From an uncultured Chlorobiaceae bacterium (GTDB taxonomy: Bacteria > Bacteroidota > Chlorobiia > Chlorobiales > Chlorobiaceae): a stretch of 55,870 nt of DNA. The stretch lies in assembly GCA_903939765.1 (NCBI GenBank), contig CAJAIK010000115.1, positions 1 through 55,870 on the forward strand, written 5' to 3'. Both the position numbers and the translations under genes were made by a program. Positions 1 to 55,870 of the stretch are shown in pieces; within the stretch, counting starts at the first letter, position 1; every line of letters begins with the position of its first letter. A model generated the notes under the pieces. It was not told where the DNA came from, made no database searches, and saw only the letters and a program-made list of their open reading frames with translations.

Positions 1-43
1 CATTCCTTATAATACATACGTACACGTTAAAAAGCAAGAAAAA

Positions 44-69
44 AGCACGATTTTTCTGGAAATCGTGCT
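44..69 (-). terminator. Intrinsic terminator of the truncated methyltransferase gene
   Basis: A perfect 10-bp inverted repeat (AGCACGATTT / AAATCGTGCT) with a 6-nt loop lies here. Read on the minus strand it is followed by a T-rich run (TTTTCTTGCTTTTT). It sits about 45 bp past the stop of the minus-strand fragment at 115-357, so that fragment has its own terminator. Confidence 0.75.
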
Positions 70-114
70 CATGTGGCGATGTTTTTCAGTTAAGGTGTGC
101 GCTTTATCCGACTT

Positions 115-357
115 TCAGGTTATAATCTGAAGCATCCCTTCCTGTAAATCGGCAGCGATAATCCGTCCGAATTTACCGACCATCCGGACCATCTCAAGAG
201 AGAAAAAGCCCGGGCCGCATCCGACATCCAGAACCGTCATCCCTTCAGCAATATATGGACTCAGAATTTTCTGAGGATTCTGCAGCCATCTTCGAATGCT
301 ATTATCGAGAGAGCCTGACAAGGCAACCGGACATACAAGCGTATTGATTTTTTTCAT
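115..357 (-). pseudogene. Truncated class I SAM-dependent methyltransferase (N-terminal 80 residues)
   Basis: The 80-residue product carries the N-terminus of a small class I methyltransferase, including motif I (VLDVGCGPG, about residues 42-50) and the start of motif II (AADLQEGMLQ). A TGA stop follows at once. Family members of this type usually run to about 190-200 residues, so the acceptor-side half of the Rossmann fold and the rest of the active site are missing. I could not see the missing half in the downstream frames before the terminator at 44-69. The start is supported by a good Shine-Dalgarno sequence (AAGGAG, about 8 nt upstream of the ATG at 357). It is most likely a broken gene that is still transcribed. 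A functional mini-protein is possible but less likely. Confidence 0.6.
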
Positions 358-552
358 TTCAGCTTTCTCCTTTTAAGGGCTACAGTGAAGCCGATCAGGG
401 GGCTAATCGATGCGCTTCCGAGATGAACGCGTCGCTCACAGAGAAAATCCTTAATTGATAAACGGCCCCACCACCGAGCATCAGGCTCAAGATGGAACGC
501 GTGAACGCGGCCCATTTTGTAGCTCTGGATGTTCTTGTTGGCCAGTCGTCAA

Positions 553-3093
553 TCAATGCGTGTCCATACTCCGCTGGCCTCTCAGCACTTCTCGTACCTT
601 GTTGGCCAAAGCATCGCGGGTAAAGGGTTTGGCCAAAAAGTGTCTACCCTTATCAAGAATGCCGTGATGAGCAATGACGTCTGCCGTGTAGCCGGAGACG
701 TACAGGCATGCCAAACCCGGTTGCATCTCGGACAGTTTCGTGGCGAGGTCTATCCCGTTCATGCCGGGCATAACCACATCGGTGATCAACAGGTGAATCA
801 CGCCGCGATACCCCGCGGACTGACGCAAGGCATCGTCCGGGGCTTTCGCAGTCAGTACGTTGTACCCGAGAGCTTGCAGAAGGAGGCCTGTAGTCGAGCG
901 GACGCTCTTCTCATCCTCGACGAGCATGATTGTTTCGGTCCCGCCCGGCAGCTCCCGCGGACCTCCAACGTCCTTCGCCTCTCCCGACCCCTTGGCATGA
1001 TGCGGGAAGTAGATCCGAAAGGTCGTGCCTTTACCCGGCTCACTGCAAACATTAACGCAACCTTCATTCTGCTTGACGATCCCGTAGATCGTTGCCAGCC
1101 CTAACCCGGTACCCTTGCCTGCAGGTTTTGTGGTGAAGAAGGGCTCGAAGATGTGAGCCATCGTCTCGCAATCCATGCCGCAACCGGAATCGCTGACAGC
1201 CAACATGACGTAGGCACCGGGAGTAGTTCCCTCGTGCTCGGCGCAATAGGCTGCGTCGAAAAAGGTGTTTCCGGTCTCGACTATGAGTTTCCCTACGCCA
1301 GCAATGGCGTCACGGGCGTTGACCGCAAGATTGGCCAGTATCTGGTCAACTTGAGAGGGATCCATCTTTACTCGTGAATCCCGCGCTTGCGGTCTCCAGA
1401 CCAACTCGACGTCCTCGCCGACCAACCGATGTAGCAACTTGAGCGTTGCTTCCACATGTTCGTTCAGTTCAAAGAGCACCGGTACTATGGTCTGCTTGCT
1501 GGCAAAGGCGAGCAACTGGCGCGTAATGCCTGCGGAGCGCTCAGCCGCGTCCATAATTTCATCCAGATGGGTGCAGGCCGGGTTCTCGCTTCCCAGCGCA
1601 TCTCGACACAACTCTGTATTGCCCATAATGCTCATCAGCAGATTGTTGAAGTCATGCGCCACGCCGCCCGCCAGCCGCCCGACAGACTCCATCTTCTGTG
1701 CCTGCCGCAGTTGCGCCTCGAGATTCGTCCGCTCCCTCTCCGCCTCCCGCCGCCCCGTGATGTTGCGAACGAAGACCAGGTGTCCGTCCTGCCCCTGGAA
1801 CCGGATAGCGACTGCAGTCGTCTCGACGGGGACTCGGGTACCATCGAGGCGCAGATAGTCCTGTTCCATCGGCAGGGCCGCGATTCCTGTTTCGCATTGG
1901 GCTTGGATGCGTTCCTGGATGACGTCATGGTACTCCGGCAAGATGCGCCCGATAAATGGCTGGCCCAGGATATCTTCGGTTTGCACCGCACCGACCAGGT
2001 TCACCATGGCCTGGTTGACATATTGGAAGGTGCCCGCGCATTGGACAAAGACGGCCTCGGGCGCCCCCTCGATCAACGAGCGGAACCGCTCTTCACTCTC
2101 ACGCAGGGCTGTCTCCGCCCGCTTGCGCTCGCTGATGTTCTCCGTGAAGATGACGATCCCGCCGACCCCGCCGCCGCTGTCGCGCCAAGGATGCATCTCC
2201 CAGCGCAGATAATGGACGGAACCGTCGGCCCGTTCAAAAAGATCGTCGTCGCCTCGTGCCATCTCGCCCTCCAGCCCGCGGCGATGGATCTGCTTCAACT
2301 CCTCACCGATCTCGGGAAATATCTCATAGTGCGAGCGTCCGAGAATCTCCCGACCCTCAAGGCCGAAGTCTGCGAGCCAGCGATGGCTGACCGCCAGGTA
2401 GCTCATGTCACGGTCGAACATGGCCAGGGCTGCAGGTGCATGCTCGATGAACAGCCGCAGCCGCTCCTCACTCTCACGCAACGCCACTTCGGCCTTCTTG
2501 CGCTCGGTGACATCCACCATTGTTCCCAGAATGCACTGCTCGCCGTCCAGTTCTGTCAGTTGCAGGTAGACCGACAAGTCGCGGACATCGCCATTCTTGC
2601 AGCGCCCCTGCATCGTGACGACCACATGCTCTTTTTCGCGCAGTTCTGTGATCACCTGCGCACGATTGCCGGAGTGCCACAGCCCCAGTTGCTCCGCGGT
2701 GCTTCCGATGACATCCTCCTTCGGGTAGCCATAAAGCTGAGCAAAGGCTTCGTTAATGTCCACAAACATGCTGTCGCGCAGCCGGCTGATGGAAATCGCG
2801 ATCGGGCTCTCCTTGAAGATCGTTGCGAAGCGCGTTTCGCTCTTCTGGAGCAGTTCCGTCGCTCTTCGGATTTGGCGAAAATACCGATTCAGCCACCAGC
2901 CCAGCAACATTGCCGTGACCAGCACGTAGAACCAGCCCTTGACATTTTCCAGCGCCGCAGCCAGGACCTCGTCATGCACGAAATGGTGCAACAGCCAGCC
3001 AGAGCAGAGTATCCACAGTGCACCTATGAAGGCATAGACCGTAGCAATCTTCAGGGCCGCCGATCGTGTCGGCGCATGGTCATTCGGGTTCAT
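553..3093 (-). CDS. Membrane-anchored hybrid sensor histidine kinase with three PAS domains and a receiver domain
   Basis: Sensor kinase of about 846 residues. Two N-terminal hydrophobic helices (about 15-40 and 53-72) enclose a very short periplasmic loop. Three PAS domains follow (about 85-200, 210-325 and 335-455), the first two joined by the repeated linker ALRESEERxR. The dimerisation helix carries the phospho-acceptor His in GGVAHDFNNLL (about 480). The ATPase domain has the N-box region (NLAVNARDAI), DSGCGM and GTGLGLAT. A C-terminal receiver domain has the phospho-accepting Asp in TDVVMPGMNG. The input is probably cytoplasmic, via PAS ligands or redox. ATG at 3093 is preferred over the adjoining GTG at 3096. 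No response regulator or target gene lies next to it. Its base composition is visibly more G+C-rich than its neighbours, which suggests acquisition by transfer. Confidence 0.93.
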   Translation of the reverse strand: MNPNDHAPTRSAALKIATVYAFIGALWILCSGWLLHHFVHDEVLAAALENVKGWFYVLVTAMLLGWWLNRYFRQIRRATELLQKSETRFATIFKESPIAISISRLRDSMFVDINEAFAQLYGYPKEDVIGSTAEQLGLWHSGNRAQVITELREKEHVVVTMQGRCKNGDVRDLSVYLQLTELDGEQCILGTMVDVTERKKAEVALRESEERLRLFIEHAPAALAMFDRDMSYLAVSHRWLADFGLEGREILGRSHYEIFPEIGEELKQIHRRGLEGEMARGDDDLFERADGSVHYLRWEMHPWRDSGGGVGGIVIFTENISERKRAETALRESEERFRSLIEGAPEAVFVQCAGTFQYVNQAMVNLVGAVQTEDILGQPFIGRILPEYHDVIQERIQAQCETGIAALPMEQDYLRLDGTRVPVETTAVAIRFQGQDGHLVFVRNITGRREAERERTNLEAQLRQAQKMESVGRLAGGVAHDFNNLLMSIMGNTELCRDALGSENPACTHLDEIMDAAERSAGITRQLLAFASKQTIVPVLFELNEHVEATLKLLHRLVGEDVELVWRPQARDSRVKMDPSQVDQILANLAVNARDAIAGVGKLIVETGNTFFDAAYCAEHEGTTPGAYVMLAVSDSGCGMDCETMAHIFEPFFTTKPAGKGTGLGLATIYGIVKQNEGCVNVCSEPGKGTTFRIYFPHHAKGSGEAKDVGGPRELPGGTETIMLVEDEKSVRSTTGLLLQALGYNVLTAKAPDDALRQSAGYRGVIHLLITDVVMPGMNGIDLATKLSEMQPGLACLYVSGYTADVIAHHGILDKGRHFLAKPFTRDALANKVREVLRGQRSMDTH

Positions 3094-3096
3094 CAC

Positions 3097-3574
3097 ACGT
3101 CATCTCGTTTGTTCCCCTTCTATTTTGTATGGGGCGAACATCAGTTTAGACTGATCTGCCTAATTCGATGAAAACTTCAAAAGTATTCAAGAAATCCTGT
3201 TAAACTCTTTTTTTTATAAAAAAATAGTGAATAAACCCACCATTTATCACTTCAGTTTATACTGATCTTTCTAAACCGACAAATGGCTGCATCACGACTT
3301 GTTTTTTGGCTTCGACCACAGCAAGAGGCTTGCCATCCCTTCCAAGCAGCACATCTGCCTGCAAATGCGTGACTATTCATATGTTTGGCAGGGATCAGCC
3401 TATTCCACCTTTTCCAGGAGTTATGACTGGTGAATCATGGCATCCATTTCATGGGTAAACAGAAAAGCGATGCAAAGAGAGAAAATAATCCTCTTCAGCT
3501 CTCTTGCATAACATTTTTCATCGTACCACTTGAGCAGAGTTCCTGAACCATCGCGTTCGGGAAGGGATAATTTT
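3097..3574. other. Gene-free spacer with an imperfect 23-bp direct repeat
   Basis: There is no coding signal here. The stretch lies upstream of the kinase and downstream of the SDR gene, both on the minus strand. It contains two copies of TCAGTTTAnACTGATCTnnCTAA at 3141-3163 and 3252-3274 (three mismatches, 111 bp apart). Each begins with the inverted repeat TCAGT-N4-ACTGA. AT-rich tracts lie between them. The position just ahead of the kinase start fits an operator pair, but this is inference. Confidence 0.5.
3141..3274. repeat. Pair of 23-bp direct repeats, each containing TCAGT-N4-ACTGA
   Basis: The units at 3141-3163 and 3252-3274 match at 20 of 23 positions. The first 14 bases of each form a dyad (TCAGT...ACTGA). 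The first copy is about 50 bp upstream of the kinase start at 3093. They could be a two-site operator or the ends of a lost small element. Confidence 0.5.
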
Positions 3575-4291
3575 TTATATCCTCAGGTAAATAAAGTCAG
3601 GTAACACCTTCAGGAGCCATGCTACTACGCACCAACGCTTTGTCACACAGGCATGGTTCTTTCTGCTTCTGATAACCCTGAAAATTTGCAGCGCAGCTTT
3701 CTCTACTGGCGCCACCCAAAACAGGCCGCCACCTTGTGCCATTGCGGTATCAACAAACCCTGGCATAATCTCTGTCACGGTGATTGGTAATTTCAACTTG
3801 ACCACCTTCTTTCTCAGCCCTTCCAGATAATTCGAGACAAAAGCCTTCGATGCAGCATAAGCTGGGCTACTCTCACCACCCCTCAGGGCAGCAAGAGAGG
3901 AAATACCAACCAAATGGCCTGACCCTTGCGTCATGAAGTGTTCCATTGCCACATTTGCCATAGCAGCAAAACCAGTGACATTGACGCTGATTATGGATCT
4001 CTCTTTTTCCCATTCAAGGTCGGTATTGATGAATCCAACACCTGAACTTATGACAACAAGATCAACCCCGTTCATCTGATGAATAAGTTCCTGGAGAAGA
4101 TGCATCGCCTGAGATGGTTGAGAAACATCGATTTGCTTTGTGAAGGAAGAGAGCGCGACTTCTTGCTGGAGGCTCGATAAAAGTTCAATACGCCTGCCAA
4201 CGAGTCCAAGAGAATACCCGTTTTTTGCGAGCATTTTTGCAAGCTCCCGTCCGATTCCGGATGATGCCCCGATAATAATCGCTTTATGCAT
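3575..4291 (-). CDS. Short-chain dehydrogenase/reductase (classical SDR)
   Basis: A 238-residue classical SDR and predicted cytosolic NAD(P)H-dependent oxidoreductase. It has the N-terminal cofactor motif GASSGIG (about 8-14), an NVTG stretch in the central sheet, the catalytic Ser region (VGISSLA) and the YAASK active-site motif (about 145-149). A PG motif after the active site (MPGFVDTAM) is typical of the family. The substrate cannot be told from sequence. It lies 60 bp downstream of the methyltransferase at 4352-5128 on the same strand and is probably co-transcribed. The C-terminal tail (VVAWLLKVLPDFIYL) is hydrophobic and may associate with the membrane. Family confidence is high; specific function is unknown. 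Confidence 0.9.
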   Translation of the reverse strand: MHKAIIIGASSGIGRELAKMLAKNGYSLGLVGRRIELLSSLQQEVALSSFTKQIDVSQPSQAMHLLQELIHQMNGVDLVVISSGVGFINTDLEWEKERSIISVNVTGFAAMANVAMEHFMTQGSGHLVGISSLAALRGGESSPAYAASKAFVSNYLEGLRKKVVKLKLPITVTEIMPGFVDTAMAQGGGLFWVAPVEKAALQIFRVIRSRKNHACVTKRWCVVAWLLKVLPDFIYLRI

Positions 4292-4351
4292 AACAGTTAA
4301 ATTTAACCATGCAGAAAGGAGTAAGGCTGAACGCCGATTCAGGCTTGAAAG

Positions 4352-5128
4352 TCATTTTTTTGCGAGCACGTTGATGCGTCGGAATGTTTCAAAACACCTT
4401 CCGTCAGCCTGGCATGTTTTCTGAATCATGCGCCCAATCACAAACTGACGGAAATCCTCTTTGTGTTCCTCAGGCATGAGTTTCATAAATGGCACCAGAC
4501 TTGGCAGATCGATCCATTTTGTCATTGTTTCTGAATCTGCAAAGAAGCGGTCGGCGTTTTCACTCCACACTCGTGATTCCGTAAATGGAATGCTGCGCAC
4601 GAGCAGTTCATATTCCTCAATAGTTGGCATATACCATGGCCATACAAAATCGGAGAAATAAGAGGCGAACTGCGGTTTTTTTATAGCCTCTTTCACAACA
4701 TTGAAAAAATTCGCACAGTTGCCGTCCCCGGCAAAATTGAATCTCAGAACTCCGCCACGTTTGAGGGCGCAAAACACCTTACCGAGCAAAGCATCATGAT
4801 TCTTAATCCAGTGCAACGCAGCATTAGAGAAAATAATATCGAACTCGTTCTCAAAATTCAGGTCGTTAATATCGCGGACTTCAAAAGACAAGTTCTCTGT
4901 CTGATATGACTTGGCAATTTCAATCATGCCGTGAGAAGCATCAATCCCAACAACGGCACCTTGTGGCGCAAGCACCGCCAGTTGTGCGGTCAGCGCACCA
5001 TCACCGCATCCGAGATCAAGAATGCGCTCGGTTCCAGAAACAGGCAATTCATGGATCAGCTTCGCCCCCCACTCTTTTTGGTGGGCCGATGCCTCTTTAT
5101 ATTTATTTCCGTCGAATTCGTATGCCAT
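4352..5128 (-). CDS. Class I SAM-dependent methyltransferase (trans-aconitate methyltransferase-like)
   Basis: A 258-residue cytosolic methyltransferase. Motif I is ILDLGCGDGALT (about 35-46), the acidic residue ending strand 2 is in VGIDAS, motif II is IIFSNAALHW and motif III is LKRGGVLRF. The overall plan and the IIFSNAALHWI motif resemble Tam/UbiE-like enzymes that methylate small carboxylates or isoprenoids. The frame stays open far upstream to 6376, but that extension runs antisense through another methyltransferase gene. I therefore start at the ATG at 5128 (MAYEFDGNKYKEAS), where family similarity begins. The SDR gene lies 60 bp downstream on the same strand. Confidence 0.88.
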   Translation of the reverse strand: MAYEFDGNKYKEASAHQKEWGAKLIHELPVSGTERILDLGCGDGALTAQLAVLAPQGAVVGIDASHGMIEIAKSYQTENLSFEVRDINDLNFENEFDIIFSNAALHWIKNHDALLGKVFCALKRGGVLRFNFAGDGNCANFFNVVKEAIKKPQFASYFSDFVWPWYMPTIEEYELLVRSIPFTESRVWSENADRFFADSETMTKWIDLPSLVPFMKLMPEEHKEDFRQFVIGRMIQKTCQADGRCFETFRRINVLAKK

Positions 5129-5551
5129 ATCTTGAGTAAGCCTGACGATCAAAATCACCGAGACTCTGTAAGCGAATGGGGCCAAGCCAAAATTCAGCCA
5201 GATTTTCAGTGTGTAATTATCGAAGTATAACAAACAATTGCAGCTCATCAAACACTTTGCGTACCCTCCTCTGCCGCGTGAAGCATCGGTAAGAGCCGGT
5301 GAACTTCCTGCTTCCTTCCCTCTGGACAAATTTCTGGCTGCAAATATCCGATTTATTGAAAATTGCTCATGCCATTTACCAGCAATTGCCGTTATTGAGG
5401 TAACAAATACTGCGAATGGTTGCCCCGGTTGCTTCCCCGATTGCACCGTCCCGTCGAACCGGGCTGAACGCAGCTCTCTCTGGTTTGCGCATGGCACGGT
5501 CGTGCACCCCGGCATTAAAGGATTAATATCAAACGGTAGTACATCTTCGAT
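5129..5551. other. Spacer between divergent methyltransferase genes
   Basis: About 420 bp separate two divergently transcribed methyltransferase genes, so both promoters should lie here. Long frames are open on both strands (minus from 6376, plus 5238-5555), but neither has a domain I recognise or a convincing ribosome site. The stretch 5260-5520 is more G+C-rich than the flanks and may be a decayed piece of a gene. I saw no transposase motif. Confidence 0.4.
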
Positions 5552-6244
5552 ATGAAAACAGACCCTATCTACATCTTCCGCAAAACCTGGGCCACCTACC
5601 AGAAGGTCATCAACAACAACCTGATGTTTCACCGCGAAACCCTTACTGCTGTAAGAAAGCTGCTCGAGAGCCGCCCAGGACCGCTCAATGTTCTCGACCT
5701 GGGATGTGGAGATGCCACCCATATCGGCAAAATACTGAACCCCGGTCAAGTGGCGGAGTACTGCGGATGCGATCTTTCCCCCTACGCTCTCGATGTTGCC
5801 CGAAAGAATCTGGAGCCGCTGGGAATCCGTGTGAATCTGCTCTGCAGGGACATGGTCGCCGTGCTGAAGGAGGCTCCCGAGAACCATTTTGACGTGGTCT
5901 ATTCCGGCTACGCCTTGCACCACCTGACCATCGAGGAAAAACAGACTTTTTTCACCCAATGCCAGCGTACCCTTCGCGAGAATGGTTGCGTCATTCTGGT
6001 GGATGTCATGCTCGAAGAGCAGCAGACCCGGCCGGCATATCTCGATAGTTACAACGGGATGGTGGCGACGCGTTGGGAGGCCCTGACCACTCACGAACGG
6101 GATCAGGTGCAGGAACACATAAGAAACTGCGATTTCCCCGAAACTCCGACTGCCATTCAGACCTTGGCCAATAACGCTGGACTGACGACCAGCCAGAGGC
6201 TGGAAAAATATACGTGGCACGAAGCCTGGTGCTATTGGGCATAG
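5552..6244 (+). CDS. Class I SAM-dependent methyltransferase
   Basis: A 230-residue methyltransferase. SAM-binding motif I is VLDLGCGDATHIG (about 48-60), strand 2 ends in CGCDLSPYA, motif II is FDVVYSGYALHHL (about 112-124) and a motif III-like stretch is LRENGCVILVDVM (about 139-151). It is closest in layout to the Methyltransf_12/UbiE-like group. The C-terminal part (TTHERDQVQEHIRNCDFPE...) resembles the lid region that determines the substrate in these enzymes. The ATG at 5552 lacks a strong Shine-Dalgarno sequence. It is divergent from the methyltransferase at 4352-5128 and unrelated to it outside the fold. Substrate unknown. Confidence 0.88.
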   Translation: MKTDPIYIFRKTWATYQKVINNNLMFHRETLTAVRKLLESRPGPLNVLDLGCGDATHIGKILNPGQVAEYCGCDLSPYALDVARKNLEPLGIRVNLLCRDMVAVLKEAPENHFDVVYSGYALHHLTIEEKQTFFTQCQRTLRENGCVILVDVMLEEQQTRPAYLDSYNGMVATRWEALTTHERDQVQEHIRNCDFPETPTAIQTLANNAGLTTSQRLEKYTWHEAWCYWA

Positions 6245-6768
6245 GAATTCTGCACTTATAGAGATAGCCTCCTTTTGGCAATTTCCTGATTGAGTCTGGT
6301 GGCAGCCACCGAAAACAGCAGAGTGAAGATCACTGCATCCTGTATAAAGTGGACTGCCCACGCCAAGGCTATACATCTATTGATTGACTTTTTATTTAGT
6401 TCAGTCAATATTGTGGCTTTCAAATACCCCTAAGACGACACACCGTCTTTGTTCTCCATATTCGTGAAAATGAGAGCCAACCAGTCTTAAAATATAACGG
6501 GTTGTATGCTTCGTCTGTACTATAAAACTACCCTTGCAGAAATCTTTTATTCAATCATTTTTGTATAAAAAACCACAATATAGATAAACTACAAGATGGA
6601 TTGAATAAAATAATCAAAAAAAAGACACCAATCATTCCTTCAGCACACACACAAAGCATACAACGAGAATGCCAATTAATATCATATTATATAACTACTT
6701 AACCATAAATCAACTATAGGGCTTTATACAAAAAAATACTGTAACAGGGCGATCCGAAAACAGTAAAA

Positions 6769-6826
6769 CAATACGTATTGACACTATTATGTAAAAATAT
6801 AGTACTTACAATATTACAATAAGTAC
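6769..6826. repeat. Palindrome CAATACGTATTG and inverted repeat GTACTTA-N11-TAAGTAC
   Basis: A perfect 12-bp palindrome (6769-6780) is followed 21 bp later by a 7-bp inverted repeat with an 11-nt spacer (6802-6808 and 6820-6826). The same hexamers recur in swapped order at 7621-7632. The site is gene-free and AT-rich, consistent with a protein-binding region. Confidence 0.5.
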
Positions 6827-7515
6827 AAAACGAGTAACGAATCAATATGCCGAACTGGGGTGCTGCGTTCCCGGAAAAGAGTGTTGATATATCCCCACCA
6901 GTTAACGACAAATGCCATAGACCACAACTCTTGCGCTACTGCCTGACAATGATGCTTTGTTATAAATAATATTCGGGTATTCATGACCCCTATCCTGCCT
7001 TTACCTGCGACACTTGATGGTTCTGATCTTCGAAATGATATTGCACAAAAAATATTCCGAACGATACCGGGACAGCACGAAACCGAACGTTGTGACAAAA
7101 TGAGGAAGCAGACACCCGCCATTGTCCGTAACTTGAACAAGCATGAACGTATGCCCGCTTCCCGCCGGGAACAGCAAGTATGAGTATTAATTGTATTCAA
7201 GTATCTGAGTGACCCGGGCAGAGTTTACCGCTCGAAACGAGGGAGAAAGCAAGATGTCGGAAGAAATCACAATGCACTGACTCTTCAATGCAGCGCATCA
7301 AAATCGCCGAACGCTCCGTTGTATTGCCGGCAAGATCAAAAAAAATTTCTAATAAATATGAGAACTTCACTCCCCAACCACTCTGAAGTTTCCAGAATAT
7401 CTTTCTTAATGGTACGTCACAGGCTGCACAAAAAAAGAAAATCGCACGCTTCAACATGACACAAATTATCATTAATTTATTTTATTTAATAGCGTTATTG
7501 GTTTATAATACAATC

Positions 7516-7669
7516 TGTAATAAAGTAACGATGTAATAAACTCAAGCTTTCCATACCTATTGTAATCTCTCATTAAAAACACATTTACAGCATAACATAA
7601 TACAGTTTTTCATGATCACTGTATTGCAATACTGGTGTAATAATATTATGTTATAAGGATTTCATTACA
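7516..7669. promoter_or_regulatory. TGTAAT-box cluster upstream of parA (candidate operator or centromere)
   Basis: There are four forward TGTAAT boxes (7516, 7532, 7561 and 7636) and one inverted box (ATTACA, 7664-7669) within 155 bp. The perfect palindrome GTATTGCAATAC (7621-7632) lies among them. A TATAAT hexamer (7504-7509) just before the first pair could be a -10 element. Partition operons of the ParA-plus-RHH type are normally autoregulated through short repeats upstream of parA, which double as, or neighbour, the centromere. That role is inferred. Confidence 0.45.
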
Positions 7670-7703
7670 GCTTTTCTTCAGGAACACAATAATTCATGAC
7701 TCC

Positions 7704-8330
7704 ATGAAAATAATTGCCATGATATCGCAGAAAGGCGGGGCAGGCAAAACCACCCTGGCAATCAACCTTGCTGTGGTGGCTGAGAGCCAGGGGCATTCGT
7801 GTGTTGTTATCGATATAGACCCTCAGGGCAGTGCGATGGGGTGGCAAGACACCCGCACAAAAGAGAGCCCTGTCGTTATTTCAGCACAGCCGATCCGCAT
7901 TAATGCAATCCTACAAACAGCTCACGAGCATGGGGCCAATCTTGTTATTATCGACACAGCACCTCATTCGGATGCCGCTGCATTGCAGGTGGCACGGGCT
8001 GCTGATTTGGTGATTATCCCCTGCAAGCCCTCGATTCTTGATTTGCGTGCCATTGCAACGTCGGTCGATATTGCTGCCATGGCAAAAAAACCGGCAGTCG
8101 CCATTCTGAATTCAGTTCCGCCAAGAGGCTCACTCACCGAGGAGGCTCTTGAGGCAATAAAATGTTACGACCTGAAAATCATCCCTGAATATCTCGGCCA
8201 GCGAGCTGCTTTTGTGCACTCTTTAACGGTAGGGCTGGGTGTCATTGAATATGAGCCTGCAGGAAAAGCAGCCCAGGAGATACAGAGCGTATATCAGTGG
8301 ATTTGCCGCTTTATTGATATAAAAAAATAA
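7704..8330 (+). CDS. parA: ParA/MinD-type partition ATPase
   Basis: A 208-residue ParA-family ATPase of the short, HTH-less (type Ib) class. The deviant Walker A motif is KGGAGKTT (residues 10-17), with the second signature lysine at 10. The Walker A' region is VVIDIDPQGSAMGW, Walker B is LVIIDTAPHSD and a further motif is LVIIPCKPSILDLRA. Such proteins bind DNA non-specifically as ATP dimers and move a centromere complex. The next gene, 24 bp downstream, encodes a small ribbon-helix-helix protein, as in ParA-ParG pairs of plasmids. No replication initiator is present, so this is an orphan, plasmid-like cassette in a chromosomal setting. The start ATG at 7704 has only a weak ribosome site. 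Confidence 0.92.
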   Translation: MKIIAMISQKGGAGKTTLAINLAVVAESQGHSCVVIDIDPQGSAMGWQDTRTKESPVVISAQPIRINAILQTAHEHGANLVIIDTAPHSDAAALQVARAADLVIIPCKPSILDLRAIATSVDIAAMAKKPAVAILNSVPPRGSLTEEALEAIKCYDLKIIPEYLGQRAAFVHSLTVGLGVIEYEPAGKAAQEIQSVYQWICRFIDIKK

Positions 8331-8354
8331 TTTACAGCGAACGGAGAATATACC

Positions 8355-8645
8355 ATGCAAAAAAAAACAAGCCTTGCCTCAGCATTGCGGCAGTCATCAG
8401 ATAGTCAAAAAGAGAGTGTCGTGGCCGACAAAGCCGCCATTCAGCCTGCAGAGAAAACGCGGACGGTTTCACCAACACCTTCAAACCGTCTTGGAAAAAA
8501 GTCTATCACTGGCTGGTTTGATGCGGACGTCCTGAAACAACTGAAAATGATCGGGCTGGACAAGGATATGTCCATCCAGCAAATGGTCGGAGAGGCGCTG
8601 AACGATTATTTCGCCAAAAACGGAAGACCGCAGATCGCCCGTTAA
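8355..8645 (+). CDS. Small ribbon-helix-helix partition protein (ParG-like partner of ParA)
   Basis: A 96-residue protein. A disordered, polar N-terminus (about 1-50, rich in Ser, Gln, Lys and Pro) precedes a C-terminal ribbon-helix-helix fold: a beta strand in KSITGWFD (about 49-56), helix A in ADVLKQLKMIGLD and helix B in SIQQMVGEALNDYFAKNG. A flexible N-tail plus RHH is the architecture of ParG-type centromere-binding proteins, whose tail stimulates the ParA ATPase. GGAG lies 8 nt upstream of the ATG. It follows parA closely and is very probably co-transcribed. An RHH antitoxin is the alternative, but no toxin gene follows. Confidence 0.8.
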   Translation: MQKKTSLASALRQSSDSQKESVVADKAAIQPAEKTRTVSPTPSNRLGKKSITGWFDADVLKQLKMIGLDKDMSIQQMVGEALNDYFAKNGRPQIAR

Positions 8646-8927
8646 CGTCACTGGCCATAGAAAAAACAATTCAAAGAGTGAATCCGTGTCTTCTGGCTCG
8701 CCAATTATCAATGCAATTGGTCTCATTCTGAGCATATCAAGCGTATTGGCACAACCCTTTAGGGCGAAAAAATGTATAATCCGACGCAATAAAGAGTGAT
8801 ATATTGGGCGAGAAGTGATACAGAAACCGGCATTTTGATAAAACGCATTATAATGTTAAAATGAAGAACGTACTCTTTCGAAAAGATTTTCCAGCCAACC
8901 AAAACAAAAAAAATTAAGGAGCACCTG

Positions 8928-9266
8928 ATGATGTCTCGTTTCGTTTCAGCCGCACTTTGTACCTTTTTCGTTGTTTCAGCACTCTCTATCGACGCCAACG
9001 CGGCCTATAATACCGCCGCTGGGAAAGCGGTTTATGATGCCAATTGCGCGGCATGCCACAAAACTGGCATCATGGGCGCCCCAAAAACAGGCGACAAGCC
9101 AGCGTGGGCTCCTCGTATCGCTCAGGGCGAGGCTTTGCTCGTCAGCCATTCAATCAAAGGCTTCAAGGGCAAAAAAGGAATTATGGCACCAAAAGGTGGT
9201 AATGCAAAACTTACGGATCTTCAGGTTGGCAATGCCACCGCCTATATGGTTCAGCAGAGCAAGTAA
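8928..9266 (+). CDS. Cytochrome c-555-type soluble monoheme cytochrome c
   Basis: A 112-residue secreted cytochrome. The signal peptide (about 1-26) ends at ANAAY. The mature part of about 86 residues begins YNTAAGKAVYDANCAACHK, with the heme-binding motif CAACH. MAPKGG near residue 86 supplies the likely axial Met, and the end is QVGNATAYMVQQSK. The pattern closely resembles cytochrome c-555 of Chlorobium, the periplasmic electron carrier that feeds electrons from sulfide and thiosulfate oxidation to the membrane cytochrome c of the type I reaction centre. AAGGA lies about 8 nt upstream of the ATG. A TATAAT hexamer occurs at 8849-8854. A long hairpin follows the gene. Confidence 0.93.
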   Translation: MMSRFVSAALCTFFVVSALSIDANAAYNTAAGKAVYDANCAACHKTGIMGAPKTGDKPAWAPRIAQGEALLVSHSIKGFKGKKGIMAPKGGNAKLTDLQVGNATAYMVQQSK

Positions 9267-9311
9267 ACTCTCCAGAGTTCACCCTTTCTCTTTGCGCTCT
9301 GCGTAATAGAA

Positions 9312-9354
9312 ACAGGCAGCAACCCCAAGCGTCAATGCGAAGGTTGCTGCCTGT
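9312..9354. terminator. 13-bp hairpin between convergent genes
   Basis: A perfect inverted repeat (ACAGGCAGCAACC / GGTTGCTGCCTGT) with a 17-nt loop lies between the c-555 gene (plus) and the small membrane protein gene (minus). No U-tract follows on either side. It is best read as a shared terminator or transcript-stabilising hairpin. Confidence 0.6.
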
Positions 9355-9397
9355 ATGCGTTCATCCAAACCGCGCAAATCAAGAGGGCTGCTTCGCC

Positions 9398-9601
9398 CTA
9401 TTTGAACGCGTGACCGGGTTCAACACCGAGAGCCTTGAGAAGTTTGGCCGCCGGGCAGAATCCTGTAAATAAAGCTTGAAAAAGGTTTAATCCCACAAAA
9501 CCGGTAAGCCAGAGCCAGTTCTGGTTGTGATAGACTGAGAGTAAAACGCTTGAAAGCACTAAAAAGCCTGCAATTGCAAAGACAACGCGATCGATATTCA
9601 T
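9398..9601 (-). CDS. DUF2892 (YgaP-like transmembrane domain) membrane protein
   Basis: A 67-residue inner-membrane protein with two hydrophobic helices (about 5-23 and 29-46). It carries the conserved family pattern in [29 protein letters not shown]2892 proteins occur alone or fused to rhodanese domains, as in YgaP, and are often found near sulfur metabolism genes. The CPA cysteine in the second half is a typical family residue. Its exact function is not known. It is encoded alone on the minus strand, 49 bp after the FISUMP lipoprotein gene, and could be read through from that unit. Confidence 0.85.
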
Positions 9602-9650
9602 GGCAATGGGTATTAAACGGTTAACTAAAAATATGATTTATACATGAAGC

Positions 9651-10325
9651 TTAATCCTTGACGCATCTGACTGAAAACCCGGTATTTTTATTTGCCTTGC
9701 CTCTCCGCAATGCTGCATCGAAATAACCAAGTGAGCGGCACCACGCACTTTTTGATGCAGCTTCTGTAGCAGACCATAAGCGGCTGTATTCTCCCGGTTG
9801 CATGAACCTCCCGTCACTATCCCGCCGTGCCCCGGCAGGAAGGGCTTCAAAACCGCTTTTATTGTCATCCTGACTGTTCTGCTCTTTCCAGAGTCTTGAA
9901 GCCTTCAGTGCACCACCGGCATTTTCCGTTCCGCCGAGCACATCTCCAAGAGCGCTCCATTCAGCATCGGAAGCTACATGCCACCCTTTCGGAGCAAGAC
10001 CCCTTGGATCGTTGACAGCATACCAGTTATAAAGCTTTCCATAGCTTGTGCCGTTTTCCTGCTTGTTATCATTATAACACCAGGCACCCGTTGTGAGCAT
10101 TGCCCATTTTTCAGGATCCGTTACTTCAGGAATTGGATCACCATTCCGGTAGTGTGCAACATCAAGATTTTTTCCTGTCCATATCATCGATCCAATCTGA
10201 ATGGCCTTGTAGCTGTTGCCGTCACGATCAACAACATGTTCTGGCCGGCCGCTGCACGCCGCTGCTGATAAAAGCATGAAGGCCACTACTCCGGTTATCA
10301 GGAGCCGATTTCCTCTATACATCAC
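9651..10325 (-). CDS. FISUMP-domain lipoprotein
   Basis: A 224-residue predicted lipoprotein. The signal peptide ends in the lipobox LLSAAAC (Cys about 24). The rest is a FISUMP (Fibrobacter succinogenes major paralogous) domain: DRDGNSYKAIQIGSMIW, then NGTSYGKLYNWYAV, PKGWHVASDAEW, an LWSATE block and a final GFSVRCVKD. This family is common in Bacteroidetes/Chlorobi relatives and is presumed to be on the cell surface; its biochemical role is unsettled. Its start codon overlaps the stop of the methyltransferase gene upstream by 4 bp (ATGA), so the two are translationally coupled. Confidence 0.88.
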   Translation of the reverse strand: MMYRGNRLLITGVVAFMLLSAAACSGRPEHVVDRDGNSYKAIQIGSMIWTGKNLDVAHYRNGDPIPEVTDPEKWAMLTTGAWCYNDNKQENGTSYGKLYNWYAVNDPRGLAPKGWHVASDAEWSALGDVLGGTENAGGALKASRLWKEQNSQDDNKSGFEALPAGARRDSDGRFMQPGEYSRLWSATEAASKSAWCRSLGYFDAALRRGKANKNTGFSVRCVKD

Positions 10326-10990
10326 TCTTGAGTTACTGGTTGATTTTTTGTGGCAGTCACCAGAAATACCGGATATGCTGCGGTTATACCTGCCCTGTTT
10401 GTTTTGTTAAAGGTGTAGATGGTCTCAAACGACGTTACCAGCAACCCTGCACCATTCAACAAGGCGGCAAGCTCGGCGCGGTCAAATCCATGATGGACCT
10501 TTTCAAGTGGATCGTCATGAAACAAGCCATCTTCCAGATCAAGATCTGCGAGGGCGACAATGCCACCAGGAGAGAGGAGATCAGCAAGCCTGTTTAAAAA
10601 AGCTGCTGTATCATCAATATGGTGAAGCGTCATGCTGCTGTAAATCAGCTCAAACCGTTTTTCCTTGAGTGTGGTTTCAGAGGATGCTGAAAGATTGGTA
10701 CAGCTTGTTTCAATATTCGTTATTCCGGATCTGCTGATTTTCTCCTCGAGCACAGCAAGCATCTCCGGGGAGGTATCAATTGCTGAAAGCGTTTTCACAA
10801 ACTGCGCAATTTCCAGGCTGACCAGACCAGTACCGCACCCGAACTCCAGAGCGCGCATGGTTTTCCCGGGGTTGACCGCCTCAATGATTGCCTGCGCAAC
10901 ACCAAGGGCAACCGCTCTGCGTTGCGGATTTTCATCCCATTGCGATGCCTCGCGATTAAATTTATCGGCACTGTTCCATGTACCAGCCAT
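10322..10990 (-). CDS. Class I SAM-dependent methyltransferase
   Basis: A 222-residue methyltransferase. Motif I is ALEFGCGTGLVSLEIA, strand 2 ends in LSAIDTSPEML, motif II is FELIYSSMTLHHI and motif III is LLSPGGIVALADLDLED. It matches the UbiE/COQ5-like Methyltransf_11 group, and the substrate is unknown. I use the ATG at 10990 (MAGTWNSADKFNREASQWD). An in-frame TTG at 11017 would add nine hydrophobic residues but has no better ribosome site. It is followed with a 4-bp overlap by the FISUMP lipoprotein gene, and lies 43 bp downstream of the DUF134 gene in one minus-strand run. Confidence 0.88.
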   Translation of the reverse strand: MAGTWNSADKFNREASQWDENPQRRAVALGVAQAIIEAVNPGKTMRALEFGCGTGLVSLEIAQFVKTLSAIDTSPEMLAVLEEKISRSGITNIETSCTNLSASSETTLKEKRFELIYSSMTLHHIDDTAAFLNRLADLLSPGGIVALADLDLEDGLFHDDPLEKVHHGFDRAELAALLNGAGLLVTSFETIYTFNKTNRAGITAAYPVFLVTATKNQPVTQE

Positions 10991-11033
10991 AATGAGAAAA
11001 AGTAAAATGTTGTTCAATTACAATAAGCAGCAA

Positions 11034-11501
11034 TCAGGGTTGCAGTTCAGGAATGCAGCCACCCTTGCGTTTCAGGGAGGCACCACACTGGGAACAGCGT
11101 GTCTCCCTGCAAGGTTCTCCCTTGATGTGCGGAAACTCAAAACCGCATTCAGAACAGACACAAATATCCGGACGATCAGTTGGCACAGAGTCGCAGAGTG
11201 AGCTGATAACTCCCCCCTGAATACAGAGCTGTTTGCCATCAACAATGGCTTCGGCTACCTTCTTGTGAGCGGCATCAAGAATACGACCAAAGGTTGGGCG
11301 GGAGACATTCATCTGCACGGCAGCAACAGCCTGGTATAAACCCTCCTTATCTGCAAGCCGTATGGCTTCCAGTTCATCAATCGTCAAAAGAACCGTTGCA
11401 AGCTCATTGTGAGGTATACCATCCGGCCTGAAACAGGTGGTCTTGGGTAAATCCTGAACACAGCGGCATAGTGTTGGCCTGCCGACTCTCTTTGTTTTCA
11501 T
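11034..11501 (-). CDS. DUF134-family helix-turn-helix protein with C-terminal zinc-ribbon-like cysteines
   Basis: A 155-residue protein. The N-terminal part (about 1-100) matches DUF134: a basic start (KTKRVGRPTLCRC), the LTIDELEAIRLADKEGL block and a predicted helix-turn-helix (YQAVAAVQMNVSRPTFGRIL). The C-terminus adds cysteine pairs (CVCSEC, then CRETRCSQC) that look like a small zinc ribbon. The protein is probably a DNA-binding, redox- or metal-responsive regulator. The ATG at 11501 overlaps the TGA of the flavoprotein gene upstream (ATGA), so it is coupled to the OsmC / SQR-like operon and could control it. I rejected an earlier TTG at 11507. Confidence 0.85.
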   Translation of the reverse strand: MKTKRVGRPTLCRCVQDLPKTTCFRPDGIPHNELATVLLTIDELEAIRLADKEGLYQAVAAVQMNVSRPTFGRILDAAHKKVAEAIVDGKQLCIQGGVISSLCDSVPTDRPDICVCSECGFEFPHIKGEPCRETRCSQCGASLKRKGGCIPELQP

Positions 11502-12649
11502 AACCAACGTTTAGAAAGCTTATAGTAATGACCCCAGCCTTTCTTGAGCCAATGACCAACAACCGGCATGGGAATAAAAATCTCTATGGCGCTGTTTTTA
11601 TAAACAAACCCGGCGCCATCTCCCATATCCATAACACAGAGAATGGTCAAATGCTTTTGGTAACCTTTCATCTCACCCTTTTGACCCAAATGCTCTACCG
11701 ATGCATTACATGCGGCATTTCCAGCCATCAATTCGGCCAGGTGCCCCTGCTTTGCTTTCCAGTCCGGTCCTTCGAGAGCGGCAACATCACCCACCGCATA
11801 CCATCCCGAGAGCCCCTCTATCCTGCAGAAATTATCAATGCGGATAAATCCTGCGTCGCTTTTAGGCAGGTTTGACGACTGAATTGCTTCATGCCCACTT
11901 CCGGCAGCAATAAACATGGTAAGGTCACTCTTTAGCTTGCTCTGATCTTCAAAAACAACGCCATCCGGCTCAAAGCGACTGATTTTTTTTCCATAACAAG
12001 TCTTGAAACTCTTTGTCTTAAACAGCTCCTGCATCGCCGAAAACGCCTTTTTTCCCATTCGGGCACCGGGCTCTGCCATAGGGGCAAAAAAGGTCATCTC
12101 GTAACGGTCACGAATGCCAAGCTTTTGAAGGTGGTGATACAGATTGAAAAATAGCTCAAATGCCGGACCACCCCTAACTGCACTCAAATCTTTTGGGTTT
12201 CCGCCAAATCCGAAAGCGATGCTTCCGCTTCCCCGTGCAACAAGCTCGTCAATCTTTTTCTTGAGCAAGAGGGAATCCTCAGGTTTCCCGCAGATTGAAA
12301 AAGTATGCTCAATGCCTTCATGTTTCAGCTTGGAGGCTCCAAGGGCGACAACAACAAGAGGTGGAGTATGTCGGAGACCTTTTTTTTCAAGGGTAACTGT
12401 TTTTTGAATGCCATCCAGGGCAGTTACCTTGTCGATCGTGAGCAAAAAAGCATGGTTGCGGGCAAGTTCAGACAAGGACATCGAAACCTCCCTGAATTCA
12501 GCCATACCCACAGGGAGCCAGATAGATATTGGATAAACAAAAAGATAGTCCCGTTCAGAAACCAGCTCAACCTCAAACCCTTTTTTGCGAAAAGCGATAG
12601 CCGCTGCGACACCGGCAATCCCGCCACCCAAAATGAGTACTTTTTTCAT
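11498..12649 (-). CDS. SQR-like FAD-dependent oxidoreductase
   Basis: A 383-residue flavoprotein of the pyridine nucleotide-disulfide oxidoreductase fold. The dinucleotide motif GGGIAGVAAA lies at residues 8-17. The C-terminal FAD motif is GWYAVGDVAALEGP (about 282-295). The end (CVMDMGDGAGFVYKN...GWGHYYKL) resembles the tail of sulfide:quinone oxidoreductases. Cys120 and Cys338 are placed like the redox cysteines of that family, but I see no third N-terminal cysteine. It may oxidise sulfide or a sulfane-sulfur compound at the membrane; an NDH-2-like role is possible. The ATG at 12649 is preferred to the adjacent TTG. It lies between osmC and DUF134 genes on one strand. Confidence 0.82.
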   Translation of the reverse strand: MKKVLILGGGIAGVAAAIAFRKKGFEVELVSERDYLFVYPISIWLPVGMAEFREVSMSLSELARNHAFLLTIDKVTALDGIQKTVTLEKKGLRHTPPLVVVALGASKLKHEGIEHTFSICGKPEDSLLLKKKIDELVARGSGSIAFGFGGNPKDLSAVRGGPAFELFFNLYHHLQKLGIRDRYEMTFFAPMAEPGARMGKKAFSAMQELFKTKSFKTCYGKKISRFEPDGVVFEDQSKLKSDLTMFIAAGSGHEAIQSSNLPKSDAGFIRIDNFCRIEGLSGWYAVGDVAALEGPDWKAKQGHLAELMAGNAACNASVEHLGQKGEMKGYQKHLTILCVMDMGDGAGFVYKNSAIEIFIPMPVVGHWLKKGWGHYYKLSKRWL

Positions 12650-12679
12650 CAAGCGATTCCCTTGTTGATTCCGTAATAA

Positions 12680-13081
12680 TTATTTGGCTACCGCCGTTAC
12701 AACAAATTCCGGCGGATTGAGGATGTGTTTTTTAACGGTACAAAGATTGGCAGCACTGATAACAGCGTCCTTGTATTTTTCAGGAAAGTCCAGCGGCAAT
12801 TCGATGACCAGCTCTATTTTCTCGACGCCATGGCCTGACTCGTTAAAAAAATGGGACTGCACGAGGCGTATCCCCTCTGTAGATATCCCCCGGCGCTGGC
12901 AGAATGAAGAGACAAAGATTCCTGCACAGGTGGCGATGGAGGCAAGAAAAAGCGTGAAGGGCTCAGGCGCAGAACCTTCACCACCAGAATGGACAGACTG
13001 ATCGGTATGAATGGTAAACCCATTGATTTCAGCATCAACCTTTTTCCCCTCCCCTATTGTGATGATCATTTCGCTTTTCAT
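12680..13081 (-). CDS. OsmC-family protein
   Basis: A 133-residue OsmC/YhfA-like protein. The family core appears as GGEGSAPEPFTLFLASIATCAGIF around residues 38-61, with the first conserved cysteine in ATCAG and further cysteines in SSFCQRRG and NLCTVKK. OsmC proteins reduce organic hydroperoxides through a cysteine pair, and the YhfA branch is often linked to sulfur or redox operons. The frame opens earlier at 13135, but the ATG at 13081 has AAGGA about 10 nt upstream and matches the family's normal N-terminus. It is the first gene of the minus-strand run with the SQR-like flavoprotein and DUF134. Confidence 0.88.
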   Translation of the reverse strand: MKSEMIITIGEGKKVDAEINGFTIHTDQSVHSGGEGSAPEPFTLFLASIATCAGIFVSSFCQRRGISTEGIRLVQSHFFNESGHGVEKIELVIELPLDFPEKYKDAVISAANLCTVKKHILNPPEFVVTAVAK

Positions 13082-13397
13082 ACAATCAGTATCCTTATGA
13101 TGGTTGCTGTAAAAGTAAAGCTCAATTATAAGCATATGTCAACAATAAATCAAGTCGATCACCTCTTTTTCTTTTCCACTTTTGCCTTCCCCCCTTAATT
13201 ATTTATTATGTAAAGCTGCGCATTTCAAAGAGCGGTTCCCACAATATCAGCGCTGCGCAAAGCCTGCGTCATTCATGTATTATTTAAAGCTGCGCCTGTC
13301 GAAGAGCGGTTGGTATAATATCAGCGCTGGGCCAAAAATACAGCCCCTTATGGCATCACCTGATTCAAGTAGAACATATCTTGGGGACACCGATTCA
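13082..13397. other. Spacer with two long direct repeats
   Basis: There is no gene here. The spacer should contain the promoter of the osmC operon. It is dominated by two imperfect direct repeats of about 58 bp (13204-13261 and 13278-13336), described separately. The remainder is unremarkable. Confidence 0.5.
13204..13336. repeat. Two imperfect ~58-bp direct repeats
   Basis: The copies at 13204-13261 and 13278-13336 share TAAAGCTGCGC, then GAGCGGTT, then ATATCAGCGCTG, in the same order and spacing with a 74-bp period. Each copy ends in the palindrome CAGCGCTG. No frame runs through them. They look like a small intergenic repeat family, in tandem at this site, between the end of the cytochrome-b-like gene and the start of the osmC operon. 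Confidence 0.7.
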
Positions 13398-14231
13398 TTA
13401 CCGCCTGATCATCGTTTCAAGCAGTTGCCTCAACTCCCTCATCTCGATACCATTCTCTTCAGCAATCGATTTGAGCGGCGTATCGATTTTTGCCTCAATA
13501 CCTTTCTGGCGGAGTGCGAGCTGCAGTGAAGTGGCTGAAACACCCGCATCATCGGCTATCTGTTGCAGGGTTCTTTGTCCAAACCCCTTTCCACTCAGTT
13601 TTGACCGCCCGTTTTCTCCGGGCGCAAGCATCTCGTATACATGTTCTGCCGCCATGCCATTGGCCTCGGCGATTGCGGCAAGCGTCTCTTTCGAAGAGGC
13701 TACAGTTAATCCAGCTTTTTCAAGTTTTACTTTCAGGGCTTCAGGATCGCCGCCCATGCCCGGCTGCTGCGAAAGCTCTGTCAGCGTCATAAGTTCAGCA
13801 TGAGGAACGGGTGCTCTCTTCTCCTGGCTCTCCCATGAACTGGAGATCCTGTTGCCAAACTGTATGATTGCCGAAAAGGGTTCAAGACCATAATAGGTTC
13901 CAACTCCAAAAAAGGATGAAAGAAGCAGAATGGCCAGCAACTCTGTTGGACGCCTGACACCTTCCGCTGTTTTTGTTTTGAGGTAGCACAAAAACGCATG
14001 CCAGTTAACCAGAAAAAGATGGAACAGTGAGAGCAGCATAAAGGCAAATCCAAAAATAAGGTGCTGATTTCGCCAGCCGGTTTTTGTAAGACCTGCCAAT
14101 CGCCAATCCGTCCAGTTTGCAACCCTGCCGGGAGGTGAGATATAGAGGATGACGCCCGAAACGAGCATCATGAAGAGTGCAATAAAAAGCCCGAAGCTGA
14201 TAAATACCCGCCACCTGAATGATTTTTTCAT
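13398..14231 (-). CDS. DUF4405-like cytochrome-b-type membrane protein with a repeat-containing C-terminal domain
   Basis: A 277-residue protein. The N-terminal half has three hydrophobic helices (about 8-32, 57-77 and 97-120). Histidines H57, H71 and H78 in QHLIFGF...FHLFLVNWH could bind heme b, as in DUF4405/NrfD-like small cytochromes b. The C-terminal half (about 140-277) is soluble and helical. It contains three related units near 183-202, 221-240 and 252-271 with the pattern TLxxIAxxNGxxxxxLxxLL. Its start overlaps the stop of the cytochrome c gene upstream (ATGA), so the two are coupled and probably form one electron-transfer complex. The ATG at 14231 is used; the 19-codon extension upstream is not supported. 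Confidence 0.8.
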   Translation of the reverse strand: MKKSFRWRVFISFGLFIALFMMLVSGVILYISPPGRVANWTDWRLAGLTKTGWRNQHLIFGFAFMLLSLFHLFLVNWHAFLCYLKTKTAEGVRRPTELLAILLLSSFFGVGTYYGLEPFSAIIQFGNRISSSWESQEKRAPVPHAELMTLTELSQQPGMGGDPEALKVKLEKAGLTVASSKETLAAIAEANGMAAEHVYEMLAPGENGRSKLSGKGFGQRTLQQIADDAGVSATSLQLALRQKGIEAKIDTPLKSIAEENGIEMRELRQLLETMIRR

Positions 14232-14656
14232 GGTATTTCCTGATTGCAATTGTTGTTCATTCCGCCCTGACCACTGAAACGGCCACATGCGCCCATAGCC
14301 GGGTTATATTGATCCCAGACCCATTCGGCTACAGCTCTCAATTCCGGTTCCGAAAGGGATGATGGCGGCATAAGGCCAAACCGTGTAATAGCTTGTTGCT
14401 CAACGGCGTTTTGCTTTTTCGGTAATTTCAGATAGGCAACAAGGTGATTGACTCCATTCTCTTTTGTCTGAAATTTGGTATGATATTGCGATATCACACC
14501 AACAATCGGAGGAGCTGATTTTGGCGGCGGGTTCATTGCGTGACAGGCCGTGCAGTTCCTGTCAAAAATTGCCTGGCCATCCAGGGCTTTCGTTGCTGCA
14601 TCTGCTGCCGTGTTGAACAGCAACCCCATACCCACCACCAAGAAAAATCGTTTCAT
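14228..14656 (-). CDS. Secreted monoheme cytochrome c
   Basis: A 142-residue c-type cytochrome. The signal peptide (about 1-20) ends at ADA. The heme motif CTACH follows in DRNCTACHAMNPPPK. A later RFGLMPPSSLSEPELRAVAEWVW gives the likely axial Met and the C-terminal helix of a class I cytochrome c. Two extra cysteines near the C-terminus (GACGRF and NNNCNQ) could form a disulfide. It is the first gene of a two-gene unit with the cytochrome-b-like membrane protein and is predicted to exchange electrons with it in the periplasm. The donor and acceptor are not known. Confidence 0.9.
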   Translation of the reverse strand: MKRFFLVVGMGLLFNTAADAATKALDGQAIFDRNCTACHAMNPPPKSAPPIVGVISQYHTKFQTKENGVNHLVAYLKLPKKQNAVEQQAITRFGLMPPSSLSEPELRAVAEWVWDQYNPAMGACGRFSGQGGMNNNCNQEIP

Positions 14657-15112
14657 TCTGACAATACTTAAATTTTATTGGTATACCCCAAGCCCCATAC
14701 TACATTTTTACTCGTCCCCGGCAAAATCCTTTACCAAACCCTCTTCCTGCGCCTTCAATCATCATGCCGCCTCTACCCTGCCCATAAAAAGCTCCACAAC
14801 AACTACCCCCCTGAAACGTAGCAAAAAGTATCGTAATATCGATTACCTGCAAAAACAGACACCACAAAGAGCTTCGAGCTACTCGCCTTTCTGGTATAAG
14901 TGACTAATATAAAATTCTAAAAAAAAACGTATAATTGCCGTACAAGTTTAGGTGATGTGCAGGTATTGTGTTTTATTTGAAAAAGATTGTCCTTAATCCT
15001 GTGACATAAATTTATAACCGCCAGAGCCGGAGAAGAAAAACACTCCAGCACTCCCGGTTGCGGTCGTAGTTTTCTTTCAAGACACTCTTCAACAACCAAA
15101 ATAATCTGCACT
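14657..15112. other. Spacer upstream of the HU gene, no gene seen
   Basis: About 455 bp between divergent genes (cytochrome c on minus, HU on plus). A-rich tracts occur near 14905-14935. I saw no tRNA, small-RNA or coding signature. The HU and cytochrome promoters presumably lie here, but no clear -35/-10 pair stands out. Confidence 0.4.
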
Positions 15113-15385
15113 ATGTCAAAAGCTGCTTTAGTAGAAAAAATTGCCGATGAGGCCGGGCTGAACAAAACCGATGCCGATCGCGCCCTCAAAGCCTTTATCG
15201 GTGTTATTTCCGACTCGTTAAAGAATGGTGTCGATGTTCCCCTTACCGGATTCGGAACCTTCACCATTGTTGACCGCGCTGAGCGTGAAGGACGCAATCC
15301 AATGACCGGTGCGGCCATTACCATTGCTGCAAAAAAAGTTGTCAAGTTTAAACCGGGGAAACTCCTGAAGGATTTGATGGTCTGA
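15113..15385 (+). CDS. HU-family histone-like DNA-binding protein
   Basis: A 90-residue HU/IHF-fold protein: [16 protein letters not shown] at the start, the GFGTF turn (about 47-51), the DNA-binding arm region with GRNPMTG (about 61-67) and [14 protein letters not shown] at the end. RNPxTG at the arm tip supplies the proline that intercalates into DNA. It is a non-specific nucleoid protein that bends DNA and acts as a dimer. It stands alone, with a strong intrinsic terminator directly downstream. Confidence 0.96.
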
Positions 15386-15419
15386 CCATCATGAACGTCT
15401 GACCTCTTCACTCTCTTTA

Positions 15420-15459
15420 AGTCCACCATCATGGTTGTATGTGGTGGACTTTTTTTATT
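15420..15459 (+). terminator. Intrinsic terminator of the HU gene
   Basis: A perfect 9-bp stem (AGTCCACCA / TGGTGGACT) at 15420-15428 and 15442-15450 is followed directly by TTTTTTT. This is a textbook Rho-independent terminator 35 bp after the HU stop codon. Confidence 0.9.
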
Positions 15460-15584
15460 GCCTCCCCTGACGATTCTGAAAAGAGCACTCGATTCGGCGA
15501 AGAATTATTCGCCAGAAAAAGAACTTCCTGATTAGCTATATTGAGCCCTTGGAATCATTAACTCTCACGCATCAGACCCTTCAC

Positions 15585-16460
15585 ATGAAACGTGGACCCG
15601 GAAAAAAACCGGACTGGCTGAAAATACGATTGACTGGCGGCGCATCGTTTGCGGCAACAAGGCAACTGCTCGACCGTCACAGCCTGCACACGGTCTGCCG
15701 GTCTGCAATGTGCCCGAACCTTCAGGAGTGCTGGTCACACGGGACGGCAACATTCCTTTTGCTCGGCAATATCTGCACACGGAGTTGCAGGTTCTGTGCC
15801 GTTGGCAAGGCTGCAAACCCGCCAGCCCCGGACCCTCTCGAACCCCAAAAGATCGCGCTTGCGGTTCAATCAATGCGCCTGAAACACGCCGTTCTGACCA
15901 GTGTAACCCGTGACGACCTCCATGACGGTGGCGCAGAACACTGGGTAAAAAGCATAAGGGCAATCCGTTCTTTGACCCCTTTGGTGACCATCGAATGCCT
16001 CATTCCGGATTTTCAGGGTAATGAACGGGCGCTCGACCTGCTCATGGCGGAGGCTCCTGAAGTGCTGAACCACAACATTGAAACCGTTCTATCCCTCTAC
16101 GCAAAAGTGCGGCCTCAGGCAAGCTACCGGGCATCGCTCGAGCTTTTAGAACGGGCAAAACAGAAGCACGGCCTTACCACTAAGTCAGGGTTGATGGTGG
16201 GGATGGGTGAGACGGAAGAGGAGGTTACACGCTCGCTCAGCGACCTCGCCCGTCATGGCTGCGATATGGTGACCATCGGCCAGTACCTGCAGCCATCTGC
16301 TTTGCATCTGCCGGTTGAGCGCTATATCACTCCGGAAGAGTTTGAGCACTACCGAATAGTAGCCGAAAGTGCAGGCTTCCTGAATGTGCAATCCGGCCCT
16401 TTCGTCCGAAGTTCCTATCATGCAAAAGCATTAACAACGAACCCAGAAACCGTTTCTTAA
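15585..16460 (+). CDS. lipA: Lipoyl synthase
   Basis: A 291-residue radical-SAM enzyme that inserts two sulfur atoms into protein-bound octanoyl chains to make lipoyl cofactors. Both iron-sulfur sites are visible. The auxiliary cluster cysteines are in [12 protein letters not shown] (CX4CX5C). The radical-SAM cluster is in CTRSCRFC (CX3CX2C). Further family motifs are [29 protein letters not shown] and the C-terminal [10 protein letters not shown] with the conserved Ser that ligates the auxiliary cluster. The ATG at 15585 begins [13 protein letters not shown], matching the usual N-terminus; an in-frame TTG at 15549 would add 12 residues. A membrane protein gene follows by 24 bp. Confidence 0.96.
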
Positions 16461-16484
16461 CCTCTTAAACCTCACCTGAGCCAC

Positions 16485-17063
16485 ATGGAACTCTCCGTAC
16501 CGATGATGATTTATGCCTACTGGGCCTTTGCGTTTCTCGTTGGGATTCTCTTTTTCAAGAAAGATATCCTCGCCTTCAACCGCGAATTCGACACCAGAAG
16601 AATTACCCTGCTGGCGGTATCCCTCATTGTTGTTGCAATCAATGCCTGGGTCTACAACCACTCTACCACTGACGGTGGTCGTGCGCTTGATCCCCTGACA
16701 GCTCTGGTCTTCACCATCGGCAACGGCATTGCTGAAACCTTCATGTTTTATGCAATGTTCCGTATCGGCAACGCTCTTGCAGGCCGCTTCACACAAAACT
16801 CCTGGGCACTCTTTATCACTGGCTTTCTCTTTTTTATCATCTACAGCGGCCTTATTCACGGTCTCTTCTGGATCAATATCCTGCCTGAGCATGTCATACA
16901 GACAAGTCCCTACAAACCATTTTTCATGCCAATTCAACTGTTGATTGCCGGCAGTTGGGCCCTGAGTTTTTTCTGGTATCGCGACGTCAGAAGCGTCATT
17001 TTCCTCCACGCACTGGTTGATTTGACCATGGTATGCAATGTCCGATTTCCACTGTTCAACTGA
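16485..17063 (+). CDS. Polytopic membrane protein, divergent CPBP/Abi-like
   Basis: A 192-residue protein with about five or six hydrophobic helices. Within them lie polar motifs spaced like the CPBP (CAAX protease and bacteriocin-processing) family: AETFMFYAMFR for EExxxR, SGLIHGLFW for FxxxH and FLHALVDL for HxxxN/D. The first Glu-Glu pair is reduced to a single Glu (AET) and the last motif ends in Asp, so catalytic activity is uncertain. It lies 24 bp after lipA and is probably co-transcribed. I do not recognise a specific function. A hairpin follows the gene. Confidence 0.7.
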   Translation: MELSVPMMIYAYWAFAFLVGILFFKKDILAFNREFDTRRITLLAVSLIVVAINAWVYNHSTTDGGRALDPLTALVFTIGNGIAETFMFYAMFRIGNALAGRFTQNSWALFITGFLFFIIYSGLIHGLFWINILPEHVIQTSPYKPFFMPIQLLIAGSWALSFFWYRDVRSVIFLHALVDLTMVCNVRFPLFN

Positions 17064-17114
17064 ACACATTTTTCGTGTTGGTACCCTGCGATTCCAACAT
17101 ATCCCCCTACTCGT

Positions 17115-17155
17115 GGCACCCTTAAAAACACCGAAAAATGGTTGTTCAGGGTGCC
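17115..17155 (+). terminator. Hairpin after the lipA transcription unit
   Basis: GGCACCCT and AGGGTGCC form an 8-bp stem. Inside it, AACACC and GGTTGTT extend the pairing with a bulge. It is followed by ATAAAACC rather than a U-tract. It lies between the CPBP-like gene and the SDR gene and probably ends or attenuates the upstream message. Confidence 0.5.
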
Positions 17156-17186
17156 ATAAAACCACAACTCAAACTGACAGAGAGCT

Positions 17187-17888
17187 ATGAAATCATTTGA
17201 CGGAACCGTTCTGGTTGTCGGGGCTACCGGCAGAACAGGCGTATGGGTGGTCAAACGCCTGCAAAGTCACCACATTAAATACCATCTTTTTGTCCGTTCC
17301 ACGGCAAAGGCAATTGAGCTTTTCGGCCCTGAAATCATCGATAAACTGACCGTTGGATCAGTAGAAAATCCTGAAGAGATCAAGGCGGCCTTGAGCCATG
17401 CTGATGCGGTTATCTGCACAATCGGCGGCAAGGCAACTGACCCTGAGGCCCCGCCTCCATCGGCCATCGATCGTGACGGAGTCAAAAGGCTTGCGGCACT
17501 TGCCAAAGAGCGTAGCATCAAAAAGTTTGTGCTTGTGAGCTCTCTTGCAGTGACCAGGCCTGAGCATCCCCTGAACAAATATGGGCAGGTGCTCACCATG
17601 AAACTTGAGGGTGAAAATGAGCTTCGCAAGCTCTACTCGGAAACAGGATACTCATACACCATCCTCCGGCCAGGCGGGCTGATTGACGGTCCACCACTGA
17701 TGCACAACCTTATTTTTGATACCGGAGACCGAATTGCTACTGGTATTATCGACCGAAGTGACGTCGCTGAAGCTGCCGTCATCTCCCTTTTTACCCCAGA
17801 AGCACACAACCTCACCTTCGAACTTATACAGTCTGAAGCCGCTCAGCTCTCCTCGCTCAGCCGCTTTTTCAAGCTGACGCAATCCTGA
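17187..17888 (+). CDS. Atypical SDR / NAD(P)-binding protein (SDR_a5-like)
   Basis: A 233-residue extended-type SDR. The N-terminal nucleotide motif is VLVVGATGRTG (about 8-18), then VGSVENPEEI and DAVICTIGG, with SIKKFVLVSSLAV replacing the classical Tyr-x3-Lys site. YTILRPGGLIDGPP and IDRSDVAEAAVISL are typical of the NmrA-like/SDR_a5 group found in phototrophs and plants. These proteins bind NAD(P)H and act as reductases or as structural or regulatory proteins; the substrate is unknown. There is no clear partner in the operon. Confidence 0.88.
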   Translation: MKSFDGTVLVVGATGRTGVWVVKRLQSHHIKYHLFVRSTAKAIELFGPEIIDKLTVGSVENPEEIKAALSHADAVICTIGGKATDPEAPPPSAIDRDGVKRLAALAKERSIKKFVLVSSLAVTRPEHPLNKYGQVLTMKLEGENELRKLYSETGYSYTILRPGGLIDGPPLMHNLIFDTGDRIATGIIDRSDVAEAAVISLFTPEAHNLTFELIQSEAAQLSSLSRFFKLTQS

Positions 17889-18406
17889 ACGTCCTCTTCG
17901 TCAAGCAGGAACCCCCATAAAATCTGGTTATTTTTGCCGGTTTCACTGAGGGTTCACCCGCAATCATCACAACACTTCGACCGGGTTATCCTTTACAATA
18001 AGGAATAATAAATCAAGATTATTAACAACAATAATACGTACCAACCATCTATTTACAAACAACAAATTATCACCATACAAAACAAAAACAGCAACAGTTA
18101 TACACCAAGAAAGAAAACAAAAGCACACTATCAAACAAAAAAATATAAATAAAAAAATAACAGTAATAAATAATTAAACAGTAATAGAAAAAATATAAAA
18201 CAAGAAAAATACAAGATAAAAAAGCAAAAAAAAACAACAAAATCATACACTTAAAAGAGCAAAAACAACCATTATCAAACAAGAGAATAATTTTAGGCAA
18301 CAGCGTTTATATTATTCAATTAAAATACTTTATATAACTTTAAGAACCAAACAATCTTAAGCAAAACAAGATCCATTATTTACATAAAAATTAAAAAGCT
18401 ATATCC
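17889..18406. other. Strongly A-rich, G-poor spacer
   Basis: About 520 bp with no gene. From about 18000 to 18400 the plus strand is dominated by A with few G residues and many A-tracts (AAACAAAAACAG, AAAAAATAT). The only open frame, on the minus strand at 18070-18300, is a low-complexity Phe/Leu/Tyr/Cys string produced by this bias. The tract leads straight into the equally AT-rich 5' end of the DNA glycosylase gene. It may be bent DNA or an unstructured leader. Confidence 0.6.
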
Positions 18407-19345
18407 TTGAAATATTGCTATAAAATAAAAACTGAAAACTTTATAAATATCATGCAAACACTATTTAGTGGCCAAACCTTTTTGTGGGAAATTCATGGTA
18501 ATGTTAAGCAATTTTATTCAGCAATAATAAAATCAATACCATGTATAATAAACGAAATATCTGAGAATGAATTTATAATTCATTCCACAAAAAACTCTGT
18601 TGATGGAGTGACAATTCCTGATTTTATCAGCCGATACTTTACACTTGATATCGACACAAAACTTGCGTTCTCTGAGGATTTCAGTCGATTGTATCCTGAG
18701 CTGTGGCAGCTCCTTGCGCCATATTTTTCGCTGCGCATTATGAGGCAGGATCCGTTCGAAACCATGATCTCATTTATGTGCGCCCAGGGTATAGGCATGC
18801 ACCTGATCAGAAAACAGGTTACCATGCTTCGCCAAACCTATGGCGAAAACGTGAGCGTTTCGTTTCTTGGCAACAAGATCGTACTGCACCACTTCCCTTC
18901 CCCTGAAAAACTTGCTGCGGCCGACCCCGCTCTGCTCAGCCGTTGCACCAACAATAATCGTATCAGGGCCCGCAATATTATTCTTGCAGCCCGAAGCGTG
19001 GCTGAAGGACGGGTTGACCTTGATGCGCTTTGCAATCCGGCACTCCCCCTGTCAGAACTGCGCAGCATACTTTGCAGGAATGGGGGCATCGGCTATAAAA
19101 TTGCCGACTGCATAGCACTTTTTGGTCTTGGCCGTTTTGATGCTTTCCCGATCGATACCCATGTCAAACAATACCTCGCAGAATGGTTCAACAGCACAAC
19201 CGCCCGTCGCTCCCTGAGCCAGGCCACCTACCTTGCCCTCGACAGAGAGGCCCGAACTTTATTGAATCCGGATCTTGCGGGTTACGCCGGACATATCCTC
19301 TTTCACTGCTGGCGCAGGGAAGTAAAAGGGCTGCGAACGTTTTAG
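18407..19345 (+). CDS. OGG1-type 8-oxoguanine DNA glycosylase/AP lyase
   Basis: A 312-residue helix-hairpin-helix base-excision glycosylase. The N-terminal block TLFSGQTFLW resembles the OGG1 signature LxxGQxFxW. The hairpin and active site follow in NGGIGYKIADC, with predicted catalytic Lys231, and in FPIDTHV, with Asp250. The Lys-Asp distance of 19 residues equals that of human OGG1 (K249/D268). It should excise 8-oxoguanine and cleave the strand by beta-elimination. The start is uncertain: TTG at 18407 keeps the expected N-terminal strand, while the first ATG (18452) would remove 15 residues. The first 60 or so codons are far more AT-rich than the rest, as is the upstream DNA. Confidence 0.85.
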   Translation: MKYCYKIKTENFINIMQTLFSGQTFLWEIHGNVKQFYSAIIKSIPCIINEISENEFIIHSTKNSVDGVTIPDFISRYFTLDIDTKLAFSEDFSRLYPELWQLLAPYFSLRIMRQDPFETMISFMCAQGIGMHLIRKQVTMLRQTYGENVSVSFLGNKIVLHHFPSPEKLAAADPALLSRCTNNNRIRARNIILAARSVAEGRVDLDALCNPALPLSELRSILCRNGGIGYKIADCIALFGLGRFDAFPIDTHVKQYLAEWFNSTTARRSLSQATYLALDREARTLLNPDLAGYAGHILFHCWRREVKGLRTF

Positions 19346-19411
19346 CTGAAAAAATGCTTCACTTTACATGATTCATACGCCCAACCACCGAAACAAGGAG
19401 TTGAAATAAAC

Positions 19412-20299
19412 ATGAGCGTCACAAAAAAAGTACTGGTTGCCGGAGCCTCCGGCTATATCGGCAGATACGCCGTCAAAGAGTTTAAGGATCGGGGCTATTC
19501 TGTACGCGCTCTGGTAAGGGATCCTGAAAAGCTCAAAACCATCGGTGCGCACCTGGAACCGGCGATTTACCATCTTGTCGATGAAATTGTTGTCGGTGAT
19601 GTCACCAATCCCGAAAGCATCAAGGGAATCTGCAAAGGAATTGATTTTGTTTTTTCCTCACTCGGTCTTACCTCTCCTGACCCAAAGCTCACCAGTAATG
19701 AGGTCGATTATCTTGGCAATAAACGCATCCTTGATCAGGCCATCGAAGAGCATGTTTCTCGCTTTATTTATATATCAGTCTTCAACCAGGATAAAATGGC
19801 CGAGATACTCTCCATCAAGGCGCACGAACTCTTTGTTGCGGATCTTAAAAAATCCGGGCTCTCCTGGGCTGTTATACGCCCCAATGGCTACTTTTCGGAC
19901 ATGGGGCGATTTTTTTCCATGGCTCAAAGCGGCCACATCTTCATGGTTGGGGAAGGGGAAAAAAAAATCAATCCCGTTCACGGTGCCGACCTTGCCAAAG
20001 TTTGTGTTGACGCGCTCGAGGGCGAAAACAGGGAAATTGCTGTTGGTGGACCCGATATCTATACCTTTCGTGAAGTTATGGAGCTTGCATTCCATGCCGT
20101 CGGCAAAAACCCGTGGATCACACCGCTCCCGATGTGGCTTGCCGAAGGTGGCCTCATGGTGACCGGGCTTTTTAATCGCAACCTGGCCGACCTCCTCTCT
20201 TTTGCCGTTGAAGCGCTTAAACTCGACCATGTGGCACCGCCTTACGGCACCCGCCACCTGACAGATTTTTTTGCTGAACTTGCCGCCGGCACGAAATAA
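19412..20299 (+). CDS. NmrA-like atypical SDR (NAD(P)-binding)
   Basis: A 295-residue extended SDR. The motif VLVAGASGYIGRYAVKEF opens the Rossmann fold. ALVRDPEKL follows strand 2, VGDVTNPESI gives the acidic position and FVFSSLGLTSP follows strand 4. RFIYISVFN occupies the usual active-site region without a standard YxxxK. WAVIRPNGYFSDM is the conserved RP motif. The later part, with VGGPDIYTFREVMELAF, resembles complex-I NDUFA9-like and vinyl-reductase-like SDRs. It is a possible pigment or quinone reductase, but I cannot assign a substrate. AAGGAG lies 12 nt upstream of the ATG, and a terminator follows. Confidence 0.88.
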   Translation: MSVTKKVLVAGASGYIGRYAVKEFKDRGYSVRALVRDPEKLKTIGAHLEPAIYHLVDEIVVGDVTNPESIKGICKGIDFVFSSLGLTSPDPKLTSNEVDYLGNKRILDQAIEEHVSRFIYISVFNQDKMAEILSIKAHELFVADLKKSGLSWAVIRPNGYFSDMGRFFSMAQSGHIFMVGEGEKKINPVHGADLAKVCVDALEGENREIAVGGPDIYTFREVMELAFHAVGKNPWITPLPMWLAEGGLMVTGLFNRNLADLLSFAVEALKLDHVAPPYGTRHLTDFFAELAAGTK

Positions 20300-20319
20300 G
20301 AAAGCCATTCCCTCCTTTA

Positions 20320-20364
20320 CAGTTGAGCCGGAAATGATGACCATTTTCCGGCACTGTTTTTTTT
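20320..20364 (+). terminator. Intrinsic terminator after the NmrA-like SDR
   Basis: GCCGGAAA and TTTCCGGC pair around TGATGACCAT, flanked by CAGT and ACTG, and are followed by a run of eight T residues. This is a clear Rho-independent terminator before secA. Confidence 0.85.
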
Positions 20365-20506
20365 CAAAGCATCCCGCTTTTTTCTCACTGTCTAATTCAA
20401 TACCTTGAGCATCAATTAGACATAGCGGAGAGGAGGGAGAAAAGCGACTCCCCCACTCCATTGCAAACAAACTATCTGAACCCTTAGAGCGAACAAAGGC
20501 CTGTAC

Positions 20507-23500
20507 ATGTTGAAAATTTTTGAAAAGATCTTCGGCTCCAAACACGAAAAGGACGTCAAAAAAATCCAGCCCATAATCAGCAGCATTAACCAACTGCAGG
20601 TTGCCATGGCATCGCTCAGTGACGATCAACTCCGCGAGAGGGGACGAGCGCTGAAACAGAGAGTCAGGGCAACTCTTGAGCCTCTTGAGCTGGAGAAAAA
20701 ATCGCTCTCGCAGAAACTCGACAACCCGGATATCAACCTTGAAGAGGCTGAAACCATCAACGCCCGACTTGATGCCCTCGGCGAAGAGTATGAACAGGCT
20801 ACCGCCGCCGTGCTTGAGGAGCTTCTTCCTGAAACATTTGCCCTCGTCAAAGAGAGCTGTGTGCGCCTTAAAGGACACGTCTACCAGGTCATGGGACGTG
20901 GTATGGTCTGGGATATGGTGCCTTACGATGTCCAGCTTATCGGCGGAATTGTCCTCCATTCGGGCAAGATCTCCGAAATGGCCACCGGTGAGGGAAAAAC
21001 CCTCGTTTCAACGCTCCCGGTCTTTCTCAATGCACTGACCGGCAGAGGCGTGCACGTCGTGACGGTCAATGACTACCTTGCCCAGAGAGACAAAGAGTGG
21101 ATGAACCCGGTTTTTGCCTTTCACAACATCTCTGTAGGCGTTATCCTCAACACCATGAGTCCCGAAGAGCGACGGGCGCAGTATGCCTGCGATATCACCT
21201 ACGGCACCAATAACGAGTTCGGCTTCGACTATCTGCGCGACAATATGGCCGGAACCCCTGAAGAGATGGTGCAGCGAAACTTTTACTACGCCATTGTTGA
21301 TGAAGTAGACAGCGTGCTGATTGATGAAGCCAGAACGCCGCTGATCATTTCAGGACCTGTGCCCAATGCCGACAACAGTAATTTCCAAAACATCAAACCA
21401 TGGATTGAGCAATTGGTACGTGCACAGCAGCAGCTCGTGGCCATCTATCTTGGTAATGCCGAAAAACTCCTTAAAACCAAACCCGGCGATGTTGATGCCG
21501 GTCTTGCACTGCTTCGCGTCAAACGCGGACAGCCAAAAAATACCCGCTACATCAAAATGCTCTCGCAGGCCGGAGTAGCAAAACTGGTGCAAGTGACCGA
21601 GAACGAATATCTGAAAGACAATTCAAGCCGGATGCAGGAGGTTGATGATGAACTCTATTACGCGGTTGACGAAAAAGGCGGAACGATTGACTTGACCGAC
21701 AAGGGGCGCGAATTTCTCAGCAAGCTTAGCCACCAGGACAGCGACATCTTCATGCTTCCTGATGTCGGCTCTGAAGTGGCCATCATTGAAAGTGATGCTT
21801 CGGTCGCCGTTGCCGATAAAATTCAGAAAAAAGATGAGGTTTACCGCCTTTATGCCGAACGTTCAGAGCGGCTGCATAATATCAGCCAGTTGCTGAAAGC
21901 CTACTCGCTCTTTGAACGTGATGATGAATATGTGGTGCAGAACGGGCAGGTGATGATTGTCGATGAGTTTACCGGTCGAATCCTTCCTGGTCGCCGCTAC
22001 AGCGACGGATTGCATCAGGCCATCGAGGCAAAGGAGAATGTCAAGATTGAGGGTGAGACGCAGACCATGGCGACCATCACCATCCAGAACTTTTTCCGCC
22101 TCTATAAAAAGCTCGCCGGCATGACCGGTACGGCAGAAACCGAAGCCTCGGAGTTCTATGAAATCTACAAGCTCGATGTTGTTGTCATTCCGACCAATGC
22201 AAGCATTGTTCGCAAGGATATGGACGATCTTGTCTATAAAACCCGTCGTGAAAAATATAATGCCGTTGTTTTGAAGGTTGAGGAGCTGCAGAAAAAGGGA
22301 CAGCCGGTGCTTGTCGGCACAACAAGTGTCGAGGTGTCGGAGACCCTCTCAAGAATGCTCCGCGCCAGAAAAATTGTCCACAACGTGCTCAACGCCCGTC
22401 AAAACGATCGTGAAGCGGAAATTGTAGCCGAAGCGGGCCAGAAAAATGCGGTAACCATCGCCACCAACATGGCTGGTCGTGGAACCGATATCAAGCTCGG
22501 TGCTGGTGTCCGTGAACTGGGTGGGCTCTTCATTCTTGGTTCCGAGCGCCATGAATCACGCCGCATCGATCGCCAGCTCCGTGGACGTGCCGGACGACAG
22601 GGCGACCCGGGAGAGTCGGTCTTTTTTGTCTCTCTTGAGGATGAACTGATGCGCCTCTTTGGCTCCGACCGGGTCATCTCGGTTATGGATCGCCTTGGAC
22701 ATGAGGAAGGCGATGTGATTGAGCACTCCATGATCACCAAATCAATCGAGCGTGCACAGAAAAAAGTTGAAGAGCAGAACTTTGCCATCCGTAAACGACT
22801 GCTTGAATATGACGATGTACTGAGCCAGCAGCGCGAGGTGATCTATTCACGCCGCCGCAATGGCCTGCTCAAAGATCGGCTGACCAGTGACATTCTTGAC
22901 CTCCTGAAAGATTACAGTGAGCTGGTAATCAAAAAGCATTACCGCCAGTTTGATGTGGACGCCATCGAGGAGCAGCTCATGCGCGAACTCTCCATTGAAT
23001 TCAAGCCTGAACGTGAAAGCTTTGAACGCGAAGGGGTAGACGTCACGGCCGAAAAGCTCTATCAGACCGCCCTCGCCTTCTACCGCAGAAAAGAGGCGGC
23101 TTTACCGGAAGAGATCATGCAGCAGATTGAAAAATATGCCGTTTTAAGCGTCATTGACCTTCGCTGGAGAGAGCACCTCCGCGAAATCGACTCTCTGCGT
23201 GAAGGAATCAATTTGCGCGCTTATGGCCAGAAAGATCCCCTGCTCGAATACAAGCAGGAGGCATTCCGACTCTTCATCGATCTCTTGCACGACATAGAAC
23301 TCGAAACCCTCTCGCTTGCCTTCAAGCTCTTCCCCGTCAACCCCGATGAGGCCCGGGAGATGGAAGAACGCCAGCGAAAAGCTGCCGGCCGGCAGGAACG
23401 GCTCGTTGCACAGCATCAAGCCGCCGAAAGCGTCTATACCATCGTTAATCAGGATGAGGAACCTGCGGGTGAAGAGAGGGTTCAGCAGCCAGCAGTAGCC

Positions 23501-23581
23501 GAAAACAAGCCCGGTCGCAATGACGACTGCCCTTGCGGAAGTGGCAAAAAATATAAAACCTGTTGCGGCCAGCACGCTTGA
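20507..23581 (+). CDS. secA: Preprotein translocase ATPase SecA
   Basis: A 1024-residue motor that drives unfolded preproteins through SecYEG. The Walker A motif is MATGEGKT (residues 158-165), NDYLAQRD follows and the DEVDSVLID box is Walker B. Later helicase motifs include [26 protein letters not shown] and [23 protein letters not shown]. The C-terminus carries the zinc-binding [13 protein letters not shown] motif that contacts SecB and the membrane. It is longer than the E. coli protein (901 residues), with an insertion around residues 285-365 in the first nucleotide-binding region, as in Bacteroidetes/Chlorobi SecA. The ATG at 20507 begins [16 protein letters not shown]. Confidence 0.98.
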
Positions 23582-23625
23582 ACCATCATGATTCACCTTG
23601 AAATGAACCACCCCGAAAAGGAGCT

Positions 23626-25908
23626 ATGAAACACACTGAAGTTGAAGTCACCCTTGCCCTTGCCGCAGAACATGGCCTGAATGGTGAAGAGTATGGTAAA
23701 ATATGTACCATACTCGGAAGAGTCCCCTCGTTTACCGAACTCGGGATTTTTTCCGTCATGTGGTCAGAACACTGCAGTTATAAAAATTCCATTGCGGTGC
23801 TCAAAACCCTGCCCCGTGATGGCGGAGCCCTTTTGACCAGTGCCGGAGAGGAGAACGCCGGTCTGGTTGATATCGGCGACAACATGGCCGTCGCCTTTAA
23901 AATAGAATCGCACAACCACCCCTCCGCTGTTGAACCCTACCAGGGAGCGGCGACCGGCGTTGGCGGAATTCATCGCGACATTTTCACCATGGGTGCACGC
24001 CCGGTGGCATCACTCAACTCGCTCCGCTTCGGCTCACCGAAAGACCCCCATGTCCGTTACCTTGTTGACGGCGTGGTGCGTGGCATCGGCGATTACGGCA
24101 ACTCATTCGGAGTACCGACCGTTGGTGGCGAAATCTATTTTGAAGAGGGTTATACCGGCAACCCGCTGGTCAATGCCATGTCGGTCGGCATCGTTGAACA
24201 CCACAAAACCGTCAGCGCAACCGCCCTCGGTGAAGGCAACCCCGTGCTGATTGTCGGCTCCTCAACAGGACGAGACGGCATTCACGGCGCAACCTTCGCC
24301 TCCGAAGATCTCAGCGAAGCCTCCGAAGACAAACGGCCAAGCGTTCAGGTCGGCGACCCTTTTGCCGAAAAACTTCTTCTCGAAGCAACCCTTGAAGCCA
24401 TTGCCACGGGTTACATTGTTGGCCTTCAGGATATGGGCGCCGCCGGAATCACCAGTTCAACCTCCGAAATGAGCGCTCGCGGTATCGAAAAAACCGGATC
24501 AGGCGGCATAGAAATTGACCTTGACCTTGTCCCGATTCGCGAAGCAGGCATGAGCGCCTACGAAATCATGCTCTCCGAGTCGCAGGAACGGATGCTGATT
24601 GTAGCCGAAAAGGGATTTGAAGAGAAAATCATGGAGGTCTACCGCAAATGGGATGTGCTCGCCGTCGTCATTGGGCAAGTCACGAGCGACAACATGCTGA
24701 GGGTCTCACAGCATGGCGCAGTTGTCGCTGAAATTCCAGCCGAAACACTGGTACTTGGAGGAGGCGCACCCATCTATATCCGCGAAGCCATCGAAAAAAA
24801 GCCGGAAACCCCTGTCGCCAAACTTGAAGCCGACAATACTCTCGATTTTCATGCAATCAGCCTTGAGCTGCTCTCACGCCCGAATATTGCAAGCAAGCAG
24901 TGGGTCTATCGCCAGTACGACTCCATGGTGCTGACCAACACCGTCACACCGGTAGGCCATACCGATGCGGCCGTTATCCGTATCAAGGGATCGCGCAAGG
25001 GGCTTGCCATGAAAACCGACTGCAACGCCCGCTACGTCTATCTGAACCCTCTGGCTGGCGGCAAAATTGCCGTTGCTGAATGTGCAAGAAATATTGCCTG
25101 TTCAGGCGCGCAGCCACTGGCCATAACCAACTGCCTCAATTTTGGCAACCCCTACAAACCGGAGGTTTACTTCCAGTTCAAAACTGCGGTTCAGGGCATG
25201 GGCGAAGCGTGCCGGGCCTTCAATACCCCGGTAACCGGCGGCAATGTGAGCTTCTACAACGAAACCTTCATCGGTGGTGTCCGCACGGCCATCTACCCTA
25301 CTCCGACCATCGGCATGATCGGCCTGCTTGACGATATCGACAACCTTGTCGGCTCAACATACACCACCCCGGGTGACGCCATCCTTCTTCTGGGCTATCC
25401 GGAACTGACGCTTGACGCTTCAGAGTACCTCGTCATGCAGTACGGCACCCCCGGCCAGGACGCTCCATCAATCGACCTGGTACACGAAAAAAACCTTCAG
25501 GATCTGCTTGTGGCGCTTGCAGCAAAAAAACTGGTGCACTCCGCCCACGACATTTCCGACGGAGGGCTCTTTGTGGCACTTGCCGAGAAGGCCATCATGA
25601 ACGCTGATGCCCCGCTCGGATTCACCGTTGATCTTGAAAATGCAAACAACTCCCCGTTCTCCATCCAGGAGCAGCTCTTTTCAGAGGCGCAGGGACGGGT
25701 CATTGTGAGCACCTCTCCTGAAAAAGCCAAAGAGGTGATTGCGGAAGCCATGGAGCGCCAGGTACCAATCCGCGTCATCGGAAAAGTTGTTGAAAAAGAT
25801 GCCATCATCGCCATGAATGGAGAGGAACTGCTTCATTTCAGCATTGAGGAGCTCTCGGGGGCGTACTATCACGCTCTTGAGCACTCCCTCCACCTTGACG
25901 AACTCTAA
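23626..25908 (+). CDS. purL: Phosphoribosylformylglycinamidine synthase subunit PurL (small type)
   Basis: A 760-residue ATP-dependent enzyme that converts FGAR to FGAM in purine synthesis, the PurL subunit of the PurLQS form. It has the [12 protein letters not shown]-terminal motif, [32 protein letters not shown] and [13 protein letters not shown] in the first half. [28 protein letters not shown] and [10 protein letters not shown] occur in the second half of the tandem AIRS-like fold. The glutaminase (PurQ) and PurS are encoded elsewhere. AAGGAG lies 5 nt upstream of the ATG. It follows secA by 44 bp and precedes nnr by 34 bp in one direction, so the three may be read together. Confidence 0.98.
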
Positions 25909-25942
25909 CCCCTCCCGTTGAGGGAAAAAAAGGAACCCTGTC

Positions 25943-27532
25943 ATGCTGCCTGTTGTAACCGCGCAAGAGATGCAAAGGGCCGACAAGGCGGCAATTGAGC
26001 AACTCCATATTGGCGAAACCCGCCTTATGGAGCTTGCCGGTCGTGAATGCCTCCGCATTATCAGGGAGAGCCTGCAAAAGGAGTCGCTGGCTGGCTGCTC
26101 GTTTCTTCTGCTCTGCGGCAAGGGAAACAATGGGGGCGACGGCTTCGTACTCGCCCGCCACCTCCTCAACCTTGAAGCTTCAGTCGATCTTGTGCTCCTC
26201 TACCCCGAATCACTGCTGCAAGGCGTTAATCAGGAGGGGCTCACCATTCTTGAAGCCTACGGGGAGCACGGCTCCGAACTGCGCATCTTTGCCAGCCATG
26301 ACGAAGCACTCCCCTTTGTGGCCGAAACCCGCTACAATGCCCTCATCGACGCCATGACCGGCACCGGCCTCCGCCTCAGCGAACCGGGGATGGCTCTTGC
26401 CTCACCCCTTGCGGAAGGCATTGAGCTGCTCAACACCCTCCGCGACCGAACGGACGCCCCCCTCATAGCTATTGACGTGCCATCAGGGCTCGATGCAACT
26501 ACCGGCCACTCAGCCACCCCGTCAATCCTCGCGGATATGACCATCACCATGGCCTTCCTGAAAAGAGGATTCTACCTGAACGAAGGACCGGAATGCTGCG
26601 GAGAGCTGCATGTAGCAGAAATCTCCATCCCCCGCTTTCTCGCTGAACCCTCCTCCAGCCTCCTTATCGACCAGGAATTTGCGTCTGAACAATTCATACT
26701 GAGAGAGCCATCCAGCGCAAAACACACCAACGGCAGGGTACTCATCATTGCCGGATCGCAAAACAACGAAAGCTCAATGGTTGGCGCAGCCATCCTCTCC
26801 GCCAGAGCCGCTCTGAAAAGCGGCGCAGGGTACGTCTGCATCTCCTTACCGATTTCACTTGCCGCCGTCATCCATCTTGCCGTGCCGGAAGCGGTGGTGA
26901 TTGCCAGGGATCTTGCCGCCATTGCCGAAAAAGCGCGCTGGGCCGATGCCATCCTGATCGGCTGCGGCCTCGGACGCGACCAGGAGGCCATTGATCTGGT
27001 CCGGGAGCTTTTGAAAAATTCCTTCGTCGCTTCAAAAAAGCTGATCCTTGACGCCGATGCCCTCTACGCCCTCTCGGTTATCGGCATGGCGGACGCGCTG
27101 AGCCAGTGCCGCGATGTGCTGCTCACACCGCATTACGGAGAGTTCAGCCGCCTCACCTCTCGGCCAATCGAAGAGATTACCGCCGACCCGATCGAGTGCG
27201 CCCGGAGCTTTGCCGCTCTCCATGGGGTAACCGTTCTTCTGAAAGGCGCTCCCACCGTTATTGCAGAACCCGAAGGGCCCGCTCTCATCAACACCAGCGG
27301 CACCGAGGCGCTTGCCACGGCCGGTTCAGGCGATGTACTCTCCGGCATGATTGTTGCCTTCGCCGCAAAAGGGGCCTCCCCCATCAACGCCGCTGCTGCC
27401 GCAGCCACATGGTTTCACGGCAGGGCTGGCGACCTCGCAAGTGACATCGCCAGCCTGGTCTCCTCCGGCATGGTCGTCGACGCCATACAGCAGGCAATCA
27501 GCGAGATTTTTGAGGTATCACAAAAACCGTAG
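25943..27532 (+). CDS. nnr: Bifunctional NAD(P)HX repair enzyme (epimerase + ADP/ATP-dependent dehydratase)
   Basis: A 529-residue fusion. The N-terminal YjeF_N domain (about 1-215) is the NAD(P)HX epimerase, with GKGNNGGDGFVLARHL around residues 60-75 and AIDVPSGLDATTG. The C-terminal domain (about 235-525) is the dehydratase of the ribokinase-like fold, with HTNGRVLIIAGS, LTPHYGEFSRL, VLLKGAPTVI and the catalytic Asp region TAGSGDVLSGMI. Together they repair hydrated nicotinamide cofactors. The stop codon TAG lies inside the GTAGGGGCACGG repeat at 27529-27573, so insertion of that repeat may have set the present C-terminus (...EVSQKP). Confidence 0.96.
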   Translation: MLPVVTAQEMQRADKAAIEQLHIGETRLMELAGRECLRIIRESLQKESLAGCSFLLLCGKGNNGGDGFVLARHLLNLEASVDLVLLYPESLLQGVNQEGLTILEAYGEHGSELRIFASHDEALPFVAETRYNALIDAMTGTGLRLSEPGMALASPLAEGIELLNTLRDRTDAPLIAIDVPSGLDATTGHSATPSILADMTITMAFLKRGFYLNEGPECCGELHVAEISIPRFLAEPSSSLLIDQEFASEQFILREPSSAKHTNGRVLIIAGSQNNESSMVGAAILSARAALKSGAGYVCISLPISLAAVIHLAVPEAVVIARDLAAIAEKARWADAILIGCGLGRDQEAIDLVRELLKNSFVASKKLILDADALYALSVIGMADALSQCRDVLLTPHYGEFSRLTSRPIEEITADPIECARSFAALHGVTVLLKGAPTVIAEPEGPALINTSGTEALATAGSGDVLSGMIVAFAAKGASPINAAAAAATWFHGRAGDLASDIASLVSSGMVVDAIQQAISEIFEVSQKP

Positions 27533-27573
27533 GGGCACGGCATGCCGTGCCCTTCCCGTGCCGTGTCCCCTAC
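27529..27573. repeat. GTAGGGGCACGG palindromic repeat, copy 1
   Basis: GTAGGGGCACGG at 27529-27540 pairs with CCGTGTCCCCTAC at 27561-27573. Between them is an extra half-arm (CATGCCGTGCCCTTCC). The core GGGCACGGCATGCCGTGCCC is a perfect 20-bp palindrome. A second copy lies at 28693-28720. This is a REP- or MITE-like dispersed intergenic element. It supplies the stop codon of nnr and may act as its terminator. Confidence 0.8.
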
Positions 27574-27879
27574 CGTTACGCAACCCGTAAATTGCACTGA
27601 TACGGCTAAACCGTTCTTGATTGGATCAGTTTGCGTCCCCCGCCATCAAATATTATTTACGAATGAGCCCTTGGTTGCCATGCATCAAAAAAAACACTCA
27701 CCGTAACCGTTTATAAAAAAACGCCATTCAAACCGAAATATAATTGTATAAAATTAAAATAAATTTTATCATAATAGCTTCCCAAAGAAGATGTTACGCT
27801 CCTAAGTCAAAAAAAGTCCCCCGCATTATGTTTCGCGGGGCTATCACATTTTTTAACAACTAATGGTGAGGAGATCACA
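27574..27879. other. Spacer upstream of the DUF4410-like lipoprotein gene
   Basis: There is no gene. The first part is ordinary; 27690-27790 is AT-rich. CCCCGC at 27819-27824 pairs with GCGGGG at 27835-27840 around a 10-nt loop. Read on the minus strand this hairpin is followed by seven T residues, like an intrinsic terminator, although no minus-strand gene ends here. On the plus strand it forms a leader hairpin 39 bp before the lipoprotein start. Confidence 0.45.
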
Positions 27880-28431
27880 ATGAAGCATTTTTTTATTCTC
27901 TGCCTGGTTTTATCGTTAGCAGCTTGTGGTTCAACGAGTGAAATTAAAAATGTGAAGGGGGAGAATAATTTAAATCTCTCTTCCTATGAAAATGCTGTGG
28001 TTTTAGATTTTTCAGATGGCACGAAAAAATCTAATACACCTGCATTCGTAGGAAAAAATTTTGCTGATCGGATTGCTGCAAATATCAGTGAGCAGGGAGT
28101 TTTCAAAAAGGTTTCCAGAACACCATTAACGGAAAAATGCGTTATTATTTCAGGCGCCGTCACAAAATATGCTGAAGGCAGCGCAGGACTCAGGCTATTG
28201 ATCGGTTTTGGGGCTGGCAGTTCTCACTTTGATGCTGATGTAAAGATCGCTGACTCCGAAAGTAATGCCGAGTTGGGGGAAATTGTTGTTGATAAAAACA
28301 GTTGGGCTTTGGGTGGTATAATGGCATCAGGACAAACTCCCGACACATTCATGAATGAAGCTGCAAAAAAAATTGCCAAAGAAATTGCATCCGCTAAAAA
28401 GTATACTCATGAAGAAATCACATCAAAATAA
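27880..28431 (+). CDS. DUF4410-like lipoprotein
   Basis: A 183-residue lipoprotein. The signal peptide ends in LSLAAC, with Cys about 16 as the lipidation site. The mature part (YENAVVLDFSDGTKK, FADRIAANISEQGVFKKV, then CVIISGAVTKYAEGSAGLRLLIGFGAG and DADVKIADSESNAELGEI) follows the DUF4410 plan. This family of periplasmic lipoproteins has an alpha/beta core and a glycine-rich turn, and its biochemical role is not known. GAGGAG lies 8 nt upstream of the ATG. It forms a single-gene unit with a strong hairpin downstream. Its codon use is more AT-rich than that of the flanking housekeeping genes. Confidence 0.75.
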   Translation: MKHFFILCLVLSLAACGSTSEIKNVKGENNLNLSSYENAVVLDFSDGTKKSNTPAFVGKNFADRIAANISEQGVFKKVSRTPLTEKCVIISGAVTKYAEGSAGLRLLIGFGAGSSHFDADVKIADSESNAELGEIVVDKNSWALGGIMASGQTPDTFMNEAAKKIAKEIASAKKYTHEEITSK

Positions 28432-28545
28432 ATGGCAACAGGTGTCGTGACTGTAACAAAGATACCGCGTTCCATTCTTCCGATACACTGAAAGATTTTC
28501 CCACTGAGTATCGGGATATCCAGAAAAAAAATAACCCGAATTACA

Positions 28546-28582
28546 AGCCTGCCGGAGAGATGGTTTTCATCTCCGGCAGGCT
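28546..28582. terminator. 13-bp hairpin after the lipoprotein gene
   Basis: AGCCTGCCGGAGA and TCTCCGGCAGGCT pair perfectly around an 11-nt loop. The region lies between the lipoprotein gene (plus) and the aminotransferase gene (minus) and probably serves both. The U-tract is short on the plus side (CTTTCTG). Confidence 0.7.
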
Positions 28583-28692
28583 TTCTGAAAGGAAAAATCA
28601 ATTAATTCGGCCACAGCAGGGACGATAATCAGCAGGAATGAGAAACAGATAGATTTAGGGTGGGTTGCAGGATGAACGTTTCTGGCACCATT

Positions 28693-28720
28693 GCAGGGGC
28701 ACGGCATGCCGTGCCCCTAC
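28693..28720. repeat. GTAGGGGCACGG palindromic repeat, copy 2
   Basis: A near-perfect 28-bp palindrome: GCAGGGGCACGGCA / TGCCGTGCCCCTAC. It shares the 20-bp palindromic core with copy 1 at 27529-27573. It lies 5 bp past the stop codon of the minus-strand aminotransferase. Both copies sit at gene ends, as is usual for REP-type elements. Confidence 0.8.
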
Positions 28721-28725
28721 GCCAA

Positions 28726-29928
28726 TTATTCGCGCAAAAATTTGCGGATATTCCGCGCGGCCTGGCGGATGCGTTCTTCGTTTTCGATCATGGCGACACG
28801 CACATACTCATCGCCGTAGGCGCCGAATCCTATGCCGGGACTGACGGCAACCTTGGCTTCGCTGAGCAGCTTCTTGCTGAACTCAAGGCTTCCCATCGGG
28901 CGGAAGGGTTCGGGAATCCGGGCCCAGACAAACATGCTTGCGCGGGGTGAGACGACCGGCCAGCCTGCATTGATAAAACTTTTAACCATAACATCTCGCC
29001 GTTTGCGGTAGACCTCGCAGATCTCCTGGACGCAGCTCTGGTCTTCAGTAAGGGCAATGGTTGAGGCAACCTGAATCGGGGTAAAGGTGCCGTAATCAAG
29101 CCAGCTCTTGATTTTTTCGAGGGCACCGATCAGTTTGGCGTTTCCGACCATGAACCCGACACGCCATCCGGCCATGTTGTAGGTTTTTGAGAGGGTATAG
29201 CTCTCGACAGCAACATCCTTTGCGCCGGGAATCTGGAGGATTGAGGGAGTGACGTAACCATCATAGGTCAGTTCCGCGTAAGCAATGTCACTGATAATGT
29301 AAAACCGCTCCTGGCGGGCAAGATCGACCAGCTTCTGATAAAAAGGAAGTTCAACGGTGGCTGTGGTCGGGTTGTTGGGGAAATTCACAACAATGAACTT
29401 GGGTTTTGGCGACGATTCGCGCAGCGCTTTTTCAATGTTCCGGAAAAAGCCCTCTTCGTCAAGGGTGAAATCGTCGTTCAGTTCAAGTTTCAGGCGATGG
29501 ACGTTGCCACCGGCAAGAATGAATGCCTGGGAATGGATGGGATAACAGGGGTCGGGCACCATGGCAAGATCGCCGGGATTGGTGATTGCCTGCACAAGGT
29601 GAACATAACCCTCTTTTGAACCCATCGTCGCAACAACTTCACGGTCCAGGTCGAGATCAACATTATATTTCCGCTGATACCAGGTTCCCACCGCGCCGCG
29701 AAGCTTGTAGATGCCCTTCGATACAGAATATCCGTGGGTTCTCGGTTTATTGATACTTTCGATCAGTTTGTCAACGATGTGCTGAGGAGTCGGGCCATCA
29801 GGATTACCCATTGAAAAATCAATAACATCCTCTCCTGCACGCCGTTCAGCCATTTTGAGCTCATTGACCGCAGCAAAAACATACTTGGGCAGACGCTTGA
29901 TCTTGTCAAACTCTATTTCATCAAACAT
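28726..29928 (-). CDS. Class I/II PLP-dependent aminotransferase (AlaC-like)
   Basis: A 400-residue fold-type I aminotransferase. The N-terminus (FDKIKRLPKYVFAAVNELKM...GEDVIDFSMGNPDGPTP) and HGYSVSKGIYKLRGAVGTWY are characteristic of the AlaC glutamate-pyruvate transaminase group. PLP site residues are visible in NFPNNPTTATV, IISDIAYAELTYDG (Asp and Tyr) and SYTLSKTYNMAGWRVGF (the Schiff-base Lys in LSKTYNM). The terminal RVAMIENEERIRQA carries the substrate-carboxylate Arg. It probably makes alanine from pyruvate; a related keto acid is possible. The ATG at 29928 is preferred to the TTG at 29949. The gene is monocistronic, with a REP-like palindrome just after its stop. Confidence 0.92.
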   Translation of the reverse strand: MFDEIEFDKIKRLPKYVFAAVNELKMAERRAGEDVIDFSMGNPDGPTPQHIVDKLIESINKPRTHGYSVSKGIYKLRGAVGTWYQRKYNVDLDLDREVVATMGSKEGYVHLVQAITNPGDLAMVPDPCYPIHSQAFILAGGNVHRLKLELNDDFTLDEEGFFRNIEKALRESSPKPKFIVVNFPNNPTTATVELPFYQKLVDLARQERFYIISDIAYAELTYDGYVTPSILQIPGAKDVAVESYTLSKTYNMAGWRVGFMVGNAKLIGALEKIKSWLDYGTFTPIQVASTIALTEDQSCVQEICEVYRKRRDVMVKSFINAGWPVVSPRASMFVWARIPEPFRPMGSLEFSKKLLSEAKVAVSPGIGFGAYGDEYVRVAMIENEERIRQAARNIRKFLRE

Positions 29929-30364
29929 GGTCTCGTAATGAAAAAACAATTCATGATAAAAAAAAATGGAAAGTCATTGTATCATAAGCAAAAAGAGTAT
30001 CATATCAATGGCATTCCGGATATTTTTCACTCGAAAAGGTAAAGTTCATCGCTCAAGTGAAATAAGCCGAAATATAGCCCGCTCTCTGGCTTGAGCATCC
30101 TCACAAATAAAATTAAAAAGAGGTGAACGCATTGACTCATCCCATTGTTGGTTAACAATCGTTGAAAAAAGTTACAGGAATGACAAGCCGCTTAAAAGCT
30201 GAAAACTGAGTGGTGGCGCACCTTTAGGGGTTTTGAGGCTCTTTTTTGTTCCAAACTGAACGCAAATAAATGAATCCGATTTATTTGACATTATTGTAAT
30301 TTTCTTTAACATGCTATGTTGGTGTCATTTCGCTTCCCGCTCCACGTAAAGTAACCTATACCAC
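29929..30364. other. Divergent control region between the aminotransferase gene and the hdr-flx operon
   Basis: 436 bp without a gene that should contain both promoters. Two dyads stand out: ATTGTT-GGTT-AACAAT at 30144-30159, and CAAATAAA-N9-TTTATTTG at 30263-30287, which overlaps a TTGACA hexamer (30286-30291). Both are candidate operators for the hdr-flx operon; no regulator can be assigned. Confidence 0.45.
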
Positions 30365-31873
30365 GTGTCAAAAATCAAGATGACAGTAAAGGATACCCTG
30401 AAGCATCAGCTTGAGGAATCCACCGGAAATGACTATAACTGCTGCTACCAGTGCGGCAAGTGTACCGCTGGTTGTCCTGCGGGAGCATTTATGGATAGTC
30501 CTCCTGCAAGAATCATGCGTCTCGTCCAGGCGGGCTATATTGAAGATGCCCTGAAAAGCGATGCACTCTGGTTCTGTGTCGGTTGCATGACCTGTACTTC
30601 ACGATGTCCACAGAACATGGATATTGCCGCAACAATGGACTCTCTCAGGGCTATGGCACTTGAGAAGGGCATTGTTTCAGAAAACAGGGCGAAAAAACTG
30701 GTCACTGCATTCCATGTCTCCTTCCTCAACAACGTGCGCAAACATGGCCGTCTTGAGGAGCTTTCACTCATCAACAGCTACAAGCTCCGAACAAGGACCT
30801 TCCTGCAGGATGCCGAATCGGGCGTCAAGATGATCATGAGCGGAAAGATCAATCCGCTGCATACCCTTACCGGTAAAGGTGGAGTAAAGGGTAAGGAGCA
30901 GATCGCAAAAATTTTTGAAGCTTCCAAAAAAGAGGCTCATCTGGCTGCCCCGAAACGACGTCCGATCAAAAAGGAGTTCACCCCGTCAGCTCCCCGTTCT
31001 ATCAAGCCGGGCATGACCATCGGCTACTATCCCGGATGCTCGCTGAGTGGAACAGCACGGGAATATGATATTTCAGTCAAAAAAATGTGCGCCCTGCTCG
31101 GCATCAATCTTCAGGAGATTGATGACTGGAACTGCTGCGGAGCAACATCGGCACACGCCACCAACCACAAGCTTGCCGTGCTTCTTCCTGCACGCAACCA
31201 GGCTCTTGCCGATGCACAGGGGCTGAAGCTGGTGCTTGCGCCCTGCGCCGCCTGCCAGAACCGTCAGGTGACCACGCGCCAGTCACTGCTTGACTCTGAG
31301 GAACTTCGTGAAGAGGTTCGCGCAATTACCGGCATTGTGCCAACCTGCGCGGCTGAATTTATAGGTGTTACACAGCTTCTTGAAGCGATGGATCCGGAGG
31401 ACATCAAGAGAAGGGTTAAAAAGCCCCTTACGGGTCTGCGTCTTGCCTGCTATTATGGTTGCCTTCTGGTTCGCCCGATGGAAGCCATGGGTTTTGATGA
31501 TCCGGAAAACCCGCTCAAAATGGAGGCGATCATGACCGCTCTTGGGGCCACCCCGATAGACTGGGCATTCAAGATTGAGTGCTGCGGAGCCGGGCTGACG
31601 CTTGCCCAGCAACCGCTTGTCGAAGAGCTGACACACACCATTGCCAAAAACGCGGCTGACAACGGTGCCGAAGCCTTTGTTGTCGCCTGTCCCCTCTGCC
31701 AGGCCAATCTCGACATGCGTCAGGGAAGCATGAGAAAGCGGTTCGGCGATGTCAAAGAGATGCCGGTTTACTACATTTCGGAGCTTGTCGCCATCGCCTG
31801 CGGTGCCGACCCTGCGGAAGTAGCTGTGGGAGAGCATTTTGTGCCTGCGCTCGACCTTGTCTCAAAACTTTAG
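30365..31873 (+). CDS. Fused heterodisulfide reductase subunits HdrC-HdrB
   Basis: A 502-residue natural fusion. The HdrC-like N-terminus binds two [4Fe-4S] clusters through CYQCGKCTAGCP (C27, C30, C33, C37) and CVGCMTCTSRCP (C71, C74, C77, C81). After a basic linker (about 190-220), the HdrB-like part has two CCG domains, with NCCGATSA...CAAC in the first and ECCGAGLT...CPLC in the second. These hold the non-cubane clusters that reduce disulfides in archaeal HdrB. It is the first gene of the hdr-flx operon and predicted to accept electrons from HdrA and reduce a disulfide partner such as DsrC. GTG at 30365 is used; ATG at 30380 is an alternative. Confidence 0.92.
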   Translation: MSKIKMTVKDTLKHQLEESTGNDYNCCYQCGKCTAGCPAGAFMDSPPARIMRLVQAGYIEDALKSDALWFCVGCMTCTSRCPQNMDIAATMDSLRAMALEKGIVSENRAKKLVTAFHVSFLNNVRKHGRLEELSLINSYKLRTRTFLQDAESGVKMIMSGKINPLHTLTGKGGVKGKEQIAKIFEASKKEAHLAAPKRRPIKKEFTPSAPRSIKPGMTIGYYPGCSLSGTAREYDISVKKMCALLGINLQEIDDWNCCGATSAHATNHKLAVLLPARNQALADAQGLKLVLAPCAACQNRQVTTRQSLLDSEELREEVRAITGIVPTCAAEFIGVTQLLEAMDPEDIKRRVKKPLTGLRLACYYGCLLVRPMEAMGFDDPENPLKMEAIMTALGATPIDWAFKIECCGAGLTLAQQPLVEELTHTIAKNAADNGAEAFVVACPLCQANLDMRQGSMRKRFGDVKEMPVYYISELVAIACGADPAEVAVGEHFVPALDLVSKL

Positions 31874-31885
31874 GGTACGACCAAA

Positions 31886-31921
31886 CCCTTGAACACCTGA
31901 GGCAAAGCCAGGGTTCAAGGG
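31886..31921 (+). other. Intercistronic hairpin between hdrCB and hdrA
   Basis: A perfect 9-bp stem (CCCTTGAAC / GTTCAAGGG) with an 18-nt loop lies in the 100-bp gap. No U-tract follows, so termination is unlikely. It could protect the upstream transcript end or tune hdrA expression. Confidence 0.55.
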
Positions 31922-31973
31922 CGTTCCATGCCGGGCCGTTCCGGTCAGCGGCTTCATACTAAAAGATTGAATA

Positions 31974-33944
31974 ATGGCAAAAATCGGGGTATTTATATGT
32001 CACTGCGGCGAAAATATCGCTGCAAAGGTTGATTGTACCAAATTGGCTGCCGCCATGGGTGAACATCCCGGGGTTGCGGTCTCTGTCGAATACAAATATT
32101 TCTGCTCCGATCCCGGCCAGGAGAGCGTCAAAAAAGCGATTCGCGAAAATAACCTGAGCGGTATCGTCATAGCCGCCTGCTCACCACGAATGCATGAAGC
32201 CACCTTCCGCAAAGCATGTGCGGAAGCGGGGCTGAACCCCTATCTTTGTGAAATAGCCAACATCCGCGAACAATGTTCATGGGTGCATACCGACAAGGAT
32301 ATGGCGACCGAGAAAGCGGCGGATATTGTCCGTTCGATGGTTGAAAAGGTCAAGCGCAACAACAAACTCCAGCCAATTGAAGTTCCGGTAACCCGCCGGG
32401 CACTGGTTATCGGAGGCGGTATTGCCGGTCTTCAGGCCGCGCTCGATATTGCCAATGCCGGTCAGGAAGTTGTCCTCGTCGAGCGTGAGCCCTCCCTCGG
32501 CGGCCACATGGCACAGTTGTCGGAGACCTTCCCCACACTCGACTGCTCCCAGTGCATCATGACCCCCCGAATGGTCGAAACCGCCCAACATCCCAAAATC
32601 AGGCTCCTTACCTATGCCGAAATTGAGAGTGTTGATGGCTATATCGGCAACTTCAAGGTGAGGGTTCGCATGAAATCGCGCTATGTTGACATGAAAAAAT
32701 GTACGGGTTGCGGCGACTGCATCACCAAATGTCCGGTCAAAAAAATATCGAGTGAATTTGACTGCGGCCTTGGCAAGCGTACCGCCATTTATACCCCTTT
32801 TGCCCAGTCAGTCCCCAATATGCCGGTCATCGACAAGGCAAGCTGCATCTACTTCAAGAACGGCAAATGCAAAACATGCCAGAAATCCTGTGAACTCAAC
32901 GCTATCGACTTTGAGATGCAGGATGAATTCATCGACCTTGAAATCGGGGCAATTGTTGTGGCCACCGGCTTCCAGGTTCAGAATACCGCTCTCTACGGAG
33001 AGTATGGCTATGGCAAATTTCCGGACGTCATCACCGGCCTTCAGTTTGAGCGCCTCGCTTCGGCAAGCGGTCCTACTGCAGGAAAAATTCTTCGCCCCTC
33101 CGACGGCAAGGAACCCGAAAATGTTGTTTTTATACAGTGCGCCGGATCGCGCGACCCCTCAAAGGGAGTGCGCTACTGCTCCAAAATCTGCTGCATGTAC
33201 ACCGCAAAACATGCCATGCTCTACGCCCACAAGGTGCACGACGGAAAAACCCATATTTTCTATATGGATATCCGTGCGGCAGGCAAAGGATATGATGAAT
33301 TTACCCGCCGGGCCATTGAGGAGGATGAAGCCTCCTACGTCCGTGGCAGGGTGAGCAAGCTCTGGCAGGAGAACGGCAAACTGATGGTACGCGGTGTCGA
33401 TACCCTTCTCGGCAAGCCGGTGACCGTTGTGGCCGACATGGTCGTTCTGGCCACCGCAATGGTGCCGCAGCCTAACGCAAAAGAGTTTGCCAAAACCATC
33501 GGCATTGCTTACGATGAATATGGTTTCTACAACGAGGCCCATCTCAAACTTCGCCCCGTTGAATCATCAACCGCCGGAGTTTTTCTTGCCGGAGCATGCC
33601 AGTCGCCCAAAGATATTCCTGACTCGGTGGCACAGGCATCGGCATCGGCCAGCAAGGTGCTTGCCCTTTTCAGCAAGGAGAAACTTGAGCGGGAACCGGT
33701 TATTGCCGTCAACAACGAGGCAACCTGCGCCGGATGCTGGGGCTGCGTTCTTGCCTGTCCCTACAACGCCATTGAGAAAAAGGATATTCGCGACCGTTCG
33801 GGAAAACTTGTCAAACAGGTGGCCTACGTCAATCCCGGCCTTTGCCAGGGATGCGGCACCTGCGTCACCTTCTGCCGTTCAAACAGCCTTGACCTGGCAG
33901 GCTTTACCGAAAAACAGATCTTTGCAGAAGTGATGGGGCTCTGA
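31974..33944 (+). CDS. hdrA: Heterodisulfide reductase subunit A (HdrA), flavin-bifurcating subunit
   Basis: A 656-residue iron-sulfur flavoprotein. An N-terminal domain (IGVFICHCGENI...VIAACSPRMHEATF) is followed by the FAD-binding Rossmann motif VIGGGIAGLQAAL (about 141-153) with the inserted CSQCIMTPRM cluster motif. Further cluster motifs are CTGCGDCITKCP, CKTCQKSC, CAGCWGCVLACP and CQGCGTCVTFC, and a second FAD segment is GVFLAGACQSPKDIPD. HdrA carries the FAD at which electron bifurcation occurs in Hdr complexes and can pass electrons to ferredoxin and to HdrBC. Genes for MvhD/FlxD and FlxCBA follow, giving the Hdr-Flx type rather than the hydrogenase-linked form. The protein is cytosolic. 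Confidence 0.96.
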   Translation: MAKIGVFICHCGENIAAKVDCTKLAAAMGEHPGVAVSVEYKYFCSDPGQESVKKAIRENNLSGIVIAACSPRMHEATFRKACAEAGLNPYLCEIANIREQCSWVHTDKDMATEKAADIVRSMVEKVKRNNKLQPIEVPVTRRALVIGGGIAGLQAALDIANAGQEVVLVEREPSLGGHMAQLSETFPTLDCSQCIMTPRMVETAQHPKIRLLTYAEIESVDGYIGNFKVRVRMKSRYVDMKKCTGCGDCITKCPVKKISSEFDCGLGKRTAIYTPFAQSVPNMPVIDKASCIYFKNGKCKTCQKSCELNAIDFEMQDEFIDLEIGAIVVATGFQVQNTALYGEYGYGKFPDVITGLQFERLASASGPTAGKILRPSDGKEPENVVFIQCAGSRDPSKGVRYCSKICCMYTAKHAMLYAHKVHDGKTHIFYMDIRAAGKGYDEFTRRAIEEDEASYVRGRVSKLWQENGKLMVRGVDTLLGKPVTVVADMVVLATAMVPQPNAKEFAKTIGIAYDEYGFYNEAHLKLRPVESSTAGVFLAGACQSPKDIPDSVAQASASASKVLALFSKEKLEREPVIAVNNEATCAGCWGCVLACPYNAIEKKDIRDRSGKLVKQVAYVNPGLCQGCGTCVTFCRSNSLDLAGFTEKQIFAEVMGL

Positions 33945-33997
33945 AAAGCTTCCATTTTTACCTTGAACAAACAGAACTTTGCTACCGGAGTACGCCG

Positions 33998-34447
33998 ATG
34001 AGTGAACCATTTGAACCAAAGATCGTCGCTTTTGTCTGTACCTACTGCACCTACGCAGGAGCTGACCTGGCAGGAACGAGCAGGCTGAAATACGCGCCCA
34101 ATGTGCGCATTGTGCGTCTTCCCTGCACTGGAAGAATCAGCCCCATGTTTATCCTTAAAGCGCTGCAGAAGGGGGCAGACGGTGTGCTGGTCAGTGGCTG
34201 CCACCCGGGTGACTGCCATTTCACCCACGGAAACTACCATGCACGCCGCCGATGGATGGTCTTTCGCGCCCTGCTCGACTTCACCGGCATACCACCAGAA
34301 CGGGTCATGTTTTCATGGATCAGTGCAGCAGAAGGCAGCAAATTTGCCGATCTCATCAACAGCGTCACGGAAGATATCCGTAAACTTGGCCCTTTTGATC
34401 AGTATCAGGAGTTGATCACGGAAACTGAATCACCGGCGACACTTTAA
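33998..34447 (+). CDS. flxD: MvhD/FlxD-type [2Fe-2S] electron-transfer subunit
   Basis: A 149-residue protein of the F420-non-reducing hydrogenase delta (MvhD) family. Five conserved cysteines (C14, C17, C43, C68 and C73, in VCTYCTY, LPCTG and SGCHPGDCHF) hold an iron-sulfur cluster. In Hdr complexes this subunit docks on HdrA and passes electrons from the input module to the bifurcating flavin. It lies between hdrA and flxC, with 53-bp and 12-bp gaps, so it belongs to the same operon. Confidence 0.93.
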   Translation: MSEPFEPKIVAFVCTYCTYAGADLAGTSRLKYAPNVRIVRLPCTGRISPMFILKALQKGADGVLVSGCHPGDCHFTHGNYHARRRWMVFRALLDFTGIPPERVMFSWISAAEGSKFADLINSVTEDIRKLGPFDQYQELITETESPATL

Positions 34448-34459
34448 AAACAAGAGGCA

Positions 34460-35290
34460 ATGATTACACAGGAAAAATACAGAACGACCGTAAAAGAGCT
34501 TCTTGCCAATGGCACGATAAAAATGGCGATCGGCTACAGGCCCGGCTCAACTCCCGACCGGCGCCGCCCGCTCTTTATCCGCACCTCGGAAGAGGCCGAC
34601 CAGCTTGTGCTCGACAGTACCTGCATAACGAACCTTTCGGGATACCTCGTCACCGAAGGGCTCTTGAGCGATGAAAAACAGGTTGGCATCTTTCTGCGCC
34701 CCGAAGGAATCCGCTCCATCAATATCCTTGCTGCAGAGTACCAGCTCAATGTGGATCAGATCGTCATTTTCGGATTTGACTCAACAGGCCGCGAAGTCAG
34801 GCCGCTGCAGGGCCGAAATGCAGGAGACTTTTCAGCACTGCTCACCGAAATCAAGGAGAACCCTCCTCTTACCTCGAAAGAGCCACTCCTTGAGCGCGTC
34901 GAGAAGATGAACGCAAAAGAGCGGTTCGACTTCTGGCAGGAGGAATTCTCCCGATGCATCAAGTGCTACGCCTGCCGTCAGGCCTGCCCCATGTGTTATT
35001 GCCGCCGCTGCATTGTGGACAGCAATCAACCGCAATGGATCAACACCTCGTCGCATACACTTGGAAATTTTGAATGGAATGTTGTTCGGGCATTTCATCT
35101 TTCCGGTCGATGCGTCCAGTGTGGCAACTGCGACCGGGCGTGCCCTGTCAACATTCCGCTTCGCCTCATCAACCAGAGAATGGCCAAAGAGGTGGTTGAT
35201 GGATTCGATCATTTTGCCGGTTTAAGCCCGACCCAGGAGCCGGTACTTGCAAGCTTTAAAAAGGACGACACTGAGACATTCATTCTCTAA
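34460..35290 (+). CDS. flxC: FlxC-type 4Fe-4S protein of the Hdr-Flx complex
   Basis: A 276-residue cytosolic iron-sulfur protein. The N-terminal 140 residues resemble the FrhB/HydB-like coenzyme-binding fold without cysteine clusters. The second half carries CIKCYACRQACPMCYCRRC (about residues 164-182) and CVQCGNCDRACPVNIP (about 219-234), for two [4Fe-4S] clusters. It matches the FlxC position in flxABCD-hdrABC clusters and probably bridges FlxB/FlxA and FlxD electron transfer. It starts 12 bp after flxD and is followed by flxB after 13 bp. Confidence 0.85.
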   Translation: MITQEKYRTTVKELLANGTIKMAIGYRPGSTPDRRRPLFIRTSEEADQLVLDSTCITNLSGYLVTEGLLSDEKQVGIFLRPEGIRSINILAAEYQLNVDQIVIFGFDSTGREVRPLQGRNAGDFSALLTEIKENPPLTSKEPLLERVEKMNAKERFDFWQEEFSRCIKCYACRQACPMCYCRRCIVDSNQPQWINTSSHTLGNFEWNVVRAFHLSGRCVQCGNCDRACPVNIPLRLINQRMAKEVVDGFDHFAGLSPTQEPVLASFKKDDTETFIL

Positions 35291-35303
35291 GTAACCAACA
35301 CCT

Positions 35304-36311
35304 ATGACAAGAATCCTTTTCAGTGATAAACTTGACAATTGTGTCGCAAAATGGCGCTCGGCAGGAATGACCGTGATTGGTCCTGTGCAGGGAGAGTCAC
35401 TTTCAAGCTATGCCGCAGTTGAAAAAGCCGGCGATCTCTCTTTCGGCATGGTGCTCCCCGACCGTTCACTCAAGGAGCTCTTTTTTCCGCAAACTGAGCC
35501 GATGCTGCGCTACACCATCAAGAAAAATGAGATCGAAACGGCGGACTTCACTCCCCCTGCAGCCCCAAGAATCATTTTTGGTGCCAGGCCGTGTGATGCA
35601 TCTGGTCTCGCAATTGATGATCCTCTTTTCGGATGGGATTACAAGGATGAATACTGGTTTCAGCGGCGCAATGAATCAGTCATTGTAACCATTGCCTGTA
35701 CAAAAGCGGATGATTTCTGCATGTGCACCTCACTCAAACAGGCCCCCGACTGCACCAAAGGCTCCGACGTGTTGCTTCGTCCCCTCGACAACAACCGGGG
35801 ATGGGTGGTTGAAGAGCTGACCGACCGTGGACGTGAAGCCTTCACGCTCATCTCCGAACACATCAAGGAGAGCGACGAAACCGCCCTTCCGACCGTTGAA
35901 GTGCCGGAAAAGTTCAATCTCGACACCTGCGTTGCCTGGCTGCAGAACCCCGACAACTTCGACAGCAAATTCTGGAAAGAGATTTCCATGCGCTGTATCG
36001 GCTGCGCTTCGTGCACCTACCTCTGTCCCACCTGCCACTGCTTCGACATCCAGGACGAAGGCGACACCTACAGCGGCATCAGACGGAAAAACTGGGACAG
36101 TTGCTCCTTTGCCCTCTTTACCATGCACACCTCGGGCCACAACCCCCGTGCGACGCAATCGGCACGATGGCGCCAGCGCATCATGCACAAATTCAACTAT
36201 TTTCCAGGCAAGTTCAGCGTGAACAGTTGCAGCGGATGCGGCCGATGCTCACGCCAGTGCCCGGTTGACATGGGTATTACCGAGACTTTACAAGAGATAT
36301 CAAAATTATAG
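35304..36311 (+). CDS. flxB: FlxB-type 4Fe-4S subunit (HydB/AsrA-like)
   Basis: A 335-residue protein like sulfhydrogenase beta and anaerobic sulfite reductase subunit A. The family mark FGARPCDASGLAI lies near residues 93-105. Two [4Fe-4S] motifs follow: CIGCASCTYLCPTCHC (about 232-247) and CSGCGRCSRQCPVDMG (about 311-326). In this family the subunit relays electrons from the NAD(P)H-oxidising flavoprotein (here FlxA, the next gene) to the rest of the complex. Only two bases separate its stop codon from the flxA GTG, so the two genes are tightly coupled. Confidence 0.92.
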   Translation: MTRILFSDKLDNCVAKWRSAGMTVIGPVQGESLSSYAAVEKAGDLSFGMVLPDRSLKELFFPQTEPMLRYTIKKNEIETADFTPPAAPRIIFGARPCDASGLAIDDPLFGWDYKDEYWFQRRNESVIVTIACTKADDFCMCTSLKQAPDCTKGSDVLLRPLDNNRGWVVEELTDRGREAFTLISEHIKESDETALPTVEVPEKFNLDTCVAWLQNPDNFDSKFWKEISMRCIGCASCTYLCPTCHCFDIQDEGDTYSGIRRKNWDSCSFALFTMHTSGHNPRATQSARWRQRIMHKFNYFPGKFSVNSCSGCGRCSRQCPVDMGITETLQEISKL

Positions 36312-36313
36312 CC

Positions 36314-37180
36314 GTGACAGAAACCATCCAAAACGCGCAACAGAACATTTACAAGCCGGCTATCATGAAAATCGTCGCCCGCCACGACGAAGCGCCCGGC
36401 GTAAGAACCATGAGGCTCGAGTTTCAAGACCCGGCCGACCATGAGCAGTTCAAAAAAACCTTCCGTACAGGCATGTTCGGTCTCTACGGCGTTTACGGTG
36501 AGGGAGAGAGTACCTTCTGCGTCGCAAGCCCTGAGACCCGGAACGAGTATATCGAATGCACCTTCCGTCAATCCGGCAGGGTGACTTCGGCTCTGGCCAA
36601 TGCGGATATCGGTGACCTCGTCACCTTCAGGGGCCCCTACGGCAACCGCTTTCCCATTGAGCAGTTCCACGGCAAAAACCTTCTCTTCATTTCAGGAGGA
36701 ATCGCCCTGCCACCGACGCGGAGCGTTATCTGGTCGTGCCTCGATCAACGTGAAAAATTCGGCAAGGTCACCATTGTTTATGGAGCCCGAACCGTGGCCG
36801 ATCTGGTCTACAAGCATGAACTGGACGAGTGGCAGGAGCGTCCGGATGTTGACCTTGTCCTCACCGTCGATCCCGGTGGAGAGTCACCCGACTGGAAATA
36901 CCGTGTCGGCTTTGTGCCCACCGTGCTCGAAGAGGCAGCCCCCTCTCCCGATAACTGCATCGCCGTGATATGCGGGCCGCCAATCATGATCAAGTTCACA
37001 CTGATCTCGCTCAAGAAGCTTGGCTTTGATGAAAAAAACGTCTACACAACGCTCGAAAACCGCATGAAATGCGGCGTCGGCAAGTGCGGACGCTGCAATG
37101 TGGGGTCGGTCTATGTCTGCAAGGAGGGACCGGTCTTTACGGCAGAAGAGGTATCGCGTATGCCAGCCGCCGATCTGTAA
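36314..37180 (+). CDS. flxA: FlxA-type FAD/NAD(P)-binding oxidoreductase (HydG/AsrB-like)
   Basis: A 288-residue ferredoxin reductase-type flavoprotein. FAD-binding residues are in the N-terminal barrel (ESTFCVASP replaces the usual RPYS). GPYGNRFP and FISGGIALPPTRSVI mark the NAD(P)-binding domain, and CGPPIMIKFTL its end. The C-terminal CGVGKCGRCNVGSVYVC (C253, C258, C261, C269) binds a [2Fe-2S] cluster, as in PyrK/HydG. It should oxidise or reduce NAD(P)H for the Hdr-Flx complex. It starts with GTG two bases after flxB and ends the operon, converging on murB with a 10-bp gap. Confidence 0.93.
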   Translation: MTETIQNAQQNIYKPAIMKIVARHDEAPGVRTMRLEFQDPADHEQFKKTFRTGMFGLYGVYGEGESTFCVASPETRNEYIECTFRQSGRVTSALANADIGDLVTFRGPYGNRFPIEQFHGKNLLFISGGIALPPTRSVIWSCLDQREKFGKVTIVYGARTVADLVYKHELDEWQERPDVDLVLTVDPGGESPDWKYRVGFVPTVLEEAAPSPDNCIAVICGPPIMIKFTLISLKKLGFDEKNVYTTLENRMKCGVGKCGRCNVGSVYVCKEGPVFTAEEVSRMPAADL

Positions 37181-37190
37181 CAGAATATTT

Positions 37191-38816
37191 TCAAAGCAGA
37201 CGAATCCGGAAAAAGCGCTCCGGTTGATGAAAATCAGCCGGCTTTGGCGCGTTATTCCACCAGGGGAAGAGACCAAGCTCACCCCTGCCGGAAGAGGCGC
37301 AGCACTGCAAGGCAAGAATCCCCCCGTTGACGAAGGGCTGCAAAAGTTCCCTTGAAAACTCCATACCAAAGAGCCCCTCACCCTGCACCTTATGCACCGC
37401 ATTAATCCACGGTTCCGCTGAAAGAACTTCAAACCCTTTTGTCCTCTTTCTTGGAGTATCAAAACGAAGCGCAACCCAGTTACCCTCCGGACTCATTTCA
37501 AACTCAAGATAGCCTCCACCCGGAACTCCGGAAGCAAGAAACAATTCAGAGACGCCGTATTGCCATAGTCCATCAGTAAAGCTTCCTGCCGGAATGGTTG
37601 AGGGCGGCTTGAGTGCAAAAATGGCAGTATCCCGGCTGCTGGTTGTCCAGCGAAGAAAGGGCGCTTCGGAATCAAGCTTCGCATCCTCAAGCGAACGCAA
37701 CTGCTCAACAGCGACAAACGCTCCGGCAGGAAACTCCCGGTCGAGAGCCGCATAACCCACCAGCGGCCCCTGCATGAGCATTCGGGGAAAGAGGGAATCC
37801 GGATTTGCCGCCGCGCCCTCCTCCTGCGGATTCCACAACAGGCCGGCCCACTTTTTCGAAGGATCCAGTTTGTCGGCCGCAGAAGCGACGCCGCACGATG
37901 CAAGCAAATCGCCATCAAACAGCCCGATGCACTGCACTTCAAGATCAAGTTCGGCCCCGGCCTCAGCAAGCGCTGCATGTTTCATGCGTGCAGCAAGCGT
38001 GAGTACCTCCCGGGCCGTTGCCCCGCCCTTGTTAAAAATAAAGTTGGCATGATGCGGGCTCACCATGGCGCCACCCTCCCTCGTCCCCTTGAAACCAAGC
38101 TCCTCAAAAATGCTGCCGCTCGAACGACCCACCGCATAATTGTTCTTGAAGGTCGAGCCGCAACTCGGAAAATCAAAATGGTGCTTTGCCTCCCGCTCCC
38201 CTTTATGGCCCTCCATCAACGCTCTTGTCTCCTCCACGGGCCGAGTTTCTGCAAAACGCAAAAGAGAGGCAACCACAATCTCCGGACTCTCCATCAGGGC
38301 GGTATGCTTGTAGCCGTAAAAGATCTCTTCCGGCAACCGCCAGCGCAGGCATCCCTCAACTGAAAGCGTCAAAACCGCCGCCGTAATGGCCGAAACCTCT
38401 CCCCCGAAACAGCGGGCATTCATCCTCACCGTTGCCCCGATCTGACCGGGGAGCCGGTAGAGCCACTCGCCCCCTCCCCTGCCAGCCCGCAACAGCTCTT
38501 CGGCAATTCGGCTGTTCTCCACACCCGCCTCGCAAAAAAGCTCATCATCAGAAAGCCAGTGCATGCGCTCCATCCGGCCAAGGGAGATCACCATACCCGC
38601 AAAATCGGCGTCCGAAAAAAGGATATTGCTCCCGCTTCCCATAAGCGCGAGCGGGAGGCGCTGTTCAACACTCCAAAGCAGTATATCGGCAAGCTCCGCC
38701 AGAGAGCCTGGCTCGGCAAAATAACGGGCACTCCCCCCTATCCCGTAATACCCTCTCCCGGCAAGAGAGACATTTTCAGAAACGGCGGGTGGTATTGAAT
38801 GGCAATAATGGGTCAT
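37191..38816 (-). CDS. murB: UDP-N-acetylenolpyruvoylglucosamine reductase fused to a C-terminal DOMON-like domain
   Basis: A 541-residue fusion. Residues 1-310 or so are MurB, the FAD enzyme that reduces UDP-GlcNAc-enolpyruvate to UDP-MurNAc. Visible motifs are GRGYYGIGGSARYF, MGSGSNILFSDADF, RLPGQIGATVRMNARCFGGE, the proton-donor Ser block CGSTFKN and a final DLEVQCIGLF. The remaining 220 residues are unrelated to MurB. They contain AIFALKPP, DGLWQYGVSELFL and YLEFEMSPEGNWVALRFD, the pattern of DOMON-like/CBM9-like sugar-binding domains. A single continuous frame shows no sign of frameshift. The ATG at 38816 gives a normal MurB start; an ATG at 38843 is possible. It converges on flxA. Confidence 0.9.
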   Translation of the reverse strand: MTHYCHSIPPAVSENVSLAGRGYYGIGGSARYFAEPGSLAELADILLWSVEQRLPLALMGSGSNILFSDADFAGMVISLGRMERMHWLSDDELFCEAGVENSRIAEELLRAGRGGGEWLYRLPGQIGATVRMNARCFGGEVSAITAAVLTLSVEGCLRWRLPEEIFYGYKHTALMESPEIVVASLLRFAETRPVEETRALMEGHKGEREAKHHFDFPSCGSTFKNNYAVGRSSGSIFEELGFKGTREGGAMVSPHHANFIFNKGGATAREVLTLAARMKHAALAEAGAELDLEVQCIGLFDGDLLASCGVASAADKLDPSKKWAGLLWNPQEEGAAANPDSLFPRMLMQGPLVGYAALDREFPAGAFVAVEQLRSLEDAKLDSEAPFLRWTTSSRDTAIFALKPPSTIPAGSFTDGLWQYGVSELFLASGVPGGGYLEFEMSPEGNWVALRFDTPRKRTKGFEVLSAEPWINAVHKVQGEGLFGMEFSRELLQPFVNGGILALQCCASSGRGELGLFPWWNNAPKPADFHQPERFFRIRLL

Positions 38817-38961
38817 GCACCAAAAAGGGTTCGTTGTTCTCATGCAGACCAAAGCTGCTCTGCAAATCGAAACAGTTTAACAACAACGGAAATTTGCCGC
38901 GAGGGGCATCACAAGCTACAGGCTCGCAACATACCAAAACTTCACGCAACAATCAGGCTGT

Positions 38962-40284
38962 TCAATTGGCTGCGCTTCGGGGCAAATAAATCATAAATGT
39001 CGCCCCGGCTCCCTGCGTGCTGGAGGCGAATATCGCACCCCGATTTTGCCGGACAATACCATAGACCGTGGCAAGCCCGAGGCCGGTACCCTCTATCATC
39101 GATTTTGTGGTAAAAAACGGCTCAAAAACAGAGTCAAGCGTCTCCTGGTCTATGCCACATCCGTCATCATGCACCTCAAGCAACACATAATCGCCGGGCA
39201 CTATTTCAGAATGAACGGCACAAAATGCTGCATCAACAACAATATTTCTTGTGGTGATGTTTAGTGTTCCGCACTCCTTGATGGCAGCCCTTGCATTGAG
39301 GGCAAGATTGATCATAACCTGATCTATTTGCGTCGAATCAATCCTCACTGGCCAGAGCCTGTCGACCGAAGTAACAATCACCTTGATATGCTCTCCCATC
39401 AAAGGCTTAAGAATCTTCACCATATCCACAACCACAACATGAAGGTCGAGTGTCGTTGGTGAAATAATCTGCTTTCCGCCAAAAGCAAGCAATTGACGAA
39501 CAATGCCAGCGGCCTTCATAATAGAATTCCGCACTGTGGTAAATGAGCGATGCGCACTGACGTCAAGATCCTCCCTGGCGATCAGCATGTCAATATTGCC
39601 CAGCATCACCTGCAGCATATTGTTAAACTCATGGGCAATACCACCTGCCAGCCGACCGATTGACTCCATCTTCCGGGCCTGAACCAGAGTTTCCTGCAAC
39701 CGGACATTCTCCCTCTCAATCTGCTTTTGCCGGGTGATGTCAGAAAGCACCATCCAGCATGACTGTCCATCATTCTGAACGACCGCCTCAATGCGTACCT
39801 CACTTTGCTGTGCCAAAGGGTCAGCTTCATGCACAAGCATAACCTCGCAGAAAGCTGGCTCCTGATGACTGAAGACCCGCTCCATCAATGTATTAAACAC
39901 CCTGACCCCTGCCTGATCAACAAAGAGTGCGAATCGCGCGCCCTTCAAGAGCGAGCGCTCCACACCAAGCATCCTGGTTGCCTTCAGATTCACCTCCAGT
40001 ATGGTACTGTCGCGCTCAAGTGTCAGGTAACCCACCGGCGCGAAGTCATAAAGCTCTGTATAGCGCTCCAACCCCTTTTCCAGATGATCGCGCGACTGCA
40101 GAAGCTCCTCATGCTGCATTTCAAGCTCAATCTGGTGAACCGACAACTCATGAATCAAGCGGTGCATATCAACAGTTGACAAAGAAACGTCCTGATTTTT
40201 CTGCTTGTTTTCGAGTAATCGCTTTTCGGCCGTGCGCCGCAATGCCGAGATATCCTCTAAAAATACTTTGCTTTTTTTCATCAT
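38962..40284 (-). CDS. Cytosolic PAS-domain sensor histidine kinase
   Basis: A 440-residue kinase without membrane helices. It has an N-terminal coiled coil (about 10-75, LIHELSVHQIELEMQHEEL), one PAS domain (about 75-190, with YDFAPVGYLTLERDSTILEVN), a HisKA helix with the phospho-acceptor His in GGIAHEFNNMLQ (about 220) and an ATPase domain with NLALNARAAI, VHDDGCGIDQ and GTGLGLATVYG. The catalytic core is of the same type as the kinase at 553-3093 but lacks a receiver. It lies 15 bp after the CheB-CheR-PAS gene on the same strand, so the two are probably co-expressed, with this kinase acting as its partner. Confidence 0.93.
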   Translation of the reverse strand: MMKKSKVFLEDISALRRTAEKRLLENKQKNQDVSLSTVDMHRLIHELSVHQIELEMQHEELLQSRDHLEKGLERYTELYDFAPVGYLTLERDSTILEVNLKATRMLGVERSLLKGARFALFVDQAGVRVFNTLMERVFSHQEPAFCEVMLVHEADPLAQQSEVRIEAVVQNDGQSCWMVLSDITRQKQIERENVRLQETLVQARKMESIGRLAGGIAHEFNNMLQVMLGNIDMLIAREDLDVSAHRSFTTVRNSIMKAAGIVRQLLAFGGKQIISPTTLDLHVVVVDMVKILKPLMGEHIKVIVTSVDRLWPVRIDSTQIDQVMINLALNARAAIKECGTLNITTRNIVVDAAFCAVHSEIVPGDYVLLEVHDDGCGIDQETLDSVFEPFFTTKSMIEGTGLGLATVYGIVRQNRGAIFASSTQGAGATFMIYLPRSAAN

Positions 40285-40299
40285 TGACGAGGATTTGTT

Positions 40300-43200
40300 T
40301 CAGGAGCTCTTCGTTCCCTGCACGGGGGCACTGATTTCAATAAATGTTGAGACAACCTGGAATACTTCTGCCCTCTCCGCCTTGAAACGGGGCAATGCGC
40401 TGACCTTGAACCACCGCCACCCCTTGTCATGATCCTGTAACAGACCCATGACAATATTTTTTACCGGCTTGCCGGAACGCAATGCAAGCTGAAAGGGATA
40501 TTCGTCAACCGGGAAAGGCGATCCGTCTTCGTGAACAGCTCTCCATTGCAGCTCTTCCATTTCCCTTGCGAGCATCTCTTTTATAGAAATCCGAAAAATA
40601 CCCTCCATCTCTCCATTGGCCATCAGAATTCGGCCTTGATTATCCTGAAGAAAAGCGCCACCCGGCATAGCTTCAAACAAAAAACGAAAGCGCTCTTCAG
40701 TTTCACGTAAACACCCTTCAAGCTTTTTGGCAACCGTGATATCGGTAAACGTAATCACCAGCCCGACGATCCTGTTTTCCTGGGTACGATAGGGCATGAT
40801 TTTCACGACAAACCAACGCCCATCACTTGCCGATATCTGCTTTTCGCTGTACACAAGGGTGCGAAGCACCTCCATCGCATCATTAACCAGCTCAGGATAG
40901 TTCAGATCACTGACAATATCGGTTATGGGACGGCCAACATCCGTAGGAATAACTTTGATGATCGCAGAAATCCGGTTGGTGAAACGACGTATTTTGAGGG
41001 CATCATCAAGAAAGAGCGTTGCAATATCGGTACTGTTCAGCAGGTTTTTCATGTCATTATTGCTATCCGACAAATCAATCACCTTCGATTGCAGCTCCTG
41101 ATTGACCGTCTGCAACTCCTCATTCAATGACTGCATCTCCTCCTTGGATGTGGTCAGCTCCTCGTTGGTGCTCTGCAACTCTTCATTGGCCGACTGCATC
41201 TCTTCATTCATCGATTTTAACTCCTCCTGCGAACTCTGCATCTCTTCGCGAATGGTCAAAATCTCTTGACGAGCATCCATAAGATCCTGATCGGTCAACT
41301 CAGGATGGCTGCCTCCACCATCTGCCGTCACAGCACTCCCCTTTGCCAATCCGGATTCAAGACCATCCACATCTTTAAACGTAATCAGGATCAACCCTTT
41401 CAAAAGGTCGGGCTGCTCAAGCAGCTCAACCGTCAGATCCAGCCGCTGCGACCCACCGTTTGTACCAACGGTTATCCCCTTTTTGGTAAGGGTTGTTTTT
41501 TTATGACGTACACTCCCGAACAGTATATTCAGTTGATAGCGAAGCCCTTCGCGGGCCATCGCAAAAACATTCCAGTTGGCCTTGCCTGCGGCTGGCTCAA
41601 GATATTTGCCGGTTCGTCCACTGATATAGATGATATCGCCCTTCTCATTGGTCAGCACCGCCGCAGGGGTATAATGCTGAAGCAAAAACTGGTCAGTTAT
41701 TGATTGCAGGTTCACGTTGTTTATTTTCATTGCTGTTTGCTGGCTAATCTCCGGTGCTTTAAGCAAAATCGGGGCAAAAGAGGCTGGAAATTCAACAGGC
41801 TCAGCCCGATGCCCGTACGGAAGCTTCCGAAAAATCCGTGATTTTGCATCAACAACTTCAAACAGATAGGTGAACGAACCGATGCTTTCGGCCGTACCAA
41901 GAAAAAGAAGGCCTCCCGGGTTAAGGCTGTAATGAAACAAGGGAAAGAGCTTTTGCTGCAACTCCTGCTCCATATAGATCAAGAGATTTCGGCATACAAT
42001 AATGTCAAGTTTGGTGAACGGAGGATCCATGATGACATTATGGGGCGCAAAAACAATGGTCTCGCGAATCTCTCTCGATATCCTGAGGCTGTGATGTGCA
42101 TCTTTTACAAAAAAGCGCTCCAAACGTTCAATGGAAACATCAGCCGAGATATTGAGCGGATAAATTCCCTGACGCGCCTTGTCAATAGCATCTTTATCGA
42201 GGTCGGTTGCAAAAATCTGGAGCCGGTAATTCCGTGCCGGTTTGATCTCTTCAACCGCCTCCCTGAAGGCAATGGCAAGAGAATAGGCCTCCTCTCCGGT
42301 AGAACAGCCGATCACCCATGCCCTGATGAGATCGTCAACCGGTCGGGAAGAGAGAAGAGGAAGAATCGCTCTCTTTTTCAACACATCCCAAACTGAAGTA
42401 TCCCGAAAAAAGTTGGTTACCCCAATCAGCAGCTCCTTGAAAAGCAAGGTAACTTCGTGCGGATTCTCCTGCAAAAAATGAACATAACTGTCCATCTTTT
42501 CAATCTCGTGAATACCCATGCGACGTTCAATCCGGCGGTAGAGGGTATTTTTTTTGTACAGCGAAAAATCATGGCCGGTTTGCACACGCAACAGGATGAT
42601 CACTTTTTCGAGGGCACTCTGGGCAATCTCCTCAATGCGATGCTTTTCTCCGGAATAAGGATGATCCATCTTGAGATAGGCAAAGAGTCGATTCTCTTCT
42701 CCTGAAAAATGCAGATGCTTGAGATAAGAGAAGATTCTTGCAGGGAGTTCCTCAACCGAGGCGACAACATCAGCCAGACCGGTGTTGATTGCGCTGCGAG
42801 GCATTCCGTCAAACTTGGCCGATGCGGGGTCCTGAACAAAAACACCACCACCCTTCTCCTGAATGGCACGAAGACCCAGCGTACCATCAGAACCCATACC
42901 TGAAAGAATGACTCCAATGGAGTGCTGGCGAAGATCACAAGCCATGGAACGAAAAAAAGAGTCAATTGGCAGACGCAATCCCCGTGGCTCAACAGGATCA
43001 AGCAAATGCAACATCCCGTTCAACATCGACATAACCTTGTTCGGAGGAATGAGGTAAACATGATCACTCTCAATAAGAAGACGATCGCTGACCTGAACAA
43101 CCTTCATATCGGTAACCCGCTGAAGCAGTTCCACCATAATACCCTTGTGCGTCGGATCAAGATGCTGGACAATCACAAAAGCAATACCGCATTGCGACGG

Positions 43201-43344
43201 AACATTCCTGAAAAAAATCTCAAGGGCTTCCAGACCGCCCGCTGAAGAACCAATTCCGACAACCGGAAAATTGAGCTGTTGTAAATGCGCAGGCCCGGAA
43301 TCTTCGGCCTCAACGTCCGGATGAGGGGGTAGCTCTTTCTGCAT
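40300..43344 (-). CDS. CheB-CheR fusion with coiled coil and PAS domains
   Basis: A 1014-residue cytosolic signalling protein. Residues 25-210 or so are a CheB methylesterase domain with the catalytic Ser in VGIGSSAGGLEA, His in VIVQHLDP and Asp in SGMGSDG, but without the usual N-terminal receiver. Residues 225-500 are a CheR methyltransferase (VTNFFRD, WVIGCSTGEEAYSLAI, ATDLDKDAI, DIIVCRNLLIYM). A PAS-like region follows, then a long coiled coil built of MQSANEELQSTNEEL heptads (about 690-770), and two PAS domains. Such fusions are sensory proteins outside flagellar chemotaxis. No cheA, cheW, MCP or flagellar gene lies in the window. Confidence 0.94.
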   Translation of the reverse strand: MQKELPPHPDVEAEDSGPAHLQQLNFPVVGIGSSAGGLEALEIFFRNVPSQCGIAFVIVQHLDPTHKGIMVELLQRVTDMKVVQVSDRLLIESDHVYLIPPNKVMSMLNGMLHLLDPVEPRGLRLPIDSFFRSMACDLRQHSIGVILSGMGSDGTLGLRAIQEKGGGVFVQDPASAKFDGMPRSAINTGLADVVASVEELPARIFSYLKHLHFSGEENRLFAYLKMDHPYSGEKHRIEEIAQSALEKVIILLRVQTGHDFSLYKKNTLYRRIERRMGIHEIEKMDSYVHFLQENPHEVTLLFKELLIGVTNFFRDTSVWDVLKKRAILPLLSSRPVDDLIRAWVIGCSTGEEAYSLAIAFREAVEEIKPARNYRLQIFATDLDKDAIDKARQGIYPLNISADVSIERLERFFVKDAHHSLRISREIRETIVFAPHNVIMDPPFTKLDIIVCRNLLIYMEQELQQKLFPLFHYSLNPGGLLFLGTAESIGSFTYLFEVVDAKSRIFRKLPYGHRAEPVEFPASFAPILLKAPEISQQTAMKINNVNLQSITDQFLLQHYTPAAVLTNEKGDIIYISGRTGKYLEPAAGKANWNVFAMAREGLRYQLNILFGSVRHKKTTLTKKGITVGTNGGSQRLDLTVELLEQPDLLKGLILITFKDVDGLESGLAKGSAVTADGGGSHPELTDQDLMDARQEILTIREEMQSSQEELKSMNEEMQSANEELQSTNEELTTSKEEMQSLNEELQTVNQELQSKVIDLSDSNNDMKNLLNSTDIATLFLDDALKIRRFTNRISAIIKVIPTDVGRPITDIVSDLNYPELVNDAMEVLRTLVYSEKQISASDGRWFVVKIMPYRTQENRIVGLVITFTDITVAKKLEGCLRETEERFRFLFEAMPGGAFLQDNQGRILMANGEMEGIFRISIKEMLAREMEELQWRAVHEDGSPFPVDEYPFQLALRSGKPVKNIVMGLLQDHDKGWRWFKVSALPRFKAERAEVFQVVSTFIEISAPVQGTKSS

Positions 43345-43522
43345 AAATCTTCTCTTGTTGAGCAGGTTTTTGGAATAACGTATGTCCTTAAATTTACTTC
43401 ATAATCATCTGCTTTACAAACAAAAGCAGGGGTTATTGTCACCCTCCATCTTTCTCTTGTATGGGAAACAACGATTAGCGATATTTCGGCTTAAACACTG
43501 AAACCTCTTTCCCCCAGGCCAG

Positions 43523-43996
43523 ATGAAAAAACTGTTCACGATTTTTACTTTCCTCTTTTGTGCTACCTCCGTCACCCTTTTTGCGGCCGAAACCACGCAG
43601 ATACCCACGGCTCAATTTGGCACCATCACGGTGCACATCACCGGCATGACAAATCTTGTTGGCATGTTTGGCGTTTCACTCTACAACTCAAAAAAAGGGT
43701 TTCCCGGCAAATACGAACAGGCATGTGCCTCACTCCGCAAAAAAGTGAGCAGCAGTACCGATACCGTTGTGTTTGAACACCTTCCCTACGGCAGCTATGC
43801 CGTCAGCATCATGCACGACGAAAACAACAACGGAAAACTCGATACCAACTTTATCGGGATACCAAAAGAGGGAGTGGGCGTTTCAAACAACCCGAAAATC
43901 GGATTTGGCGGACCAAAATTTCAGGATTCCGTTTTCACGCTCGACAAAAAAGAGCTTGAGATAACCGTTGCCATGAAATACCGGATCGCTTCATGA
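43523..43996 (+). CDS. Secreted DUF2141-domain protein
   Basis: A 157-residue protein. The signal peptide (about 1-21) ends FAAE. The DUF2141 core follows: ITVHITGMTN, GVSLYNSKKGFPG, VVFEHLPYGSYAVSIMHDENNNGKLDTNFIGIPKEGVGVSNN and a final beta strand ELEITVAMKY. The central motif HDENNNGKLD looks like a calcium-binding loop. Members are common in Bacteroidetes/Chlorobi and probably adopt a transthyretin-like or carboxypeptidase-regulatory-like beta fold in the periplasm; the role is unknown. It is divergent from the CheB-CheR gene (178 bp apart) and convergent with cobS. Confidence 0.88.
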   Translation: MKKLFTIFTFLFCATSVTLFAAETTQIPTAQFGTITVHITGMTNLVGMFGVSLYNSKKGFPGKYEQACASLRKKVSSSTDTVVFEHLPYGSYAVSIMHDENNNGKLDTNFIGIPKEGVGVSNNPKIGFGGPKFQDSVFTLDKKELEITVAMKYRIAS

Positions 43997-44040
43997 AGTC
44001 AGCCGCCACAGCTAACACTTGAGCCAGAGAGGCAACTGCG

Positions 44041-44793
44041 CTACGCCCTGAAGGCCGAATAAAGCGCCGCCGCAATCCAGACGAAAAGCTCGGTCACCTC
44101 GCTTCCTGCGCCCAGCACATCACCGGTAACCCCCCCGATTTTGCGCCAGCTCAACCCTCCGGTCAACAGCGCCCCAACCAGTGCAGCCGCTACCACCGTA
44201 ACGAGCGCATAGAGGTCAGCATGAAGCAGAGGAATGAGAAACAAGAGTGTCAGCAGTGCGGTAACCACAATATGGAGCGCTCCTGCACCGCTCACAAAAG
44301 CCTGCGCCGTGCCTCCCTCCTTACGGGCATAAGGGAGAGATGAAGCAAGGAGCACCTGCACCTGGCGGGCAAGCAAAACACCGGCAGCAATGAACTCAAA
44401 CGCTCCAAGGCTGACAAGTTTAAAGAGGGCTATCCATTTGAGCAGCATCATGGCAGAGAGCGCAATGGCACCAAAGGAGCCGACGTTGGGATCTTTCATG
44501 ATCCGCAGTATAGCCTCCCTCGTCCTGCCTCCCCAGAATCCATCGGCCAGATCGGCCAGGCCATCGGCATGCATACCCCGGCTCAAGACGATGCCGCCAA
44601 GCAGCACCAGCGCCGCCGAAAGCTCATTCCAGCCGGTCAGGGAGCTGAAAAAGCCTATCGACGCCACCATGAGCCCGAGCAGCAGGCCGACAACCGGAAA
44701 CCAGAAAAGCGAGTGGCTGAAACTGTCGCACTCTTTTCCCGGAACCGGGATCACGGTGAGGGTTCTGAGAGCTGTAACAAGGCCGCTCAGCAC
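44041..44793 (-). CDS. cobS: Adenosylcobinamide-GDP ribazoletransferase
   Basis: A 250-residue membrane enzyme that joins adenosylcobinamide-GDP and alpha-ribazole to finish cobalamin. Several hydrophobic helices surround the motifs RGMHADGLADLADGFWGG (about residues 72-89), where the aspartates bind Mg and phosphate, and GGVTGDVLGAGSEVTEL near the C-terminus. The start is GTG at 44793, three bases after the cobT stop, with GGGGAG in the end of cobT as ribosome site. It is the last gene of cobU-cobT-cobS. Confidence 0.95.
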   Translation of the reverse strand: MLSGLVTALRTLTVIPVPGKECDSFSHSLFWFPVVGLLLGLMVASIGFFSSLTGWNELSAALVLLGGIVLSRGMHADGLADLADGFWGGRTREAILRIMKDPNVGSFGAIALSAMMLLKWIALFKLVSLGAFEFIAAGVLLARQVQVLLASSLPYARKEGGTAQAFVSGAGALHIVVTALLTLLFLIPLLHADLYALVTVVAAALVGALLTGGLSWRKIGGVTGDVLGAGSEVTELFVWIAAALYSAFRA

Positions 44794-44796
44794 CTC

Positions 44797-45861
44797 TTAC
44801 TCCCCGCTTTTTTCACTGACCTTTGCCGCGCTGAAGGTGGCCATCTCATTGTAGATTTTCACAGCACCCTCAATAAGCTGCATGGCGATTGCCGCTCCCG
44901 TTCCCTCCCCAAGACGAAGATCAAGATCAAGAATCGGTTTAGCGCCAAGCTTCTCCATAACCGCCCTGTGCCCCTGCTCGTTTGAAAGGTGGCTGAAAAA
45001 GAGATAGCCTTCAACTTCCGGGCAGAGCTTCAACGCCACCACCGCTCCGGCGGAAGAGATAAAGCCATCGACCACCACCGGAACGCGAGCTGCGGCCGCA
45101 CCAAGAATGAAGCCTGCTATGGCGGCAATTTCGTAACCGCCAAGCGCCGCAAGTGTTCCAAAGGGCGTTATGCAACGGGAGGCATTAACTGAAATCGCCT
45201 GTTTAATAACCGCAATCTTGTGGTGCAGGCGCTCATCATCAATACCGGTGCCCCTGCCCGTGATACCCTCAACCGGCACATCAAGCAGCACCGAATAGAG
45301 CGCCGTTGCCGGAGTGGTATTGGCAATCCCCATCTCTCCGGTTCCAAGGAGATGGTAGCCCGCCTCCTTGGCTGCCGTCGCCAGTTCCGCCCCGCAAAGC
45401 AGGGCCTGCAGGGCATCCTCTTCACTCATGGCTGGCCCAACCGCCATATTGGCGCTGCCGGGCCGCACCTTTCTTTTTACAAGCCCTGGCGTATCCGCAA
45501 AATCGTGGTTGACCCCCATATCCACCACATCAAGGTCAACCCCCGCATGACGCGTTAAAACATTGATAGCCGCGCCGCCACTGAGCATGTTATAAACCAT
45601 CTGTGGAGTCACCTCTGCCGGAAAGGCCGAAACCCCTTCAACTGCCACACCGTGATCGGCCGCAAAACAGCATATTTTCTTTTTCACAAGCTGCGGCTTC
45701 AGGCTCCCGGTCGCCAGAACATAGTTCAGGGCAATCTCTTCCAGTCGGCCCAGGCTCCCCTGCGGCTTGGTCAAATCATCAAGATGGGCTCGGGCCGCCA
45801 CGCTCAGCGACCGTGAGACCGGCTTGATACCATCCAGCAACTGCTGCAACTCTTCAGGCAT
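44797..45861 (-). CDS. cobT: Nicotinate-nucleotide-dimethylbenzimidazole phosphoribosyltransferase
   Basis: A 354-residue enzyme that makes alpha-ribazole phosphate for the lower loop of cobalamin. Recognised motifs are [13 protein letters not shown] (about 30-42), [63 protein letters not shown] and [10 protein letters not shown], near the C-terminal catalytic Glu. It lies between cobU (50-bp gap) and cobS (3-bp gap). Confidence 0.96.
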
Positions 45862-45911
45862 GATTCTCTCTATATAAAGTTATTGATTACTCAAGGCACT
45901 TGAACCCTTGG

Positions 45912-46448
45912 CTACTTCAAACGAATCGGCAGACCACTGCAAAGCAGCCAGGCCTCTGTAGCAAGTGAGGCAACGCGCTGGTTAATGATACCGGCTATAT
46001 CACGAAACCTTCGGGCCATGGCATTCTCCGGCACAATGCCCATCCCCACCTCATTGGAAACCACAATGATATCGCAGGGTGGATGACGCAATGCTTCAAG
46101 GAAGCGTTCAATCTGTTGCTCCATCTCCCCCTCTCCCTGCCCTTCAGCGTAATGCATAAGGTTTCCTGCCCAGACCGTCAGGCAGTCGAGCAAAACCACC
46201 TCTGTTCCAGCCGGCAGTGCCTGCATGGCGCAGTCAAGAGCGAGCGGCTCCTCAACCGTTGTGAACTGCTCACCCCGCTCCTCCCGGTGCTTCTGAATCC
46301 GCTGCACCATCTCCCCGTCAAAAGGCTCCGCCGTCGCCAAAAAGACACGGTTGTTGTAGTTTGCGGCCCGTTGCAGGGCAAAGGAGCTCTTGCCACTCCG
46401 TGCCCCACCGGTCACGTAGACGATCTTCGCAGTGCTCTCGGTTACCAT
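45912..46448 (-). CDS. cobU: Bifunctional adenosylcobinamide kinase/guanylyltransferase
   Basis: A 178-residue enzyme that phosphorylates adenosylcobinamide and transfers GMP to it. The P-loop GGARSGKSSFAL lies near the N-terminus. HREERGEQFTTVEEP carries the guanylylated His, LLDCLTVWAGNL is the Walker B region and VSNEVGMGIVPENAMARRFRDIAGIINQRVA is the long family signature (quoted in parts: VSNEVGMG, RRFRDIAG, NQRVA). The frame is open upstream to 46526, but the ATG at 46448 gives the usual N-terminus. It is the first gene of the cob operon. I looked for a cobalamin riboswitch in the leader and saw none. Confidence 0.95.
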   Translation of the reverse strand: MVTESTAKIVYVTGGARSGKSSFALQRAANYNNRVFLATAEPFDGEMVQRIQKHREERGEQFTTVEEPLALDCAMQALPAGTEVVLLDCLTVWAGNLMHYAEGQGEGEMEQQIERFLEALRHPPCDIIVVSNEVGMGIVPENAMARRFRDIAGIINQRVASLATEAWLLCSGLPIRLK

Positions 46449-46971
46449 TGAAAAAAAATGGCTTGATGAAAAAAAATATTCCCCGGCGCGAGTTATGGCC
46501 CGCAACAGCGAAACAACCGGTAACAACTCCCGCCATCAGGCGGTACAGAATATAGTAAACTATTTTTTTACATTTACTTCCCCTTTCCACACTATACTCA
46601 CACCCCCTGCTGGAAAAAAAGCCCTGCATAACTGAACAAAAAAAACTATACGGCCTATATATATAAATAGTCTCATGAGGCCCGCCACAACTGCTTTTTT
46701 TACAAAAAAAAATAACTCTTTTTAAAAAAAGTATATAGCCAATTTTTCAACACGAAAAGCACTCTAATAACCGAAAAAAAACATTCTAAAGACTATAAAA
46801 TGCATATATATTTTTTTTTATTTATTACTGAATTATATATATTTCTCCCAGAAACAAGATGGAGTTGGTAAAGTCAGGTGATACAGTCGAAGCTTTACCA
46901 GACGATCGGGTTACAGAATAACAGATTTTTTTAATAGAAAGCAACTACTCAATCACAAACAGGATACTATC
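46449..46971. other. AT-rich divergent control region between cobU and the first DUF4402 gene
   Basis: 523 bp without a gene. On the cobU side there is a small dyad (CGCC...GGCG, near 46532-46543). GGCCT...AGGCC at 46652-46682 encloses an ATATATATAA stretch. From 46690 to 46855 the sequence is very AT-rich, with A- and T-tracts. At 46866-46900 an 8-bp stem precedes the DUF4402 gene and is described separately. No B12 box or other known riboswitch pattern was recognised. Confidence 0.5.
46866..46900 (+). promoter_or_regulatory. Leader hairpin upstream of the first DUF4402 gene
   Basis: TGGTAAAG (46866-46873) and CTTTACCA (46893-46900) form a perfect 8-bp stem with a 19-nt loop. The surrounding 60 bp are the only non-AT-rich part of the leader, and a T-run follows at 46925-46931, 41 bp before the start codon. 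This could be a structured 5' leader or attenuator. It matches no riboswitch class I know. Confidence 0.4.
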
Positions 46972-47484
46972 ATGAAAAAAGGAATTTTAGCACTCGGATG
47001 TATGGCAGCTTTGGTTGCTTTCAGTTCTGACGCATTTGCTGTTAATGGCACGGCGACAGCGACGATCGGAACGGCAATAAGCATAACTCAGGATACAAGC
47101 GTAGGCAGCGGCTCTACAACTGGCGGCGATCTTGCTTTTGGACACATCATCCCTAATGGAGGCGGATCGATAACGATTACACCTGCAGGAGTAATTACTC
47201 CTACCGGTATAATTTCGACCACACAGTTACCTAAAGGACCTGCATATTTTAAGGTTACAGGTGATGCGGGTCTGCACTATACAGCAACATTGGCCTCAAC
47301 GTCAACGACTATCAGCGACGGGACTCATACGATGAATGTGACTGGTTTAAACTCTGATTCAACCGGTACCCTGTCAGGAGCTGGACAGGAAGTCTTCCAT
47401 GTTGGCGGAATACTGACTGTCGCTGCAGGTCAGGCGGCTGGTGTCTACACCGGAACCTTTGCGATAACCGCAGCATACAATTAA
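46972..47484 (+). CDS. Secreted DUF4402 pilin-like subunit 1
   Basis: A 170-residue exported protein. The signal peptide (about 1-23) ends DAFA. The DUF4402 domain follows: a first strand GTATATIGTAISI, the core GGDLAFGHIIP (about 51-61), then a GGGSITITPAGVITPTG region and FKVTGDAGLHYT. The C-terminus is GVYTGTFAITAAYN, with the penultimate Tyr and a Gly at position 14 from the end, as in classical chaperone-usher pilins. It is predicted to be bound by the periplasmic chaperone encoded downstream and polymerised through the usher. AGGA lies 7 nt upstream of the ATG. It is closest in sequence to the copy at 48312-48845. A 14-bp hairpin follows. Confidence 0.88.
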   Translation: MKKGILALGCMAALVAFSSDAFAVNGTATATIGTAISITQDTSVGSGSTTGGDLAFGHIIPNGGGSITITPAGVITPTGIISTTQLPKGPAYFKVTGDAGLHYTATLASTSTTISDGTHTMNVTGLNSDSTGTLSGAGQEVFHVGGILTVAAGQAAGVYTGTFAITAAYN

Positions 47485-47498
47485 GTAAGTCGTTACCT

Positions 47499-47541
47499 CA
47501 ACAGTGAAAGGCTGGGACATACCTCCTGCCTTTCACTGTTG
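47499..47541 (+). terminator. 14-bp hairpin after the first DUF4402 gene
   Basis: CAACAGTGAAAGGC and GCCTTTCACTGTTG pair perfectly around a 15-nt loop, 14 bp past the stop codon. No U-tract follows. It probably attenuates read-through or stabilises the first transcript, so that subunit 1 is made in excess over the downstream genes. Confidence 0.65.
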
Positions 47542-47628
47542 TCGTGTTATGAAAACTCTTCCTGTTTGGCAAACGCTATCTCTTTGGGAGTCGTATCCCG
47601 GAAAAAGAGATGATAATCGGGTTTCAGC

Positions 47629-48147
47629 TTGCACAAAAAATTTTTATACATCATAGGACTGGCGGCTTTATTGCTCGCATCAGGAAATGATGCGCAAGCA
47701 GCCCAGGGTACCGCAACCGCATCAATTGCAAGTCCGATAGGCCTCAGTGTTCTGAGTGACTTGGCTTTTGGCACCATTGTTCCCGGAACTGGCGGCACTG
47801 TCATAATAGATCCTGATCAACCTGATATGCAATCCCGTTCTTCGACCGGAGCAGTGATCCGGGTAAGCTCGGAATACCACCCTGCACTTTTTTCTATTAT
47901 CGGGGGCAAGCGTCAGACTTACCATGTAAGGAGTGTACCGAACAACATCAATATCACTAAAATAGGTGGTACTCAAACGATGAGGGTAACGTTTTCATTC
48001 AGTAATAACCTCGACGGGTCACAACACGGCAGACTTGATAATACCGGCAATGGTTCATTCAAGATTGGAGGAACGCTGACGGTGGCGGCAAATCAGGCTA
48101 CTGGAGTCTACGAAGGGACCTTTCCCGTGACTGTCCAGTACAACTGA
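47629..48147 (+). CDS. Secreted DUF4402 pilin-like subunit 2
   Basis: A 172-residue exported protein. The signal peptide (LYIIGLAALLLASGNDAQA) is followed by GTATASIASPIGLSV, the core SDLAFGTIVPGTGGTVIIDP and the C-terminus GVYEGTFPVTVQYN with penultimate Tyr and Gly14. It is the most divergent of the five in the middle (QSRSSTGAVIRVSSEYHPALFS). The only in-frame start is TTG at 47629, because an in-frame TAA occurs at 47614-47616. The ribosome site is weak, so expression may be low or depend on coupling. A minor or tip subunit is possible. Confidence 0.8.
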   Translation: MHKKFLYIIGLAALLLASGNDAQAAQGTATASIASPIGLSVLSDLAFGTIVPGTGGTVIIDPDQPDMQSRSSTGAVIRVSSEYHPALFSIIGGKRQTYHVRSVPNNINITKIGGTQTMRVTFSFSNNLDGSQHGRLDNTGNGSFKIGGTLTVAANQATGVYEGTFPVTVQYN

Positions 48148-48311
48148 ACCTCCTCTGCTCATACAAAGTACATGCCTGCATAAAAAAGCATATCTCCTCC
48201 AATTATCTATAAAAAAAACAGTTATAATCATTCGTGATTTATTTTACATTGAGGCTTGTAAGTAAAAAAATAAGGGCGATGTAACAAGTTTCAATAACAA
48301 AGAAATCAGGT

Positions 48312-48845
48312 ATGAAAAAAATATTTTTTGCCATCTCCTGCATGGCCACCTTGTTCACTCCTGGTTTTTATCTCTATGCCGCGTCGGGCACTGCTTCAGC
48401 AAAAATCGGAACAGCAATATCCATTTCTGTAGACATTACCAATCCCGAAACAGACAGCATTACTGCTGCAAATGTAACGCGTGGCGATCTTGCTTTCGGA
48501 CACATTATTCCTGGCACAGGCGGAACGGTTACCGTTACCTCTTCCGGAGTTGTTACCCCCTCTTCCGGTCTGACGTTAACCACTCAGTTACCAACGGGAC
48601 CGGCTCAATTTAAAGTCACCGGTGAAGCCAATTTTCATTATTCCATAACCATGGACTCCATGACCACCATCACCAATGGCAGTGGCGGTTCAATGACGGT
48701 GAACGGTTTGGAGCATAACGCCACAAGAACTCTCGATGGACGCGGTGAGGAGGTATTCAAGGTTGGCGGAGTGCTCTCGGTTTCGAGTGGCCAGGCGACC
48801 GGCAGCTACACGGGAAGCTTTAACATCGATGCAGCCTACAATTAA
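48312..48845 (+). CDS. Secreted DUF4402 pilin-like subunit 3
   Basis: A 177-residue exported protein. The signal peptide ends around YLYAAS. GTASAKIGTAISISVD, RGDLAFGHIIPGTGGTVTVT, TTQLPTGPAQFKVTGE and the C-terminal GSYTGSFNIDAAYN follow. The penultimate Tyr and Gly14 are kept. It shares GTAxAxIGTAISI, GDLAFGHIIP and TTQLPxGPAxFKVTG with the copy at 46972-47484, so these two are a recent duplicate pair. The chaperone gene starts 75 bp downstream. Confidence 0.88.
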   Translation: MKKIFFAISCMATLFTPGFYLYAASGTASAKIGTAISISVDITNPETDSITAANVTRGDLAFGHIIPGTGGTVTVTSSGVVTPSSGLTLTTQLPTGPAQFKVTGEANFHYSITMDSMTTITNGSGGSMTVNGLEHNATRTLDGRGEEVFKVGGVLSVSSGQATGSYTGSFNIDAAYN

Positions 48846-48920
48846 ATATTTCCCTGAATATTTCTTATCATGAAAAAAAGCATTATTGCAATGATAAAGA
48901 AACCATTTTTGTGAAGCCCT

Positions 48921-49766
48921 ATGAAGATCAAGCGCTTGTTTTCGACCCTCTTGATGGCGACCGCACTCTTCGGTTCTGCCAAAACGGCGATGGCCGCCGA
49001 TGAACCCGTCTCTTCAATCCAGGATCTGCTGGTAACCCCTACACGGGTTGTCTTTGAGGGAAATATGCCAACCACTGAACTGGCGCTGGTCAATCGAAGC
49101 GAGAAGCCGCATACTTACGCCATCTCCTTTGTGCAGTGCCGCATGAGCGAAACCGGTGAAATAAAGGAGATCGATGCAACTACCCCGCCAGACCCGCAGG
49201 AGCACTTTGCTGACTCCCTGGTACGCTTCACACCGCGCCGGGTAATCCTTGAGCCCCGTCAGGTACAGATGGTGCGCATGATGCTGCGCAAGCCCGCTGA
49301 CCTGGCCGAGGGTGAATACCGCTCACACCTGAGCTTTCGCCTCATCCCCTCTGCCGAGAATGCTGTCAAACCCGATTCAGTAAGCAGTGGCATACAGATC
49401 AAGCTGATACCCATTTACGGCGTAACGATTCCGGTTATTGTGCGCCAGGGTTCGCTGAAAGCTACAACGCGGCTCAGCGGTCTTCACTTTGATGCCAAAG
49501 GGCTTCGCCTGACCATTGAGCGCGAGGGAAACCGCTCCACCTATGGCGACTTGGTGGTTCAATGGAAAGGCAAGGGAAAAGCGATCACTGTTGGCGAAAT
49601 AAATGGTATAGCGGTCTATACCCCTAATCCAGAACGCACAGTATCAATGGCCCTCTCCCCCCCCAAGGGTGTCGAGCTCAGGGGTGGCGAAATGATCGTG
49701 CGCTATATGGGCAAAGAAAACGATAAAGAACAGCTTATCGCCGAAGGCCAGATTGCCGTTCCATAA
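48921..49766 (+). CDS. PapD-like periplasmic fimbrial chaperone
   Basis: A 281-residue protein. The signal peptide (about 1-25) ends TAMAAD. The N-terminal immunoglobulin-like domain (about 33-165) begins LLVTPTRVVFEGNMPTTELALVNRSEKPHTYAISF, here seen as a typical PapD strand pattern (VTPTRVVFE, ELALVNRS). RFTPRRVILEPRQVQMVRMMLRKP matches the chaperone G1-donor region, and EGEYRSHLSFRL follows. A second beta domain runs to the C-terminus (about 180-281). It would cap the DUF4402 subunits in the periplasm and hand them to the usher. Its last 25 residues resemble the decayed frame at 50737-50814. Two hairpins follow. Confidence 0.88.
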   Translation: MKIKRLFSTLLMATALFGSAKTAMAADEPVSSIQDLLVTPTRVVFEGNMPTTELALVNRSEKPHTYAISFVQCRMSETGEIKEIDATTPPDPQEHFADSLVRFTPRRVILEPRQVQMVRMMLRKPADLAEGEYRSHLSFRLIPSAENAVKPDSVSSGIQIKLIPIYGVTIPVIVRQGSLKATTRLSGLHFDAKGLRLTIEREGNRSTYGDLVVQWKGKGKAITVGEINGIAVYTPNPERTVSMALSPPKGVELRGGEMIVRYMGKENDKEQLIAEGQIAVP

Positions 49767-49825
49767 GTTTTAGCCCCTTCACTCCGTCACTCCCATAGCA
49801 ATAATCACTTGCAATCAAGCTTTTT

Positions 49826-49864
49826 TTGCCAGCTCAATCCTCTTCTCTCAGGATTGGCTGGCAA
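49826..49864. terminator. 15-bp bulged hairpin after the chaperone gene
   Basis: TTGCCAGC-T-CAATCCT pairs with AGGATTGGCTGGCAA, leaving one bulged base and an 8-nt loop. Seven T residues lie before rather than after the stem on the plus strand. It is likely the end of the chaperone transcript, together with the hairpin at 49906-49936. Confidence 0.55.
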
Positions 49865-49905
49865 CCAATCTGCGTCTACTCCCCGACTCTCTTTGCTCTA
49901 TACAA

Positions 49906-49936
49906 CCACCAAAAGAACAAGTGCTTCTTTTGGTGG
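49906..49936. terminator. Perfect 12-bp hairpin upstream of the fourth DUF4402 gene
   Basis: CCACCAAAAGAA (49906-49917) and TTCTTTTGGTGG (49925-49936) pair around CAAGTGC. No U-tract follows. Two stable hairpins in tandem make read-through from the chaperone gene unlikely and suggest a separate unit for the next genes. Confidence 0.6.
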
Positions 49937-50093
49937 AATGGCGTAAATAAAGAGTAATAACTCATTGCTTGCCCGGTACCGCAAAAAAAACATATACGAT
50001 TTTTATATATTAAACGAAAAATAGTATATATTAAATATAGAATTCAGAAAACATAAAGAACAGAGATATTTGCATAACCAGGGAGGAATTATC

Positions 50094-50624
50094 ATGAAAA
50101 AGAACATTATAGCAATCGCCTGTTTGGCGGCGTTGTTCGCTTTCGGAAGTGATGTCAAGGCTGATGGTACAGCCAACGCTACGGCAAGAATCTTTGGCTC
50201 ACTAACCATTACCAAGGATGGAACGACCCCTACATCTGGTGACTTGGCCTTTGGCTCAATTGTGCCAAATGCAATCGGCGGCACAGTGGTCATCAATCCT
50301 TTTGGCAGTGGCGCGCGTACACCATCGGGTGTGCAGGTTATTGCCTCAACCTTTGGCCCGGCAGCATTTACCCTCTCCGGTGAATCGAATGCAACTTACG
50401 CGGTAACATTACCATCAACTGCTACGATCACCAAAACCGGGGGCACGGAGACAATGACGGTGGATACCTTTACCTCTACATTATCAGGAACAGGACTCGT
50501 CGTAACGGGTACGCTGGTTGGAACAGGAGGTTCATTCAAGGTTGGTGGAAAACTGCACGTTGCGGCCGATCAGACTCCAGGCTCCTATACCGGTACGTTT
50601 ATGGTGACCGCAGCTTATAACTGA
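50094..50624 (+). CDS. Secreted DUF4402 pilin-like subunit 4
   Basis: A 176-residue exported protein. The signal peptide (about 1-21) ends DVKADG. TANATARIFGSLTITKD, SGDLAFGSIVPNAIGGTVVI, a FTLSGESNATYAVTLP stretch and the C-terminal GSYTGTFMVTAAYN follow, with penultimate Tyr and Gly14. The ATG at 50094 has GGGAGG 7 nt upstream, the best ribosome site of the five; the longer frame from 50070 is not needed. It lies between the chaperone and usher genes and is followed directly by a decayed chaperone tail. It may be an insertion into an older chaperone-usher pair. Confidence 0.9.
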   Translation: MKKNIIAIACLAALFAFGSDVKADGTANATARIFGSLTITKDGTTPTSGDLAFGSIVPNAIGGTVVINPFGSGARTPSGVQVIASTFGPAAFTLSGESNATYAVTLPSTATITKTGGTETMTVDTFTSTLSGTGLVVTGTLVGTGGSFKVGGKLHVAADQTPGSYTGTFMVTAAYN

Positions 50625-50736
50625 TTTGTTCACCGTAACATCAAGAATCCATTACTCCCTTTTGGCACAGCCATTACAACTTCTGCCTTTTTGGAAAGTA
50701 ATGTTCTCTTTTGTAGAATGTAGTTTGAATGTGCCA

Positions 50737-50814
50737 CACCTGTTCGTTCACAGCAACAATCAGGAAAACGGCACTGAACAAATACTGGCCAGGAGCCAGA
50801 TTGTCATTGCATAA
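50737..50814 (+). pseudogene. Decayed 3' end of a second fimbrial chaperone gene
   Basis: In this frame the last 26 codons end in QENGTEQILARSQIVIA and a TAA stop. They line up without gaps with the end of the chaperone at 48921-49766 (KENDKEQLIAEGQIAVP-stop). At the DNA level the last 27 bases match at 20 positions, including GCCAGATTG. No chaperone-like sequence can be followed further upstream than about 50737, and the rest of the gene is absent. It sits directly ahead of, and overlaps, the usher start, where a chaperone gene would be expected. Confidence 0.6.
50791..50803 (+). promoter_or_regulatory. Ribosome-binding site deciding the usher start (TTG)
   Basis: AGGAG at 50791-50795 stands 5 nt before TTG at 50801. 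Translation from this TTG gives a normal signal peptide (SLHNFFSVLQRSLLLLFGLC). The earlier ATG at 50729 would add 24 residues that overlap the chaperone remnant and has no comparable site. Confidence 0.6.
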
Positions 50815-53599
50815 TTTTTTCAGCGTTTTACAGCGTTCACTCCTCTTGCTCTTCGGGCTCTGCATTCTGAACGCCTCCGTAACAAGGCTTCTGCATGGCG
50901 AAGAGAGCAAAATTGCAGGGTCTCCAACCACCCTCAGTGATGACTTTATGCTGCTCTGCGTCGTTCGGCTTGGCGGAGCGACCCTTGAGGGTAACCTCGT
51001 CACCTACACCGCCCCTCCGGGGCATTTTCTCCCCCTTGGCGAACTGAGCCGCATGCTTGAGCTAGGCATTACGGTTGACCCCGCCAAAGGGAACGGATCA
51101 GGCCATGTAGCCACCCCCTCACAACCATTCAGCCTCAACATGGCCACCTCTTCCATTACCGTCTCCGGCAAATCATACCGGTACGACCCGGCACTGGTGG
51201 TGGCTCTTTCGGACGATATCTATGTCGAGAGCAGGCTGCTTGCCGAGTGGCTTTCGATGCGCATCGAGGCCAACCGCCTCGATGCGGCGATCGACATCCG
51301 CCCCTTTATGCCACTCCCCATACAGGAGAGAATGGCGCGCAGCCAGCGCGGCGCCAATACCTGGGGCTACGGCAATTACTCGGATTCGGGTTATCCAATG
51401 CTCAACACTCCCTACCGCCTCCTTGCAGGGCCGAGCATCGACCTCTCTCTCTCCTCTTCGCTGACCGGAGAGGGGGTGGAAAAAATAACTGCTGGAAACA
51501 ACAGCTATTATACCCGCCTGACCGGCGATTTTCTCTGGATGAGCGGGCGGCTTGATCTTTCAGGTCAGATTGCGGCTGCCGGAAAATCAATTATAGGAAT
51601 TAATAACGCCTCCTTGATCCTTGAGCGTGAACATCCTTCTGGCGGCATGTTGTGGCTCCTCAATGCCCGTAAGTTTGCCATAGGGGATATCCAGCCTGAA
51701 TCGCTTCCGCTCATCGGCGGCAGCGTCGGGGCTGGATTTATGGTCAGCAACTACCCCTTGAATCAATCCTCATTTTTTGACAAGCTCACCCTGCGCGGTT
51801 TTCTTGCCAAGGGGTGGGATGTTGAGTTATACAATAACGCCGACCTGCTCGATTATCGCCCCTCAAATCCTCAGGAGAGTTATGCGTTTGTCGATATTCC
51901 GCTTATTTATGGCCTCAATGAACTGCGATTGATCTTCCACGGACCCCAGGGTGAAAAACGGGTCGAGAGTCATATCTACAATGTCGGACGCAACATGATC
52001 GAACCGGGGAGCTTCAACTACCAGATCACCGCATCCGACGCATCGCAGCGTTCACTGCTCACCTCACCAGTCGGTGAACGGGCGCCGCTCATGACATGGA
52101 AAAGCACCTTCGGCATCAGCAAGTGGCTCACGGCAACAAACTATCTTGCATCTGCCCTCATCGGAGGAAAACGGCAATACTTTGCCGGGGCAGGTATCAG
52201 CGGCTACCTCAGGATGATACAGCTTGACGTGCAAATGGTCAAAAACCTTGCTACAAGCCAGCAAGCCCGGCAGGCAGGCGCCCAGACGCGCCTGGGCCCG
52301 ATCAGCCTCTCCGCCACACTGCAAGAGTATGACAAAGATTGGCATACAACCACCAGCACAATTTCTTACCTGAGGAAGTGGGATCTACGACTCGACGGTT
52401 TCAACCCCCTCTTCTTTTTAACCAATTCGCGCTTCTCCATGTCGTTGGCACAGACCGAGTATGACGAGCTTCGCAAGTCAAAAAGTGCCACCATGACGAG
52501 CAGCCAGCGAACATGGGGTATCGACCACAGGCACACCATTACCGTTGATCGGATAGGGAGTGGTGATACCGAGAGTGATGCTGTTTCGGGCAGTTCCTAT
52601 GCAAGCATGACTCACAGGAGCCTCGCCTTCAGGGCAGAAGTCGACTATCAGCTTCTGCCAGTGAGAATAATCAACACGGTTGGAACCACCTGCGAGCTTC
52701 GTCTGCCGCATGAGTGGCTGCTGGTAGGCAACATCGCCTACACTCCCCTGAGCAAGGCGCTGACAAGCTCGCTGGGGATCAACCATACCTTCAGCGCCGC
52801 GGCAATGGGCATTACAGCCAACTATACTCCCGGCGGAGCATGGAGTATGGGCATACAGCTCTCAACCAATATCAGTCACGACTCGAAAGGAGGTCAATGG
52901 AAAACCGACGGCACGATGAGCAGCCAGCAGGCCGCCATTTCCGCCCTTGCCTATCTCGACAGCAATCGAAACCGGGAGTTTGATCCAGGTGAGAGCACCA
53001 TCAAGGATGCGGGATTTTTTGTCAATCAGCAAAGCCACCGTACCGTCACAAGAACAAACGGCATTGCCTTTCTCCAGGGGATTGCACCGAACAATCCCAC
53101 AGATATCGCCCTCTCACCGGGAACACTGAAAGAGCTGCTCTGGGTGCCAGCCGATAAGGGTGTGCGCGTGGTGCCACGACCAGGCTATGCCGTGCAGGTA
53201 AAATTCCCTGTATGGGTCACGGGTGAAATAAGCGGTACGGTCTACAGAAAAAAAGAGGGTGTTGACAGTCCGGCTTCTGGTATCAGCATAGAAGCCATCA
53301 ACATGGAGGATAAGGTGATCGGGAAGGCGCGGTCGGAATATGACGGAATCTACATTCTCGGAGCGCTGCCAACCGGCAAGTACATTGTGCGCATATCGCC
53401 CGATCAGGCGGCAAAACTTGGCACTAACTCCCCTGTACAGCAGGTAACCATTCCGCCGGAGGGCAATTATATCGACAATGTCAATCTGGTGCTTGAAGAA
53501 CTTCCTGTTGAACCGACGGTGAATACACCGGCAGAACCAACTGGAGGAACTCCCGTCGACTCGGGCAAAGAGAAACCGACGCAAACTCCCAAGCCTTGA
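50801..53599 (+). CDS. Usher-like outer-membrane assembly protein with C-terminal carboxypeptidase-regulatory-like domain
   Basis: A 932-residue exported protein. After a signal peptide, an N-terminal region (about 30-180) contains the strand-rich blocks GHFLPLGELSRMLELGI and YVESRLLAEWLSMRIEANRLDAAIDIRPFMPLPIQERMAR (quoted in part). These look like the periplasmic and plug parts of alternate-pathway ushers. A long stretch of amphipathic strands (about 195-720) suits a beta-barrel. Near 735 a calcium-loop motif DSNRNREFDPGE is followed by a carboxypeptidase-regulatory-like domain (GEISGTVYRKKEG...YDGIYILGALPTGKYIVRI). A Pro/Thr-rich tail ends it. It should secrete and assemble the DUF4402 subunits. 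The start is TTG at 50801. Confidence 0.82.
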   Translation: MSLHNFFSVLQRSLLLLFGLCILNASVTRLLHGEESKIAGSPTTLSDDFMLLCVVRLGGATLEGNLVTYTAPPGHFLPLGELSRMLELGITVDPAKGNGSGHVATPSQPFSLNMATSSITVSGKSYRYDPALVVALSDDIYVESRLLAEWLSMRIEANRLDAAIDIRPFMPLPIQERMARSQRGANTWGYGNYSDSGYPMLNTPYRLLAGPSIDLSLSSSLTGEGVEKITAGNNSYYTRLTGDFLWMSGRLDLSGQIAAAGKSIIGINNASLILEREHPSGGMLWLLNARKFAIGDIQPESLPLIGGSVGAGFMVSNYPLNQSSFFDKLTLRGFLAKGWDVELYNNADLLDYRPSNPQESYAFVDIPLIYGLNELRLIFHGPQGEKRVESHIYNVGRNMIEPGSFNYQITASDASQRSLLTSPVGERAPLMTWKSTFGISKWLTATNYLASALIGGKRQYFAGAGISGYLRMIQLDVQMVKNLATSQQARQAGAQTRLGPISLSATLQEYDKDWHTTTSTISYLRKWDLRLDGFNPLFFLTNSRFSMSLAQTEYDELRKSKSATMTSSQRTWGIDHRHTITVDRIGSGDTESDAVSGSSYASMTHRSLAFRAEVDYQLLPVRIINTVGTTCELRLPHEWLLVGNIAYTPLSKALTSSLGINHTFSAAAMGITANYTPGGAWSMGIQLSTNISHDSKGGQWKTDGTMSSQQAAISALAYLDSNRNREFDPGESTIKDAGFFVNQQSHRTVTRTNGIAFLQGIAPNNPTDIALSPGTLKELLWVPADKGVRVVPRPGYAVQVKFPVWVTGEISGTVYRKKEGVDSPASGISIEAINMEDKVIGKARSEYDGIYILGALPTGKYIVRISPDQAAKLGTNSPVQQVTIPPEGNYIDNVNLVLEELPVEPTVNTPAEPTGGTPVDSGKEKPTQTPKP

Positions 53600-53771
53600 A
53601 CAGGGAAAACTATTCTTCATTCCCGGTTTGCTTTCATCGAAATCATTTATACCTTTGTGTATGAGGGTTTGACTTCAACTGATAACCGCCTTAAAATGAA
53701 GTAATTAAGCGCTATTATCAAGATCTGCATAAATGGGGTCTCCGTCATAGAAGAAAAATGGGAGGTTACCC

Positions 53772-54287
53772 ATGAAAAACAGACTTATCGTTTTCTCCTG
53801 CTTTTTGGCATTGCTCTTTTGCGCAAATGAGGGTTGGGCAGCCGAGGGCAGATGCACGGCAACCATAATGCCCGCAATCTCCGCTTCCAAAAACACCACA
53901 ACTCCCTCCGGTGGTGATCTTGCTTTTGGTGTCATCATTCCCGGGGAGTCGTCGGGTACGGTTACGATTTCCCCGTCAACCTCTGACCGCACGCATAATG
54001 GAGGTGTAGTGCTTGTTGCCTCAACCACCGGAGCAGCATCATTCAATGTCTACGGAGGTGCCAACACCGCCTTCACCATTGCGTTACCCGATACCGATAC
54101 CATCAATATCTCCAGTGGCAGCAACATCATGACGGTGCAGAGCTTAACCGTATACCCCCCTGGCTCTGTAACGCTTGATAATCAGGGTCAGGCGACATTT
54201 AATATTGGAGGAACGTTAAAGGTCGAACCAAACCAGCCTGTCGGTACTTACACAGGCAGCTTTTTGGTGACCGTAGCCTATCAATAA
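53772..54287 (+). CDS. Secreted DUF4402 pilin-like subunit 5
   Basis: A 171-residue exported protein. The signal peptide (about 1-23) ends EGWAAE. GRCTATIMPAISASKN, GGDLAFGVIIPGESSGTVTISP, FNVYGGANTAFTIALPDTD and the C-terminal GTYTGSFLVTVAYQ follow. The penultimate Tyr and Gly14 are conserved. A single cysteine (GRCTAT) in the first strand is unique among the five and could be used for a cross-link. GGGAGG lies 8 nt upstream of the ATG. It is the last gene of the locus, after the usher, which is a common position for a distinct (tip or anchor) subunit. Confidence 0.88.
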   Translation: MKNRLIVFSCFLALLFCANEGWAAEGRCTATIMPAISASKNTTTPSGGDLAFGVIIPGESSGTVTISPSTSDRTHNGGVVLVASTTGAASFNVYGGANTAFTIALPDTDTINISSGSNIMTVQSLTVYPPGSVTLDNQGQATFNIGGTLKVEPNQPVGTYTGSFLVTVAYQ

Positions 54288-54305
54288 GCTTTTTCTGGAG
54301 AAACA

Positions 54306-54337
54306 GTGCAGCAACGCCCCATCCTGCGTTGCTGCAC
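54306..54337 (+). terminator. 12-bp hairpin closing the DUF4402/chaperone-usher locus
   Basis: GTGCAGCAACGC (54306-54317) and GCGTTGCTGCAC (54326-54337) pair perfectly around CCCATCCT, 18 bp after the stop codon of the fifth subunit gene. The following bases are ATTCTG, with no real U-tract. Confidence 0.7.
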
Positions 54338-54556
54338 ATTCTGCCCCACTCCCCGCAACTTTCGGTAAGGTTTGGGAACCCTGTCAGCAGAACGGGAAAA
54401 CGCGTCAGCAATGGCTTTCCGTAGCCCTGTTTTCTACCATAATGCAGCTTGCCCGGCAATCCCTACCTTTTTGTAGCTCTTTTCAGCCTTCTTCGCCAAA
54501 AAAAATAACGAGCTAACCTCTTGTAAAACTATCTCTTCTGCTATCAACCCACTCTT

Positions 54557-54572
54557 TGGCACGATACTTGCA
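54557..54572 (+). promoter_or_regulatory. Sigma-54 (RpoN) type -24/-12 promoter
   Basis: TGGCAC-GATAC-TTGCA matches the sigma-54 consensus TGGCAC-N5-TTGCW at every defined position, with the GG and GC doublets correctly spaced. The expected start of transcription is near 54583, 44 bp before the ATG at 54627, with the ribosome site GGGAGA between. It implies control by an ATP-dependent enhancer-binding protein, which is not encoded in this window. Confidence 0.75.
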
Positions 54573-54626
54573 ATTAAAATAGAAAAGGAATGTGAAAAGA
54601 GTCGAAAAAACACAACGGGAGAGATC

Positions 54627-55562
54627 ATGAGCACAGCAAGCACCATATACGGCGACCTTTCGGGTGTCGAGTTCCGCACACTTTATTCAAACGGCAAAAC
54701 AGATGGCTGCCTTGTCACCGAAGCCAACACACTGGCCACCCCCTACGGCACGCTGGTGCCCCAATACGAAGCAGAGGACATGGGTCGGCGGGCGGTCAAG
54801 CCAATGTACTTTTATAAAGATGGTTCGCTGAAATCAATTGCCCTGCAATCGCAAACCATGCTTGAAACACCGGTCGGCACTATTCCGGCGGAGTTGGTTA
54901 CCTTTCATAAAAATGGGAACATCAAACGGATTTTTCCGCTTGACGGCAAACTGAGCGGTTTCTGGTCGTGGAAGAACGAGTTCGCCCTTGCCACGACACT
55001 TACCTTCCGTTCACCACTGGGAACTCTCTCTTCCAAGGTGATTGGTTTGCAGTTTTATGAAAGCGGTGCATTGAAAAGCATCACTCTCTGGCCTGGTCAG
55101 ACCATGACGATTGAGACGCCAATGGGGGCTGTCACGGTGAGAAAAGGGTTAGCATTCTATGAGTCAGGGGCTATCCGCTCTTTTGAGCCACTCAAAAAAA
55201 TGGATATTCTTACCCCGATCGGGATGATTACCTCATACGATAACGAGCCGAACGGGATCCACGGCGACGTCAACTCTGTCCAGCTTGCGGAGGACGGCTC
55301 CATAGAGGCGCTCAGTACGGTAGACCATGCCATCCAGGTTCTGGCGTCCGGTGGTGCGGCAGAACTCTTCCATCCAGGGGTAAAGAATAACGTCTGTGGT
55401 GATGAGCGCAAGGTGAGCATCCCCATGAAAGTGCGTTTCGAAAAGAGGCAGGTGATCTTTCACGACAATCCCGCCTTCTCCTTCGACATCGAAGCCTACC
55501 GGTTTGAAGTACGAATGATGGACGCCGTAACGAAGGAACCAGCTTATTTCTGCTCAGAATAA
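54627..55562 (+). CDS. MORN-like beta-hairpin repeat protein under a sigma-54 promoter
   Basis: A 311-residue protein without signal peptide or membrane helix, so probably cytosolic. It is built from repeated units in which TPxGT or SPLGT is followed by F-[YH]-x-x-G-x-[LI]-[KR]-[SR]: TPYG at 38, TPVG at 81, SPLG at 129, TPMG at 164 and TPIG at 196, with FYKDGSLKSI at 62, FHKNGNIKRI at 93, FYESGALKSI at 143, FYESGAIRSF at 177 and AEDGSIEAL at 221. The hairpins resemble the MORN variant of YwqK-like proteins. The C-terminal 60 residues are different. GGGAGA precedes the ATG. Function unknown. Confidence 0.8.
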   Translation: MSTASTIYGDLSGVEFRTLYSNGKTDGCLVTEANTLATPYGTLVPQYEAEDMGRRAVKPMYFYKDGSLKSIALQSQTMLETPVGTIPAELVTFHKNGNIKRIFPLDGKLSGFWSWKNEFALATTLTFRSPLGTLSSKVIGLQFYESGALKSITLWPGQTMTIETPMGAVTVRKGLAFYESGAIRSFEPLKKMDILTPIGMITSYDNEPNGIHGDVNSVQLAEDGSIEALSTVDHAIQVLASGGAAELFHPGVKNNVCGDERKVSIPMKVRFEKRQVIFHDNPAFSFDIEAYRFEVRMMDAVTKEPAYFCSE

Positions 55563-55576
55563 AAACATGCTATTCA

Positions 55577-55870
55577 TCACCCCGACTTGGCCGCATTCAC
55601 GCCTGCAACCCAACCGGTTGAGAATGCGGCCTGCAGGTTGAAACCGCCAATTTCACCGGCGTAGTCGAGAATCTCCCCACAGAAAAAAAGGTTTGGCACA
55701 ACTCTTGAGCAGAGGGTTTTGGGGTTCACCTCCGAGAGCGAAACACCTCCGGCAGAAATTTCGCCCTGGTCAAGCGGCACATCACGCACGCTGCCAAGCG
55801 GAAATCGCTTGAGCGCCAAAAGCAGCGACTGCCGCTTCTCCCTCGCAAGTCCGCTCCAGGTCAGATCGTT
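55577..55870 (-). CDS. HI0933/BaiN-like NAD(P)/FAD-dependent flavoprotein (3' end only)
   Basis: The last 98 codons of a minus-strand gene that runs off the right edge; the frame is open to base 55870. The visible part ([53 protein letters not shown]) carries the C-terminal signature of the HI0933-like flavoprotein family: GGVxxxEVxPKTxxS, [20 protein letters not shown] and the last FAD-contacting Gly. Full-length members have about 400 residues and bind FAD in a Rossmann fold; the natural substrate is usually unknown. It is convergent with the repeat-protein gene, 14 bp apart. Confidence 0.88.

Follow-up and report, generated by a model that had tools for sequence, protein, structure and literature searches.

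We identified seven intact open reading frames at 46972-54287 of the window, by which we mean the whole stretch of 55,870 nucleotides that was analysed. They occur in the order S1, S2, S3, chaperone, S4, usher, S5, all on the plus strand and with intergenic gaps of 75-327 bases (Table 1). We set the start of S4 at the ATG at 50094, which follows a GGAGG; the TTG that had been listed, at 50070, lies further upstream. The S3 and chaperone reading frames share the same frame, and a signal peptide falls in the linker between them. To the left of the locus are minus-strand genes (44041-46526) which we take, from a reading of the sequence only, to be cobalamin biosynthesis genes, and to its right a Pfam search identified a MORN-repeat-like protein (54627-55562). 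The source genome, that of a green sulfur bacterium, has no DUF4402 gene besides the five at this locus and no match to the Pfam Usher family, PF00577.

Table 1. Genes of the DUF4402 locus (window positions) and predicted domains of its usher (protein residues)
Feature	Position	Strand	Description and basis
S1, DUF4402 pilin-like subunit	46972..47484	+	170 aa, signal peptide, N-terminal extension, C-terminal zipper GVYTGTFAITAAYN; ORF and Pfam
S2, DUF4402 pilin-like subunit	47629..48147	+	172 aa, TTG start, C-terminus GVYEGTFPVTVQYN; ORF and Pfam
S3, DUF4402 pilin-like subunit	48312..48845	+	177 aa, C-terminus GSYTGSFNIDAAYN; ORF and Pfam
PapD-like periplasmic chaperone	48921..49766	+	281 aa; PF00345 (E 1.8e-4), hhalign, alignment
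S4, DUF4402 pilin-like subunit	50094..50624	+	176 aa, C-terminus GSYTGTFMVTAAYN; structure modelled
Usher (usher-like outer-membrane protein)	50729..53599	+	956 aa; AF2 model, Foldseek, VIA-align, profile comparison
S5, DUF4402 pilin-like subunit	53772..54287	+	171 aa, C-terminus GTYTGSFLVTVAYQ; ORF and Pfam
Usher N-terminal domain	residues ~74-192		folded domain in AF2 model
Usher barrel strands 1-6	residues 232-340		AF2 model
Usher plug	residues 352-419		6 strands, AF2 model
Usher barrel strands 7-24	residues 429-718		AF2 model
Usher C-terminal domains (two)	residues 723-925		last one CarboxypepD_reg/SdrD_B-like

The DUF4402 subunits

All five S proteins belong to PF14352 (DUF4402), scoring 90-110 bits against a Pfam cut-off of 25.2, and signal peptides are visible in their sequences. 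No other Pfam family was matched, and they have neither a WxL domain nor a match to SCPU (spore coat U). The C-terminal pattern G.Y.G[TS]F.[VI]...Y[NQ] ends five of the 242 window ORFs of at least 60 aa, and these are exactly S1 to S5. Since the five are paralogues and not five independent cases, the signature was tested family-wide. Among 182 distinct linked subunits from several phyla, Gly is found at position -14 in 157 and Tyr or Phe at -2 in 153; the two occur together in 143 subunits (79%), compared with 0.8% of 2239 other ORFs from the same loci. In eleven E. coli K-12 pilins, Gly(-14) is invariant and Tyr(-2) nearly so. A sequence profile of the DUF4402 subunits detected no homology to the K-12 pilins.

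An N-terminal extension with alternating hydrophobic residues (GTATATIGTAISI-like) precedes the DUF4402 core in all five S proteins; that it takes part in strand exchange is inferred. As no subunit among S1 to S5 lacks this extension, the tip subunit of the Chlorobia locus remains unidentified.

The structure of mature S4 was modelled with a pLDDT of 94.9, and the first 29 PDB matches to the model are all chaperone-usher pilins, with classical, alternative and archaic types represented. The match is moderate (Z 6-7.8, TM 0.35-0.5), and Foldseek found none in the PDB below E 0.001, the best being E 0.007. VIA-align gave Z values of up to 7.8 to CfaE/CfaB, CsuA/B, PapG and FimG. The last residue of the model (153) was aligned with the final residue of FimG, FimH, FimA and PapG, so that the S4 chain stops at strand F, as pilin chains do, with no strand G after it. 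The DUF4402 subunit is thus predicted by the model to be an incomplete Ig fold without strand G and with strand F at its C-terminus. The first 14 residues of mature S4 form no strand in the monomer model. Some glycoside-hydrolase Ig domains score close to the pilins against S4; the fold alone would therefore not prove function, and the gene association and the signature carry the rest. A viral structure library contained no meaningful match to the S4 model.

The sequence-only reading of this DNA had claimed that genes for five secreted DUF4402 proteins are grouped here with those for a PapD-like chaperone and an usher-like protein, and this held, with the chaperone falling below the Pfam cut-off. 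Its claim of a common C-terminal pattern in all five subunits also held, and no other ORF of the window ends in the pattern. So did its interpretation of the penultimate Tyr and Gly-14 as a pilin signature, shared by the K-12 pilins and by 143 of the 182 family subunits. Its inference that DUF4402 proteins are donor-strand-exchanging pilins is largely supported by the incomplete fold and by the gene association described below, although the exchange itself is still inferred. A complete subunit fold, which it had said would refute the idea, was not found, as the S4 model ends at strand F.

The chaperone and the usher

The chaperone in the window scores 21.9 bits against PapD_N (PF00345), just under the Pfam cut-off of 23. 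In 13 of 16 chaperone relatives PapD_N ranks first among the Pfam families (best E 2.7e-8), and hhalign comparison of the chaperone profile with the K-12 chaperones gave prob 93.8 and E 1.7e-7. In a joint alignment, P105 corresponds to the Pro that is invariant in the superfamily (PMC4654587) and R42 to Arg8 of FimC. R134 aligns with Arg89 of EcpB, in strand F of D1, and P171 occupies the Lys112 position; both are invariant in 75 sequences. Archaic and alternative chaperones anchor the subunit C-terminus via Arg89, which has been described as the hallmark of the non-classical chaperones, and the two classical basic residues have no analogue there (PMC4654587). With the classical Arg8 position and the non-classical Arg89 both present and Lys112 missing, the chaperone cannot be placed squarely in any of the three described classes. 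By sequence comparison the protein is a PapD-like two-domain Ig chaperone.

A small chaperone profile (A2) matches Enterococcus EfmWxLIP1 (9i25, 9i1y) at E 7e-4, besides PapD_N. With the larger profile, A6, the matches were to FimC, PapD and CupB2, though weak, and not to WxLIP. The WxLIP match could point to a remote relationship of pilus chaperones with WxL-interacting proteins.

The AF2 model of the usher (pLDDT 82.8) has six barrel strands, a six-strand plug and then 18 barrel strands, in the same order as FimD. Alignment rows from annotated plasmid records were left out of the structure modelling. All of the top 18 Foldseek matches are FimD or PapC chains (best E 2.3e-30). VIA-align gave Z 22.9 to 9fw9_D across 631 residues, and every FimD/PapC entry reached Z 19.6 or more, compared with 16.3 for the best other barrel. 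A profile of 67 relatives matched that of seven K-12 ushers across 481 columns, reaching from the plug to the C-terminal domain (prob 96.7, E 3.3e-10), whereas four TonB receptors used as a control gave prob 3.6. The barrel and the C-terminal parts each align with the K-12 ushers on their own, and the plug does so weakly (prob 38.6). By fold and profile comparison we conclude that the outer-membrane protein is a genuine usher; the fold is predicted by the model, and the structure has not been solved.

Standard annotation does not reveal this. The window usher has no match of its own to PF00577, and neither Pfam nor NCBIfam names it an usher, their only hits being weak ones to CarboxypepD_reg/SdrD_B at the C-terminal end. 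PF00577 was found in one of 15 usher family members, at E 0.42, and the CooC_C and TcfC Pfam families in none of them at E up to 1. Single-sequence hhalign against FimD, FimC, EcpB and EcpC gave scores too weak to decide (prob 0.3 for the window usher with EcpC). Searches of PDB sequences with the usher (phmmer and profile) and with subunit profiles returned nothing relevant beyond the C-terminal SdrD-like domain. An alignment of ushers from all clades held no pattern conserved enough for a scan of the collection, and a six-member subset was used for the scan instead.

The N-terminal domain of the usher has no similarity to that of FimD detectable by hhalign (prob 0.3 with the K-12 usher N-terminal domain), and the VIA-align alignment to FimD begins only at residues 210-216. 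The possibility that the domain is simply absent was dropped, since a folded domain is present. This domain weakly matches Cu_amine_oxidN1 (PF07833) in four of eight family members. It may be a new chaperone-recruiting domain. In the window usher the region corresponds to residues 64-192 (window 50918-51305); the weak likeness to copper amine oxidase N1, with two LPLxEL-type half repeats, was seen in several relatives.

Distribution and gene association

The order subunit(s)-chaperone-usher is kept in Bacteroidota/Chlorobia, Proteobacteria, Acidobacteriota, Desulfuromonadota, Nitrospinota and others, and on conjugative plasmids. Among 96 usher loci, 57 are arranged SSCU, 86 have both partners and 95 have all parts on one strand. 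The relatives come from Chlorobiaceae, Halomonas, Massilia, Polaromonas, Marinobacter, Pseudomonas, Holophagaceae, Thermoanaerobaculia, Desulfuromonadaceae, Geobacteraceae, Nitrospinaceae, Zixibacteria and Eisenbacteria, and from plasmids of Polaromonas, Novosphingobium, Sphingopyxis and Pseudoalteromonas. No phage carried the usher in a phage search. Close Chlorobium relatives have an identical gene order, and their ushers are 82-90% identical.

Carriage of DUF4402 is patchy in the Chlorobiaceae (9 of 61 genomes), and all of the DUF4402 genomes found there have a chaperone and an usher nearby or on contigs cut at their ends. In a reverse search, chaperone and usher adjoined 17 of 20 DUF4402 regions from Bacteroidota. 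Of 296 Bacteroidota genomes, 46 have DUF4402, 54 have the usher (counted at E under 1e-15) and 40 have both (Fisher P 4e-31); of the six genomes with DUF4402 but without this usher, five have shorter, more distant ushers with a chaperone. These genome-level statistics cover Bacteroidota only. PF00577 passes its cut-off in none of the 296 genomes, and weak matches below the cut-off occur in three, at sites also matched by the A4 usher profile. A lack of association with chaperones and ushers across genomes was the other outcome that would have refuted the sequence-only reading, and DUF4402 proved to be tightly associated with both. The check it had proposed, a family-wide search for Gly14, the penultimate Tyr and co-occurrence, found the signature (in 79% of subunits) and the co-occurrence (both partners at 86 of 96 usher loci).

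Several related loci have unusual features. On plasmid 2 of Polaromonas sp. JS666, which is conjugative, the DUF4402-chaperone-usher cluster (L006:1963-9566) is flanked by two IS6-family transposase genes, an arrangement that, judged by sequence only, resembles a composite transposon carrying a pilus. The ushers of one Bacteroidota family (L174, L178, L179, L180 and L201) are shortened to about 750 aa, with DUF4402 subunits ending in cysteine-containing sequences; these loci may be a further subtype, again an inference from sequence alone. The Chlorobiaceae also have a second, more distant chaperone-usher-like cluster (L183:5506-8945, L184:5137-8719, L185:8589-14244 and L186:8138-11673), with a chaperone of about 275-295 aa, an usher-like protein of about 864-917 aa and subunits that have no Pfam match and ends of the GDYTGTITITA type. 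The usher-like protein of this second cluster occurs in many DUF4402-free Chlorobiaceae genomes and is absent from the source genome.

Proposed assembly and relation to known systems

In operons outside the Chlorobia, the N-terminus of the chaperone-adjacent subunit is about 14 residues shorter, up to LxFG, than that of the first subunit (median 16 vs 30, P 1.6e-8); these lengths rest on heuristic signal-peptide cleavage. One subunit with a donor strand paired with one without is as expected for a tip that accepts and does not donate. Proteins of 311-327 aa directly follow the usher at L105:9547-10530, L115:9574-10515, L126:9577-10512 and L008:8601-9584. The three from Holophagaceae (L105, L115 and L126) have two tandem DUF4402 domains, and the Novosphingobium protein (L008) has a single, C-terminal one. 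In all four the first part begins without an N-terminal extension, which would suit a tip protein, and a strand-like segment lies between the two parts, just after strand F of domain 1 in the tandem proteins. This segment is likely to be an in-cis donor, an inference drawn from the sequences.

We propose that Sec would export the five subunits and the chaperone, whose sequences all show a signal peptide. The subunits are each predicted to be an Ig-like domain missing strand G. A chaperone strand would pair with the C-terminal strand F of the subunit, which has Gly-14, hydrophobic residues at even positions and Tyr-2, and the chaperone would also anchor the subunit C-terminus; both steps are inferred. 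The usher, a predicted 24-strand barrel with a plug, would take up chaperone-subunit complexes, and by homology the N-terminal extension of the next subunit would displace the chaperone strand in the usher pore, giving outward growth of the fibre. The resulting fibre would probably be adhesive, and its target has not been identified. The way of life of green sulfur bacteria rests on contact with sulfur and with partner cells. The suggestion of the sequence-only reading that the fibre has a role in aggregation or in such contact remains a suggestion. We conclude that the locus very likely encodes a complete, divergent and so far unrecognised chaperone-usher system with DUF4402 pilins. Computation has shown the gene content, signature, predicted folds, association and distribution; strand complementation and exchange, fibre formation and adhesion are inferred, without experiment.

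The observations could also be explained if the DUF4402 subunits were exported without polymerising, as single or few surface-attached subunits or as an amorphous coat. No DUF4402 protein has yet been observed as a fibre, the tip adhesin has not been identified in the locus, and several proteins alike in length and in their ends could each be a surface protein in its own right. However, a donor-strand-type extension is kept in all five window subunits, the subunit pairs with and without it outside the Chlorobia are best accounted for by strand exchange between subunits, and the barrel-plug layout of polymerising ushers is retained. We therefore consider this explanation very unlikely.

Two further explanations can be all but ruled out. 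The chaperone could be a WxLIP-like scaffold and the cluster could make a complex that is bound to the wall or the outer membrane and has nothing to do with pili, as the A2 match to EfmWxLIP1 might suggest. Against this, A6 favours the pilus chaperones, though weakly, PapD_N leads in most of the relatives, the partner is an usher by fold, and the subunits have no WxL domain. The locus could also be a decayed or silent remnant in which the common C-termini merely reflect recent paralogy of five copies; the subunits are indeed paralogous and carriage in the Chlorobiaceae is patchy. Yet all seven reading frames are intact, the signature recurs in distinct subunits from several phyla, and the Chlorobium relatives retain the gene order with closely similar ushers.

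If the locus is a chaperone-usher system, DUF4402, a domain of unknown function, gains a proposed role as a pilin, and chaperone-usher fibres, themselves inferred, would be far more widespread than usher annotation suggests. About one in six of the 296 sampled Bacteroidota genomes has a DUF4402 system that standard annotation does not recognise. The phylum range of chaperone-usher systems would be extended to Chlorobia and other Bacteroidota, Acidobacteriota, Nitrospinota and others. Obvious candidates for testing donor-strand exchange are the tip-like subunits without an extension and the tandem DUF4402 proteins. A bolder reading, which we favour by a narrow margin, is that DUF4402 systems are a fourth major chaperone-usher class, present in many diderm phyla and on conjugative plasmids, with a recruitment domain of its own on the usher, a mixed Arg8/Arg89 anchor, tips without a donor strand and a second sister type in the Chlorobiaceae. 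Such a class would have escaped notice because its usher falls below the cut-off of every library.

Pfam assigns no function to DUF4402 (PF14352), the family of all five subunits, and no paper in the open-access literature searched names it, most subscription journals being outside the scope. Judged by titles and abstracts, open-access papers naming both chaperone-usher systems and Chlorobi or Chlorobium name them apart. For green sulfur consortia, PMC7762298 names only Tad pili and large adhesins among fibres.

Compared with the alternative (alpha) pili ECP and CFA/I (EcpA-E, CfaA-C), the system shares Arg89 of EcpB (R134), and CfaB and EcpA are among the structural matches of S4. The CooC/TcfC-type usher that defines this class is not met, as the DUF4402 usher has no CooC_C or TcfC match and scored only prob 0.3 with EcpC. 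The classical type 1 (FimA/FimC/FimD) and P (PapC) pili are alike in the 24-strand barrel with its plug after strand 6 and C-terminal domains, in a PapD-like chaperone with the Arg8 position, and in pilins with Gly-14 and Tyr-2 and no strand G. They differ in that the DUF4402 usher is below the PF00577 cut-off, has an N-terminal domain of another sequence type and ends in a CarboxypepD_reg/SdrD_B-like domain. Moreover, DUF4402 subunits lack both sequence homology to FimA-type pilins and a conserved cysteine pair, and in the chaperone Arg89 is gained and Pro (P171) replaces Lys112, so that the Arg8 plus Lys112 anchor of the classical class (beta, gamma, kappa, pi) is not met.

The archaic (sigma) Csu and CupE pili (CsuA/B, CsuC, CsuD) resemble the DUF4402 system in their wide distribution and in the Arg89-equivalent of the chaperone, and the best matches of S4 include CsuA/B (7zl4, 6fm5) and CupE (8cio). 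The Arg89 criterion, which archaic and alternative chaperones share, is met by R134, although its partner residues in D2 are not safely alignable. The archaic combination of SCPU subunits and a PF00577 usher is not met (without a direct sigma usher alignment), since the DUF4402 subunits have no SCPU match and the usher is below the cut-off; in addition, the classical Arg8 position is present in the chaperone. Classical and alternative pili are confined to beta- and gamma-proteobacteria, and archaic pili are found in proteobacteria, Cyanobacteria and Deinococcus-Thermus (PMC4654587), whereas the range of the DUF4402 system includes Bacteroidota/Chlorobia, Acidobacteriota and Nitrospinota.
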